This document shows positions 1 to 51,697 of a stretch of DNA of 51,697 nt, in pieces. Origin of the DNA: Acidimicrobiia bacterium. GTDB taxonomy: Bacteria > Actinomycetota > Acidimicrobiia > Spongiisociales > Spongiisociaceae. The DNA lies in the NCBI GenBank assembly GCA_011523635.1, contig WTGI01000046.1:1-51697 (forward strand), read 5' to 3'. Made by a program: the position numbers and the translations under genes. Every line of letters starts with the position of its first letter. Position 1 is the first letter of the stretch. The notes under the pieces were generated by a model. That model saw nothing but the letters and a program-made list of their open reading frames with translations, did not search any database and had not been told where the DNA came from.

Positions 1-1602
1 GAGGCCCAGGGCGCAGGGCCGTCCGAGCTGGCTCGATCGGTCCTGGCCAGGACCGGGGCTTGGCAGGACATCGACGCCATGCCCACCCCTTCCGACATCT
101 CCGCCCGTCTCAACGTCCACCGCTTCCTCGACTTCACCGAGCACTGGCAGCCTCTCGAGGGGTCCTTCTCGTTACGGGCGTTCCTGGACCATCTGGAGAT
201 GATCGGCAACGATCCGGGCGACGGGCTGGACACCGCCCGGCTGGCCGACGAGGAGGCGGTCACGCTTTCCACGGTCCACCGGGCGAAGGGGCTGGAATGG
301 AAAGCCGTATTCCTGCCCGCCCTGTACGAGACCAACTTCCCGGCCCGGCCCCGGGCGTATGCCGACCCGTCCACGCTCGACTCGTCGGTACCTGCCCACC
401 TCCGCATCGATCCCGAGTTCCGCGCCAACCTCGACCCGGCGCTCGACGACCGGGCCCGCCGGGACTGGCTCCGCCGGCGGCACTTCGACCAGGAGTGGCG
501 CCTGGCCTACGTGGCGGTGACCCGTGCCGAGCAACACCTCTACCTGAGCGGGGCCCATTGGTACGGCTCGCCGGAGCCTCTCAGACGGCCCTCCCGGCCC
601 GGCGATCTCGTCGAGACCGCCCGCAGCCTGGCGCATGTGACGATCGGTCGGTGGACACCGGAGCCACCGCCCCGACCCGACAGCCTGCGGTTCCCTGTCC
701 CGGAGGCCGGGCCGGACCCGGTGCTGGGGACCACCTGGGAGATGGCACTCCACGAGATCGGCTCCGATGCGGGTTGGGCGGTCCGCAGGGCCGGCCGGCT
801 AGGGGTGGAGGACCTCTACGATCAGGCTGTGGAGGAGTTTCAAGACGTCCTGCTGTCCCTCACCGATCCCGCCGGACACGATCCCGAACCGGAGCCGGCC
901 GTCATCAGCGTGACCGGCCTGGTCACCTATGCCGACTGCCCGAAGCGGTACTACTGGTCCGAGGTGGACCGGCTGCCCCGCCGGCCGGGACCGGCTGCCC
1001 GCCGCGGCCTCGAGCTGCATCGCCGCATCGAGCTGCACAACCGGGGCATGGTCCCCTTCGAGGACCTCGAACCGCAGCTGTACGACCGCACGCCTGATGA
1101 GGACACGGCTTCGTCCGGAGGCGAGCGCACCGGCTGGGGCGCCTTCCTGGAGTCGCCCTACGCCGACCGCATCCCCGTCCATGTCGAGGCCCCGTTCGAG
1201 CTCCGGATTTCCGAGTCGGCCCGCATCCGGGGCCGGATCGACGCCGTCTACGGTGACGGGGCGGACCGCTGGGAGATCGTCGACTTCAAGTCAGGCCGCC
1301 GTTCCCACCGTCCCTCGAGCCAGGTCCAGCTGCAGGCCTACGCCCTGGCGGCGCGCCAGTCCGGGCTGGGCGCAGTCCCACCGGAGTCGCTGAAGGTGTC
1401 CTTCGTCTATCTCGGCGACGGACTCGACGTGGTGAGCGAGGAAGCGGACGGCGCCTGGATGGAGCGAGCCGAGCAGCGGGTGACGGAGCTGGTCGAAGGC
1501 ATCCGGTCGGAGCGTTTCCAGACCGTCCCCTCCCCCGCCTGCCGCTCCTGCGACTTCCTGTCCTTCTGCAAAGCCGGCCAAGCCCACCTCGCCTCCGAAT
1601 AG
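1..1602 (+). CDS. UvrD-like DNA helicase with C-terminal PD-(D/E)XK nuclease, 3' part only
   Basis: The reading frame is open from the first base, so the N-terminal ATPase half lies outside the window. About 533 codons are visible. Superfamily 1 helicase motifs appear first: TLSTVHRAKGLEW (motif V) near 265-300 and AYVAVTRAEQHLYLSG (motif VI) near 508-555. A RecB-type nuclease follows, with IVDFKSG and then QVQLQAYALA near 1276-1350. Four cysteines frame the nuclease: one in YADCPKRYYW (~935) and three in CRSCDFLSFC (~1540-1570). This is the pattern of the 4Fe-4S cluster in AddB/Cas4-like nucleases. From family knowledge, such proteins resect double-strand breaks or help recombination in actinobacteria (AdnAB-like). 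I infer that role but cannot tell AdnA from AdnB or a stand-alone paralogue without the missing half. Confidence 0.88.
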   Translation, partial: EAQGAGPSELARSVLARTGAWQDIDAMPTPSDISARLNVHRFLDFTEHWQPLEGSFSLRAFLDHLEMIGNDPGDGLDTARLADEEAVTLSTVHRAKGLEWKAVFLPALYETNFPARPRAYADPSTLDSSVPAHLRIDPEFRANLDPALDDRARRDWLRRRHFDQEWRLAYVAVTRAEQHLYLSGAHWYGSPEPLRRPSRPGDLVETARSLAHVTIGRWTPEPPPRPDSLRFPVPEAGPDPVLGTTWEMALHEIGSDAGWAVRRAGRLGVEDLYDQAVEEFQDVLLSLTDPAGHDPEPEPAVISVTGLVTYADCPKRYYWSEVDRLPRRPGPAARRGLELHRRIELHNRGMVPFEDLEPQLYDRTPDEDTASSGGERTGWGAFLESPYADRIPVHVEAPFELRISESARIRGRIDAVYGDGADRWEIVDFKSGRRSHRPSSQVQLQAYALAARQSGLGAVPPESLKVSFVYLGDGLDVVSEEADGAWMERAEQRVTELVEGIRSERFQTVPSPACRSCDFLSFCKAGQAHLASE

Positions 1603-1661
1603 TGGCTAGCCACGATCATCGGCAGGTTCACGTCGGCCAAGTCCGGTGGGAGTCCTAGCTT

Positions 1662-1780
1662 ATGACGCCCTGAACCTCAGGAACACCGCACCACCCATGA
1701 CGCCCTACGCCTCGAGAACGCTGCGGTTCCCGAACCTGAGGCACAGGGCACCACCCATGACGCCCTGAACCTGAGGTTCG
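1662..1780. repeat. Intergenic repeat cluster (REP-like)
   Basis: This gap between the helicase gene and dtd carries a short degenerate repeat. The 19-mer gcaccacccatgacgccct occurs at 1688-1706 and again at 1748-1766, exactly 60 nt apart, and a related tgacgccctgaacctcagg lies near 1662-1680. GAACCTGAGGTTC within the last unit is palindromic. The same wording (gaacctcagg, atgacgccctg) recurs in the gap at 33577-33865, so this is a dispersed family rather than a local duplication. There is no coding signal. It may be a REP-type element or a convergent-gene terminator region; function is unknown. Confidence 0.7.
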
Positions 1781-1813
1781 CTGCCAGGCGGCCAACACAG
1801 GCTCGTCTAGCTG

Positions 1814-2269
1814 CTATATGACCCGGCCGACGGCGGTCTCGACCATGAGGGTGAACGGTCCGTTGTTGCGGAGGTCCACCTCCATCATCGCTCCGAACCG
1901 TCCGGTCGCGACCTCCACGTCCAGGGCTCGCACCGCCTCCACGAACTCGTCGACCAGCTGTTCGGCCTGCTCGGGCCGGGCCGCCTCGGTGAAGCTGGGA
2001 CGCCGGCCGCGTCGTACATCGGCATACAGCGTGAACTGGCTCACCACCAGCATGCCGCCTCCCACGTCGATGAGCGACAGGTTGAACCGGCCATCCTCAT
2101 CGGGGAATATGCGGAGCCCCACCACCTTGCGGGCCAGCGCTATCGCGTCGGCGCCGGTGTCGGCCCGGCCGGCGCCCACCAGAACCAGCAGCCCGACCCC
2201 GATCCGCCCGACCACCTCGCCGTCCACCGACACCGAGGCATGGTCCACCCGTTGGATGAGCGCCTTCAT
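1814..2269 (-). CDS. dtd: D-aminoacyl-tRNA deacylase
   Basis: Dtd hydrolyses D-amino acids (and glycine from tRNA-Ala) off mischarged tRNAs in the cytoplasm. The 151-residue product has the usual family length. It carries both signature motifs: [17 protein letters not shown] around residues 77-93 and [10 protein letters not shown] around 135-144, which line the chiral-proofreading pocket. The N-terminus [17 protein letters not shown] is also typical. The start ATG overlaps the stop of the upstream nucleoside phosphorylase (ATGA), so translation is probably coupled. A longer open frame upstream is a shadow of the phosphorylase gene. It is the last gene of the long minus-strand series; dtd probably rides on it as a housekeeping gene. 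Confidence 0.95.
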
Positions 2270-3042
2270 CGATACCCCTCCCCCGGGTCGGCGTCCACAG
2301 TGATCGACAGGGCCACATCGAAGACCGCCTCGTTCGCCGCGTCCAACCGCGCCTGCTGCCTCTCGGTGAGCGGATCCAGGAAGCTCTTGTCCTGGTCGAG
2401 CTGATCCCACACCACCAGCAGCGCGGTGGCGGCGAAGCCCGAGTACCGTGCCACCGCGTAGAGGGTGGCCGCCTCCATGTCCACCGATCCGTAGCCGCGG
2501 TCCCGCCACTCGGACACCATCTCCCCGCTCTGGGCGAAGATCGACACCCAGGACAGGTGTAGGGAGTCGGCCGCCCTGACATCCCGTTCCATGAGACCGC
2601 GCCGGCCGAGCGCGGCCAAGCCGGGATCGCCTTCGACAGTGTCCGAGACCCCGTACAGATGGGCCACCCCCTCCCTGGCCACCGCAACTGACGGGACCAC
2701 CACGTCGCCGGTGGACAGCCCGGCGTGAAGCGCGCCGCAGGTCCCGATCATCACCATGCGGGGCGTCCCCAGCACCCCGAACAGATGGGCCGGCTCCACC
2801 GCGCGGGGCGCCCCGTACACGCAGGAATAGACCACCGGTCTCCCCCGCCGGTAGCCGAGAAAGATGTCGGGGAAGGCCAGCTCGCGCACGTCTTCCAGCC
2901 GGCTGAGCCGCCAGGCAGTGCGTTGCTCCCTCCACCAGGAGCCCTCCAGGATCACGGCATGGGGGATGTCGGCCTCCGCGATACCGAGCGCGGCCATCCA
3001 CTCGTCTCGACCGAAGTCCATGACCGCCCTATGCCGGGTCAT
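2266..3042 (-). CDS. Nucleoside phosphorylase (PNP/uridine phosphorylase superfamily)
   Basis: The 258-residue protein has the PNP_UDP_1 fold signatures: [18 protein letters not shown] near residues 99-116, where the glycine-rich loop binds phosphate, and [13 protein letters not shown] near 190-202, where the Met-Glu pair binds the nucleoside ribose. Family enzymes split nucleosides with phosphate to base and pentose-1-phosphate. The residues that would choose purine or pyrimidine cannot be read with confidence. The start is supported by AAGGAG six bases before the ATG. The gene overlaps the end of the MFS gene by 14 nt and dtd by 4 nt. A nucleoside hydrolase at the other end of the same series (11067-12161) makes nucleoside salvage the likely shared theme. 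Confidence 0.85.
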
Positions 3043-4237
3043 CGGAAGCTCCTTCCCGCACCTGCCGGGTTCGCGCCCTGGCGTACCAGCCGTAGGACCA
3101 CAAGGCGCCCACGAGCACCGATCCGGCCAGGAACAGGAAGGCGGTGTCCCAATCGTCCTGTCCGACCAGCCTGCCCATCACCGGCGACCCGGCTCCGCCC
3201 CCGAGGTTAAATGCCAGGGCGAACACCCCGGATGTCAGGCTCACCGCCCCCGCGGACCCGACCCTGGGATACAGTCCCAGCACCACGGATGACGAGGCCC
3301 CGACCAGGGCGGTGGCGGCGGCAACCGCCGCGAAGCCGCTCCAGAGACCGCCGACCCGGGAAACCGTCGCCAGCGCCGCGGCGGTCACCAGGATGACGGT
3401 CCCGCCCCGCAGGATCACCCCGGACCCGTGGGGGATCCGGAGGAACCAGCGGCCGGCCGCGATCGTCACGACGATGGACACGGCGGGCATGGCCGACGAC
3501 AGGAGACCGGCCCGGCCCACGGACACGCCGTGTACCTCCACGAAGTAGGTCGGGGTCCACACGATGAGCGCCACGTAGGCCACGCCCAGAGCCGCCGCCG
3601 GGGGAAGCAGCCGGATCGCCGCCGCCAGCGACCCGGGACCTTGATCGGCCGGTGAAGCCTCGGGCAACGGGTCCCGCACCCCGATCCACCAGACCACCCC
3701 GATCGGCACGAGGACCAGGAAGGCAGCCAGGAACACGGCGTCCACCCCGCCCCGCTCGATGATCAACCCGCCCACCGCGAAGGTAAGTGCGGTGCCGGCC
3801 ACGAAGCATGAACCGAACGAGGCGATCACCCGAGCCGACCGGCCCGCCTCCACCCACCGACCCAGCGCTCCGGCCAGAGGGGTCCAACCCATGGCCTGGA
3901 ACACCCCGTTGGCCGACCAGATCACCAGCGCCAGCCGGAAGTCCCCGGATCCCAGGACGAAGGCCGCGTTGACGAGCCCGCTCCCGACCAGCCCCAGACC
4001 CACCAGCGTCCGGGCCCCGAAGCGATCCGCCAGGCGGCCGACCGGCACCGCGGACAGCGAGTAGACCCAGAAGAATCCGGCCGCCAGGGCGCCGATCTCG
4101 GTGGCGGACAGGCCCGCCTCCTCCTCGAGCCGGGGCACGGCTACGGAAAAGTTGACCCTTCCCAGGTAGTAGAGGGCGTATACGGACCATCCCGATGCGA
4201 CCAGCCCCCAACGGGTCGCTGACGGGGTGGGGTGCAA
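3029..4237 (-). CDS. Major facilitator superfamily transporter
   Basis: About 402 residues with roughly twelve hydrophobic segments. The MFS loop motif GRLADRFGARTLVG follows the second membrane segment near residues 62-75. WGLVASGWSVYALYYLGRVN at the N-terminus resembles anion/organophosphate-type carriers, but the substrate cannot be read. The start called here is TTG, eight bases after the ABC ATPase stop, with no convincing ribosome-binding site, so the true N-terminus is uncertain. Its place between an ABC importer and a nucleoside phosphorylase suggests a role in moving a nucleoside- or sugar-like compound; that is inference. Confidence 0.8.
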   Translation of the reverse strand: MHPTPSATRWGLVASGWSVYALYYLGRVNFSVAVPRLEEEAGLSATEIGALAAGFFWVYSLSAVPVGRLADRFGARTLVGLGLVGSGLVNAAFVLGSGDFRLALVIWSANGVFQAMGWTPLAGALGRWVEAGRSARVIASFGSCFVAGTALTFAVGGLIIERGGVDAVFLAAFLVLVPIGVVWWIGVRDPLPEASPADQGPGSLAAAIRLLPPAAALGVAYVALIVWTPTYFVEVHGVSVGRAGLLSSAMPAVSIVVTIAAGRWFLRIPHGSGVILRGGTVILVTAAALATVSRVGGLWSGFAAVAAATALVGASSSVVLGLYPRVGSAGAVSLTSGVFALAFNLGGGAGSPVMGRLVGQDDWDTAFLFLAGSVLVGALWSYGWYARARTRQVREGASDDPA

Positions 4238-4245
4238 CCGACCGG

Positions 4246-5301
4246 CTACTCGTGGGCGGCGGCGGGCGCGATCACCCAGATCTTGGTGGGATCGAAGGTG
4301 ACCGGCACCTCGTCCCCGTCGTTGAACAGCTTCACCTGCCCCGGGTCCGTGACCGCCTCGACCTCTATCTCACCCAGAGTCACCCGGAACCGGGCGTACC
4401 GCCCCACGTAGACGTGTGACCTGATCCGTCCCATCACCGAGTTGCCTCCGTCGGCGCCCAGCGTCACCGCCTCGGGGCGGATGCTGAGCACCGCGTCACC
4501 GCCGTCCACCGCCGACCGCGGCGCCCGGAACGTGCCTATGGAGGTGGTTATCTCTCCCCCCTCGTAATGGCCCGGAATGAAGTTGGTGCCGCCGAAGAAC
4601 TTGGCTATGTCGATGCTCTGCGGCGACTCGAAGAAGGCGTCCGGAACGTCGAACTGCTGGAGCCGCCCGTCGAACAGCAGGGCGATCCGGTCGGCCAGCA
4701 CCACCGCTTCCTCCTGGTCGTGGGTGACGAAGACGGTGGTGATCCCCATCTCGGTCTGGATGCGCCGGATCAGCTCCCGCATCTCGTCCCGGAGATGGGC
4801 ATCGAGGTTGCTGAGGGGCTCGTCCAGCAACAGGACGTTCGGCTGGACGATCAGCGCCCTGGCCAGGGCGATCCGCTGCTGCTGTCCACCGGAGAGCTGC
4901 CGTGGCTTGCGATCCTCGAAGCCGGGCAGCTGCACCAGATCCAGCATGTCGGTCACCCGCGTGCGGATCTCCTTGCGGCCCACCTTGCGCATCTTGAGAC
5001 CGAAGCCGATGTTCTCGGCGATGGTCATGTACGGGAACAGCAGGTAGTTCTGGAACACCATCACCGCTCCGCGGTCCTCGGGGGGGATGCTCAGGATGGA
5101 GTCGCCGTCGAAACTGATGTCGCCCGAGGTGGGCCGGAGCAGGCCGGCGATCATCTTCATGGTGGTGGTCTTGCCGCATCCGGACGGCCCGAGGAGGGCG
5201 GTGAGCTTGCCGGACTCGATCTCCAGATCGAGCTGATCGACCGCCGGGGGCGACTTCTCGTCGAAAATCTTGGTCAGCCCGCTGAGGGTTACCTGGGTCA
5301 T
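4246..5301 (-). CDS. ABC transporter ATP-binding protein (PotA/UgpC-like, YnjD position)
   Basis: This 351-residue cytoplasmic ATPase powers the importer encoded by the next three upstream genes. Visible motifs are Walker A GPSGCGKTT (~38-46), the Q-loop in VMVFQNYLLFPYMT, the signature LSGGQQQR (~136-143), Walker B VLLLDEPLSNLD (~155-166) and the switch histidine in VFVTHDQEEA (~190-199). Residues from about 235 onward form a TOBE-type domain, as in the sugar, polyamine and ferric-ion branches. Start and upstream stop overlap as ATGA, and AGGAGG lies 12 bases upstream. The binding protein of this system is YnjB-like, but this ATPase is longer than plain YnjD owing to the TOBE domain. Confidence 0.93.
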   Translation of the reverse strand: MTQVTLSGLTKIFDEKSPPAVDQLDLEIESGKLTALLGPSGCGKTTTMKMIAGLLRPTSGDISFDGDSILSIPPEDRGAVMVFQNYLLFPYMTIAENIGFGLKMRKVGRKEIRTRVTDMLDLVQLPGFEDRKPRQLSGGQQQRIALARALIVQPNVLLLDEPLSNLDAHLRDEMRELIRRIQTEMGITTVFVTHDQEEAVVLADRIALLFDGRLQQFDVPDAFFESPQSIDIAKFFGGTNFIPGHYEGGEITTSIGTFRAPRSAVDGGDAVLSIRPEAVTLGADGGNSVMGRIRSHVYVGRYARFRVTLGEIEVEAVTDPGQVKLFNDGDEVPVTFDPTKIWVIAPAAAHE

Positions 5302-6176
5302 ATGTTTCCGATACCTCCTACGGCTGCGTTGTCACCGGACAGGTAGCGGGAGCTCAGTAGCAGGACGAGCACCGCCGGCAGGATGAAGACCACGCTCAGG
5401 GCGCCGGCTATGGCCGGGTCCGAGCGGACGAAGCCGAACAGCAGCAGCGGCAGCGTCTGTACCTGCCCGCCTCCGATGAGCAGCGTCAGCACGTACTGGC
5501 TCCACGAGATTATGAATGCGAACAGTGCTCCCACCACCACGCCCGGGAAGATGGCCGGCAGGGTGATGAGCCGCTGCGTGGCCCATCGGCTTGCCCCCAG
5601 GGAGCGCGCCTGCAGTTCGAAGTCCGTGTCGTAGTTGGCGAACACCCCCGACATGACCAGCGTCATGTACGGGAGGGTGGGCACCAGGTGGACGAGGATG
5701 ACACCCGGGATGCTGTTGGACAGTCCGGCCCGGATGAACAGCACGTGGATACCGAGCACCACGGCCAGTCCCGGGACGATTATCGGGGCCAGGATCATCC
5801 ACTCCACCAGCCGCTTGCCCCGGAACTCGTAAAGGCCCAGCGCCCGGCCGGCCGGAACGCCCAGCAGGATCGACAGGGCTGTGACCACCAGCGCGATCAG
5901 GGCCGTGTTCCACGCCACGCCCAGCACGTCGTTGTGGGGTGTGATCACCTCCGTCCAGGCGCGGGCGCTGTACTCGGTGGGGAGGATGGCCGGATAGAAC
6001 CATCGGAAGCTGATCGACCAGATGAACAGCGGAACTATCGGCGCCACGAGGAACGCCAGCAGCCCGGTGATTCCCACCCATCGACCGGTGATCCGCCAGC
6101 TGAAGCGGCGCTCCTTGTCCTCCGGCGCGACGCCACCTGCTCCGGCAGCGGTCGGTTCGATTCGAGTATCCGCCAT
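5298..6176 (-). CDS. ABC transporter permease (MetI-like), second subunit
   Basis: This 292-residue membrane protein has about six transmembrane segments and a binding-protein-dependent transport inner-membrane domain. The cytoplasmic coupling (EAA) loop reads ELQARSLGASRWATQRLITL around residues 185-205. The first ~25 residues are hydrophilic and rich in Ala, Gly and Glu. No good ribosome-binding site precedes the ATG. The 107-nt gap to the upstream permease contains a GCCCC/GGGGC hairpin near 6222-6238, which might set expression or couple translation. It pairs with the permease at 6284-7189 to form the translocation channel. Confidence 0.88.
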   Translation of the reverse strand: MADTRIEPTAAGAGGVAPEDKERRFSWRITGRWVGITGLLAFLVAPIVPLFIWSISFRWFYPAILPTEYSARAWTEVITPHNDVLGVAWNTALIALVVTALSILLGVPAGRALGLYEFRGKRLVEWMILAPIIVPGLAVVLGIHVLFIRAGLSNSIPGVILVHLVPTLPYMTLVMSGVFANYDTDFELQARSLGASRWATQRLITLPAIFPGVVVGALFAFIISWSQYVLTLLIGGGQVQTLPLLLFGFVRSDPAIAGALSVVFILPAVLVLLLSSRYLSGDNAAVGGIGNI

Positions 6177-6283
6177 GCCCTAGGAGGATGCTGAAAGAGA
6201 CGGGGATGGGTAGGCCCACGATGCCCCCAACCTGGGGCTTCGTAGCTGGCTATCGGACCAAATGGACATTTTTCAGTACCCTC

Positions 6284-7189
6284 CTAACTCCTCACGTACC
6301 GGCGTGACACCTTCATGTACGCCAGGATCATCAGGCTGCTCATCACCGCGATGACCATCGCCATCGCCATGGCCTGGGGACGGGCCGCCAGGTCGACATC
6401 GGTGTAGCTCTCGAAGGCCAGCACCGGCAGGGCCTTGGGGAAGGTGGAGCCCAGCAGCCACGGGATCTCGAAGGCGCCGAACGTGAAGGCGAAGACGATC
6501 ACCGAGGCGGATACCACTCCGGGCATTATCAGCGGCAGGGTCACGTTGCGGAAGGCCTGCCATCGGTTGGCGCCCAGCGACCGGGCCACCGACTCGTAGT
6601 CCTCGCCCACCGACAGAAGGATCGCCAGGACTATCACCCCGATGAAGGGGATCTCCTTCCACACGTACTGGATGATGATGCCGATCGCCCAGGGGTCGTT
6701 GACCATGGCCGGGAAACCCGCCGGGCTGTCTATCAGGCCGGCCCCGGTGGCCAGGCGGGAGACGAGGCCGCTACCCGAGAACAGGTAGAGAACGCCCACC
6801 GCTCCCACCAGGTGGGGGATGGTGAGGTTGAGGGAGAAGATGAACTGGACGAAGCGCTTCCCCCGGAAGGCGGGCCGGAGGAGCATCGCGGAAGCCACCG
6901 CCAGGATGCTTGCGATGAGGGTGGAGGTGAAGGCGATATGGAAGGTGAGGATGAAGCTCCGGATGAACCCGTTGTCGGTGAAGATGATGGAGTAGGCGTC
7001 GAAGTTGAAGTCGTTGAGCCCGATCAGCGGGAAGTAGCCCAGGCTCCGCAGGAAGCCGGTGACCAGACCCCCCATGAACAGGAGCAGGATCACGAGGATG
7101 GCCGGCGCGAGGAGCACGGTGATCGTGAGACGCCGCGCCGCCTTCTCCGAGAGGCCGGTCCCCGTTAGCCGACGTGTCCTAACCGCCAC
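6284..7189 (-). CDS. ABC transporter permease (MetI-like), first subunit
   Basis: The 301-residue integral membrane protein has six predicted segments and an EAA loop, ESVARSLGANRWQAFRNVTL, near residues 195-215. The start is GTG with AGAAGGA six bases upstream, which is better supported than other candidates. It lies about 150 nt after the binding-protein gene, separated by a strong hairpin (7277-7324). With the second permease it should form the heterodimeric channel of a Type I importer. The two permeases share the fold but not extended sequence, so they are not a recent duplication. Confidence 0.88.
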   Translation of the reverse strand: MAVRTRRLTGTGLSEKAARRLTITVLLAPAILVILLLFMGGLVTGFLRSLGYFPLIGLNDFNFDAYSIIFTDNGFIRSFILTFHIAFTSTLIASILAVASAMLLRPAFRGKRFVQFIFSLNLTIPHLVGAVGVLYLFSGSGLVSRLATGAGLIDSPAGFPAMVNDPWAIGIIIQYVWKEIPFIGVIVLAILLSVGEDYESVARSLGANRWQAFRNVTLPLIMPGVVSASVIVFAFTFGAFEIPWLLGSTFPKALPVLAFESYTDVDLAARPQAMAMAMVIAVMSSLMILAYMKVSRRYVRS

Positions 7190-7276
7190 GTTCCATCCTT
7201 CTCCGTGTCAGATGAACCAGATCGCCGGGCGCCCCCGCAAAGACGAGTCGTGCGATTGGAGCGCAGACCGGCGTGT

Positions 7277-7324
7277 GAAGGGCCGGGGTCGTAGGCCCGA
7301 TGAAGACCTTGCCCCCGGCCCTTC
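7277..7324 (-). terminator. Intercistronic hairpin between binding-protein and permease genes
   Basis: A perfect 12-bp inverted repeat, GAAGGGCCGGGG at 7277-7288 and its complement at 7313-7324, encloses a 24-nt loop just after the binding-protein stop codon. There is no U-run. In many ABC operons a hairpin here stabilises the upstream message or terminates part of the transcripts, so that the binding protein is made in excess. That role is inferred from position and structure. Confidence 0.6.
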
Positions 7325-7339
7325 CCATGATCCGGTTGT

Positions 7340-8812
7340 CTAGTTCTGGGCTACGTTCTGGACCCAACCTTCCTCGATGATCGGTACCCAGTCACCGAGG
7401 AGTTCGCCCAACGAGCTGATCAGGCCAGGATCGACCACCGACGGGTGCCGGGGTACGTCGGCGAAATGCGACTGCGATGCCGTATTCAGCACGTTGATCT
7501 GGCCCCAGACGTCGGGATAGGCCTTCTCCAACTGGCCGTCGATGCTCAGCAACAGGTCGGCCACCACCAACGCCGCCGCCTTGTTGGGCGAGTTGTAGGG
7601 GATGGTCACGAAGTTGGTGTTGCCGATCTGGCCGCTGTTCAGGCCGTACGTGCGGGTCGACTCGGGGAACAGACCGCTGTCCACCTTGGAACCGGCCGCT
7701 GCCGGGCCGTAGGCCAGGAAGTGGCTGACCTCCTGGTTGGCGTACAGCTGCTCGAGGGCGGGCTGGTCCACCGGGTAGGTCTCTCCACCGCGCCACAGGC
7801 AGGGCTCGACCGCGTTCAGGGTCGCCCACGTGGCAGGCGCCACCTGGTCGTAGAGTGCCTGGTCGAAGGGGATACCGACCATGTCGGTGTGCCCGCCGGG
7901 CAGGATCTTGTCGGCCTCGTTGTAGAACACGTGGCGCACGAACACGCTGCCGGTGAAGTCCGGCGGGGCCGGGTACGTGAACGTTCCCGGATTCTCGCAG
8001 GCCTGGGCCAGCAGGGCGTCCATGTCGGCCGGAGGATTCGGCACGAGGGCGCTGTTGTAGAACACCGCCGACTGGGCCTGGTTCCAAGGAACCTCGCACT
8101 CGTCCACCGGAGTACCGAAGTCGAAGGCGATGGGTCCTGCGTTCTGGTCCACATTGGCCATGCTGGGCATGATGTCCCAGTAGCCGCAGAACAGCAGTCC
8201 GGCGTTCTTCATCGTCTTGAAGTTCTCGCCGTTGATCCAGATCATGTCGACGGAACCGCTGGCGAACTCGCCGGCCTCGGTCTCGCTGATCACCGTGTCC
8301 ACCGCGTTGACGGTGTCGGTGATGCGCACCTGGTTCAGGTCGATCCCGTAGCGCTCCATAGCCTGTTCCTTGACCCAGCCGTTGATGTAGCCGTTGATGA
8401 CCGCGCTACCGCCCCACATGAACCAGTTGAGCCTGGTGCCGTTGGCGGCGGCCACGATCTCGTCCCACGACATGCCGGCCAGCTCGGAGTCACTCAGGTC
8501 CAGCAGGCCCGGACCGGAGGGTCCCATCGGCTCGGCCTCGACCGGAACCTCGACCTCGACCTCGACCTCGACCGTCTCGGTAACGATCGATGTGACCACC
8601 ACTTCCTCCGTGACCACGACTTCCTCCGTGACCACGACTTCTTCGGTCACCACTTCTGTGACCACGACTTCGACCTGTTCGGTCACGATCGAAGTGACCA
8701 CCACCGTCTCGGGAGTGGCATCTTCGGCGCCGCAGGCCGCGGCCACCAAGGCGATAACCGAGAGCAGCGCCGCCAGGCGCAGCATTCCTTTGTTTCTCTT
8801 CGTCCCGCGCAT
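7340..8812 (-). CDS. YnjB-like ABC substrate-binding lipoprotein
   Basis: Start chosen at the ATG of MRGTKRNKGMLRL, which has AAGGAGG ten bases upstream; a longer frame begins 57 bases earlier without such a site. The product is 490 residues. A lipoprotein signal peptide ends in the lipobox LVAAAC, with the lipidated Cys at residue 27. Residues ~31-90 are an unusual spacer made almost only of Val, Thr and Glu (VVVTEEVV repeats, then VEVEVEVPVEAEP). The mature domain has RLNWFMWGGSAVINGYIN and SVDMIWINGENFKTMKNAGL, which match the YnjB family as I recall it. The family substrate is not established. As a lipoprotein it would sit on the outer face of the cytoplasmic membrane and feed the two permeases downstream. 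Confidence 0.88.
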   Translation of the reverse strand: MRGTKRNKGMLRLAALLSVIALVAAACGAEDATPETVVVTSIVTEQVEVVVTEVVTEEVVVTEEVVVTEEVVVTSIVTETVEVEVEVEVPVEAEPMGPSGPGLLDLSDSELAGMSWDEIVAAANGTRLNWFMWGGSAVINGYINGWVKEQAMERYGIDLNQVRITDTVNAVDTVISETEAGEFASGSVDMIWINGENFKTMKNAGLLFCGYWDIMPSMANVDQNAGPIAFDFGTPVDECEVPWNQAQSAVFYNSALVPNPPADMDALLAQACENPGTFTYPAPPDFTGSVFVRHVFYNEADKILPGGHTDMVGIPFDQALYDQVAPATWATLNAVEPCLWRGGETYPVDQPALEQLYANQEVSHFLAYGPAAAGSKVDSGLFPESTRTYGLNSGQIGNTNFVTIPYNSPNKAAALVVADLLLSIDGQLEKAYPDVWGQINVLNTASQSHFADVPRHPSVVDPGLISSLGELLGDWVPIIEEGWVQNVAQN

Positions 8813-8987
8813 ACGCGGTCTTCCTCCTTGCTTGCTCTTATTCGGCCGAACCGATGACCCACCGATCACTCGAAATCGGGAGCGACCCGCTGGTCGGCCC
8901 AGCCTTCTACTCTACGGCTTCTCGCCGCTACGTGCTCCTCCATCGTCAAAGCAACTTGCCTCGACCGTTCCCCGGCTCGACAGCATG

Positions 8988-9980
8988 TCAGTCCGAGGGA
9001 AGGCGCCCTAATACCTCGTACAGCCTTCGCTCCGCCGCCCGCATCTCGTGGGCCATGTTCAATGCCCTCATCCGGTCGAACTCGGGGAACCCCGCCCTCT
9101 GCTCGGCCGACCACTCCCGGGCGAACGAACCGTCCTGGATGTGGGAGATGATCTTTCCGAGGCGAGACCTCTCGGCTTCCTCCTGCTCGGGAGAGAGCCG
9201 GGCGGTCACTTCCTGCCCGTACTGGCTAGTACGGGAATGTAGCGTGATTTGGTCCCAGAGCCCAATGTCGCGATAGGCCTTGGCGGTCTCGATCCCCTCA
9301 CCCGAGGCGTAGAACTCCAGCATCGCCACTTCGGGGCTGCAACCGGCCTCCACCAGCACCTCGCAGTACCGGCGCACGGCGTAGAGGTACCCCACCTGCT
9401 CGGCGAACAGGTCCACGGTCGCCTCCTCGAGAAAACTGGACTCGATCACGCCCATCCGGCTGGATCCGATCCCTTCGCACAGGGCCAGCATCCGCTCGAA
9501 GGCCGTGCCCGTGGCGTCTCGATGGACGGCGATGAGGCTCGGGAACCCCTCACCGCTCAGGTAGGTGTCCCTGACGCCGGCTCCGATCATGCGGGGAGCG
9601 ATCAGCACCACATCCACGTCGGCCGGGGGCTCGATCAGGTCGAAGGCGATGTTGTAGCCGCTGGCGAACACCACCATGTCACCCGCCGAGAGATTCGGGG
9701 CGATGTCCCGCTCGAACACCTGGGGCATGACCTCATCGGGCACCAGCAGGAAGGTGACATCGGACCGCGCCACCGCCTCGCCGACAGGCAACACCTCGAA
9801 GCCGTCCTGCCGGGCAGCCTCGTAGGACTCGTCGCGGCGGCTCCCCACGATCACGCTCAGGCCGCTGTCCCGCATGTTGAGGGCCTGGGAGCGGCCCTGG
9901 TTGCCATACCCGACTATGCACACGGTCTGGCCGGCCACATGGCGCAGGTCGGAGTCCGCCTCGAAGTACATCCGGGCCAT
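8988..9980 (-). CDS. Divergent ketol-acid reductoisomerase-like protein
   Basis: This 330-residue protein follows the short (class I) IlvC layout. It has a Rossmann domain, VCIVGYGNQGRSQALNMRDS (~20-40), and an all-helical C-terminal half with the metal-binding DLFAEQ (~185-190). Key positions differ from true IlvC: the usual APKGPGH loop reads APRMIGAGV, losing the catalytic Lys and the His, and the usual S.TAEYG reads SRTSQYG, replacing a metal/substrate Glu with Gln. True KARI uses NADPH and Mg to make dihydroxy-isovalerate in branched-chain amino-acid synthesis. With these changes, and with a dehydrogenase, a nucleoside hydrolase and an ABC importer as neighbours rather than ilvBN or leu genes, I doubt that role. 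It overlaps the dehydrogenase stop by one base (TGATG). Family is firm; activity is unknown. Confidence 0.8.
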   Translation of the reverse strand: MARMYFEADSDLRHVAGQTVCIVGYGNQGRSQALNMRDSGLSVIVGSRRDESYEAARQDGFEVLPVGEAVARSDVTFLLVPDEVMPQVFERDIAPNLSAGDMVVFASGYNIAFDLIEPPADVDVVLIAPRMIGAGVRDTYLSGEGFPSLIAVHRDATGTAFERMLALCEGIGSSRMGVIESSFLEEATVDLFAEQVGYLYAVRRYCEVLVEAGCSPEVAMLEFYASGEGIETAKAYRDIGLWDQITLHSRTSQYGQEVTARLSPEQEEAERSRLGKIISHIQDGSFAREWSAEQRAGFPEFDRMRALNMAHEMRAAERRLYEVLGRLPSD

Positions 9981-11032
9981 CAGCCGCCCGCTCTCCCCCC
10001 GCCGGCCACCTCGATCATGACCTTGACGGCGCCGGAGGACACGCTGAGGGCGGTGTCCATCGCCTCGGAGGCCCGTTCGAGGGGGAAGCGATGGCTGACG
10101 AGCCTCGTCCCGTCGATCCGGCCCGATGCCAGCAGGGATATGGCCTCGGGGAAGGCGTCACGACCGAGGTAGACGGGGATGACGGTCGCTTCCATGGACT
10201 GGGCCAGCAACAGGTTGAACGGGATCCGCTCCTCGGTGTTCACCCCCACCGCCACCACCCGTCCCCCGGGCCGTACCAGGCGCAGGGCCGTCTCGAGGGT
10301 GCGGGAGCTGCCCACCGCCTCGAAAACTACATCGGCGCCCCGGGGTTCGGTCCGTTCGTGGATCTCCTCGGGCTCCAGCCCTCCGACGTTCACCGTCGAG
10401 GTGGCGCCGAACTCTGCCGCTAGCGCCAGCCGCCCTTCATCCAGATCGGTGGAATGCACAGCCCCGGCGCCGTAGGCCCGCGCCACCGCCAGGATCAGCA
10501 GGCCGATCGGTCCGGCCCCGATGATCAGCACCGTCTCCCCCGGCCGCACCTCGCCGCGGCGCACCGAGTGGACCGCGATGGAGGTCGGCTCCACCAGGGC
10601 GCCCAGGGAGAAGTCCATCCCCTCCGGGAGCGGATAGGCGCCGCGCGCCGGCACCGCCACCAGGTCCTGGAGGGCGCCGTCGGTGTGGGGCGACCCGGTG
10701 AACCGCATGCGGGGACACAGGTTGTAGACCCCGCGCCGGCAGGCGTCGCAGGCCTCGCAGGGCACGATGGGCTCCACCGCGATGTGATCGCCGACCCGGG
10801 CGTCTCCCACTCCCTCCCCGAGTTCCGTCACGACGCCTGCGAACTCGTGGCCCAGCACGTGCGGGCGCCGGACCCGCCAGGTGCCGATCCGACCGTCCTT
10901 GTAGTAGTGAAGATCGGAGCCGCAGATACCCACCAGCCGGGGCGCCACCAGCACCTGCCCCGGACCTGGGGACGGCGCGGGCCGCTCCCTGATCTCGATA
11001 CCACCTCCGGGAAGCAGGCAGGCTGCCCTCAT
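9980..11032 (-). CDS. Zinc-dependent medium-chain alcohol/polyol dehydrogenase
   Basis: The 350-residue protein belongs to the threonine/sorbitol dehydrogenase group. Catalytic zinc ligands are visible in GICGSDLHYY (~35-44) and the GHE of PHVLGHEFAG (~57-66). The structural zinc cysteines read C.AC.AC.......C around residues 92-109. The nucleotide-binding motif is LIIGAGPIGLLIL near 168-180, followed by STDLDEGR, where the Asp favours NAD over NADP. The substrate is likely a polyol, sugar or amino alcohol. It lies between a nucleoside hydrolase, 34 nt upstream, and the KARI-like gene, to which it is translationally coupled, so it may oxidise the pentose released by the hydrolase; this is inference. 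Confidence 0.88.
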   Translation of the reverse strand: MRAACLLPGGGIEIRERPAPSPGPGQVLVAPRLVGICGSDLHYYKDGRIGTWRVRRPHVLGHEFAGVVTELGEGVGDARVGDHIAVEPIVPCEACDACRRGVYNLCPRMRFTGSPHTDGALQDLVAVPARGAYPLPEGMDFSLGALVEPTSIAVHSVRRGEVRPGETVLIIGAGPIGLLILAVARAYGAGAVHSTDLDEGRLALAAEFGATSTVNVGGLEPEEIHERTEPRGADVVFEAVGSSRTLETALRLVRPGGRVVAVGVNTEERIPFNLLLAQSMEATVIPVYLGRDAFPEAISLLASGRIDGTRLVSHRFPLERASEAMDTALSVSSGAVKVMIEVAGGGRAGG

Positions 11033-11066
11033 GCGTCCTCGTCTCCTCGTGGCTCGGCTGTCCGGA

Positions 11067-12161
11067 TCACCGCGCCGCCAGTATGCGGTCCTGGTCGTCG
11101 AGCTTGACGATCAGGTCACCGAAGATGGCGTCCCGGTCGATACCCACCGCCTCCAGCATGACCGGCCCGTCGGGTCGAGCCTGCCACACCAGATCTTCGT
11201 CGAGGTGGGGGGTCCTGGTGGTCCGCGTCGGCACCCAGCTGCGGTCGATCAACCAGGCGATGTTGATCAGGTCCCAGACCACCCAGGACTGGCCGGGGAA
11301 TGGCTTGACGCCGCGCTGGATCCAGATGGGATTGTGGACGAAGAGGTGGTAGAGGTAGTCGCCGATCTCGCCCTTGCCCTTGATCCAGGCCTCCGCCTCG
11401 GGATGCGAGAAGTTCAACTGGGCGCCGATGTGGTATCCGGGCAGGTAGACGAGCGGCACACCCGAGGAGAAGAGCAGCCGGGAGGCGTGGCGGTCCTGCA
11501 CCAGGTTCAGGGAGGGTGTGTTGTCGAGGTCGACCCAGGTGGGATAGCCGGAGGTCCAGTTGACCACCATGCGGGAGGCGATCTCGGGCGCCATCAGCAA
11601 TGCCGAGGTGACGTTGGTGACGCATCCGATGGCCACGACGTGCAGCACCCGCTCGTCATCGGCCAGCGCCGCCTCGATGATGCAGTGGGCGCCCTCGCTC
11701 TCGACCGGAACATCCGGCGCCGGCATGTAGCGGTCCGCGCCGCGGAATGCCAGGCCGTCGCCCGCGATCCCCAGCTTGCCGAGCACGCGGTGGATCTCCT
11801 CGTACGACTCCTCCATACCCTCGGCCGGACCCACCAGTTGCAGGTCCTTAGGCTCGACTCCCTGGGCCATCAGGTGGCGAACCCATCCCTCGTACTTGTT
11901 CTCCACCGCGCCGGTGGTGGTGCCGGCCCGAAGGGCCTCCAGTTCGGCAACCAGCTCCTCCCGCATGTGGAGGTGGCCGAACGGCTCGGCAACGACCGCC
12001 TCCACCTCGATGCGCTCGGGCGACAGCAACGCCCAGGCCAGGGCGAACTGGTCATCGATCTCGTTGGCGGTGTCGGTATCGATGAGAACCCGGGCCGGCC
12101 CCGCTTGGTCGGCGAACATCTCCAGCCGCCGCTCGTCGCTGACGGTAGGGAACGAAGTCAT
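11067..12161 (-). CDS. Inosine-uridine-preferring nucleoside hydrolase family protein
   Basis: The 364-residue product begins with the calcium-binding aspartate cluster of the family, VLIDTDTANEIDDQFAL, near residues 25-41. A later IGCVTNVTSALL region (~178-190) resembles the GPLTNVA loop. Family enzymes hydrolyse the N-glycosidic bond of nucleosides to base plus ribose in the cytoplasm. At 364 residues it is slightly longer than the usual ~310-330, and the active-site histidine region is divergent, so the substrate may be another N-riboside. GGAAGG six bases before the ATG supports the start. It is the first gene of the minus-strand series that runs down to dtd. Confidence 0.85.
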   Translation of the reverse strand: MTSFPTVSDERRLEMFADQAGPARVLIDTDTANEIDDQFALAWALLSPERIEVEAVVAEPFGHLHMREELVAELEALRAGTTTGAVENKYEGWVRHLMAQGVEPKDLQLVGPAEGMEESYEEIHRVLGKLGIAGDGLAFRGADRYMPAPDVPVESEGAHCIIEAALADDERVLHVVAIGCVTNVTSALLMAPEIASRMVVNWTSGYPTWVDLDNTPSLNLVQDRHASRLLFSSGVPLVYLPGYHIGAQLNFSHPEAEAWIKGKGEIGDYLYHLFVHNPIWIQRGVKPFPGQSWVVWDLINIAWLIDRSWVPTRTTRTPHLDEDLVWQARPDGPVMLEAVGIDRDAIFGDLIVKLDDQDRILAAR

Positions 12162-12302
12162 CTAGCACCTTCCACGGTAGAACCGGCCTCGGAATACGGG
12201 TGGCCCACAATTTACACCCGGAGCGAAGGGCTTGACTCCCGAGCGACATCCCGGCGGACTCCCTCCGGAGGGCAGGGCTTCCGGCCGGCCTCCCTACAGA
12301 CG

Positions 12303-12349
12303 GTTTGCGCTACAAACTTAGGCTGGCTAGACTGGTTTGTGACGCAAAC
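12303..12349 (+). promoter_or_regulatory. Promoter flanked by two copies of a 15-bp palindromic operator
   Basis: GTTTGCGCTACAAAC (12303-12317) and GTTTGTGACGCAAAC (12335-12349) are imperfect palindromes of the form GTTTG-N5-CAAAC. The second closely matches the reverse complement of the first. Their starts are 32 bp apart, about three helical turns. Between and over them lie TTGCGC (12305-12310) and TAGACT (12328-12333), a credible -35/-10 pair with 17-bp spacing. The operator copies overlap the -35 and sit just after the -10. The genes that follow encode a membrane protein and a winged-helix regulator, so autorepression is the simplest reading (inferred). Confidence 0.68.
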
Positions 12350-12389
12350 TGTGGTGGATGACCGGCTCCACCACGAAGGGAGGCTCATC

Positions 12390-13028
12390 ATGGAGAGACC
12401 TGACGGAGGGACGCCGGCGCTCACGCCCGAGGAGGGTTGGAGCACCATCCACCGGACCCTGGACCGGACGCGCAGTTCCATGTACGTGGCCGGGACATCA
12501 ACGATCCTGCTCATCTGGGGAGCGATAGTCGCGATCGGCTTCGGCTCCCAGTACGCCGTCCAGACGCTTGCGGCCGACTTCGCGGCCGATCGCCCCTGGT
12601 ATCCCGGGCCCCTGTGGGGGGTCCTGGTCGTCGCCGGGATGGTGGGCAGCGCAGCCGTCGGACGCCAGGCGTCCCGGAAGATCGCGGTCGGGATGGGCAT
12701 GAGAAGCGTCGGGATCAGGGTGTTCCTGTTCTGGCTGGCGATCCTCGTGGCAACCTTTCTCATCCCTGCGGCGGCCGGTTTGTGGACCGGAGGCGAGGCC
12801 GCAACCAGGATCCCCTACGTCGCCATCGGCATCGTGACGCTCGGATACGTCCTGTTCGGCATCATGGTGCGTCCGATCCTGGCGGTGGTGGGGCTGGGCG
12901 TGGCGATGGCCTTCTACATCCCGGCCTACCTGGTGGAGTACCCATCGTCCGCGGCGGTCTCCGCGGCGGCCATCCTGGCCGTGTGCGCCATCTCCTGGGC
13001 ATGGATTCGCAGGACCGGCGTCCTTTGA
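12390..13028 (+). CDS. Multi-pass membrane protein of unknown function
   Basis: The 212-residue protein has about six hydrophobic segments after a ~30-residue soluble N-terminus. AAGGGAGG shortly before the ATG supports this start; the longer open frame upstream runs antisense through the nucleoside hydrolase gene and is not real. No enzymatic motif is seen. It overlaps the downstream winged-helix regulator by four bases and shares its promoter with the twin operators. Membrane-protein plus PadR/MarR-like regulator pairs of this kind are common in actinobacteria, often with unknown function; this protein may be a sensor, a transporter-like partner, or simply the regulator's target. Confidence 0.75.
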   Translation: MERPDGGTPALTPEEGWSTIHRTLDRTRSSMYVAGTSTILLIWGAIVAIGFGSQYAVQTLAADFAADRPWYPGPLWGVLVVAGMVGSAAVGRQASRKIAVGMGMRSVGIRVFLFWLAILVATFLIPAAAGLWTGGEAATRIPYVAIGIVTLGYVLFGIMVRPILAVVGLGVAMAFYIPAYLVEYPSSAAVSAAAILAVCAISWAWIRRTGVL

Positions 13029-13339
13029 CGAGCGACGCGATCGTCCTCGACGAGACCATCCACCAGTCCACCCGGCTCCGGATAATGTCCATGCTGGTCG
13101 GGCAACCCGACAAGGACCGCCTCGCCTACGGGTTCATCCGCAATACCCTCGACCTGACGGGCGGGAACCTGACCACCCACCTGCGCAAGCTCGAGGCCGC
13201 CGGGTACCTGGACATCATCAAGGACTCTCAGGACTCCAAGCCGCGCACCTGGATACGGATGACACCTGATGGACGACGTGCGTTCGCCCGCTATCTCGCC
13301 AACCTGGAGAAGGCTCTCAACTGGCGCCCACCGCGCTGA
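13025..13339 (+). CDS. Winged-helix transcriptional regulator (PF13601/HTH_34-like)
   Basis: About 104 residues from a TTG start that overlaps the stop of the membrane-protein gene (TTGA), so the two are co-translated. The sequence LDETIHQSTRLRIMSML, then LTGGNLTTHLRKLEAAGYL and KPRTWIRMTPDGRRAFARYL, follows the one-domain winged-helix family that I know as HTH_34: helix 1, recognition helix around residues 40-55, and a wing around 60-80. Such proteins act as dimeric repressors of their own operon. The paired GTTTG-N5-CAAAC palindromes at the operon promoter (12303-12349) are the obvious candidate binding sites. Confidence 0.88.
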   Translation: MTSDAIVLDETIHQSTRLRIMSMLVGQPDKDRLAYGFIRNTLDLTGGNLTTHLRKLEAAGYLDIIKDSQDSKPRTWIRMTPDGRRAFARYLANLEKALNWRPPR

Positions 13340-13548
13340 CGGCAACCGCTCGGCGTATCCACCGGTGCACCACTGTGTACGGCAAATGGCCCTCGTCCTC
13401 GACGCAGGCACCGGGTAGTCGCCGCTAACCAGAGGACCGTAGACCGGCCGAGCCGTGCGCGCCGGGCCGCGGCACGGGCTCCGAATTGGGGATGGGCATC
13501 CGATCCACTAAACCGGTCACGCATCCCGAAGCGAAGGTCCGGAACCGA

Positions 13549-14811
13549 ATGGCCGCCGATCCCCTATCCGACGCCGTCAAGCCTGCCCGGCGATTCATCG
13601 GCTGGCGGATCGCCGGGCTGGCCGTCATCACGGGCGCCATGACCGGCCCCGGCCAGACCATCGGCGTGTCGGTCTCGATCGACCCGCTGATCGCGGAGCT
13701 GGGGCTGAGCCGGCCCCAGGTAGCGGCCGCCTACCTGATCGGCACCCTGGCGGGCGGAGCCGCCCTGCTGCCGGTGGGTAGCTGGATCGACCGGGTCGGG
13801 ACCCGCCGCGCCATGAGATGGATCGGGGCGGCCTTCGGTCTGGGCCTGGTCGCCATGGCGGGCGTGCGGGGCTTCGTGACCCTGGCGATCGGGTTCACCC
13901 TCATCCGCTGGCTCGGCCAGGGCGCCCTGACGCTGGTGAGTTCGCTTTCCATCACCCACTGGTTCGAACGCCGGCGCGGCCGGGTGTTCGGCGTGACGTC
14001 GCCCACCATCAGCGGCCTGATGAGCCTCACCCCGCTGCTTCTGGGGCTGGCCGTGGCGGCCTACGGCGTGCGGGTCGCCTGGCTGCTGGCCGCCGCCGCC
14101 GTCTGGCTGGTGGTCATACCCATCGGGCACTTCGGCATCATCGACCGTCCCTCCGATGTCGGTCAACGCCCCGACGGCTTCAAGCGGCCGTCCCCCACCG
14201 CCTCCGGGGCCTCCGGGGCCGCCGCCACCGCCCGCACTCCCGCCACGCGCGGCCAGGCCGTCACCCAACCCCGGTTCGTTCTCATGGCGTGCGTCATCGC
14301 CACCTCTTCCATGGTGGCCACCGGGCTGAACTTCCACCAGATCTCGATCCTGACCGGAGCCGGCCTGTCCGCGACCCAGGCCGCGGCCATGTTCGTGCCC
14401 CAGGTCACGGGCATGATCACCGCCGGCCTGGCGGTCGGGGCTCTGGCCGACCGGCTCCCCGCCCGGGTGCTGCTGGCGGGTTCGATGCTCTTCCTCACCT
14501 GCGCCCTGGTGATGGTCGGGCGCGTAGAGCCGGGCTGGCAGGCGTTCGCCTACACGGTCCTCCTCGGCGCCGGGGGCGGAGCGCACTTCCCGCTCGTCCC
14601 CACGCTGCTGCCCCGCTGGTTCGGCCTCGCCAACATCGGAGGCATCCAGGGCGTCTCCATGCTGATCATGGTGGCGGCATCAGCGGCCGGACCCGTCACC
14701 GTCGCGCTGCTCGCCTCCGGCGCCGGCGGTTACGCGGCGGCCGCCTGGTGGCTCACCGCCATCCCGCTGGCCACCGGCTTGGGCGCCCTCTGGATCACCG
14801 AGCCGGCGTGA
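13549..14811 (+). CDS. Major facilitator superfamily transporter
   Basis: About 420 residues from the ATG of MAADPLSDAVKPARRF, chosen because it leaves a short cytoplasmic tail before the first membrane segment. A TTG (13486) and an ATG (13492) further upstream are in frame. Twelve hydrophobic segments are visible. The MFS motif GSWIDRVGTRRAMRW follows segment 2, and a Ser/Ala/Thr-rich loop links the two halves near residue 220. The layout resembles oxalate/formate-antiporter-like or monocarboxylate carriers, but the substrate cannot be assigned. It precedes an amidohydrolase gene by 154 nt on the same strand and might import that enzyme's substrate. Confidence 0.82.
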   Translation: MAADPLSDAVKPARRFIGWRIAGLAVITGAMTGPGQTIGVSVSIDPLIAELGLSRPQVAAAYLIGTLAGGAALLPVGSWIDRVGTRRAMRWIGAAFGLGLVAMAGVRGFVTLAIGFTLIRWLGQGALTLVSSLSITHWFERRRGRVFGVTSPTISGLMSLTPLLLGLAVAAYGVRVAWLLAAAAVWLVVIPIGHFGIIDRPSDVGQRPDGFKRPSPTASGASGAAATARTPATRGQAVTQPRFVLMACVIATSSMVATGLNFHQISILTGAGLSATQAAAMFVPQVTGMITAGLAVGALADRLPARVLLAGSMLFLTCALVMVGRVEPGWQAFAYTVLLGAGGGAHFPLVPTLLPRWFGLANIGGIQGVSMLIMVAASAAGPVTVALLASGAGGYAAAAWWLTAIPLATGLGALWITEPA

Positions 14812-14965
14812 CGCCCGGGGAGGCCCGCGGGCCGGTCGCCGCTCCCCCGGATCGTGAGCCACCGGACCACCCCTAGGTACACTCCGAGCCGCCGCGGCGG
14901 GAGTGCCGGATGCTCGGCCGGGGCATGGCCGGGCTGCCATCCCGGTTCGGCATGGAGGTTGTGCA

Positions 14966-16381
14966 ATGATCCTGTTCGACAATTGCCGGTTCCTGATCGC
15001 CACGCCCGACCCAGAGGGCGTCATCGAGGCGGGATGGGTGCTCGTCGACGGACCGCTCATCCACTCGGTGGGCGGACCCGAGGACTCGCCGAAGGACGAT
15101 GTCGTCAAGCGGGGCGGCGAGGTGGTGGACTGCGGCGACAGGCTGGTGATGCCGGGGCTGATCGACAGCCATAACCATCTGGCCAACTACGCCTTCAACC
15201 TGCTTCCGGGCATTGACCCGTCCTCCCTCGAGTTCAGCGGCATCTCGGAATGCCTGGAGAAGTTCATCTGGCCCGCCTACACGTGGGCCTCGGACGAGAG
15301 CACCTACGACATGACCCTGGTGGCCATGTGCAACGCCATCAAGCACGGCACCACCACCATCACCAGCGCCTTCCCGTTCCCGCACGGGACGTTCCGCGCC
15401 GGTGTCGCCTCGGGGATGAGGCTCATCATGCATCCCCAGACCGTCAGCAACGTCATCCTCGGGGACGGCCTCGACGATGACGGATACCTCGCCCTCACCG
15501 AGCAGGTGATCCAGGACTACCACAACGCCGAGGACGGGCGGATCCAGGTGGCGGTCCACCCCCACACCACGTACTCGTGCTCGGAGCGGTTGCTGCTCGG
15601 GTGCATGGAGCTGGCCGAGCGCTACGACGTGGGGTTCGCCACCCACCTGCTCGAGAGCGCCGAGGATCGGCGCATGTCGGACGCCCAGTTCGCCGCCTGG
15701 GGCGGGATTGTCGGCTACCTCCAGGCCAGGGGCATTCTCCAGGAACGCACTCTGTTCTTCCATTGCGACCAGGTGAACCGGGCGGAGGCGGAGATCTTCG
15801 CCGAGGCGGGGGTCGCCATCTCGCACAACCCGCAGTCGAACGCCACGTACCACGGCTCGGTGGCCGACGTCCCCGCGTTGCGGGCGGCCGGCGTCACCCT
15901 CGGCCTCGGCACGGATATGCCGGCCGGCAACCTGTTCGACAACATCTACACGGCGTACCTCGTCAACGCCATCATCCCTCCGGACCAGGAAGGGCAGTTC
16001 GAACCCTGGGTGCCCATCGAGCTGGCCACGATCGGAAGCGCCCGGGCCCAGCGGCTCGGGGACCGGATCGGGACCATCGAGGCCGGCAAGCGAGCCGACA
16101 TCATCACGGTGAGCCTGGACCGGAATACCACCCTGTACCCCCTCAACGCGGGGAACCTCCTCTACTGGATCGTCACCAAGTGCGCGGGAACCCTGGTCGA
16201 GGACACGATGGTCGACGGGAGGTTCCTGCTGCGGGGCGGAGAGTTCACGTTCCTGGACGAGGAGGCCATCATGGCCCGTTCCGACGAGTGGATGGCGAGG
16301 TTCGGGTCGTGGTACCGGGCCCGGAAGGCGGCCGGGGAGCCGGTGACCGTGAGGACCTACCCCGACTACGAGAGCCGGTAA
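14966..16381 (+). CDS. Metal-dependent amidohydrolase (SAH/MTA deaminase, chlorohydrolase family)
   Basis: GGAGG eight bases upstream fixes the ATG at 14966; the 471-residue product matches the family length. The metal site is legible: PGLIDSHNHLANY (~72-84) gives the two N-terminal histidines, HPHTTYSC (~196-203) the third, FATHLLESAEDRR (~225-237) the fourth plus the Glu, and LGLGTDMPAGN (~312-322) the final Asp. The order is that of cytosine-deaminase-like enzymes acting on S-adenosylhomocysteine, methylthioadenosine, guanine or triazines. HLLES replaces the commoner HLAET, and GTDMPAGN replaces GTDGAASN, so the substrate may be unusual. A nucleoside-type substrate would fit the nearby salvage genes, but that is a guess. 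Confidence 0.88.
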   Translation: MILFDNCRFLIATPDPEGVIEAGWVLVDGPLIHSVGGPEDSPKDDVVKRGGEVVDCGDRLVMPGLIDSHNHLANYAFNLLPGIDPSSLEFSGISECLEKFIWPAYTWASDESTYDMTLVAMCNAIKHGTTTITSAFPFPHGTFRAGVASGMRLIMHPQTVSNVILGDGLDDDGYLALTEQVIQDYHNAEDGRIQVAVHPHTTYSCSERLLLGCMELAERYDVGFATHLLESAEDRRMSDAQFAAWGGIVGYLQARGILQERTLFFHCDQVNRAEAEIFAEAGVAISHNPQSNATYHGSVADVPALRAAGVTLGLGTDMPAGNLFDNIYTAYLVNAIIPPDQEGQFEPWVPIELATIGSARAQRLGDRIGTIEAGKRADIITVSLDRNTTLYPLNAGNLLYWIVTKCAGTLVEDTMVDGRFLLRGGEFTFLDEEAIMARSDEWMARFGSWYRARKAAGEPVTVRTYPDYESR

Positions 16382-16743
16382 CCCCGAATCTCGACCCTCC
16401 CCGGGAACCGCCCTGTCCGGCGAGGCCGGCCGGGATGTCTCGGGACCGCAGGCCCGGTGGGTCGGCAGGCTCGCTCCGGACCGTCAGGCACGGGCGCCGG
16501 TTATGCATTGTCATGGCCCGGCAGTAACATCGTGGCCGGCAGCGAAGGCGCCTGATCCCCGGCTCCCGAGCTGCCTCGGATCACGGAACTAAGGCTCTCG
16601 TTGGTGGGATTCCTCCCAGGATCTTCGACTCGGTCAGCATGCTCGCAGGCGGGCGGGCCATTGACTCCGGTGTTCCCCCAAAACGGTCTTGGTGCTATGC
16701 CCGGTGACCTCGAAGAGCCGGGTGGAAGAGCAAAGGAGTGAGC
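16382..16743 (+). other. Intergenic region upstream of the nucleotidase-M16 fusion
   Basis: About 360 nt without a convincing gene. TTGACT at 16661-16666 looks like a -35 element but has no good -10 at the right distance. AAAGGAG at 16732-16738 is the ribosome-binding site that decides the ATG at 16744. I see no strong hairpin or repeat here. Confidence 0.45.
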
Positions 16744-19700
16744 ATGACGAACTGGCGGCCCAGGAGCCCATTGACGTTCCTCGCCGCGCTGGCGATGCTG
16801 GTAGGGATTCTGGTCTCGGTTCCCGCATCGGTCGGCGCCCAGGACACGGAAGGGGACGACCCCTTCGTCCTCACCATCCTGCACAACAACGACGGCGAGT
16901 CGAAGCTCCTGCCCGACGACGGTTCGGATCCGGGCGTGGCCCGCTTCGTGGCGCTCATGAAGCAGCTGCAGGCCGGGGCGTCCGGTAGCGGCGTCGTGAC
17001 GCTCACTTCCGGCGACAACTTCCTCGCCTCCCAGGAGTTCGGTGTCTCGCTGGCGCGGGAAGGCCCGCTGTACGACTCGGTCGCCCTGAGCGGAGTCTAC
17101 GACGCCATGGCCCTGGGCAACCATGACTTCGACATGGGCCCGGAGGTGACCGCCCGGTTCATCAAGGGCTTCGACCCGGCCATCCCGTTCCTGTCGGCCA
17201 ACCTGGACTTCTCCGCCGAGCCGGAGCTGCAGGCGCTGGTCGACGAGGGCCTGATCGCCCCAAGCACCGTGATCGTCACCGGCGGCGAGAGGGTCGGGGT
17301 CATCGGTGCGGTCACGCCGATGTTGCCCAACATATCGAGTCCCCGCAACGTGGTGGTCTCGCCGGTGCTCCCCGCCGTCCGGGCCGAGGTCGCGGCCCTG
17401 GCGGCCGACGGGGTCGACAAGATCATCCTTGTCAGCCACCTCCAGGACGTGGAGGAGGAAAAGGAACTCGTGGCGAGCCTGTCCGGCGTGGACGTCGTCA
17501 TCGCCGGCGGGGGCGACGACCTGCTGCGCAACGACGGCGACACCTGCCTGCCCGACGAGCAGGCGGTCGAGCCCTACCCGATCATGGTCGAGGACTCCGC
17601 CGGGACGATGGTGCCGGTGGTCACCGCCCCCGGCGGGTACCGCTGCATAGGGGAACTCAACGTGACCTTCGACGCGGGCGGCAACGTCACCGCCGCCGAA
17701 GGGCGCTCGGTAGGAGTCGGCTTCGACGTGGAGCCCGATCCCGGCGTGCAGACCACCGTGATCGAACCCCTCACCGCGGCCGTCGCGCTGATCAGCTCCG
17801 AGGTCATCGGCGCCAGCGAGGTGGAACTGGACGGCCGCAAGCCCATGGTGCGGACCGTGGCCACCAACGAGGGCAACCTGCTGGCCGACGCGCTGCGGGC
17901 CACGGCCACCAACCTGGCCGAGGGGTTCGGCAGCCCGGTGCCCGATGTCGCCATCCAGAACGGCGGCGGCATCCGCAACGACGCGGTGATCCCGCCGGGA
18001 GACATCACGGTCGGGACCACCTGGGACATCGCCCCGTTCCGCAACTTCGTGGTGGTCGGCGAGGTGCCCCGCGAGACCTTCCACATCCTGCTCGAACAGG
18101 CCCTGGACCGCCTGCCCGGCGCCGGGGGCCAGTTCGCCCAGGTGTCGGGATTCACCCTCACCTACGATCCGTCCGCCCCCGCCAGGGAGATCGCCCGGGA
18201 CGGCGACTGCTCCCTGGTCGGCAATCCGGGCGGCCGGGTGCGCGAGGTCGTCCTCGACGACGGCACGGTCATAGTCACCGGCGGCCAGGTGGTGCCGGGC
18301 GATCCGGTGGTGCTGGCCACCATCGACTTCCTGGCCGGTGGCGGCGACTGCTACCCGCTCGCCGATGTCGAGTTCACCAAGCTGGGCGTCAGCTACCAGC
18401 AGGCCCTCGCCAACTACGTGTCCGAGGACCTGGGCGGGAAGATCACGGCCGAGGACTACCCGGCCGGCGGAGGGGGACGGATCGTCGCCCTCGAGCCCGA
18501 ACCGGAACCCGTGACCGAGCCGGCGCCGGAACCCCGGACGGTCACGGTGAAGCCCGGTGACACGCTGCGCAGTATCGCCATGGCCTACCTGGGCGACGAG
18601 AACCGCTGGCCCGAGATCTTCGAACTCAACAGGGGCGTGGTCCAGGCCGACGGCAGGGCACTGACCAACCCCGACCTGATACGGATCGGTTGGGTGCTGC
18701 AGATCGACCCGGAAACGTTCCCCATCGATCCTGCGGTGCGGGTCGGCACGCTCGACAACGGCTTCACCTTCTACCTGAGGAGCAATGACCGTCCGGGCAA
18801 GAGCGTGACGCTACGGCTGGTGGTGCGGGCCGGGTCGGCTAACGAGTCCGAACCGGGCCAGGGTTATGCCCATTTCCTGGAGCACGTGCTGTTCGAGGGC
18901 ACCGAGGCCTACACCGCCGAGTCGCTGAACTCGACGATCCGGAGTCTCGGCGCGGAGTTGGGTCCTGACACCAACGCCTACGTCAGTTACGACCAGACCG
19001 TCTTCGAGCTGACCGTGGCGGCCGACCCCCCTGAGAACATCGGCACCGCCCTTCACGTGTTTTCGCAGATGGCTCACGCCGCCACCATCGACCCGGAGGC
19101 GGTGGTGGCCGAGCGGGGCGTGGTGCTCGACGAGCTACGGTTCCGCGTCGCGGACAGCTACGGATACGTGGGCGCCGAGTTCGATCGTATCTACACCAAG
19201 GGAACGCCCTACGAGGGGCGTTGGCCGGGTGGCACGTTCGAGTCCGTCGAGGCGACCACGGCAGCCGACCTGAGAGCGTTCTACGAGACCTGGTACGTCC
19301 CGTCGAACATGGCCATCGTCGCGGTGGGCGACGTTCCGCTAGACGAACTACAAGCCCTGGTGGAGGAACACTTCGGGTCCATACCCGCCGGTAGAGCCCC
19401 GGCGTTCTGGCTACCCGAGGTCACGCCGGATCCCGAGCCCTCGTACCACGTGGTCACGGACGAAGGTCAGGGCTTCACCTACATCTCGCTGGACATCCCG
19501 ATCCCCACCTTCGAGTCCGGGACGGTGGACGGGCAACGCCTGGGCCTGATGGATGCGCTCATCCAGCTGATGGTCCTGAACCGTCTCGAGGATGCGTACT
19601 ACCGCGGCGAACTGACCCAGGTCGACAAGCCCGACTTCAGCACCTTCAACCACGGATACCTCCTGCGGTTCTTCGGGACCAACTGGCAGGGTGAGAACCT

Positions 19701-21420
19701 CGACACGGCCTCCGCCGCCTACTACTCCGTTCTGCTGACGGCCGAGGAGTACGGCTTCACCGACGTCGACCTGGCCATCGCGCGAGACGAACTGGTCACG
19801 GCGTTGGACCACGGACTGGAGACCGCCGGCACCATCACCGACCCGGCGTACGCCGACGGCTACGTCTCGCACTTCCTGTTCGGCGGAGACATCAGCGCTC
19901 CTCAGGAACGGTACGACCGGCTCACGGCGCTGCTCCACGAGATAACGGCCGGGGAGCTCACCGACCGCTACCGGTGGCTGATGGAGCGGTCCGCACCGTT
20001 GGTGATAGCGGTCGGCCCCGACCCGGCCAGCGTGCCCACCACGGCCGACCTGGAAGCCGCCTTCGACGCGGCCGTTCCCCGTAGCGAGCCCCCGCCGGTG
20101 GAGCAGGGCATCGACGAGTTGCTCCCGCTTCCCGATCCGGTCGACCCCGTGGCAAGCGGCCCGACCGGCGTCCTGGACGGCCACGAGTGGGTGTTCGCCA
20201 ACGGGGCAAAGGTGGTGTTCGTGTACTCGGACGAGGTCGAGGCGACGGTGAGCCTCCGGGCCAGGGCTCTCGGCGGGTGGTCAACCCTCGAGCCCGGAGC
20301 CCGGGCCCTGTCACCCAGAGCGGTCGAGGCGGTGGCGGGCAGCGGGTTCGGCGACCTGACCAAGTCACAGATCGACCGCTTCCTCAGCGAGAGGGCCGCT
20401 TCGCTCGGCGCTCTGATAGGTGAGAGGATCGAGGGTTTCGACGGCACCGCCAACCGGGACGATCTCGAGACGCTGTTCCAGCTCATGCATCTGATGGTCA
20501 CCGCTCCCAGGGTGGACGACCTCGCCTTCGACCAGGCACTGAACAGCGCCGCCATCCGCACCCAACTGGCCGAGGTGAACCCGGCCTGGCAGGCGTGGGT
20601 GGCGTCCAACGAGGCCCGCTTCGGCCTGGAATGGCACCGGCCGGTGGCCACCCGGGAGCAGCTCGCCTCGATGACCGCCGAGTCGCTGCTCGATCTGTAC
20701 ACGCGCCGCCTCGGCCACGTGGACGACCTGGTGGTGGCCGTAGTCGGCGATACCGACCCGGAGGTGGTCGCGAGCCTGGCCCGCCACTACATCGGCACGC
20801 TGCCGGTGGGCGAGCCCGACACGTATGTCGACCGCCACCGGCCCTTCCCGACCGGAGTGGTGCGGCGCGAAATACCGGTCAGCGCGGACGAGAGCGCGGT
20901 GATGGAGATCTCCTACGAGACCGAGACTCCCGTCACCCCGTCGCTGCGGGTCAACGCCCACGTGCTCAGGGTGATCCTGGACAACCGCCTCACCCTGCTG
21001 GTGCGCGAGGAGTTGGGCGCGTCCTACGTCACGCAGGTGTCGATCAGCCCGGCCTTCGCCCCGCGGCCGACGGTGTACTCGGACATCGTGTTCACCTCCG
21101 ACGCCGCCCGTCTCGACGACGCCCACGCCAGGACCCTGTCGATCCTGGCCGATCTGGTGGCCAACGGACCCACCGCGGAGGAACTCGATCAGGCCCTGGC
21201 CGTGGCCCAGGTTGACTACTCCACGCCCAGCAACGGCAGGCTGCTCAGCGTGCTCACGAATCGGCTCCACACCGACGACGCCAGCCTGCTCACGCCCGAA
21301 CGCTCGCTGGAGGAACTCGCCAGGGTCACGGCAGCTACCGTGCAAGCTCTGGCCGCCGACCTCTTCGACACGGAGAACCGGATCGAGATCGTCCGCATAC
21401 CCGCCTCCTACGGCGGCTAG
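16744..21420 (+). CDS. Secreted 5'-nucleotidase / LysM / M16 metallopeptidase fusion
   Basis: One 1,558-residue reading frame with four modules. Residues 1-36 form a signal peptide ending ASVGA. Residues ~40-340 are a metallophosphatase: ILHNNDGESKLL, LTSGDNF, ALGNHDFDMG (~125), ILVSH and VIAGGGDD. Residues ~345-590 are the 5'-nucleotidase C-terminal domain with NGGGIRND. Residues ~600-660 are a LysM domain (TVKPGDTLRSIA). From ~665 to the end is a full two-half M16 peptidase: the zinc motif HFLEH with H712, E715 and H716, then Glu792 in AERGVVLDE (75-residue spacing, as in processing-peptidase types), then a second half without HxxEH, as in pitrilysin/PqqL proteins. The phosphatase has D-x-E instead of D-x-H and lacks GHxH, a variant I recall in some bacterial nucleotidases. 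The product should be exported, held to the wall by LysM, and act on nucleotides and peptides. A LysM-nucleotidase alone is unremarkable; fusion to M16 is not an architecture I know. Confidence 0.9.
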   Translation: MTNWRPRSPLTFLAALAMLVGILVSVPASVGAQDTEGDDPFVLTILHNNDGESKLLPDDGSDPGVARFVALMKQLQAGASGSGVVTLTSGDNFLASQEFGVSLAREGPLYDSVALSGVYDAMALGNHDFDMGPEVTARFIKGFDPAIPFLSANLDFSAEPELQALVDEGLIAPSTVIVTGGERVGVIGAVTPMLPNISSPRNVVVSPVLPAVRAEVAALAADGVDKIILVSHLQDVEEEKELVASLSGVDVVIAGGGDDLLRNDGDTCLPDEQAVEPYPIMVEDSAGTMVPVVTAPGGYRCIGELNVTFDAGGNVTAAEGRSVGVGFDVEPDPGVQTTVIEPLTAAVALISSEVIGASEVELDGRKPMVRTVATNEGNLLADALRATATNLAEGFGSPVPDVAIQNGGGIRNDAVIPPGDITVGTTWDIAPFRNFVVVGEVPRETFHILLEQALDRLPGAGGQFAQVSGFTLTYDPSAPAREIARDGDCSLVGNPGGRVREVVLDDGTVIVTGGQVVPGDPVVLATIDFLAGGGDCYPLADVEFTKLGVSYQQALANYVSEDLGGKITAEDYPAGGGGRIVALEPEPEPVTEPAPEPRTVTVKPGDTLRSIAMAYLGDENRWPEIFELNRGVVQADGRALTNPDLIRIGWVLQIDPETFPIDPAVRVGTLDNGFTFYLRSNDRPGKSVTLRLVVRAGSANESEPGQGYAHFLEHVLFEGTEAYTAESLNSTIRSLGAELGPDTNAYVSYDQTVFELTVAADPPENIGTALHVFSQMAHAATIDPEAVVAERGVVLDELRFRVADSYGYVGAEFDRIYTKGTPYEGRWPGGTFESVEATTAADLRAFYETWYVPSNMAIVAVGDVPLDELQALVEEHFGSIPAGRAPAFWLPEVTPDPEPSYHVVTDEGQGFTYISLDIPIPTFESGTVDGQRLGLMDALIQLMVLNRLEDAYYRGELTQVDKPDFSTFNHGYLLRFFGTNWQGENLDTASAAYYSVLLTAEEYGFTDVDLAIARDELVTALDHGLETAGTITDPAYADGYVSHFLFGGDISAPQERYDRLTALLHEITAGELTDRYRWLMERSAPLVIAVGPDPASVPTTADLEAAFDAAVPRSEPPPVEQGIDELLPLPDPVDPVASGPTGVLDGHEWVFANGAKVVFVYSDEVEATVSLRARALGGWSTLEPGARALSPRAVEAVAGSGFGDLTKSQIDRFLSERAASLGALIGERIEGFDGTANRDDLETLFQLMHLMVTAPRVDDLAFDQALNSAAIRTQLAEVNPAWQAWVASNEARFGLEWHRPVATREQLASMTAESLLDLYTRRLGHVDDLVVAVVGDTDPEVVASLARHYIGTLPVGEPDTYVDRHRPFPTGVVRREIPVSADESAVMEISYETETPVTPSLRVNAHVLRVILDNRLTLLVREELGASYVTQVSISPAFAPRPTVYSDIVFTSDAARLDDAHARTLSILADLVANGPTAEELDQALAVAQVDYSTPSNGRLLSVLTNRLHTDDASLLTPERSLEELARVTAATVQALAADLFDTENRIEIVRIPASYGG

Positions 21421-21431
21421 GACTGTTGCAT

Positions 21432-21460
21432 CAGGAGGGCGCAGACCTCGCGCCCTCCTG
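21432..21460 (+). terminator. Hairpin terminator after the fusion gene
   Basis: An 11-bp perfect stem, CAGGAGGGCGC with its complement, encloses a 7-nt loop eleven bases after the stop codon. No U-tract follows, as is common in high-GC actinobacteria. It probably ends the nucleotidase-M16 transcript. Confidence 0.65.
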
Positions 21461-21502
21461 GTGTCCCCTCCCCCGTCTCCGGCCCGCCGCGTTCTGAGAC
21501 CT

Positions 21503-21733
21503 GTGACCGTCGAGGGCGGTGTGGGCCCAGTGGCCGAAACAAGGGGGTTGAAAACGTCACAGGCCCGTCGCATACTGCCCGGCAGTCACAAACACCGCCG
21601 GTTTCTTGCATTCGACGTCGAAGGAACCGGAACCGGGATCAATCCGGGAGCGGACCCGTCAGGGATAGCGGAACGCGCACGGACCGAAGGAGGTGGTGGC
21701 TGGGGGATGGGCCCGCCGGGGAGGCGGCGTTTT
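21503..21733 (+). repeat. 231-nt dispersed noncoding repeat, copy A
   Basis: This stretch matches the reverse complement of 46790-47020 over the same 231-nt length. The last 53 nt (21681-21733) are identical between the copies, and the rest is clearly similar with scattered changes. The identical part contains AGGAGG and a CCGCC/GGCGG hairpin followed by a T-rich tail, which resembles the end of a small RNA. Weak frames cross the copies, but reading is not kept consistently, so protein coding is unlikely. It lies between the fusion gene's terminator and the DMT genes. Confidence 0.75.
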
Positions 21734-21814
21734 GGCGATTTTCGCGTTCTCGGCGTGTTCGGGTGCGGATGTGGAACTCCCCGAACACGGATGGGGCACT
21801 CGCGGAACGGGGCT

Positions 21815-22699
21815 CTAGTGCTGGGTGTTGAGGGTTCTCAGGGTGGCTACAGAGTGCATGGCTAGGACCAGGATCAGCATCAGGCCTCCCACGAGGGTGG
21901 CGCCGTGCGGGGCCTCACCGACGGCTAGCCAGACCCAGAACGCGCCCAGCACGGTCTGTAGCAGGAGGAGTAGGGCCACCTCGGGCGCCGGGATGTATCT
22001 GGGGCCGGTGGCGATCAGGCCGAACGCCACGGGCACTATGAGGAGGCCGACCAGCACCAGCATGAGCCAGTCCCCCGAGTCGGCCGAGCCGGGGCTGGCG
22101 GCCGGTAGGCCGACCAGACCGGCGAGGCCGGCTCCGAGGGCCACCGCCGGGACCAGGTTCAGGGATGGTCGGGACCGGAGCACCACCAGCGTCCCGCCGA
22201 TCGCTATCGCGGCCACGAGGCCGGCGAGGGTGCCAAGCAGGTCTCCCGTGACCAGCGAGCCGAGCAGGATCACCAGCGTGGCGACCGTCGCCCCGCCGAT
22301 GGCGAGCCAGGTGCGGCGCGGGACCGCCTCCCTCAGCACCATGCGGGTCAGCAACGCCGCGAACAAGGGGCTCAGGCTGATCATCAGCAGGGTGTTCGCC
22401 ACCGAGGTGTGGGTGATCGAGTAGATGAACATCACGTTGTCCAGGGCGAACAGCACTGCCGCGACCACTCCGGCCAGCCCCATCGCCCGCAGCTGAGCTC
22501 GCCATCCCGTTCTCTCCATCACCAGGAAGAACACGAACAGGCCCGGTGCCGACAGGACCCCTCGCACGAACACGAGCGTCCATGCATCCACGTCCATCAA
22601 CCGGATCGGGACACCCTGGACGCTCAGGATTATGACCCCGGCGGACGTGATCAGCAGACCCTTCGCCGGATCGGAGAGACGGGAGAACCTACCCGGCAT
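21815..22699 (-). CDS. EamA/DMT-family transporter (second of a tandem pair)
   Basis: A 294-residue protein with ten hydrophobic segments and two EamA domains. Start supported by GGGAGG six bases upstream, inside the end of the preceding gene. It is a close paralogue of the gene at 22689-23624: both share GLFVFFLVMER, IYSITHTSVANT, SLSPLFAALLTRM-type stretches, VPRRTWLAI, and ATGPRYIPAPEVALLLLL or its near twin. The family exports amino acids, amines or other metabolites, or imports nucleotide sugars; the substrate here is unknown. The two genes overlap by 11 nt and are surely co-transcribed, so they may form a heterodimer or be a recent tandem duplication. Confidence 0.88.
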   Translation of the reverse strand: MPGRFSRLSDPAKGLLITSAGVIILSVQGVPIRLMDVDAWTLVFVRGVLSAPGLFVFFLVMERTGWRAQLRAMGLAGVVAAVLFALDNVMFIYSITHTSVANTLLMISLSPLFAALLTRMVLREAVPRRTWLAIGGATVATLVILLGSLVTGDLLGTLAGLVAAIAIGGTLVVLRSRPSLNLVPAVALGAGLAGLVGLPAASPGSADSGDWLMLVLVGLLIVPVAFGLIATGPRYIPAPEVALLLLLQTVLGAFWVWLAVGEAPHGATLVGGLMLILVLAMHSVATLRTLNTQH

Positions 22700-23624
22700 T
22701 GTGAACCTCCCGGTGGGTGGGGCCGGCGGTCAGGTCGAGGCTTCTCAGGGTCGCTACGGAGTGCGCCGCCAGCACCGCGATGAGAACAACCCCGCCCACC
22801 ACGGTAGCCAGGCTGGGAACCTCCCCCACCGCCATCCACACGAACAATGCCCCCAGCACCGTCTCGAGCAACAGCAACAGTGCGACCTCGGCGGCCGGGA
22901 TGTACCTGGGGCCGGTGCAGATGAGGCCGAAGGCCACCGGCACGAGGAACAGGCCCAAGGCCACGAGGTACACCCAGTCCTGGGGACTCGCCGAGGAAGG
23001 GGTGGAGGCGGGCAGGCCGACCAGAGCCCCGAGCGCGGAGCCCAGCGCCACGGCAGGGACCAGGTTGAGGTGCGGCCGCGCCCGGAGCACCACCAGCGTC
23101 CCCCCGAGCGCCACGGCCGCCACGAGACCTGCCAGCGTGCCCGGCAGGTCGCCCTCCACGAGCGAGCCCACCATGATGACCGAAGTGGCCACGGCTCCCC
23201 CTGCGATCGCCAGCCAGGTGCGCCTGGGCACCGTCTCGCGCAGCACCATGCGGGTGAACAGTGCGGCGAACAGCGGGCTGAGGCTGATCAGGAGGAACGT
23301 GTTCGCCACCGAGGTGTGGGTGATCGAGTAGATGAAGCCGACGTTGTCGATCCCGAACAGCACCGCTGCGACCACTCCGGCCATCCCCATCGACCGCAGC
23401 TGGTCCCACCACCCTCGCCTCTCCATCACCAGGAAGAACACGAACAGGCCGGGCGCCGCCAGAACTCCCCGCAGGAACAGCAGCGTCCACGAATCGACCT
23501 CGATCAGCCGGATCAGGACCCCTTCGGCGCTAAGGATCAGGACGCCGACCGTGGTGATCAACAACCCGAACGCGGGGCGGGACAGGCCACCGACCCTCCG
23601 CTCGTCCAAGTCGCTCCCGGTCAC
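22689..23624 (-). CDS. EamA/DMT-family transporter (first of a tandem pair)
   Basis: Ten-segment DMT protein of about 311 residues if translation begins at the GTG at 23624, which has GGAGG four bases upstream. An ATG 39 bases earlier (23663) is in frame but has no ribosome-binding site. It is paralogous to the gene just downstream along most of its length, including the GTLVVLR and VPVAFGL stretches between the two EamA halves. Family members are inner-membrane drug/metabolite carriers. Gene order and overlap suggest one operon with its twin. The divergent lipoprotein gene starts about 170 nt away, so the promoters share that gap. Confidence 0.86.
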   Translation of the reverse strand: MTGSDLDERRVGGLSRPAFGLLITTVGVLILSAEGVLIRLIEVDSWTLLFLRGVLAAPGLFVFFLVMERRGWWDQLRSMGMAGVVAAVLFGIDNVGFIYSITHTSVANTFLLISLSPLFAALFTRMVLRETVPRRTWLAIAGGAVATSVIMVGSLVEGDLPGTLAGLVAAVALGGTLVVLRARPHLNLVPAVALGSALGALVGLPASTPSSASPQDWVYLVALGLFLVPVAFGLICTGPRYIPAAEVALLLLLETVLGALFVWMAVGEVPSLATVVGGVVLIAVLAAHSVATLRSLDLTAGPTHREVHNAG

Positions 23625-23791
23625 ACCGCCTCCGTATTCGATCGGTGGGGATCGTATCCGCATCGTATGACACGCCGCGCCGGCGACCGGTCAACCCCGC
23701 GGGTCCCCGCTGGTTCGCCGCCGACATATTTCAGCAACATTTGATCGTTAGAACCGGGGCCACATGATCCTGACGAAAGGTGGTGAAGGGG

Positions 23792-24979
23792 ATGGATCGC
23801 CGGGCACGGAAGACCAGGATCCTGGGGGTGGTTCTCGGCGTCGTACTGAGCGCCGGGGTGCTGATCGGCTGCACGTCCGACCCTGAGGGGTCCGAAGGCC
23901 ATGATCCCGCCGGCAGCGAGATGGGCGACGCCGGGGAACGCACGGAAGGCGGCGGCGAGCACGGGTCCGGTGACGGCGGCGGTGAACACGGCGCCGGAGA
24001 CGGCGAACACGGCCCCGGCGGCGAGGGAAGCGGCGACGGCCCGGAGGGCTCGGAGGGCGGTTCCGAGGCGGGCGAGCGCGCCATGTCGAGCCCGGTCGTG
24101 CCCCTCGACCAGGAGTGGGAGGGCGTGCTGGGAGGACTGGCTATCACGGCCCGCTACGACCAGGCCACCCGTACCGTCCACACCACGGCCCGCAACACCC
24201 TCTCCCACGTTCTCTGCTACGTGCAGACCGAACCCCACCTGAAGTCCGGAACCAGGACCGTGGGGGAACTCGGTCCGGGCGTGATGGGGCACCTGGGCCC
24301 CGGAGAGGCGGCTACGTCAGTGCTGGCGGTCGCCGGCGAACCGGCGCTCGCCGGGGTCTCCTACGACGGGTTGGTCACCCACATGGAGGTGTTCGACTGC
24401 GGCGGCACAGGTCCGGTGCCCCACTCGGCGGAAGGTGGCGAGGGCGGCCGCGAGGGACCCGGCGGCGAAGGTCACAGTCCCGGCGGCGAAGGCGGCAGCG
24501 AGGGCAGCGGTGAGCACGGCGCCGGCGGCGCAGGATCCGGGTCCGGCGGTGAAGAGGGCGGCGCAGCCATGTTGGGGGTGGGCGCGACCTTCGACCAGGT
24601 CCGGGGCGGCGCCCGGCTGATCCTCAGGTACGACCCTCCCAGCAACTCGTTCAGGGGTACCGTGGAGAACACCACCGACAGCGTCCTCACCCGAGTCAGG
24701 GTCGAGGTGCACCTGTCGAACGGGACCGAACTCGGCCCGACGGCGCCGGTGGACATGGCGCCGGGCATGGTCCTGCCGCTGAACATGGCGGCCACGCCGG
24801 AGCCGTTCACCGGATGGATACCCCACGCCGAGGTCGGCAGCGGCGAGCACGGCGGCGAAGGCGAGGGAGAACACGGCAGCAGCGCCGAGGGCGAAGGAGA
24901 ACATGGCAGCGGCGGAGAACGCGAGGGGGAACACGACGGCAGCGGCGAACCAGAAGGAGAGCACGGCAGCGGTGGCTAG
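23792..24979 (+). CDS. Glu-His-Gly-rich lipoprotein with two repeated domains
   Basis: Start taken at the ATG of MDRRARKTRILG; GTG codons 12 and 9 bases upstream are in frame. A signal peptide ends at the lipobox VLIGC (Cys27), so the 395-residue product should be a surface lipoprotein. The rest alternates low-complexity segments full of GEHG, GGEHG and EGEHG with two globular domains (~95-205 and ~265-345). The second reads FDQVRGGARLILRYD, then FRGTVENTTDSVL and VRVEVHLSNGTELGPT; the first is a looser version. I recall domains like this with EHG-rich tails in other bacteria, of unknown role. Histidine next to acidic residues suggests metal binding (inference). The next two genes are a two-component system whose sensor loop carries the same EGEHGSEG motif, so this protein may be its target or partner. 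Confidence 0.82.
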   Translation: MDRRARKTRILGVVLGVVLSAGVLIGCTSDPEGSEGHDPAGSEMGDAGERTEGGGEHGSGDGGGEHGAGDGEHGPGGEGSGDGPEGSEGGSEAGERAMSSPVVPLDQEWEGVLGGLAITARYDQATRTVHTTARNTLSHVLCYVQTEPHLKSGTRTVGELGPGVMGHLGPGEAATSVLAVAGEPALAGVSYDGLVTHMEVFDCGGTGPVPHSAEGGEGGREGPGGEGHSPGGEGGSEGSGEHGAGGAGSGSGGEEGGAAMLGVGATFDQVRGGARLILRYDPPSNSFRGTVENTTDSVLTRVRVEVHLSNGTELGPTAPVDMAPGMVLPLNMAATPEPFTGWIPHAEVGSGEHGGEGEGEHGSSAEGEGEHGSGGEREGEHDGSGEPEGEHGSGG

Positions 24980-25004
24980 AGCGGAAGGAGGCTGGAGCTA
25001 ACCG

Positions 25005-25682
25005 GTGAGCAGCCATGTGTTGATAATCGAGGACAACGAGAGGATCGCCGACTGGGTCCGGGTGTACTTCGAGAGGGCCGGGTTCTCCGCCCACGTCGTC
25101 CATGACGGTGAGTCCGGCCTCGCCCTGGCCCGCCGCCTGCTCCCGGACCTGGTGATCCTCGACCTCATGCTCCCCCGACTGGACGGAGTGGAGCTTTGCC
25201 GGATCCTGCGCGGCGAGTCGGACGTCCCCATCATCATGCTGACCGCCCGGGAGACGCCCGCCGAGCGCATCCTCGGCCTGGACAGCGGCGCCGACGACTA
25301 CATCGTCAAGCCCTTCGACCCCGAGGAAGTGGTCGCGCGGGCCCGCGCCGTGCTCCGCCGTGTCAGGGACCGGGTCCAGCAGGTCCTGACACGGGGCCCC
25401 ATCACCCTCAACGAGACCACCCGGAGCGTCATGGTCGATGGCGAGGCCGTGACCCTCACCCAGGCCCAGTTCGCCCTCCTGTCGACCTTCATGCGCCATC
25501 CCGGCCAGGTGCTCACCCGCTACCAGCTGATCTGCCAGGCCTTCGGATACGACTTCGAGGGGTACGACCGCGCCATCGACAGCCAGGTAGCCCGCCTCCG
25601 CAAGAAGATCGGCCGGGGCGGCAGCGGGCCGATCCGGACCGTCTACGGGGCCGGCTACAAGTTCGTGGTGGAGGACGGCTGA
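25005..25682 (+). CDS. OmpR-family response regulator
   Basis: A 225-residue regulator from a GTG start. The receiver domain has the acidic pair in VLIIEDNER, the phospho-acceptor Asp in LVILDLMLPRLDG (~52), the Thr in IIMLTARE and the Lys in YIVKPFDPEE (~101). The C-terminal winged-helix DNA-binding domain (~130-222) ends in the typical VYGAGYKF. The gene starts 25 nt after the lipoprotein gene, and its stop overlaps the ATG of the sensor kinase gene (TGATG). It should be phosphorylated by that kinase and control target promoters, probably including the lipoprotein operon; no binding site was identified. Confidence 0.95.
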   Translation: MSSHVLIIEDNERIADWVRVYFERAGFSAHVVHDGESGLALARRLLPDLVILDLMLPRLDGVELCRILRGESDVPIIMLTARETPAERILGLDSGADDYIVKPFDPEEVVARARAVLRRVRDRVQQVLTRGPITLNETTRSVMVDGEAVTLTQAQFALLSTFMRHPGQVLTRYQLICQAFGYDFEGYDRAIDSQVARLRKKIGRGGSGPIRTVYGAGYKFVVEDG

Positions 25683-27133
25683 TGTCGCTCCGCTGGCGGA
25701 TCATGGGCTCGATCGTCCTGGTCATAGTGCTGACCATCCTCATCGGCGTCGGCATCGCGTACTACACCACCCAAGCCCGCCTCGATGTCTTCGTGGACCG
25801 GATCGGCACGGAGGAGGCGAGCCGGCTGGCCCGCAACCTGGGCCGTGAGCACGCCGCCGCCGGCGGTTGGGGGACGGTCGAGCGGCCACTGTCGGAGGCC
25901 GGATACGTCATCGACGGAACACGGCGGGGCGAGGGGTCCGGAGAAGGCGAGCACGGATCCGAGGGGTCTCTCCACCACGATCCGGTGCGGGTGGTCGTCA
26001 CGGACGCCGACGCGCGGGTGGTCATGGACAACCTGTCCGAGCTGCCACCCGGCACCGTGGCGCCCGACCTGGCGGGCCGCAGCCGGACGGTGTTCGACCC
26101 GGAGACCGGCCTACCCGTGGGCCAGGTCCACGTTGACGTGAACCATGACTTCCTGTCGACCGAGTCCCACGGGTTTCTCAGCACGGTCCTGGGCATAATC
26201 CTGGCGGGCGCGGCGCTGACCGCCGCCTTCGGCATCCTGCTGGCCGCCTGGCTGTCGAAGCGGATCACGGCGCCGGTGACGGCGCTGACCGAGGCGACCC
26301 AGGCGATCGCCCAGGGCGACACGACGAGGCTTCCCGTGACCTCGTCGGACGAGCTGGGAAGGATGAGCGCCGCCTTCAACCGGATGACCTCCGCCCTCGA
26401 GTCCCAGCGCCAACTCCGCCGCCGCCTGATAAGCGATGTCTCCCACGAGCTCAACACCCCGCTCAGCGTCATCCAGTTGGAGGCGCAGGGGCTCCGGGAC
26501 GGCCTCCAGACGCCCGAGGACGCCTCCGACCACATCATCGGGGAGGTGGACCGGCTACGCGGCCTGGTCACCGATCTGGACTGGCTCGCCGAGACCGATC
26601 ACGGGGAGCTGCGGCTGACCTTCCAGCCGTCCTCGGTCCACGAGTTGCTGGCCACGGAGGTGGATCGGTGGCGGCCCCAGTTCCAGGCCCGGGAAGTCGA
26701 AATCTCGCTCCAGGCGCCTCCCGACCTCCCGTCCGTCGGCATGGACCGGGCCCGCATGAGCCAGGCGCTCGGGAACGTCCTGAGCAACGCCGTCCGTTGC
26801 ACCGAAGCCGGCGGTAGGGTTGCGATCGAATTGAATTCAGTGAATAACGACTGTCTGGAAATTGTAGTTACCGACAGCGGGATCGGGATCCACGCCGCAG
26901 ACCTCCCCCACGTCTTTGACCGCTTCTACCGGACCGATCGTTCGCGGCGCCGCGGGATAGGAGGCACAGGTCTGGGATTGGCCATCACCAGGGCGATCGT
27001 CCTGGCCCATGGAGGCAACGTCACCCTGGCGAGCGACGGACCCGGACGGGGAACCACTGTGACCGTTCGCCTCCCAGCGAATGGCCCGGAGCCAGGCCGA
27101 CCTGAACCATCGCCGGTCTCCGGTGCCGGCTGA
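25682..27133 (+). CDS. Sensor histidine kinase (BaeS/EnvZ-like)
   Basis: A 483-residue membrane kinase. One transmembrane helix (~8-28) precedes an extracellular sensor region of about 135 residues, a second helix (~165-190) follows, then a HAMP domain (KRITAPVTALTEATQAI), a dimerisation domain with the H-box SDVSHELNTPLSV (~258-268), and an ATPase domain with N-box NVLSNAVRC, DSGIGI, FDRFYR and GGTGLGLAI. Inside the sensor region, residues ~86-100 read GEGEHGSEGSLHH, the same Glu-His-Gly wording as the lipoprotein encoded two genes upstream. That hints that both read the same ligand, perhaps a metal, or that they touch each other. The stop of the response regulator overlaps the start. Confidence 0.95.
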   Translation: MSLRWRIMGSIVLVIVLTILIGVGIAYYTTQARLDVFVDRIGTEEASRLARNLGREHAAAGGWGTVERPLSEAGYVIDGTRRGEGSGEGEHGSEGSLHHDPVRVVVTDADARVVMDNLSELPPGTVAPDLAGRSRTVFDPETGLPVGQVHVDVNHDFLSTESHGFLSTVLGIILAGAALTAAFGILLAAWLSKRITAPVTALTEATQAIAQGDTTRLPVTSSDELGRMSAAFNRMTSALESQRQLRRRLISDVSHELNTPLSVIQLEAQGLRDGLQTPEDASDHIIGEVDRLRGLVTDLDWLAETDHGELRLTFQPSSVHELLATEVDRWRPQFQAREVEISLQAPPDLPSVGMDRARMSQALGNVLSNAVRCTEAGGRVAIELNSVNNDCLEIVVTDSGIGIHAADLPHVFDRFYRTDRSRRRGIGGTGLGLAITRAIVLAHGGNVTLASDGPGRGTTVTVRLPANGPEPGRPEPSPVSGAG

Positions 27134-27142
27134 CCGGCGACC

Positions 27143-27220
27143 GACTACGAACCGCCTGCCTAACCTTCTCCTTGGGGGCAATCTGCTTCAACTCACCCTT
27201 GACCTCACCGAGATCCGTGG
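27143..27220 (-). pseudogene. Remnant of the coiled-coil repeat protein gene at 35010-35459
   Basis: On the minus strand this stretch encodes DLGEVKGELKQIAPKEKV, almost the C-terminus DLGEVRGELKRIAPREKV of the protein at 35010-35459. DNA similarity continues past the stop codon into the flank (ctacgaacc-cctgcc). The rest of the gene, including its membrane anchor and repeats, is absent, so this is a truncated duplicate and probably dead. It occupies most of the gap between the kinase and the S9 peptidase gene. Confidence 0.65.
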
Positions 27221-27275
27221 TCAACTACCGATCTCACGATCCGTTCCGGCCGGCTTTTCGGAGGCCCTTCTCTGG

Positions 27276-29192
27276 CTAGGACTCGGGGCCGAGGTACCGG
27301 TCGTGCCAGGCGAGGATGTGCTCGAAACGCTCCACCCGGTGGCGGGGCGCCCCGCTGCGGCTCAACTCGTGTCCCTCGCCGGGGAAGCGGATCATCTCGA
27401 CATCGATACCCCTGCGGAGGAGCGCGGTGAACAGCTGCTCGGCCTGGCCGATAGGGCAACGTAGGTCGTCCTCCGAGTGGATGATGAGGGTCGGGGTGGT
27501 GATCCCGCCGGCGGTGGCGAGCGGGCTGGCCTCCCACAGCGCCTGATGATCCGAGGCGGTGGCGGGGTGCAGGTACAGGCCGGCGAAGTCGCGGTTGATG
27601 TCGGACGTGCCGCCGAACGACTCCCAGTCGATCAGGGCCCGCTCGACCACCGCCGAGCGGTACCGCTGGTCGCGGGCGATGGTCCAAGCCGTGAGGAAGC
27701 CCCCGTAGGAACCCCCCATGATCCCGAGGCGGGAGGGATCGAGGCGCGCGTTACGGCGCAGGGCCTCGTCGACCACCGCCGTGATGTCCTCCACGTCCAC
27801 CCTGCCCCAGCCGTCGCCGGTCACCGCCCGGAGCCAGTCGTGGCCGCGGCCTTCCGAACCGCGCGGGTTGCAGGCCACTACCGCGTAGCCGGCCGAGGCG
27901 TAGACCTGGAACTCGTCGAAGAAGTAGAACCCGTACTCCGAGGCCGGCCCTCCGTGGATGTTGAGCAGCACGGGGAACGGGCCGTCGCCCTCGGGTACGT
28001 AGAGCCAGGCGTCCACCTCGACGCCCGGAGCGCTCTCGACCTCGAAGTTGTCCGGGGCGACCAGTCCCCCGGAGGAACGTATCTCCCGGTTGAAGTCGGT
28101 CAGGCGCCGCTCCTCCCCGGCGGGGGTCAGCTCGTAGAGTTCGCTCGGGCACGTGGGATCGGTGGCGGTGAAGGCCAGCCTCCCGGATGCCGCCCGCGAG
28201 AGGCCGGTGATGTAGCGGTCGCCGCCCAGCACCGTCCGAACCTTGCCGTCGGGGCCGAAGGCGACCACCGAAGCCCGGCCGCGGTCCGCTATCGAGGCCA
28301 GGAAACCGTCCTCCAGCCAGATCGGCTTCTCCAGGGCGCCGGAGGTGAGCATGTCGTTGATGCTCCGGTCCAGGTGCCCGGTGATGTCGGAAGGAGCTTC
28401 GTCGAGCCTCCACAGGGAGCAAACGTACGGGTAGGCCGGCGCGGGGTCGCCGATGCCGTACAGGTTGCCCGACGGGTCGTAGTCGACCGAGAAGTACCCG
28501 GACCGCCGGGCCCGCACCGTCTCCGCGCCCCCGTCCACCTCCACCTCGACCACCTCGGAACCGCTCTCGAGAGACCGCGGGTTGTCACGTCTGGTCACCA
28601 TGGCCACCCTGGTTCCGTCCGGGGACCAGGCCGGCCCCGACTCGTGCTCTTCGGAGCAGCCGACCCGGCGTGCAGCGGTCTCGCCGCCAGGATCGACCAG
28701 GTAGGCGTAGGTCCGGCGGTCGTGGAACCAGCCCCTGTTGTCCATCCGGACGTCGAACCCGGTGACCCGCCGGGGTCTCCGTGACCGTTCGTCCTCCTCG
28801 AGGCCGGCCCACTCCCCGTACCACCCGGTGCCGCGAACGAGTATCGAGCCGCCGTCGGGCGACCATGCCGGCGCGCCGGCGCCGAGCTCGAAGTCGGTGA
28901 TCACGCGTGCTTCCCCGCCGTCGGAGGGCATGACCGCCAACTGGGTCGGGTCCTTCTCCTCCTTGCCCTTCCGCACGAAGGCCAGGGTCCCGCCGTCGGG
29001 CGACCACCGCGGGGACGAGTCGCCGGACCCGTACGTGAGTTGCCGCGCCTCGCCGTCCCAGAGCCAGATGGACGACTCGTACCGGTCCTTCTCCAGGTCG
29101 ATGGTGGTCACCACGAAGGCGATCCGGTGGCCGTCCGGGTGTATCTGGGGATCGGACACCGAGCTGACGAGGGCGAGGTCGGCAGGTTGCAT
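27276..29192 (-). CDS. S9-family prolyl-oligopeptidase-like peptidase (acylaminoacyl-peptidase type)
   Basis: A 638-residue cytoplasmic serine peptidase without a signal peptide. The N-terminal ~370 residues form a beta-propeller with repeated RWSPDGG-type blades (PRWSPDG, PAWSPDG three times). The alpha/beta-hydrolase domain follows: nucleophile in GIMGGSYGGFL (~495), oxyanion region NIHGGPASEYG, Asp in IHSEDDLRCP (~572) and His in FPGEGHELSRSG (~604). Family members clip short or N-acylated peptides after the propeller filters them by size. The gene is divergent from the CapA-like gene. It probably serves general peptide turnover. Confidence 0.93.
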   Translation of the reverse strand: MQPADLALVSSVSDPQIHPDGHRIAFVVTTIDLEKDRYESSIWLWDGEARQLTYGSGDSSPRWSPDGGTLAFVRKGKEEKDPTQLAVMPSDGGEARVITDFELGAGAPAWSPDGGSILVRGTGWYGEWAGLEEDERSRRPRRVTGFDVRMDNRGWFHDRRTYAYLVDPGGETAARRVGCSEEHESGPAWSPDGTRVAMVTRRDNPRSLESGSEVVEVEVDGGAETVRARRSGYFSVDYDPSGNLYGIGDPAPAYPYVCSLWRLDEAPSDITGHLDRSINDMLTSGALEKPIWLEDGFLASIADRGRASVVAFGPDGKVRTVLGGDRYITGLSRAASGRLAFTATDPTCPSELYELTPAGEERRLTDFNREIRSSGGLVAPDNFEVESAPGVEVDAWLYVPEGDGPFPVLLNIHGGPASEYGFYFFDEFQVYASAGYAVVACNPRGSEGRGHDWLRAVTGDGWGRVDVEDITAVVDEALRRNARLDPSRLGIMGGSYGGFLTAWTIARDQRYRSAVVERALIDWESFGGTSDINRDFAGLYLHPATASDHQALWEASPLATAGGITTPTLIIHSEDDLRCPIGQAEQLFTALLRRGIDVEMIRFPGEGHELSRSGAPRHRVERFEHILAWHDRYLGPES

Positions 29193-29240
29193 GAGCGGGG
29201 AGGGTAGCTACCGCTCGGGTGTACCTCGCTCCCCCGCCGC

Positions 29241-30584
29241 ATGTACTGGGCCGGGGGCGCCGAACTACCCTCGCCGCGATGGCGGACTCCTTGCATCGTG
29301 GCTCGGCTGCGGCCTGATTGCGGGGACGGGCGCCGGGCCGGAGCGGGGCCGGCCGGGATGCTTGCCCTGGTCGTGCTGCTTGCTCTGGTTGTGCCGGCTG
29401 TGACGGTCATCGGGCCGGGTGCGGGATCGACTCCGGTGCAGGGTGAGGCTTTCCCGGTGCGCTCCGCCGCCGTCTCGCCCATGGCTGCCGGACCGGCTCC
29501 GGTGCTGTCGACCGCACCGGCCGTCCCCGAGCCCCGCTTGTTCACCATCGCCGCCACCGGGGACCTGCTCATCCACAGCCCGATCGTCCGCCGCGCCCGC
29601 ACCGCCGACGGCTGGGACTTCACGCCCATGTTCCGCCAGGTGGCGCCCATCCTGCGGGAGGCCGACCTGGCCGTGTGCCACGTGGAGACGCCGATGTCGC
29701 CCGACAACCGGAACCTGTCCACCTACCCCCTGTTCAACGTGCCCAACCAGCTGGCCGATGCCATCGCCCACGCCGGCTACGACACCTGCTCGCTGGCCTC
29801 CAACCACTCCCTCGACACCGGCATGAGAGGGGTGGCCGGCACCATCGACGCGCTCGACCGGGTGGGGGTGGCCCACACCGGCATGGCCCGCACACCCGAG
29901 CAGCGCGCCGCGCTCAACCTGCTGGAGGTGAGAGGGGCGACCGTGGCCCACCTCTCCTACACCTACGGGCTGAACACCGGGAGGCTCCGTCCCGAGAACG
30001 CCCACCTGGCCAACATCATCGACGAGGTGGCCATCCTGCGGGAGGCCGGCCGGGCGCGGGCCGCCGGAGCCGACTTCATCATCCTGTCCCTCCACTGGGG
30101 AACCGAGTTCACGCGGACGCCCGACCGCTACCAGACCGACCTCGGACCACGACTGCTGGCCACCCCCGTCATCGATCTGATCATCGGCCACCACGCCCAC
30201 GTGGTACAGCCCGTGGACCGGATCGGCGGCGAGTACCTCGCCTACGGGCTGGGCAACTTCCTCTCCTGGCAGTCCCCCCGCCGTGAGGGTGGCAAGCCCG
30301 GAACCCAGGACGGCGTGATCCTCCGGCTGACCGTCACCGAGGACCCGGCCACCGGGAGGTGGCAGGTGACCTCGATCTCGCACACCCCGACCATGGTGGA
30401 CCTGTACACCTTCGAGATCGTCAACGTTCTCGACCCCGCGGGTGAGCGCAACCCAGCCGAGCTGGCCGCATCCGCCGCGGACACCGCCGACGCTCTCTCC
30501 TCCCTCGGAACGACAGTCCGAGCACTCCCCGGCCTGACACCGAATGTGGCCGAACTGCTTAGCCGCCTGCCGGACCCCTGGTAA
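29241..30584 (+). CDS. CapA-family (poly-gamma-glutamate capsule-like) metallophosphatase-fold protein
   Basis: Up to 447 residues. A hydrophobic stretch, MLALVVLLALVVPAVTVIG, near residues 40-58 acts as signal or anchor. The start is unclear: ATG 29241, GTG 29298 and ATG 29358 are all in frame without a clear ribosome-binding site, and the GTG would give a compact basic n-region. CapA motifs are present in order: IAATGDLLIHSP (~103), VCHVETPMSP (~148), LASNHSLDTG (~185), LSLHWGTEF (~287), IIGHHAHVVQP (~312) and YGLGNFL (~333). Family members were first tied to poly-glutamate capsule; many actinobacterial copies have unknown roles in the envelope. No other capsule gene is nearby. Confidence 0.85.
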   Translation: MYWAGGAELPSPRWRTPCIVARLRPDCGDGRRAGAGPAGMLALVVLLALVVPAVTVIGPGAGSTPVQGEAFPVRSAAVSPMAAGPAPVLSTAPAVPEPRLFTIAATGDLLIHSPIVRRARTADGWDFTPMFRQVAPILREADLAVCHVETPMSPDNRNLSTYPLFNVPNQLADAIAHAGYDTCSLASNHSLDTGMRGVAGTIDALDRVGVAHTGMARTPEQRAALNLLEVRGATVAHLSYTYGLNTGRLRPENAHLANIIDEVAILREAGRARAAGADFIILSLHWGTEFTRTPDRYQTDLGPRLLATPVIDLIIGHHAHVVQPVDRIGGEYLAYGLGNFLSWQSPRREGGKPGTQDGVILRLTVTEDPATGRWQVTSISHTPTMVDLYTFEIVNVLDPAGERNPAELAASAADTADALSSLGTTVRALPGLTPNVAELLSRLPDPW

Positions 30585-30638
30585 GTAACTTCATGACCCT
30601 GATGGACGGTTCGGGGTCTTGATACGGCGATTACCTGG

Positions 30639-30669
30639 TACAATAACCGCACATTATGCGGCGGTTATT
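30639..30669 (+). promoter_or_regulatory. Promoter and inverted repeat over the fic start codon
   Basis: TACAAT (30639-30644) is a good -10 only 12 nt before the ATG at 30656, which has no Shine-Dalgarno sequence; this suggests a leaderless or nearly leaderless mRNA. AATAACCGC (30642-30650) and GCGGTTATT (30661-30669) form a 9-bp perfect inverted repeat that spans the transcription and translation start. A protein bound there would block expression. The Fic protein has its own winged-helix domain and could be the repressor (inference). No -35 at ideal spacing is seen; TTGATA lies 14 bp upstream. Confidence 0.6.
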
Positions 30670-31765
30670 TATTCATGAGCAACCGGGATGGCCCCGACTC
30701 CGTTGGCAGGCCGACAAGGTGGCGGACAGCCTGGCAGTTGTCCGCTACAGGCAGGGCCGCTTGGTGGGCCGGATGCAGTCGTTGGGGTTCGGCCTCCGGC
30801 AGGAAGCGATTCTCGAGACTTTGACGCAGGACGTTCACAAGTCCAGCGACATCGAGGGCGAACGTCTCGACCTGGAACAGGTCCGCTCGTCTGTCGGGCG
30901 TCGCCTCGGTATGGACATCGGCGGTCTTCGCCATGCGGAGGACAAGGTCGAGGGCGTGGTGGAGATGATGCTGGACGCAACCGGCAACTATGACCAGCCC
31001 CTGACGGTGGACCGGCTGTGGGGCTGGCAGGCGGCTCTGTTCCCGACCGGGCGCAGCCGGATGCGACCGATCACCGTAGGCGGCTGGCGCGACGACCGTA
31101 CCGGACCGATGCAGGTGATTTCGGGACCCATCGGCAAGGAACGGGTGCACTTCGAAGCACCCGGAGCGGCGCGGATCGACAGTGAGATAGACGCTTTCCT
31201 CGGGTGGTTCAACGAGCCTTCGGACGCTGACGCGGTGCTTGGCGCGGCATTGGCGCATCTGTGGTTCGTGACCATCCATCCCTTCGATGACGGCAACGGT
31301 CGCGTCGCCCGGGCGATCGCCGACATGGCCCTGGCCCGCTCGGAGGGCAGTTCACAGCGCTTCTACAGCATGTCATCGCAGATCCGGCTGGAACGCCGCG
31401 ACTACTACCGGACCCTCGAACGAACCCAGAGGGGAACACCCGACATCACCGAGTGGATGGCGTGGTTTCTGGCGTGCCTCGGCCGGGCCATCGACGGAGC
31501 CGACACCACGCTGGCGTCCGTACTCACTAAGGCTCGCTTCTGGCAACAGATCGAGGGCGTCCCCCTCAATGCGCGCCAGCGCAGGGTTCTCAACCGACTT
31601 CTGGAAGGGTTCGAGGACAACCTGACCACCTCGAAGTGGGCGAAGCTAGCCAGGTGTTCCCAAGACACCGCCCTGCGCGACATAACCGCCCTAGTCAACG
31701 AGGGAATCCTCATCCGAAGTTCGGCACGTGGTCGCAGCACCCACTACACCCTCCACTTCGGTTGA
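30656..31765 (+). CDS. Fic-domain protein with built-in inhibitory motif and C-terminal winged helix
   Basis: A 369-residue protein. The N-terminal region resembles DUF4172, with the (S/T)xxxE(G/N) inhibitory motif as SSDIEG at residues ~63-68. The Fic core holds the full catalytic motif HPFDDGNGR (~206-214). Fic enzymes usually transfer AMP from ATP to a hydroxyl side chain of a target protein, and the inhibitory Glu blocks ATP placement, so this is a class II (N-terminal), self-inhibited member. The last ~75 residues look like a winged helix (LARCSQDTALRDITALV) and may bind DNA. No antitoxin partner gene is adjacent, which fits self-inhibition. The target is unknown. Confidence 0.92.
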   Translation: MRRLFIHEQPGWPRLRWQADKVADSLAVVRYRQGRLVGRMQSLGFGLRQEAILETLTQDVHKSSDIEGERLDLEQVRSSVGRRLGMDIGGLRHAEDKVEGVVEMMLDATGNYDQPLTVDRLWGWQAALFPTGRSRMRPITVGGWRDDRTGPMQVISGPIGKERVHFEAPGAARIDSEIDAFLGWFNEPSDADAVLGAALAHLWFVTIHPFDDGNGRVARAIADMALARSEGSSQRFYSMSSQIRLERRDYYRTLERTQRGTPDITEWMAWFLACLGRAIDGADTTLASVLTKARFWQQIEGVPLNARQRRVLNRLLEGFEDNLTTSKWAKLARCSQDTALRDITALVNEGILIRSSARGRSTHYTLHFG

Positions 31766-31878
31766 GGCGCTCCGCCTCTCTGTAGCATCCGGCGAGGGTT
31801 GCGGTACGTCCCGAGACCCCGCTCGGGAACCGGCGGCCCCACGGGAACCGGCACGACACGGGCAGACGGAGGCGATTC

Positions 31879-32763
31879 GTGCAGCGAAGGGATCTGGAGT
31901 TGCTCCGCGGAGCGATCGACATGCACGCCCACAGCGCTCCCTCCCTGTTTCCCCGCCCCATCACGGACCACGACCTCGGCCGCCTGGCGCTCGACTACGG
32001 GATGCGCGGCTTCGTCATGAAGGACCATGACAGCGCCACATTCCACCGCGCCGCCTACCTAAAACGCTCCATGCCCGGCATCGACCCCATCGGCGCCATC
32101 GTGCTGAACCGCTCGGTCGGAGGCATCGACCCGCACGTGGTGGAGGCCGCCCTCCAGTACGGGGCCCGGGTGGTCTGGATGCCCACCAACCACTCGAAGC
32201 ATCACGATGACTACTACGGCACCCCGGACTACCCGCAACTGGGCCGCCGGCAGCCGCAACTCCCGGGTCCGGGTGTCACCGTCCTCAACGGGAACGGTGT
32301 CCTTACCGACAACGCCAGGACGGTGATCAGGCTGGTGGCCGAGGCGGGAGCGTGCCTGTGCACGGGCCATCTCAGCCTCGAGGAGACACGCCTGGTGCTC
32401 GCAGAGGCCAACCGGGCGGGGCTCGAGAGACTGCTGGTCACCCACGTGAACCTGAGCCTGACCAAGTACGACCTCGACGTCCAGCGGGAACTGGTCGCAG
32501 GCGGCGCCTACCTGGAGTTCGTCGCCGTCACCTGCGTGTCGGAGTTGTTCGGCGAGCAGACCCCGGCGGAGCTGGCTCCGATCATCGACGCCCACGCCGG
32601 GGAGCGCCTGATCCTCAGCTCGGATCTGGGCCAGGCCTCGGGACCGCCGCATCCGGAAGGGATGCGAATGCTTCTCCGCTCGCTTCTCGATGAGGGGGTG
32701 GACTACGGCGCCCTGGAGAAGATGACCAGGGAGAACCCGGCATTCCTCACCGGCCTGGATTGA
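31879..32763 (+). CDS. DUF6282-like amidohydrolase-fold protein
   Basis: A 294-residue protein from a GTG start, with GGAGG eight bases upstream. IDMHAHSAPSLFPRP (~13-27) gives the HxH pair at the end of strand 1, as in amidohydrolase/PHP TIM barrels. Further candidate ligands are MPTNHSKHH (~96-104), CTGHLS (~160) and VTHVNLSL (~188), and SSDLGQ (~246) is a late Asp. I recall DUF6282 for this layout, with no established reaction. It stands alone between the fic gene and a membrane-protein gene, so the substrate cannot be guessed from context. Confidence 0.78.
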   Translation: MQRRDLELLRGAIDMHAHSAPSLFPRPITDHDLGRLALDYGMRGFVMKDHDSATFHRAAYLKRSMPGIDPIGAIVLNRSVGGIDPHVVEAALQYGARVVWMPTNHSKHHDDYYGTPDYPQLGRRQPQLPGPGVTVLNGNGVLTDNARTVIRLVAEAGACLCTGHLSLEETRLVLAEANRAGLERLLVTHVNLSLTKYDLDVQRELVAGGAYLEFVAVTCVSELFGEQTPAELAPIIDAHAGERLILSSDLGQASGPPHPEGMRMLLRSLLDEGVDYGALEKMTRENPAFLTGLD

Positions 32764-32866
32764 TCGGAAACGCCCTCCGTCGGACTGGCCGGTGACCTCC
32801 CCGGACGGCACAACTAGTGGTCGCGTCTAAGTAGCATCGGGAGGGCCGCAGCCGGGGAGATCGGGT

Positions 32867-33550
32867 ATGGAGCGGAGCGAGGCCGAGACGGTACTGAGCG
32901 CGGTCGAGGAGCGGATGGCCTCGGATCCCGCGGCGGGGCTGAAGGGATCGGGCTTCTGGAAAGTCGTCTCCGCCGCCAAGCAGAGCCCGGACCTGGCAAT
33001 GGAATTCGCCGGGCGGATCGCCGCCATCGATCGCACCGCCTTCGAGCGGTGGGCAATGCTCACCGTCCCCCTCGGAGTGGGCACCATCGCCGCGTTGGTG
33101 GGAACCGTGGTGGGGCTGGTGCTGGTCGGCCTGGTCTACAGCACACCCGACCCGTGGAACGGTGTGGTGCTGCTGGCCGGGGCCGGCGTCATGCTCGTGA
33201 CCACCCACGGCCTGGCCCACCTGGTGGTAGGGCGGCTGGCGGGGATACGCTTCACCCACTGGTTCATCGGCACCATCGCCCAACCGCAGCCGGGCGTGAA
33301 GACCGACTACGCCACCTACCTGACCACCGCTGCCCGGAGGAGAGCCTGGATGCACGCCTCCGGCGCCTTGATGACCAAAATCCTGCCCTTCGCCCTCCTC
33401 CCCGCCGCCCTGATAGCCGGAGTCCCCAACTGGGCGACGGTCCTCCTGGTGGTGGTGGGCGTGGTGTCGATCATCACCGACATCCTCTGGTCCACAAAAG
33501 TCGGCGACTGGAAGAAGTTCCGCCGCGAGATGTCCCTCACCAAGCCCTAG
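32867..33550 (+). CDS. Membrane protein of unknown function
   Basis: A 227-residue protein: a ~65-residue soluble helical N-terminus, then about four membrane segments (~68-90, 98-118, 165-185, 190-210) and a basic C-terminal tail. GGGGAG upstream supports the ATG. THGLAHLVVGRLAG between segments 2 and 3 recalls the HExxH of M50 site-2 proteases, but the Glu is missing, so I do not call it a peptidase. It is the last gene before a repeat-rich noncoding region. Confidence 0.72.
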   Translation: MERSEAETVLSAVEERMASDPAAGLKGSGFWKVVSAAKQSPDLAMEFAGRIAAIDRTAFERWAMLTVPLGVGTIAALVGTVVGLVLVGLVYSTPDPWNGVVLLAGAGVMLVTTHGLAHLVVGRLAGIRFTHWFIGTIAQPQPGVKTDYATYLTTAARRRAWMHASGALMTKILPFALLPAALIAGVPNWATVLLVVVGVVSIITDILWSTKVGDWKKFRREMSLTKP

Positions 33551-33576
33551 CGCCGGCATCCAACCCCCACCACCCC

Positions 33577-33865
33577 GAACCTCAGGATCAGAACGTCACC
33601 GGCGGTACCGTGTTCCTCAGGATCAGGACGTCACCGGTGGTGCTGTGCGCCTCAAGTTCGTGAACCGCAGCATTCTCGAGGCTGAGAGCGTCACCGGCGG
33701 CGCCGTGAACCTCAGGATCAGAACGTCACACATGACGCCCTGCGCCCAAAGAAACAAAAAACCCCCCTCACCCGCGAAGACCCAGCGCGGCCACACACGG
33801 CTGCCATGAACCTAAGGCTCAAAACGCTACCTACCGCGTCGCGAACCTGAGGATCAGAGCGTCAC
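33577..33865. repeat. Intergenic repeat cluster, same family as 1662-1780
   Basis: gaacctcaggatcagaacgtcac (23 nt) occurs exactly at 33577-33599 and 33707-33729. Near copies lie at 33612-33634 and 33843-33865, and degenerate ones near 33675-33700 and 33810-33830, each followed by cgg.gg or a atgacgccctg-like tail. The units are about 35 nt apart or multiples of that. There is no coding potential. The family is dispersed, since the cluster after the helicase gene shares its words. Confidence 0.72.
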
Positions 33866-33889
33866 ATATGGTGCCCTGTGTGCATCAAG

Positions 33890-34206
33890 AACCGAGATCC
33901 CGGGCAAAACTCGCGAAAAACCGGTGCTCCGCGCCGGGCCCTCCCCCGCCACCACCTGTCCTTGGCTTGGAGCGTGGTCGGCCATGCCCGGCTGGATGCC
34001 GGGTGGCATGACGGTTCGCTCCACGAAGCCTTGTTTGTTCCCTCCGGGCCGGCCGGACCGATCGATGAAAGCCTTCAGGCCGGTGTAGGTGCTTGGCAAC
34101 AGGCAACGTATAGCGGGGGTGTGACACATCCAGCCCTCTGCTGGTCCCGCCGAGGCACCACCCTCGGTGGGGAGGATCGTTCCCTGGATGGGCCGGACCA
34201 TCCAGG
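33890..34206. other. Structured noncoding region
   Basis: No convincing gene. Three hairpins stand out. CCTGGATGG-GCCGGA-CCATCCAGG (34183-34206) has a perfect 9-bp stem. CCACC/GGTGG lies near 34157-34170. CATGCCCGGC...GCCGGGTGGCATG near 33983-34013 has a small bulge. It could hold a small RNA or only the ends of the flanking transcripts. I compared it with my memory of RNase P, tmRNA, SRP RNA and common riboswitches and saw no match. Confidence 0.4.
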
Positions 34207-34261
34207 ATGAGTCACGGTGTCCGGGGACGCCTCATGGACGGGAAGACGGAGCGAGCGCGGG

Positions 34262-34837
34262 TCATGACCACTCTCCACCTCGGCTGCGGACGGCCAGGTG
34301 GCCCGGAGACGGTTGACCCTCGCCCTCGGCGCCTTGCTGGGTCAGCGACGCCTGGACGGCGAGGCGGTCGGCCAGGTCGTTCCAATCGTTGCCCCCGTGC
34401 CCCTTCACCCAGCGGAAGGTGATCGGCCGGGACCGGTAGAGGTCGACCAGTGGCTCCCAGAGGTCACGGTTCGCCACGGGCTTCTTCTTGGTGTTCATCC
34501 AGCCGCGGGCCAGCCATCCCTTCCACCAACCCTGCCGGAAGCAGTTCACGACATAGGCCGAATCGCTGACGACCTCCACCGCGCCTTCGATGGTCCGCAC
34601 CGCGTCCAGGGCGGCCGCCAACTCCATGCGCTGGTTGGTGGTGTGCGGCTCCGCGCCGCTCCGGTACCGGCCGCCCGGGATCACCCAGGCCCATCCTCCC
34701 GGTCCGGGATTGCCGGAACAGGCCCCGTCGGTGTACACGACCGTGCGATCCGGTGGCCGTGCTCCCCTGCCTCCACCGCGCCCGCGCGAGGACCGGCTCC
34801 GGTTGCTCTGATCGGGTCTGGTGCTGCGTCCGGCCAC
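34262..34837 (-). CDS. rnhA: Ribonuclease HI
   Basis: RNase HI cuts the RNA strand of RNA-DNA hybrids in the cytoplasm, such as R-loops and primers. The 191-residue product has all four catalytic acids: Asp in VVYTDGACSGNPGPGGWA (~37), Glu in TTNQRMELAAAL (~72), Asp in VVSDSAYVV (~92) and Asp in HGGNDWNDLAD (~155). The WVKGH histidine loop is also present. A basic, Arg/Gly-rich N-terminal tail of about 30 residues precedes the catalytic domain, and a ~25-residue tail follows; both exceed the ~155-residue core. No operon partner is evident. Confidence 0.95.
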   Translation of the reverse strand: MAGRSTRPDQSNRSRSSRGRGGGRGARPPDRTVVYTDGACSGNPGPGGWAWVIPGGRYRSGAEPHTTNQRMELAAALDAVRTIEGAVEVVSDSAYVVNCFRQGWWKGWLARGWMNTKKKPVANRDLWEPLVDLYRSRPITFRWVKGHGGNDWNDLADRLAVQASLTQQGAEGEGQPSPGHLAVRSRGGEWS

Positions 34838-35009
34838 GCCTCGAATCCTCCGATCGCGTCCTGGTCAGGCACCATGATGGCATCGACCTGGCGAAGGCAA
34901 ACCCGCGGCGGTACGTCAAGGAAGCGAAACGCCGCGCCCGCGCGCCACAGCTGCCGGAGCCCAAGCTGTTTCACAGGCCCACCACTGACCGCTGTCGGCC
35001 GGCAGCCGG

Positions 35010-35459
35010 CTACGAACCCCCTGCCGTGACCTTCTCCCGGGGAGCGATCCTCTTCAACTCGCCCCTGACCTCGCCGAGATCGCCCACTATCTGGATGATG
35101 TTGCCGGCCATAGATGCCTGACCCTCCTTCAACCCAGCTACACCCTCCTTCAACCCAGCTACATCCGCCTTCAACCCGGCCTGACCCTCCTTCAACCCAG
35201 CTACACCCTCCTTCAACCCAGCTACACCCTCCTTCAACCCGGCCTGACCCGACTTGAGTTCGATCTGGCCGTGCTCAACCCGGGTTAGGCGGGCATCCAT
35301 CCCGGCCAGTACCCCATCCTGCTTATCGAGGCGACGGTTCATGAGCTCATCCTGCTTATCGAGGCGACGGTTCAGACCCTTGGTCGACGAAGCTATCACC
35401 CGCCAGAGGATGCCCACCACAGCGACGAGGCTTCCCAAGTCAACGAGTTGTGAGTCCAT
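35010..35459 (-). CDS. Membrane-anchored coiled-coil protein with AGLKEGV heptad repeats
   Basis: A 149-residue hypothetical protein. One N-terminal hydrophobic segment, LVDLGSLVAVVGILWRVIA, anchors it. NRRLDKQD appears twice near residues 31-48, then seven near-identical heptads (AGLKEGV, AGLKEGQ, AGLKADV) cover ~72-120, then the tail NIIQIVGDLGEVRGELKRIA. The heptads place Leu and Val at regular spacing, consistent with a long coiled coil. They come from a 21-bp tandem DNA repeat (35121-35246), which may vary in number between strains. The function is unknown; short membrane coiled-coil proteins of this type occur near prophage or envelope genes. A broken copy of its 3' end lies at 27143-27220. 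Confidence 0.75.
   Translation of the reverse strand: MDSQLVDLGSLVAVVGILWRVIASSTKGLNRRLDKQDELMNRRLDKQDGVLAGMDARLTRVEHGQIELKSGQAGLKEGVAGLKEGVAGLKEGQAGLKADVAGLKEGVAGLKEGQASMAGNIIQIVGDLGEVRGELKRIAPREKVTAGGS
35121..35246 (-). repeat. Six tandem 21-bp units inside the coiled-coil gene
   Basis: The plus-strand unit accctccttcaacccagcta plus c begins at 35121, 35142, 35184 and 35205. Variants ending aacccggcctg begin at 35163 and 35226. Units are in phase with codons, so gain or loss of a unit adds or removes one heptad without a frameshift. Confidence 0.88.
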
Positions 35460-35831
35460 CCGCTCGCTCCTTCCCTCTCGATTCTAGAAGATCGACGCCA
35501 TGAAGGCCTACAACCCTTACGAGAGGCTTCTGTCTATCAATCCAGCCTTAAACTAGCGTTCAAACCGGCATTCATAGCCTCTGATAGCGAACTAATTTTA
35601 TCATTCTCATATCAGACACCGAATGGCGTGATCGGGCTTCCGGCTCATCACGCCTGAGGCCAGACCGGACACGAAGCCCTCCACATCCTTGACGTGCCCC
35701 GTCCCGGACCGCATGTGGACCCACGTACAACACCTACCCACGCCCACCACCATCCCCCGATCGACACCTGAAGTTCACTAGCCTTGCGGCCGGTTAGCTG
35801 TGGGGACTTCAGGAAGGAAGGTAAGGACGGT
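35460..35831. other. Intergenic region with an AT-rich patch
   Basis: No gene seen. Positions ~35540-35620 are much richer in A and T than the rest of the window (actaattttatcattctcat and neighbours), which may hold divergent promoters for the coiled-coil gene and the dehydrogenase gene, or mark foreign DNA. AAGGAAGG and GTAAGGA before 35832 form the ribosome-binding site of the next gene. Confidence 0.45.
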
Positions 35832-36593
35832 ATGGACCTCAACGGAGCTGTGGCGGTCGTGACAGGAGGGGCTTCGGGCCTCGGGGCGGCTGCCGCCCGG
35901 GCGCTGGCCGCCGAGGGAGCGAAGGTGGCGATCCTCGATGTCAACGACGACCTCGGCAGAGCGGTCGCCGGCGAGCTGGGCGGCATCTTCGCCCATTGTG
36001 ACGTGACCAGCGAGGATGACATGGTGGCCGGGGTCGACGCGGCCGCCCGGCTGGGCGAGATACGCGTGGTGGTCAACTGCGCCGGGATCGGACCACCCTG
36101 CCGGACGCTCGCCCGGGACGGAACCCCCCACTCGCTGGCCCAGTTCCGCAAGGTGATCGACATCAACCTGGTGGGCACCTTCAACACGATCCGGGTCGCC
36201 GCCTCGGCGATGATGGGGAACGAGCCCGACGAGCACAATGACCGGGGCGCCATCATCAACACGGCCTCCGTGGCCGCCTACGACGGCCAGATCGGCCAGG
36301 CCGCCTACTCGGCCTCCAAGGGCGGGATCGTGGGGATGACGCTGCCGATCGCCCGGGATCTCTCGGTGCTCGGGATCCGGGTCAGCACCATCGCCCCCGG
36401 CATCATCGACACCCCCCTCCTGGCCGGCCTGCCCGAACCCGCCAAGGAGTCGCTGGGCCGCCAGGTCCTGCACCCCAAGCGCCTGGGCCGTCCCGACGAG
36501 TACGCCAAGGTGGTGATGTTCCTGGTCACCCACCGGTACATGAACGGCGAGACCATCCGCATGGACGGCGGGATCAGGATGGCGCCCAAGTAG
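35832..36593 (+). CDS. Short-chain dehydrogenase, 3-hydroxyacyl-CoA dehydrogenase type II (HSD10-like)
   Basis: A 253-residue NAD-dependent oxidoreductase. The cofactor motif VVTGGASGLGAAAARAL lies at ~9-25, with Asp in AILDVND selecting NAD. The catalytic set is N in DINLVGTFN (~113), S in INTASVAAYDGQ (~143) and YSASK (~156-160). The stretch from QAAYSASKGG through VGMTLPIARDL is characteristic of the HSD17B10 group, which oxidises 3-hydroxy-acyl-CoA in fatty-acid or isoleucine breakdown. The upstream 16 in-frame codons are excluded because AAGGA precedes the ATG at 35832. It appears monocistronic. Confidence 0.92.
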   Translation: MDLNGAVAVVTGGASGLGAAAARALAAEGAKVAILDVNDDLGRAVAGELGGIFAHCDVTSEDDMVAGVDAAARLGEIRVVVNCAGIGPPCRTLARDGTPHSLAQFRKVIDINLVGTFNTIRVAASAMMGNEPDEHNDRGAIINTASVAAYDGQIGQAAYSASKGGIVGMTLPIARDLSVLGIRVSTIAPGIIDTPLLAGLPEPAKESLGRQVLHPKRLGRPDEYAKVVMFLVTHRYMNGETIRMDGGIRMAPK

Positions 36594-36671
36594 GGCCCGA
36601 GCAGGGGCGTGCCGACGCCTGGGGGAAGCGATATCTAGGCTGAACTCGTTAAGCAAGGAGAATCAACCAAG

Positions 36672-37415
36672 GTGACCCAGGAAGATGCTCAGTACATGGC
36701 AAGGCGTGCATCACGCTCGGGCCAGATAGCACTGCTCATCGACGGCGACAATGCCCAGCCCTCTCTCATTGAGGACATCCTGGCCGAGGTCGCCAAGTAC
36801 GGGATCGTGACGACCCGGCGCATCTACGGGGACTGGACGCTGCCGCAGATGTCCTCGTGGAAGAAGGGTCTGCAGACTTATGCCATCCAGCCGATACAGC
36901 AGTTCCGTTACACGGTGGGTAAGAACGCCACGGACAGTGCTCTGATCATCGATGCGATGGACCTGCTGCACGCCGGATCCGTTGACGGCTTCTGCATAGT
37001 CTCCAGCGACAGCGACTACACCCGCCTGGCCACGAGAATCCGCGAACAGGGCCTGTTCGTCATGGGCATCGGCCAGAGGCAGACGCCGAACTCTCTCGTC
37101 AACGCATGCGAGATATTCGTCTACACCGAAAACCTGAAGGCGCCCGAGCAGCCCGCCACCAGCCAGGACAAATCTCCTGGTCCCACGAAATGGATCGTGA
37201 CCGCGAGGAGAGCCATCGAGGCTGTCCTGGACGAGGACGGTTGGGCCAATATAGGGGCGGTCGGCAGCCAGATACGGAAGCTGGATCCTGCGTTCGACTA
37301 CCGCAGCTACGGACACTCACGGTTGTCCCCCCTCATCAAGTCCCGGCCCGACAAGTTCAGGACCGAAGAGCGGATGCTCGGCGGGCACAAGCAGATCTAC
37401 ATAAGGAACAGGTGA
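36672..37415 (+). CDS. NYN-domain (LabA/DUF88-like) nuclease with LOTUS/OST-HTH domain
   Basis: A 247-residue protein from a GTG start, with AAGGAG 11 bases upstream. The N-terminal PIN-like NYN domain shows its acidic residues: IALLIDGDNAQPSL (~18-31), VGKNATDSALIIDAMDLL (~82-98) and CIVSSDSDYTRLA (~107-119). The C-terminal part (~170-247) ends in a LOTUS-type module, DPAFDYRSYGHSRLSPLI, as in OST-HTH RNA-binding domains. Family knowledge: metal-dependent RNA cleavage guided by the LOTUS domain; bacterial roles are poorly defined. It is monocistronic and convergent with the selenoprotein candidate. Confidence 0.9.
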   Translation: MTQEDAQYMARRASRSGQIALLIDGDNAQPSLIEDILAEVAKYGIVTTRRIYGDWTLPQMSSWKKGLQTYAIQPIQQFRYTVGKNATDSALIIDAMDLLHAGSVDGFCIVSSDSDYTRLATRIREQGLFVMGIGQRQTPNSLVNACEIFVYTENLKAPEQPATSQDKSPGPTKWIVTARRAIEAVLDEDGWANIGAVGSQIRKLDPAFDYRSYGHSRLSPLIKSRPDKFRTEERMLGGHKQIYIRNR

Positions 37416-37491
37416 GGCAGGTCGATCTGATTCCGCAGATCCTTCGGGTTGCCCGACCCGGCGGACTGACGGATCCGGGCACTCCTGCCTC
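37414..37491. terminator. Composite inverted repeat between convergent genes
   Basis: GAGGCAGG (37414-37421) and CCTGCCTC (37484-37491) can pair around an inner CGGGT/ACCCG hairpin (37445-37460). It lies just after the NYN stop codon and before the convergent redoxin stop, where a two-way terminator is expected. There is no U-run, so the call is tentative. Confidence 0.35.
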
Positions 37492-37553
37492 TCGGTGAGG
37501 CCAGCCGGGGGCCTACTAACGACACTCCTTCCGCACCGGCTACCGACGGGCCG

Positions 37554-38675
37554 CTAGTCCAGGGCGTCCACCAGACTCTGGAACTTGCTGGCAGAGAAGC
37601 GGCTTGTAGCCTGCTCCACCCGGTTGCCGTGTTTGTCGACCAGCATCACGTGGGACGTGTACGAGTGAGGACCCTTGTAGTGTCGCCATACGGCATTTGA
37701 GCTGTCCCAGAGGTTGGTGAAGGTGAGCCGGTACGTGCTCACGAACTCCCTGGCCTTGCCCAGATTGTTCCATGTCTGGGGGTTGATGCCCACCACGGTG
37801 ACCTTATCGGCATTCTCTCGAGCGAACCGCTCGACCTCGGGGGCGTGCCCCCGGCAAGTGGGTCACCACTCGGCCCAGAACCAGAACATGACCGCCTTGT
37901 CGCCGGTGAACAGCGACCGGAGGTTCACGGTGTCGCCGGTGGACACGTCGGTCAGGTCGGTATCCGGGACATCGGCGCTGATCTCGACCGGTCCGGACGC
38001 GGCCGCCTCCTCCTGCTTGAGCAATGCCCGGTGGAGGAAGGTGGCCATCTCGCCCCGTTTGACGGCCTGGCCGGGGCAGTAACGGAGCGGATCGGTACCG
38101 CACCCGGCGGTGACGCCGGCCGCGAACAGGGCGTCGATGTCGGCTCCGTGCGTGCGGCCCACGTCCACGTCGGCGAACCCGGCCGACGACTCGGCGGGTT
38201 CGAGATCGAAGGCGCGGACCAGGAAGGAGGCCATTTGGGCCCGGTTGACGGTATCGTCCGGGCAGTAGCGGAGGGGACCGGTAGCGCATCCCCTGGTTAT
38301 CTCCCGGGCGGCGAGTTCCTCCGCGTAGGGCGACCACCACTCGGCGGCGTCTACGTCCGCGAACCGGGAGGTTCCGGTGGTGGTGACCTCGCCGCCGAGC
38401 GCCCGGACCAGCCAGACCGCCATCACCCACCGCTCCACCGGGACGTCGGGACAGAAGCCGTCCTCACAGAGGGTGTCCTCGAACAGGCCCCTCTCCGCGA
38501 GGGCGTTGATGGCAGGTTCGTGCCAGTCGCCCTCGTCCACGTCGGGGAAGCCTCCGGCGGCACCGGTGGCGGCCGGCGCCGGAGCGGTCGCGGCGACCAC
38601 CAGCGCGAGCGCAACCAGCCCCACCAGGGCGGGCCGCAGCCGCCGGAGGGACGCTGAACGCTCGGATGCCGTCAC
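37554..38675 (-). CDS. Candidate selenoprotein: SLH repeats fused to a TlpA/DsbE-like thioredoxin domain, Sec at the active site
   Basis: Read through one in-frame TGA (37863-37865), this is a 373-residue protein from a GTG start (GGGGAG five bases upstream). Residues 1-38 are a signal peptide. Residues ~40-225 are three S-layer-homology repeats (FPDVDEGDWHEPAINAL, then two with ...LRYCP). Residues ~235-373 are a thioredoxin domain close to the MPT53/DsbE and TlpA group. The TGA is codon 271 in FWAEW-TGA-PTCRGH, where relatives have WCPxC, so the redox centre would be U271-x-x-C274. Downstream codons stay in frame for 102 residues and keep the fold (VVGINPQTW, FTNLWDSS, HVMLVDKHGN). The usual cis-Pro is Thr340. 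A 6-bp hairpin starts nine bases after the TGA. It would be an exported, wall-associated oxidoreductase. Alternatives are a nonsense mutation or a sequencing error. The second UGA-Cys case in this window argues against both. Confidence 0.8.
37838..37853 (-). promoter_or_regulatory. Candidate SECIS hairpin of the SLH-thioredoxin gene
   Basis: Nine nt after the TGA, CGGGGG-CACG-CCCCCG can form a 6-bp stem with a tetraloop; opening the top pair gives a loop starting with G. Bacterial SECIS elements lie just downstream of the Sec UGA with the loop about 15-20 nt away, as here. The loop does not carry the GGUC seen in the other candidate, so support is moderate. Confidence 0.5.
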
Positions 38676-38785
38676 TGATGCTCCCCGTTGTCGGGACCCG
38701 CCTCATGATACTTGCCACCGGCCACAATGACCGGTGCGCGGATCCCGGTCAGAGCTCTCCACGGCGGCGCGATAGACTCCCGGCG

Positions 38786-39478
38786 ATGGGGAGGATGGTG
38801 GTGATCAGGCACACCCGCGAGTCCCTGGGCAGGCTGGCCGAGCGCCTGGAGCATGCCGGGATGGAGTGGGAGGAGACCTTTGTCATCGACGGGGACCCGC
38901 TCCCTCCGGCCGACGAAGTGGACGTCCTCGTGATGACGGGCGGCCGCATGGGAGCCTACGACACGGACGAGTTTCCCTGCCTGGTCGACGAGATGCGCCT
39001 GGTGCGCGAGCTGGTGGAGCGGGACGTGCCCGTGCTGGGGATATGCCTCGGATCCCAGCTGCTGGCCGCCGCTCTGGGGGGCCGGGCCTATCTGGCCGAC
39101 CGTCCCGAGGTCGGCGCGGTCCCGGTGAAGCTCACCGAGGCCGGTTACCGCCACCCGGTGGTGTCGAAAGTGGCCGGACGGAGGGTGTTCGAGATGCACC
39201 AGGACACGTTCGACCTGCCTCCCGGCAGCGTGCTGCTGGCCCGGTCCGACCGGTTCCCCCAGGCGTTCGAACTGGGGTCGGCGCTGGCCATCCAGTTCCA
39301 TCCCGAGGCCCACAACTCCGCGGCCAACAAGTGGGCCAACCACGGTGCCCGCTGGATGGTGGAGCGGGCGGGCAGCAACCCGGAGGAGTTCGCCGCCGGC
39401 ATGGAGGACGCCCGGGCGGAGCTGAACGAGGGTTCCTACCAGCTGTTCGACGCCTGGATCGCCGGCCTGGGTGAGTAA
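38786..39478 (+). CDS. Class I glutamine amidotransferase-like protein
   Basis: About 230 residues. The nucleophile elbow GICLGSQLLAAALGG (Cys ~85) and the histidine in IQFHPEAH (~171) match the GATase class I triad, with the Glu two residues after the His. Stand-alone members of this group resemble the GMP-synthase glutaminase domain, but many act on gamma-glutamyl compounds or have unknown partners. MTGGRMGAYD (~50) is the usual oxyanion strand. The start is between ATG 38786 and ATG 38795; the first is used. No synthase partner is adjacent. It is divergent from the selenoprotein candidate, with about 110 nt between starts. Confidence 0.85.
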   Translation: MGRMVVIRHTRESLGRLAERLEHAGMEWEETFVIDGDPLPPADEVDVLVMTGGRMGAYDTDEFPCLVDEMRLVRELVERDVPVLGICLGSQLLAAALGGRAYLADRPEVGAVPVKLTEAGYRHPVVSKVAGRRVFEMHQDTFDLPPGSVLLARSDRFPQAFELGSALAIQFHPEAHNSAANKWANHGARWMVERAGSNPEEFAAGMEDARAELNEGSYQLFDAWIAGLGE

Positions 39479-39529
39479 GGGGAGAAGAACCACCCTGCCC
39501 TATCGGCCGATCTGCCCGGCAGGTGCCGT

Positions 39530-41746
39530 CTAGGAGGTGATCCGGGATGGCCACCAGTTCCACCGGCCCAGCAGGGAGACCACGGCCGGAACTATCAGGG
39601 TGCGGGTGATGAAGGTGTCCATCAGCACTCCGATCGCCACCCCGAACCCGAGTTGCAGCAGGTCCTGGAGCGGCAGGGTCATCAGCGCGGAGAAGGTGCC
39701 GGCGAGGATGAGCCCGGCAGAGGTGATGACCGGCCCGGTGCGCGCCAGGGCATGGCGCGTCGCCTCTTTGAGCGGGGCCGTCCGGGCCTCCTCGCGGATG
39801 CGCGACATGAGGTAGATGTTGTAGTCGACGCTCAGGGCGTTCAGGAACACGAAGAGGAAGAACGGGACGGCGGGACCCAGCCCGGTGTGACCTGCCAGGA
39901 CGATGAACACCACCACCACGAGCCCGAGTGTCGCGAAGTAGGTGAAGGCGATCGTCACCATCAGGTAGAGCGGGGCGATGAGCGAGCGCAGCAGCAGGGC
40001 CAGGACCACGCCGATGGCCAGGAGGATCAGGGGAAGCACGACCACCGAGTCCCTGTTGCCCGCCGTGCGGGTGTCGTAGGCCTCGGCCGTGTCCCCGCCC
40101 ACCAGCACGCTCCCGGCGGCCAGGCCCAGGGCCGAGGCCTCCTGCCGGGCGAGGGCCCGCAACTCGGGCACGGCATCCAGGGCCTCCCCGGAGAAGGGTT
40201 CCTCCACGAGCACCACGTCCAGGCGGCCCGCTCCCCCATCGGCGGAGACGAACCGGCGCCCGCTCCCCTCCGGCAGCTGGGAGATGTCCGGCCCCCGTAT
40301 GCCCAGCGGCCTGCTGGGACCGGAGACGTCGGCCACGGCCGGGTGGTCGGCGAGTTCCAGCGTGAGGACGTCCAGCTGCTCGAGCACGGCAGGATCGAGG
40401 GCGCCGGCACCCGGGGGCAGGGAGACATAGACCTGGGTGGGAGAGAGCTCGCCGGCCGGGAACCCGCCCCGCAACAGCTCGAAGCTGCGGACCGATTCCG
40501 TGTTGGACGGCAGCCGGTCGAGTTGGTCGTAGTTGGCCTTGAATGGGATGAGGCCCGCCACCAGCACCGCCAGACCCACCCCCGTCACGACCAGGGTCAG
40601 GATCGGCCTGCCCAGAACGACCCCGCCGATCCGGCCGTAGACGCTGCGCCGCCAGTCTGCCCGCTCCGTCGCGCCGGCCTGCAGGCGGGGCTGAGCGGGC
40701 CAGAAGGCGCGCCGGCCGAAGATGGTCAGCACAGCCGGGATGAGGGTCAGGGCGGCCAGCATCATCAGCGCCACCGCCAGCGCGATGATGGGACCGAGCG
40801 CCTGGTAGGAGCGCAGCGTGGCGAGCCCGAGCGCCGCGCATGCGACCAGGATCGTCGCCCCGGCCGAGGCGACCGCGCCGCCGACGCCGCGCATGGTCAG
40901 CCTCATCGCCTGGTGGCTGTCGTCATGGCGCGTCAGTTCCTCCCGGAAGCGCGCCGAGACGAACAGCACATAGTCGGTGCCGGTGCCGAAGAGGACCACC
41001 GTCATGATGCCGGTCGTCTGCCCGGAGATCGGGATCCCGAAGCGGAGGGCGTACCAGGCCGCTATGGCCCCGGCCATCTGGAAGACCAGCCCCACCCCCA
41101 GCAGCGGGATGGCGGCCATGACCGGGGAGCGGTAGATGATCACCAGCAGCACCAGCACCAGCAGGACGGTCACCACCAGGAGCAGGGTGTCGATCTGGGT
41201 GAACACCCGGACCAGGTCGACGATGAGGCCTCCGGGCCCGCCCACGGCGACCTCTACGCCGCCCAGATCGAACGACGCCGACCGGTCCCGGATGGCCGCG
41301 ACCGTGTCGAGGAAGGCCGGGTCGGCAGGCTCGCCGGCCACCTCCGCGAAGACGTACATGGTGGTGCCGTCGGGCGACACGAGACCGGTCCGCTGGCCCA
41401 TGACCGGGTCGGGACTGAGATCCTGGCCCACGTTGTCCGGAGCCGCCGGACCGGACAGCCAGGCGGCCAGCTCGGCCGCAGCCGCGTAGGCGGCGGATCC
41501 CAGGCCCCCGGACTCCCGGAACACGACCAGGACCGGCGTGCCGGCCGCCGGGAAGCGCTCCTGGGCGAACCGGTACGCCCGCGTGGCCTCGGCGTCCCTC
41601 GGCAGGAAGAGCGCCTGCTCGTTCTCGTTGGCGTCCGCCAGCATCGGGAGCTGCGAGATCAGTGCGCCCGCGGCCACCATCCAGACGGCGAGCGTCACCC
41701 ACTTGCCGCGGCGACCGCAGGCGAAATCGGTGAGGCGGCCGAGCAC
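39530..41746 (-). CDS. MMPL/RND-family transporter
   Basis: A 738-residue membrane protein with the RND layout: a transmembrane helix at ~17-36, an extracellular domain (~40-175), helices ~180-350, a second extracellular domain (~390-540) and helices ~545-720. GTGTDYVLFVSARFREEL (~252-269) and DYNIYLMSRIREEART (~632-647) are the two MMPL sequence blocks with the proton-relay-type Asp-Tyr pairs. Actinobacterial MMPL proteins export lipids or lipid-linked compounds across the membrane with proton force. No lipid-synthesis gene is nearby, so the cargo is unknown. Confidence 0.92.
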   Translation of the reverse strand: MLGRLTDFACGRRGKWVTLAVWMVAAGALISQLPMLADANENEQALFLPRDAEATRAYRFAQERFPAAGTPVLVVFRESGGLGSAAYAAAAELAAWLSGPAAPDNVGQDLSPDPVMGQRTGLVSPDGTTMYVFAEVAGEPADPAFLDTVAAIRDRSASFDLGGVEVAVGGPGGLIVDLVRVFTQIDTLLLVVTVLLVLVLLVIIYRSPVMAAIPLLGVGLVFQMAGAIAAWYALRFGIPISGQTTGIMTVVLFGTGTDYVLFVSARFREELTRHDDSHQAMRLTMRGVGGAVASAGATILVACAALGLATLRSYQALGPIIALAVALMMLAALTLIPAVLTIFGRRAFWPAQPRLQAGATERADWRRSVYGRIGGVVLGRPILTLVVTGVGLAVLVAGLIPFKANYDQLDRLPSNTESVRSFELLRGGFPAGELSPTQVYVSLPPGAGALDPAVLEQLDVLTLELADHPAVADVSGPSRPLGIRGPDISQLPEGSGRRFVSADGGAGRLDVVLVEEPFSGEALDAVPELRALARQEASALGLAAGSVLVGGDTAEAYDTRTAGNRDSVVVLPLILLAIGVVLALLLRSLIAPLYLMVTIAFTYFATLGLVVVVFIVLAGHTGLGPAVPFFLFVFLNALSVDYNIYLMSRIREEARTAPLKEATRHALARTGPVITSAGLILAGTFSALMTLPLQDLLQLGFGVAIGVLMDTFITRTLIVPAVVSLLGRWNWWPSRITS

Positions 41747-41878
41747 TACCGGTTCCCGGGGGGCACTCCGGCCGGGCGGCGGCCGAGGCTGGTGGTTCCG
41801 GCGCTCATCACCGAACGATGCTAACGAGGCCCCCGGAGCCCTTTCCTGCTGCCGGCGGGGGAAGGAGCGCCTGGCGGT

Positions 41879-42427
41879 TCAGTCGGGGATCCAGGATTCG
41901 GTCTCGATGCCCAGACCGTCGGCGACCCGGTTGGCGTAGGCGTAGTAGCCGACCACCTCGACTATGTCGAGGATGTCACGATCGGAGAAACCGGCCGATC
42001 GCAGGGCCTCTACGTCAGCGTCTTCCATCGCGCCGGGCGTCGCGGTCAGCTTGACGGCGAACCTCAGCATCGACCGCCGCTTGGGCGACAGGTCGGCAGT
42101 CGTCCAGTCCTGCTCGATCGCCTCGACCAGCTCATCGTCCTTGATCAGCCGGCGCAGACCGCGCCGGTGGTGGACGACTCAGTAGTGGCAGTCGTTCTCG
42201 AGGCTCACCACCAGGGCGATGATCTCCCGCTCGACCTTGCGGAGCGTCGCGGTACCGGCCATCGCCGACTCGTAGAGGGCCAGGTGCGCAGCCATACCGC
42301 GGGGGTTGAGCGAGTGCACCGCCATGATGTTGTCGACCCGCCCGTACGCGCGATCGACGACCCGGGGGTAGAGATCGCCGAGCTCGCCATCCCAGGAATC
42401 GTCGGGAATGACCTCGATACGCGCCAT
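41879..42427 (-). CDS. Candidate selenoprotein: AhpD-like peroxidase-related protein (CxxU)
   Basis: Read through a TGA at 42179-42181, this gives a 182-residue protein of the carboxymuconolactone-decarboxylase/AhpD fold, with start ATG 42427 (a TTG just upstream is less likely). The active site reads LENDCHY-TGA-VVHHRRG: family members have C-x-x-C followed by x-x-H-H, so the TGA stands exactly for the second Cys, giving Cys80 and Sec83. The remaining 99 residues are intact and family-like (SPKRRSMLRFAVKL, GFSDRDILDIVEVVGYYAYANR). An ideal SECIS hairpin follows (42149-42167). AhpD-like selenoproteins have been reported in bacteria; they reduce peroxides or recycle a peroxidase. It lies 74 nt after katG on the same strand, so an oxidative-stress operon is likely. 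Confidence 0.88.
42149..42167 (-). promoter_or_regulatory. bSECIS element of the AhpD-like selenoprotein gene
   Basis: Eleven nt after the TGA, CCGGCGC-GGTCT-GCGCCGG forms a perfect 7-bp stem with a GGUCU loop. To my recollection this is the same 11-nt spacing and the same GGUC loop start as the E. coli fdhF element recognised by SelB. It lies inside the coding sequence, as bacterial SECIS elements do. Confidence 0.85.
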
Positions 42428-42501
42428 CAACGCTCACTCTCCACCGGCAAGGCCCATCCTATGTTGACGTGTGGCAGCCACCACCTGAGAGCACATCGTG
42501 T

Positions 42502-45698
<3,197 letters not shown>

Positions 45699-45713
45699 GG
45701 ATGCGCGTCCCGG

Positions 45714-46631
45714 CTACCGGATCGGGCTGCGCCGGGCCAGCGAGGTCTCCCAGGCCGTCCCCCCAGCCTGCGCCACGGCACGCAGCTCGGCCATCCGTCC
45801 GGCGGCATGCTGCGCGTCACGGCGGCCGGTGGCGAGCTCGCGCCATATGGCCCGGCCGCCCAGAAACCCCGAGGCCCCCGCCGCGCAGGCCACCCGCACC
45901 TGGTCGCGGAACAGCCCGAAATCGCTGCCCTCGGACAGGATGACCCAGGGAACCGGACTCAAACGGTCGACCTCGGCGCACGCTTCCGCCCACTCCCCGG
46001 GAGCGTGACGGCCGGTCCCCGGCATGACGGGAAACTGCAGCTTGAGCACCTCGGCGCCCAGCGGACCCAACCTTCTGACCCCTTCCAGCACGGCCCGTGT
46101 GCGGTCCTCGGGATCCTCGTAGAGCGCCAGGGGCTCGCAGAAGAGCGGCAACCCGGCCGCCCGGCACTGCCCCACCACCTCTGTCACGAACCGCTCCGCC
46201 GCCGACATGTCCCCGTCCGCGTCGTAGTACACGGAGATCTTGACGGCGTCCGCCCCCATCGCGGCCGCCCGCTCCACGTTCCAGCCGGGAAGGAGGCGAG
46301 GGGCGGTGCGCACGTCGGAATAGTCCCCGTCCTCGATACCGAGGATCAGGCCCAGACCCTCCGGGCGGCCCCGAGCGGTCGACCCCATGGAGGCGAGATA
46401 GCCGGGGTCGATCAGGACCGCCCCGCTGATCGGCCCGAGCGCCGCAATGATCGGTTGCTTGGCGCCGCTGATATCCGCGGCGGTCATGCTCTCGGGATGG
46501 TCCGGACGCACGGTCTGGGCGAACGACCCCACATGATCGATCGCCAGCACCGTGAAGTGCCCACTCTCCGTGGCCACCCGCGCCAGACCCTCCGACCGCT
46601 TACCCGCCCGGCTATCGGAGCCCTCCGTCAT
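45714..46631 (-). CDS. Class I aldolase, tagatose-bisphosphate (LacD)-like
   Basis: About 305 residues from the ATG of MTEGSDSRAGK, with GGGAGG eight bases upstream; a start 18 bases earlier is in frame. The TIM-barrel enzyme shows the strand-1 motif TVLAIDHVGSFAQ (~28), the Schiff-base Lys in ADAVKISVYYD (~145) and CEPLALYEDPED (~178), the family pattern of LacD and sulfofructose-phosphate aldolases. It should cleave a ketose phosphate into dihydroxyacetone phosphate plus an aldehyde. The nearby DhaK/DhaL kinase and sugar epimerase fit this, though a repeat element (46790-47020) lies between it and that operon. Confidence 0.82.
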   Translation of the reverse strand: MTEGSDSRAGKRSEGLARVATESGHFTVLAIDHVGSFAQTVRPDHPESMTAADISGAKQPIIAALGPISGAVLIDPGYLASMGSTARGRPEGLGLILGIEDGDYSDVRTAPRLLPGWNVERAAAMGADAVKISVYYDADGDMSAAERFVTEVVGQCRAAGLPLFCEPLALYEDPEDRTRAVLEGVRRLGPLGAEVLKLQFPVMPGTGRHAPGEWAEACAEVDRLSPVPWVILSEGSDFGLFRDQVRVACAAGASGFLGGRAIWRELATGRRDAQHAAGRMAELRAVAQAGGTAWETSLARRSPIR

Positions 46632-46789
46632 GCCGTAGGCCTCCCGCAACGAACTGGTGATCCTGCCTTCATAGCGTGCGCTACCACCTCATCATCAAGT
46701 AACAACAGGCCAGAAACCTAGTGTCCTGACTTTGGTAGCTCATCATCCACCACACCCGGGACGACCAGGACGCGAAAAACGAAAACGCG

Positions 46790-47020
46790 AAAACGCCGCC
46801 TCCCCGGCGGGCCCATCCCCCAGCCACCACCTCCTTCGGTCCGAACGCGTTCCCCTATCCACCTTAAGGGTCCGCTCCCGAATTGATCCCGGTTCCGGTT
46901 CCCTCGACGTCGAAAGCGGAAAACCGGCGGTGTTTGACTGCCGGACAGTGTGCGACGGGGCTGTGACACTTTCAACCCCCTGTTCCGGGCACAGGGCCCA
47001 CACCGCCCACGACGGCCACG
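46790..47020 (-). repeat. 231-nt dispersed noncoding repeat, copy B
   Basis: Inverted relative to copy A (21503-21733). Positions 46790-46842 are identical to the 53-nt core of copy A on the other strand. Read on the minus strand it ends with a CCGCC/GGCGG hairpin and a T-rich stretch (46770-46795), like a terminator. The gap from the aldolase start to the antitoxin-like gene (46632-47054) consists mainly of this element; I saw no gene in it. Confidence 0.75.
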
Positions 47021-47054
47021 CTCACCGGACATGGCGGACTAGCGACGCGTGGTG

Positions 47055-47219
47055 TTAGTAGCGCTCGGCGCGGCGCATCTCCTCCAATTCCTCTGACACG
47101 ATCGGATCGCTTGGTTTCCCCGGCTCCGGCACCGGTAGGTCGGTGAGCGGCCGCAGCGCAGGCCGGGCCCGACCCGTGGCGATCAGTTCGTCAACGCCCC
47201 TTGGCGCGTCCGCCGTCAT
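47055..47219 (-). CDS. Short antitoxin-like protein (Phd/YefM C-terminal half)
   Basis: A 54-residue open frame whose ATG overlaps the stop of the isomerase gene (ATGA). The sequence VDELIATGRARPALRPL, then SEELEEMRRAERY, looks like the C-terminal, toxin-binding half of Phd/YefM-type antitoxins; the DNA-binding N-terminal half is missing. It may be a truncated remnant kept by translational coupling, or a small toxin-neutralising peptide. No PIN or Fic toxin gene is adjacent. It lacks a ribosome-binding site of its own. Confidence 0.55.
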   Translation of the reverse strand: MTADAPRGVDELIATGRARPALRPLTDLPVPEPGKPSDPIVSEELEEMRRAERY

Positions 47220-48655
47220 GTGTTGATGCCCTCGATCTGTACGTGGTCGCGCATCGGGATGGCCTGGGTGGTGCGTAGCCCGAGCCAGGCGGCCACTTCC
47301 GCCAGTTCCGAGGAGAGGTCCCCCTGCGCCACGGCGTAGTGGTGCTCGCGGCCCTGGACCATCACGGTGTTGACCAGGTCCATCAGCTCGATCGGCTCGC
47401 CGTTGAGCCGGAAGCGGGTGAACCAGCCGCGGGTGCCGTCGAACCCGGCCTTGCCGGTGTCCACCACCTCGGCGGTGGCGATGAACATCTCGCTGAGACC
47501 GTCGCCCGCGTAGGCGATGGTGGTCTGCTGGGGAGCGAACAGCAGGTCGCCCGACACCCCGTAGCGGATATCCGACTTGCGGCCCAGCGTCACGTGATCG
47601 ACCCAGCGGATCCCGTTGCCGGCCCCGAAATGGCGGGGCGTGACCCCGCAGTGCCAGAGCAGGGCGGCATCGGATTCGAGGTCGAGGGTGGTCAGGTCCA
47701 GCAGGGTGGCGGACCCGTGGTTCGGTGACATCGAGTTCATCAGGAGCATCGTCACCGCTCCGGGCACGTCCCCCTCGCAGGAGACCGCCACGCCGTCCTC
47801 CGAGCCCAGCAGGGAGTAGGCCATGCACGGGGCCATGTCGAAGTCCTCCTGGAAGCTGGGCCAGCACTGGACCGCCAGGGCGTCGTACCCCTCCGTCTCG
47901 ATCATCCGGCGGAGGGCCAGGTAGAGGCGGGCGTTGCGGTCCATGCCGATCGAGGGGGCAGTCACCTCGGTGGCCAGGTCGGTGGCCATCCGCACCACGG
48001 AGGCGGCCGGGCTGGTCTCGACTGCCCGGGCCAGCCGGACCACGTCTTCGATGGTGTGGGTGCCGACCGTGGTGCCGAACCGGCTCTCCAGGTCGCCCTC
48101 GTCGAACAGCATGTTGTAGAAGCCGGGAGAGATGCCGCCTATCCAGCCGATCCGCGCCGAAGCCATCGCCTTGATGCCCGCCACGGCCCGGAAGGTGACG
48201 CGGAAGCGCCGCTCCGTCTCCGGCTCGTCGATGTGGCCCAGGAACCACTTGTAGGGCACCCCCCGGTCTCGTAGGTAACGGCGGATTATCGAGGCGAAGT
48301 GGTTGGTCGAGACCAGCGAGTGGAGCTGGATCGATCCCTCCAGCACCGGCTCGGGAGTGGCCCATAGGCCGAGCCGGGGGGCGACCGCCGCCAGCGGCTC
48401 CAGCAATTCGCCCGAGGCGCAGGCAGCCGCCTGGAGGACCAGGAAGTCGAGATCCTTAGACGACAGGTGGTCGGCGGCGGCGCGGGCGGCCTCGAGATCG
48501 CCGATCCCGTGTTCGATGGCCACCAGGTCGAAGTCCAGCTCGTCGGCGAGGCGGCTGAGGCCGGTGATGGCCCGGCGGTACTGGTCGTGCTCGTCGGCGT
48601 AGTAGCTCTCGAACGCCACCCCCACGTACCCGACCCGGAGTCGCCCTCCGCTCAT
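47216..48655 (-). CDS. L-fucose/L-arabinose isomerase-family protein
   Basis: A 479-residue protein of the FucI/AraA fold. GYVGVAFESYY opens the first Rossmann-like domain. YDALAVQCWPSFQED (~262-276) and CEGDVPGAVTMLLMNSMS (~295-312) resemble the metal-binding Glu/Asp region, and later HCG and HFG histidines could complete the Mn site. The family converts aldoses to ketoses or has related hydrolase-like roles. The start overlaps the end of dhaL (ATGA). In this operon it probably makes the ketose acted on by the epimerase or kinase. The exact sugar is unknown. Confidence 0.82.
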   Translation of the reverse strand: MSGGRLRVGYVGVAFESYYADEHDQYRRAITGLSRLADELDFDLVAIEHGIGDLEAARAAADHLSSKDLDFLVLQAAACASGELLEPLAAVAPRLGLWATPEPVLEGSIQLHSLVSTNHFASIIRRYLRDRGVPYKWFLGHIDEPETERRFRVTFRAVAGIKAMASARIGWIGGISPGFYNMLFDEGDLESRFGTTVGTHTIEDVVRLARAVETSPAASVVRMATDLATEVTAPSIGMDRNARLYLALRRMIETEGYDALAVQCWPSFQEDFDMAPCMAYSLLGSEDGVAVSCEGDVPGAVTMLLMNSMSPNHGSATLLDLTTLDLESDAALLWHCGVTPRHFGAGNGIRWVDHVTLGRKSDIRYGVSGDLLFAPQQTTIAYAGDGLSEMFIATAEVVDTGKAGFDGTRGWFTRFRLNGEPIELMDLVNTVMVQGREHHYAVAQGDLSSELAEVAAWLGLRTTQAIPMRDHVQIEGINT

Positions 48656-49293
48656 ACCCTCACCTCGCTTCTCAACTGGTCGGCCCAGGACTCGAGGACC
48701 AGGGCCACCGTGTTGGCGCCGGGATCCTCGGTTCCCAGGCTGTGTTCCGCGGCGAAGCGGGCCCGTCCCGCCGAGGGCCGCATGCCGGCGGTCGCCGTCG
48801 CGCCCCGGCGGGCGGCGCGGGCCGCGGCGGCCAACACCGGCTCCAGGCCATCCTCCCGGTCCAACGACTCGCGGGCATCGCGGACGGCCGGCGCCAGGGC
48901 GTCGATCATCGTCTTGTGCCCGGGCTCCGCCTTGCCGACTCTCGCCACGCGGGCCAGGCCCTTCTCCAGTCCGGCCACCAACTGCTGCGCATCCGGCGCC
49001 TCCGAGCGGGAGAGTTGTCCGGCCACAGCGCCGAAGAAGGCGCCGAACAGGGCGCCGGCGGCGCCGCCCACGGTCTCGTGAAAGGCGGATCCGGTGGCCC
49101 GCATCACATCGGCGGCCGTGCCGTGATCGCCCTGCTCGGCGCGGCGGGCGGCTTCCGCCAGGGCGGTCGCCATGTTGACCCCGTGGTCGCCGTCTCCGGC
49201 CACCGAGTCGAGCCCGGACAGCTCGTCCTGGTGGTCGCTCACCCGTGTGGACGCGGCGACGACCAGGCGCACCGCCAGGTCCCGATCGATCAT
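48652..49293 (-). CDS. dhaL: Dihydroxyacetone-kinase-type DhaL subunit
   Basis: A 213-residue ADP/ATP-binding subunit. The magnesium-binding aspartates are in VAGDGDHGVNMA (~30-41), and the nucleotide-binding helical barrel shows GGAAGALFGAFF (~76-87) and TATAGMRPSAGRARF (~165-179). It pairs with DhaK, encoded five bases upstream, to phosphorylate dihydroxyacetone or, in related operons, erythrulose. No DhaM phosphotransferase gene is in the window, so either ATP is the donor or DhaM is elsewhere. Confidence 0.93.
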   Translation of the reverse strand: MIDRDLAVRLVVAASTRVSDHQDELSGLDSVAGDGDHGVNMATALAEAARRAEQGDHGTAADVMRATGSAFHETVGGAAGALFGAFFGAVAGQLSRSEAPDAQQLVAGLEKGLARVARVGKAEPGHKTMIDALAPAVRDARESLDREDGLEPVLAAAARAARRGATATAGMRPSAGRARFAAEHSLGTEDPGANTVALVLESWADQLRSEVRV

Positions 49294-49298
49294 GGCCG

Positions 49299-50312
49299 CT
49301 ACCGACCGACCATCGTGAATCCGGCTCCTGCCGCAGGCCGGTCGTAGAGCTCGAGCAGCTCGCTATCCATGTGGCAGATGGCGAACGCGAACCCCGCCAT
49401 GTCGAGGGTGGTGGCGTAGGGACCCATCCAGGACCTGACCGCCTCGATACCCCTCCGCTCCAGGGCGGCCCTAGTCCCCCGGTAGAGGACCGACAGTTCC
49501 ATCAGCGTCAGCGATCCGGCGTTGTTGAGCAGCAGGCCGACCTGCGCCCCGGACGGCAGGTCGGCGTCATCCAGGAGGCGGTCGATCATCAAACCGGCGA
49601 TCTCGTCCGCCCCGACATCCTCGCCGAGACGGTCGCCCGGCTCGCCATGAACCCCCATGCCCACCGACAGGGTGGTGTCCTCGGGGTCCCCGAGGGGCTG
49701 CCCGCTCACTGGATGGGCCACGGTGCCGGTCGCCGCCGAGAGGGAGCGGGTGCGGTCCCGGACCTTGCGGGCGATGGCGGCGCACGCCTCCAGGGAGTCG
49801 CCCCGTTCCGCCGCCGCTCCCACCATCTTCCACACGAAGAAGAGCCCGGCGCCGCCCCTCCGCTCCGTAGTCCTCTCCTTGGGGGCCGAGGCCACGTCGT
49901 CGTACAGGACCACCATCTCCACCCCGTCGATGCCTGCGTCCTCCGCCTCGTCGATGGCCAGTTCGGCGTTCATGATGTCCCCGGCGTGGCTGGAGACCAG
50001 CAGGAGGACCCCGCCACCCCGGTCGGCCGCCTCGATGCCCCGCAGGATCGCCCCCGGTCCCGGTGAGGAGAAGATCGGACCTGCCACGTTGACGTCGAAC
50101 AACCCCTCCCCCACCCAGCCGATCATGGCCGGCTCGTGGCCGGAACCGTTGCCGATCACCACGCCCACCTTGCCCTCGGCCTTGGGAACGGTGCGGACCA
50201 CCATGCCGTCCCGGAGAGCGATGATGCCGGCATGGGCTGCGGCGTACCCTTCCAGCATCTCCGCCACCGCCCGGGCCGGCTCGTTGAGGAACCGCCGGGT
50301 ACGGATGCTCAT
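49299..50312 (-). CDS. dhaK: Dihydroxyacetone-kinase-type DhaK subunit
   Basis: A 337-residue substrate-binding subunit. GNGSGHEPAMIGWVG (~53-67) gives the conserved GSGHEP loop, and His222 in VGMGVHGEPG is the residue that binds the substrate carbonyl covalently. The C-terminal GAGFTMVGR is cut short compared with some family members. The gene overlaps the epimerase stop by four bases. With a tagatose-3-epimerase-like gene and a sugar isomerase in the same operon, the substrate may be a tetrulose or another ketose rather than dihydroxyacetone (inference). Confidence 0.94.
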   Translation of the reverse strand: MSIRTRRFLNEPARAVAEMLEGYAAAHAGIIALRDGMVVRTVPKAEGKVGVVIGNGSGHEPAMIGWVGEGLFDVNVAGPIFSSPGPGAILRGIEAADRGGGVLLLVSSHAGDIMNAELAIDEAEDAGIDGVEMVVLYDDVASAPKERTTERRGGAGLFFVWKMVGAAAERGDSLEACAAIARKVRDRTRSLSAATGTVAHPVSGQPLGDPEDTTLSVGMGVHGEPGDRLGEDVGADEIAGLMIDRLLDDADLPSGAQVGLLLNNAGSLTLMELSVLYRGTRAALERRGIEAVRSWMGPYATTLDMAGFAFAICHMDSELLELYDRPAAGAGFTMVGR

Positions 50313-51151
50313 GCGATGTTCTCGCGGATGAAGCGGGCCGCCTCCGCCGCGTCCTCATCGGGGCGGTCGGTCAGGTCCCGCCAGGCGTAGGTGGCCTGGC
50401 CGGTCTCGACCTTCGAGTTGGGGAAGGTCTCGAAGACCACCCAACCCTCGTAGCCGGCCTCGTCGAGAGCTTGGCTGAAGGAGGCCCAGTCGATGTGGCC
50501 GTACTGGGGCGCCCGCCGGTTGTTGGCGGCCACCTGGACGTGGCCGATCCGGCTCCCCGCCAGGCGGACGGCGCCGGCGAGGTCGTCCTCCTCCATGTTC
50601 ATGTGGAAGGTGTCGAGCTCGACCTTGACGGAGGGATGATCGACCATGCCGATGAACTCCAGGCAACCGGCCACGGTGTTGAACATGAAGGTCTCGAACC
50701 GGTTGAGGACCTCGAGGCATACATCGATGCCGAGCGTGGAGGCGTAGTCGGCAACTTCGTGCATGGCGGCGGCCGAACGCTCCCGGTAGCCGTCCGGATC
50801 GCCGTCGAAGAAGCCCATCCAGGTGGCGTAGGTGACTCCCCCCAGGATGGGGCTGCCCAGCCGGGCGGAGTCGTCGAGGCACCGCCGCAGGTGGTCGACA
50901 CCGGCCCTGCGCACCGAGGAGTCAGGGCTGGAGATGTCCATCGTCGGGCGAAGCCCGGTGCTGCAGAGAACCTGCAGTCCGAGCGAGTCGGCGGTGCGAG
51001 CCATCCGCTCCACGCCCACGTCGAGCCCGGCCACCAGGGAGATCTCCACCCCTTCGTAGCCGGCCTCAGCGGCCTTGGAGAAAACGGAGGACTGGTCGTC
51101 CGACCATCTGTCGAGCCAGTAGAAGATCTCGATGCCGACCGGTCGGGTCAC
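50309..51151 (-). CDS. D-tagatose/D-psicose 3-epimerase-like TIM-barrel protein
   Basis: A 280-residue protein of the xylose-isomerase-like TIM-barrel superfamily. CLEVLNRFETFMFN (~145-158) and VKVELDTFHMNMEEDD (~176-191) are nearly the tagatose/psicose 3-epimerase signatures and provide the Glu and Asp metal ligands; HVQVAANNRR (~204) gives the His, and WVVFETFPN (~243) the second Glu. Such enzymes epimerise ketoses at C3 through a Mn-bound enediolate. Stops and starts overlap on both sides (ATGA), so it is part of the DUF35-epimerase-dhaK-dhaL-isomerase operon. Confidence 0.9.
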   Translation of the reverse strand: MTRPVGIEIFYWLDRWSDDQSSVFSKAAEAGYEGVEISLVAGLDVGVERMARTADSLGLQVLCSTGLRPTMDISSPDSSVRRAGVDHLRRCLDDSARLGSPILGGVTYATWMGFFDGDPDGYRERSAAAMHEVADYASTLGIDVCLEVLNRFETFMFNTVAGCLEFIGMVDHPSVKVELDTFHMNMEEDDLAGAVRLAGSRIGHVQVAANNRRAPQYGHIDWASFSQALDEAGYEGWVVFETFPNSKVETGQATYAWRDLTDRPDEDAAEAARFIRENIA

Positions 51152-51697
51152 GCGGTCACCTCCTCGACTGTGAACGCTATCCGCAGGAGCGGATGGGCTG
51201 GTTGGCTGCTGCTGAACGTCACCGCTACCACCGTACCCCGCTCCGGTACTTCGTCACAGATCACGCGGTGGGTGATGCCCCCGTCCACCCCGTCGAGCCG
51301 GATGGCGGCGAGGATGTAGGGGACCTCGATGCCGCCGAACGGAGGGGGGCTGTGGACACGGGTGGCGGCCACGATCCTCCCCGTGCCGGGCAGGTCGTAC
51401 CAGGTGGTCTCGGACAGGTCGGCATCGCAGAACCGCCTCGGGGGGAACCAGGTAGACCCGCACTCCGGACACTCGGTGGCCCGCAGCACCCCTTCTTCGA
51501 GACCCCGATAGAACGGATCGGCCGAACCGACCGCATGGCGGTACCGCTGGGCCATCTCGATGTGGAGCAAGGAGAACCGGTCCCCAGAAGGAGTGGTCCC
51601 CCGCTCGACCCTGGTCACCCGCACCGGGCCCCCCTCCCCGGTAGAACGAACCCCCCGTGCCACGCCAAGAAGCTCCTTCGAGGCGTCGGACAAAGGA
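51148..51697 (-). CDS. DUF35 OB-fold/zinc-ribbon protein, 5' end at window edge
   Basis: About 181 residues are visible. A TTG at 51691-51693 could be the start, but the frame is still open at the edge, so the N-terminus may lie outside. The rubredoxin-like zinc ribbon ATECPECGSTWFPPRRFC lies at ~72-89, followed by an OB-fold (GTGRIVAATRVHSPP). DUF35 proteins usually pair with thiolase-like acyl-CoA enzymes or act as CoA-binding hydratase parts (ChsH2-like). A partner would be expected just outside this window. Its overlap with the sugar-epimerase gene makes an unusual operon neighbour. Confidence 0.85.
   Translation of the reverse strand, partial: PLSDASKELLGVARGVRSTGEGGPVRVTRVERGTTPSGDRFSLLHIEMAQRYRHAVGSADPFYRGLEEGVLRATECPECGSTWFPPRRFCDADLSETTWYDLPGTGRIVAATRVHSPPPFGGIEVPYILAAIRLDGVDGGITHRVICDEVPERGTVVAVTFSSSQPAHPLLRIAFTVEEVTA

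Follow-up and report, generated by a model that had tools for sequence, protein, structure and literature searches.

A putative wall-anchored selenoprotein that joins S-layer-homology repeats to a thioredoxin domain in an Acidimicrobiia genome

INTRODUCTION

Mycobacterial DsbE and DsbF, the closest characterized relatives of the thioredoxin domain analyzed here, have been described as oxidants, and thioredoxins of the Etrx/ResA type are fed by the CcdA pathway. Anchoring through S-layer-homology (SLH) repeats needs a CsaB-type pyruvyl transferase. Among selenoproteins, the available catalogue lists UxxC proteins of the thiol-disulfide isomerase-like (cd02966) and redoxin (PF08534) types and contains no SLH form (PMC13188914, Table 1, 2026).

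We analyzed a 51,697-nucleotide stretch of Acidimicrobiia DNA (the window), contig C32 in a draft genome of 3.15 Mb (91 contigs, 97% complete). A reading made from the sequence alone had proposed an SLH-anchored selenoprotein of a kind it did not know to be described. The literature searched contained no description of an SLH selenoprotein, and the single paper in it that covers both selenoproteins and Acidimicrobiia is, judged by title, not relevant. The wall-anchored form appears to be undescribed so far and the fusion is absent from the catalogue, but the novelty is narrower than first implied, since UxxC TlpA-like selenoproteins are already catalogued; the selenium redox type is known.

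RESULTS

Reading frame and architecture of the gene

The minus-strand frame at 37554-38675 comprises 374 codons including the stop, and its sole internal stop is the TGA at 37863-37865, read here as U. This TGA is codon 271 and lies exactly at the first Cys position of the WCPTC thioredoxin motif, giving MFWFWAEW-U-PTCRGHAPEVERFAR. As the sequence-only reading had expected, standard ORF calling breaks the gene into two pieces, of 270 and 80 aa. The Pfam Redoxin/AhpC-TSA match (residues 234 to 354, E value of 3.5e-14) spans the TGA, with the SLH repeats upstream of it, and the 102 residues 3' of the TGA, which had been taken for intact thioredoxin fold, are under purifying selection, with dN/dS values of 0.29 to 0.54 after the TGA and 0.31 to 0.63 before it, so that both parts are constrained alike. 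The features of the gene are as follows.

37554..38675, minus strand: SLH-Sec-thioredoxin gene, GTG start, TAG stop, 373 residues with Sec271 (ORF reading, Pfam, homologues)
38568..38675, minus strand: predicted signal peptide region, about residues 1-36, ending APAPAATGA (by eye; hydrophobic N terminus kept in homologues)
38013..38549, minus strand: three SLH-type repeats with a conserved Cys pair in each, about residues 43-221 (Pfam SLH in 12 of 12 members; structure match to 3pyw and 6bt4)
37557..37976, minus strand: thioredoxin/redoxin domain, residues 234-373, pLDDT about 95 (Pfam, AlphaFold, profile search, Foldseek)
37863..37865, minus strand: in-frame TGA, Sec271, first residue of the U-P-T-C active site (frame and homologue columns)
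37854..37856, minus strand: Cys274, resolving residue of UPTC (sequence; invariant in aligned members)
37838..37853, minus strand: hairpin SL1, nt 13-28 counted from the T of the TGA, GC-rich, variable register (RNA folding)
37818..37834, minus strand: hairpin SL2, nt 32-48, UCGAGC-GGUUC-GCUCGA, predicted SECIS element (folding, conservation, codon use, covariation)
37653..37655, minus strand: Ser341 at the thioredoxin cis-proline position (alignments, profile search)

In all 12 aligned members, a hydrophobic N terminus is followed by three SLH repeats, each of them with a Cys pair, and then by a short linker that leads into the Sec domain; throughout the genus and family, the order of signal peptide, three SLH repeats, and Sec-thioredoxin is kept. 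At the TRAE position the repeats of the window protein read VERW, NRAQ, and KRGE, the first of them (VERW) without a canonical TRAE-like motif. The AlphaFold model (m912f15e109e7) reaches a pLDDT of about 95 in the thioredoxin domain and about 55 to 90 in the SLH part, while its pTM of 0.54 makes the relative placement of the domains unreliable; it shows a thioredoxin fold, with a strand at 261-266 and a helix at 272-287, in which UxxC sits at the start of helix 1. Foldseek matched the thioredoxin domain to DsbE/MPT53, DsbF, and ResA and the SLH part to Bacillus SLH trimers, and a profile search agreed for the thioredoxin part. The union of SLH repeats and thioredoxin in one protein, which had been proposed at the outset, held up, as a conserved fusion whose model combines a DsbF-like fold with an SLH trimer. 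NCBIfam returned no family for an SLH-Sec-thioredoxin above the cut-off.

The gene stands alone between divergent neighbors, so no operon points to a partner, and a search for an operon partner found none. Synteny is kept in near genomes, where the SDR, NYN, and glutamine amidotransferase neighbors, where found, are 84 to 99% identical. The selenoprotein, at 76 to 85% identity, evolves faster than these neighbors, as is common for surface proteins. The genome carries one PF04230 pyruvyl-transferase-family gene (80 bits), a family that also covers transferases other than CsaB.

Proposed activity and the cis-proline position

We give a probability of roughly 0.87 to the overall explanation that the product is an exported, wall-attached selenoprotein doing disulfide exchange. 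SelB, guided by the mRNA hairpin SL2, would insert selenocysteine at UGA 271, a step that the sequence evidence makes almost certain, the case being about as good as sequence data alone can provide. After export, the three SLH repeats would tether the protein to a polymer of the cell wall, and a surface location with SLH anchoring is quite likely. The DsbE/DsbF-like domain would then act on surface or secreted proteins, carrying out thiol/selenol-disulfide exchange through Sec271 and Cys274, a chemistry that the fold and motif make probable by analogy to DsbE and DsbF. The most likely role would be that of a reductase or repair enzyme receiving electrons from the membrane protein CcdA. We lean to reduction because the genome has one CcdA gene and a search of it found no VKOR, but the choice between CcdA-fed reduction and oxidation is close to even: the oxidant character of the DsbE/DsbF relatives argues against a purely reductive role. 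A general disulfide reductase would also rarely have Ser in place of the cis-Pro, a point against the overall explanation. That the Cys pairs of its own SLH repeats serve as substrates is speculation.

The residue aligned with the cis-proline of the TlpA/DsbE/DsbF-like family is Ser341, one residue away from the Thr340 originally assigned to that position. Ser occupies it in all 12 SLH members aligned, and Pro is found there in the order-level relatives (f7) and in L055. The likeness of fold to TlpA/DsbE/DsbF stands, while Ser341 weakens the case for counting the protein as a strict member of the canonical family.

It is conceivable that the protein is instead a redoxin-like surface peroxidase, or a selenoenzyme repairing peroxide damage or methionine sulfoxide, and not a disulfide oxidoreductase. 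Redoxin and AhpC-TSA are indeed its top Pfam scores, Sec often serves peroxide chemistry, and the change from cis-Pro to Ser recalls peroxiredoxins, which also have no Pro there (PMC2757866). However, the active site is UPTC, a UxxC at the thioredoxin position, with no sign of the TxxU motif of Sec peroxiredoxins, and the top matches in both sequence and fold are DsbF, DsbE, and ResA; we regard the peroxidase reading as unlikely. It is more doubtful still that the SLH branch forms a new class of wall-tethered selenoenzyme, in which Sec271 together with Ser at the cis-Pro position performs another chemistry at the surface (peroxide reduction or metal binding), with all paralogues read through one conserved SECIS by a lineage-specific SelB.

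A metal or Fe-S center bound through Sec271/Cys274, instead of or besides disulfide exchange, is highly improbable. The Ser that is invariant in the 12 SLH members, where order-level relatives have Pro, would fit it, given that cis-Pro was proposed to keep metals off active-site thiolates (PMC2757866, citing Su 2007), but no other metal ligands are evident, and an extracytoplasmic location disfavors Fe-S clusters.

Selenocysteine machinery and distribution of homologues

A profile search of the genome found selA (429 bits, above the cut-off). selB starts inside the end of selA and was identified by its GTPase start VVGTGGHVDHGKSTL together with its position. The tRNA-Sec gene (selC, 77 bits) has the anticodon TCA, and selD (379 bits; L013, G000:C90:35467-36396) has one in-frame TGA of its own, at GGGUASK, making SelD itself a selenoprotein in this genome; by eye, a comparable GC-rich hairpin lies at a similar distance after that TGA. 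The Sec machinery that the sequence-only reading had suggested looking for is therefore all present. SelD with Sec at the GGGUASK position is a standard selenoprotein, which makes it very probable that UGA is translated as Sec in this genome.

Across 99 related genomes, a search recovered domain copies with exactly one internal TGA from members of the genus, from the family, and from a second family in the order; the five closest homologues, from the genus, are 77 to 85% identical to the window protein. An independent collection also held metagenome-assembled genomes titled Acidimicrobiia with the same gene. Each of the roughly 35 close members read, paralogues and independent assemblies included, has its TGA in that same column. 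The genome itself has three further UxxC members, of the SLH type on C35, of the lipoprotein type on C29, and a distant one on C64.

At the class level, 286 of 395 genomes gave a domain-profile match, and most of the strong matches among those listed carry one TGA. Cys at the Sec position, which the sequence-only reading had suggested looking for in homologues, was read as TGC in nine, all more distant. Four selA-negative genomes of 93 to 97% completeness (G041, G068, G072, and G080) carry Cys forms, all of a distant subfamily. There are two exceptions: G001 (96% complete) has TGA genes with no selA found, and G087 has selA and a Cys form among its listed matches. Draft gaps and paralogues could explain both. 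Two class-level matches have one TGA and one TAA inside (G110:C27:118183-118596 and G287:C55:27684-28106) and may be decayed copies or alignments running on past the stop.

The homologues read outside family f1 look like lipoproteins with Thr/Pro/Ala-rich linkers, and in the tree the SLH forms cluster within f1, with at least two label changes. In G009, G010, and G013, a lipoprotein form stands close to, or immediately ahead of, an SLH form. At L057, L058, and L059, the lipoprotein-type Sec-thioredoxin shares its strand with the SLH-type one that it adjoins or precedes, which hints that the two function as a pair. Paired adjacent Sec-TlpA lipoprotein genes also occur in other families of the class (L109, L104/L126, L108/L127, L110, L112, and L128). 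Other surface architectures of the same selenoprotein were seen in L055:2665-4986 (G013) and L064 (G010), where RCC1-like repeat sequence (DHSCGLRxDGSxxCWG) precedes the Sec-thioredoxin domain; L055 has SLH repeats as well.

A conserved hairpin after the UGA

Two hairpins follow the TGA, SL1 (nt 13 to 28) and SL2 (nt 32 to 48; 17 nt long, 28 nt after the TGA). Bacterial SECIS elements are usually poorly conserved; nearly all stem-loop positions of SL2 (consensus UCGAGC[AG]GUU[C/U]GCUCGA) are fixed in 35 sequences. The published bacterial SECIS model has a loop of 3 to 9 nt, a stem of 4 to 16 bp, a G in the first two loop positions followed by G/U, a distance of 16 to 37 nt from the UGA, and an energy of at most -7.5 (PMC13188914), and SL2 agrees with it (5-nt loop GGUUC, 6 bp, 34 nt from the UGA, -9.4 kcal/mol). 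The GC-rich hairpin that had been noted nine nt after the TGA does exist, as SL1, but SL2 is the better SECIS candidate: SL1 varies in register and sequence, a fixed structure pairs in only 63% of cells, and in the window its apical loop, CACG, is only 15 nt from the TGA.

Codon use bears the same mark. Codon +14 is GCT in 36 of 36 members, whereas sample genes from this genome use GCT for 5.9% of their Ala codons, and codon +15 is CGA in 22 of 36 (1.9% of Arg codons in the same sample). Synonymous identity is 1.00 at codons +10, +11, +12, and +14, and one member replaces Phe by Leu through TTA, a codon almost unused here, with the GUU loop retained. None of 300 synonymous recodings of the window folded SL2 as well. 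In distant members the stem changes in pairs, from CG to UA and from AU to GC, with a covariation score reached by 0 of 500 shuffles, and SL2, which TGA members in the class set possess, is missing in all nine Cys homologues read. Codon use, the recoding test, the paired changes, and the loss in Cys homologues show that selection acts on the SL2 RNA and not only on the protein. RNAalifold detected no double-sided covariation in the close set, because SL2 is nearly invariant there; adding distant members supplied the covariation. The folding of the whole region against synonymous recoding was only moderately unusual in the window (z of -1.0), the signal sitting in SL2.

The distant UxxC branch L081-L084 mostly has no SL2 and carries, 16 nt beyond the TGA, an SL1 hairpin with the loop AGUU[A/G]. 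The SECIS may have shifted its position from one branch to another, and SL1 is possibly a helper, or the element of that branch (loop AGUUA, 16 nt). Scanning the genome with the SECIS covariance model gave no new selenoprotein and recovered three close family members and the known distant one (low score). A weak match at G000:C68:8223-8279 (L139) falls, by eye, in a Cys-type TlpA-like thioredoxin frame, probably reflecting protein-level similarity.

According to these observations, it is very remote that the TGA is a true stop, leaving an SLH protein with a dead thioredoxin remnant through decay, truncation, or regulated readthrough without Sec. TGA is a stop in table 11 and the gene caller gives two ORFs, but the TGA recurs in the same column of close homologues and paralogues, the SECIS-like hairpin is lost only in Cys homologues, purifying selection continues after the TGA, and the Sec machinery is complete; no close homologue read has a TAA, a TAG, or a frameshift at the site, so that the gene decay that would have refuted the sequence-only reading was not seen. 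A sequencing or assembly error at 37863-37865, conceivable for a draft in 91 contigs, is negligible, with the same TGA in about 10 independent genomes and several paralogues.

DISCUSSION

The locus adds an architecture that is apparently undescribed, in which a selenoprotein is joined to an S-layer-type wall anchor. Of the Acidimicrobiia genomes sampled, a large share contain TGA-encoded TlpA-like selenoproteins, each of which gene callers split in two. The 17-nt hairpin common to paralogues and to different families of the class forms an unusually clean natural SECIS series, and the Cys homologues without it open the recognition rules of SelB to direct testing. A further question that follows is why selenium should be invested in a redox protein outside the cell.

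In comparison with known systems, the cd02966/PF08534 selenoproteins of the Sargasso Sea and GOS sets share the thioredoxin fold, Sec as the first residue of UxxC, and a hairpin right after the UGA (PMC13188914; PMC1088965). Judged by the catalogue description, the window protein is set apart by its SLH anchor and by one near-invariant SECIS shared by paralogues; its sets lie in Acidimicrobiia, and its SLH branch has Ser at the cis-Pro position. Among proteins of solved structure, M. tuberculosis DsbF (3ios) is the best PDB match (profile E value of 2.9e-27, TM to target of 0.87), followed by DsbE/MPT53 (1lu4; 9.2e-25 and 0.82). Both are secreted and share the FWAPWCPTC active-site context, but they have Cys in place of Sec, keep the Pro, and have no SLH repeats. 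The predicted three-repeat fold resembles the SLH trimers of Bacillus anthracis Sap and SpaA (3pyw, 6bt4, and 7sv3; TM to target of 0.81 to 0.84), whereas each repeat of the window protein has a Cys pair and its SLH unit lies on the N-terminal side of a redox domain. Pneumococcal Etrx1/Etrx2 and Bacillus ResA, as surface-exposed TlpA-like thioredoxins, offer a model for CcdA-fed reduction; they use a lipid or membrane anchor and CxxC, in contrast to SLH and UxxC here.
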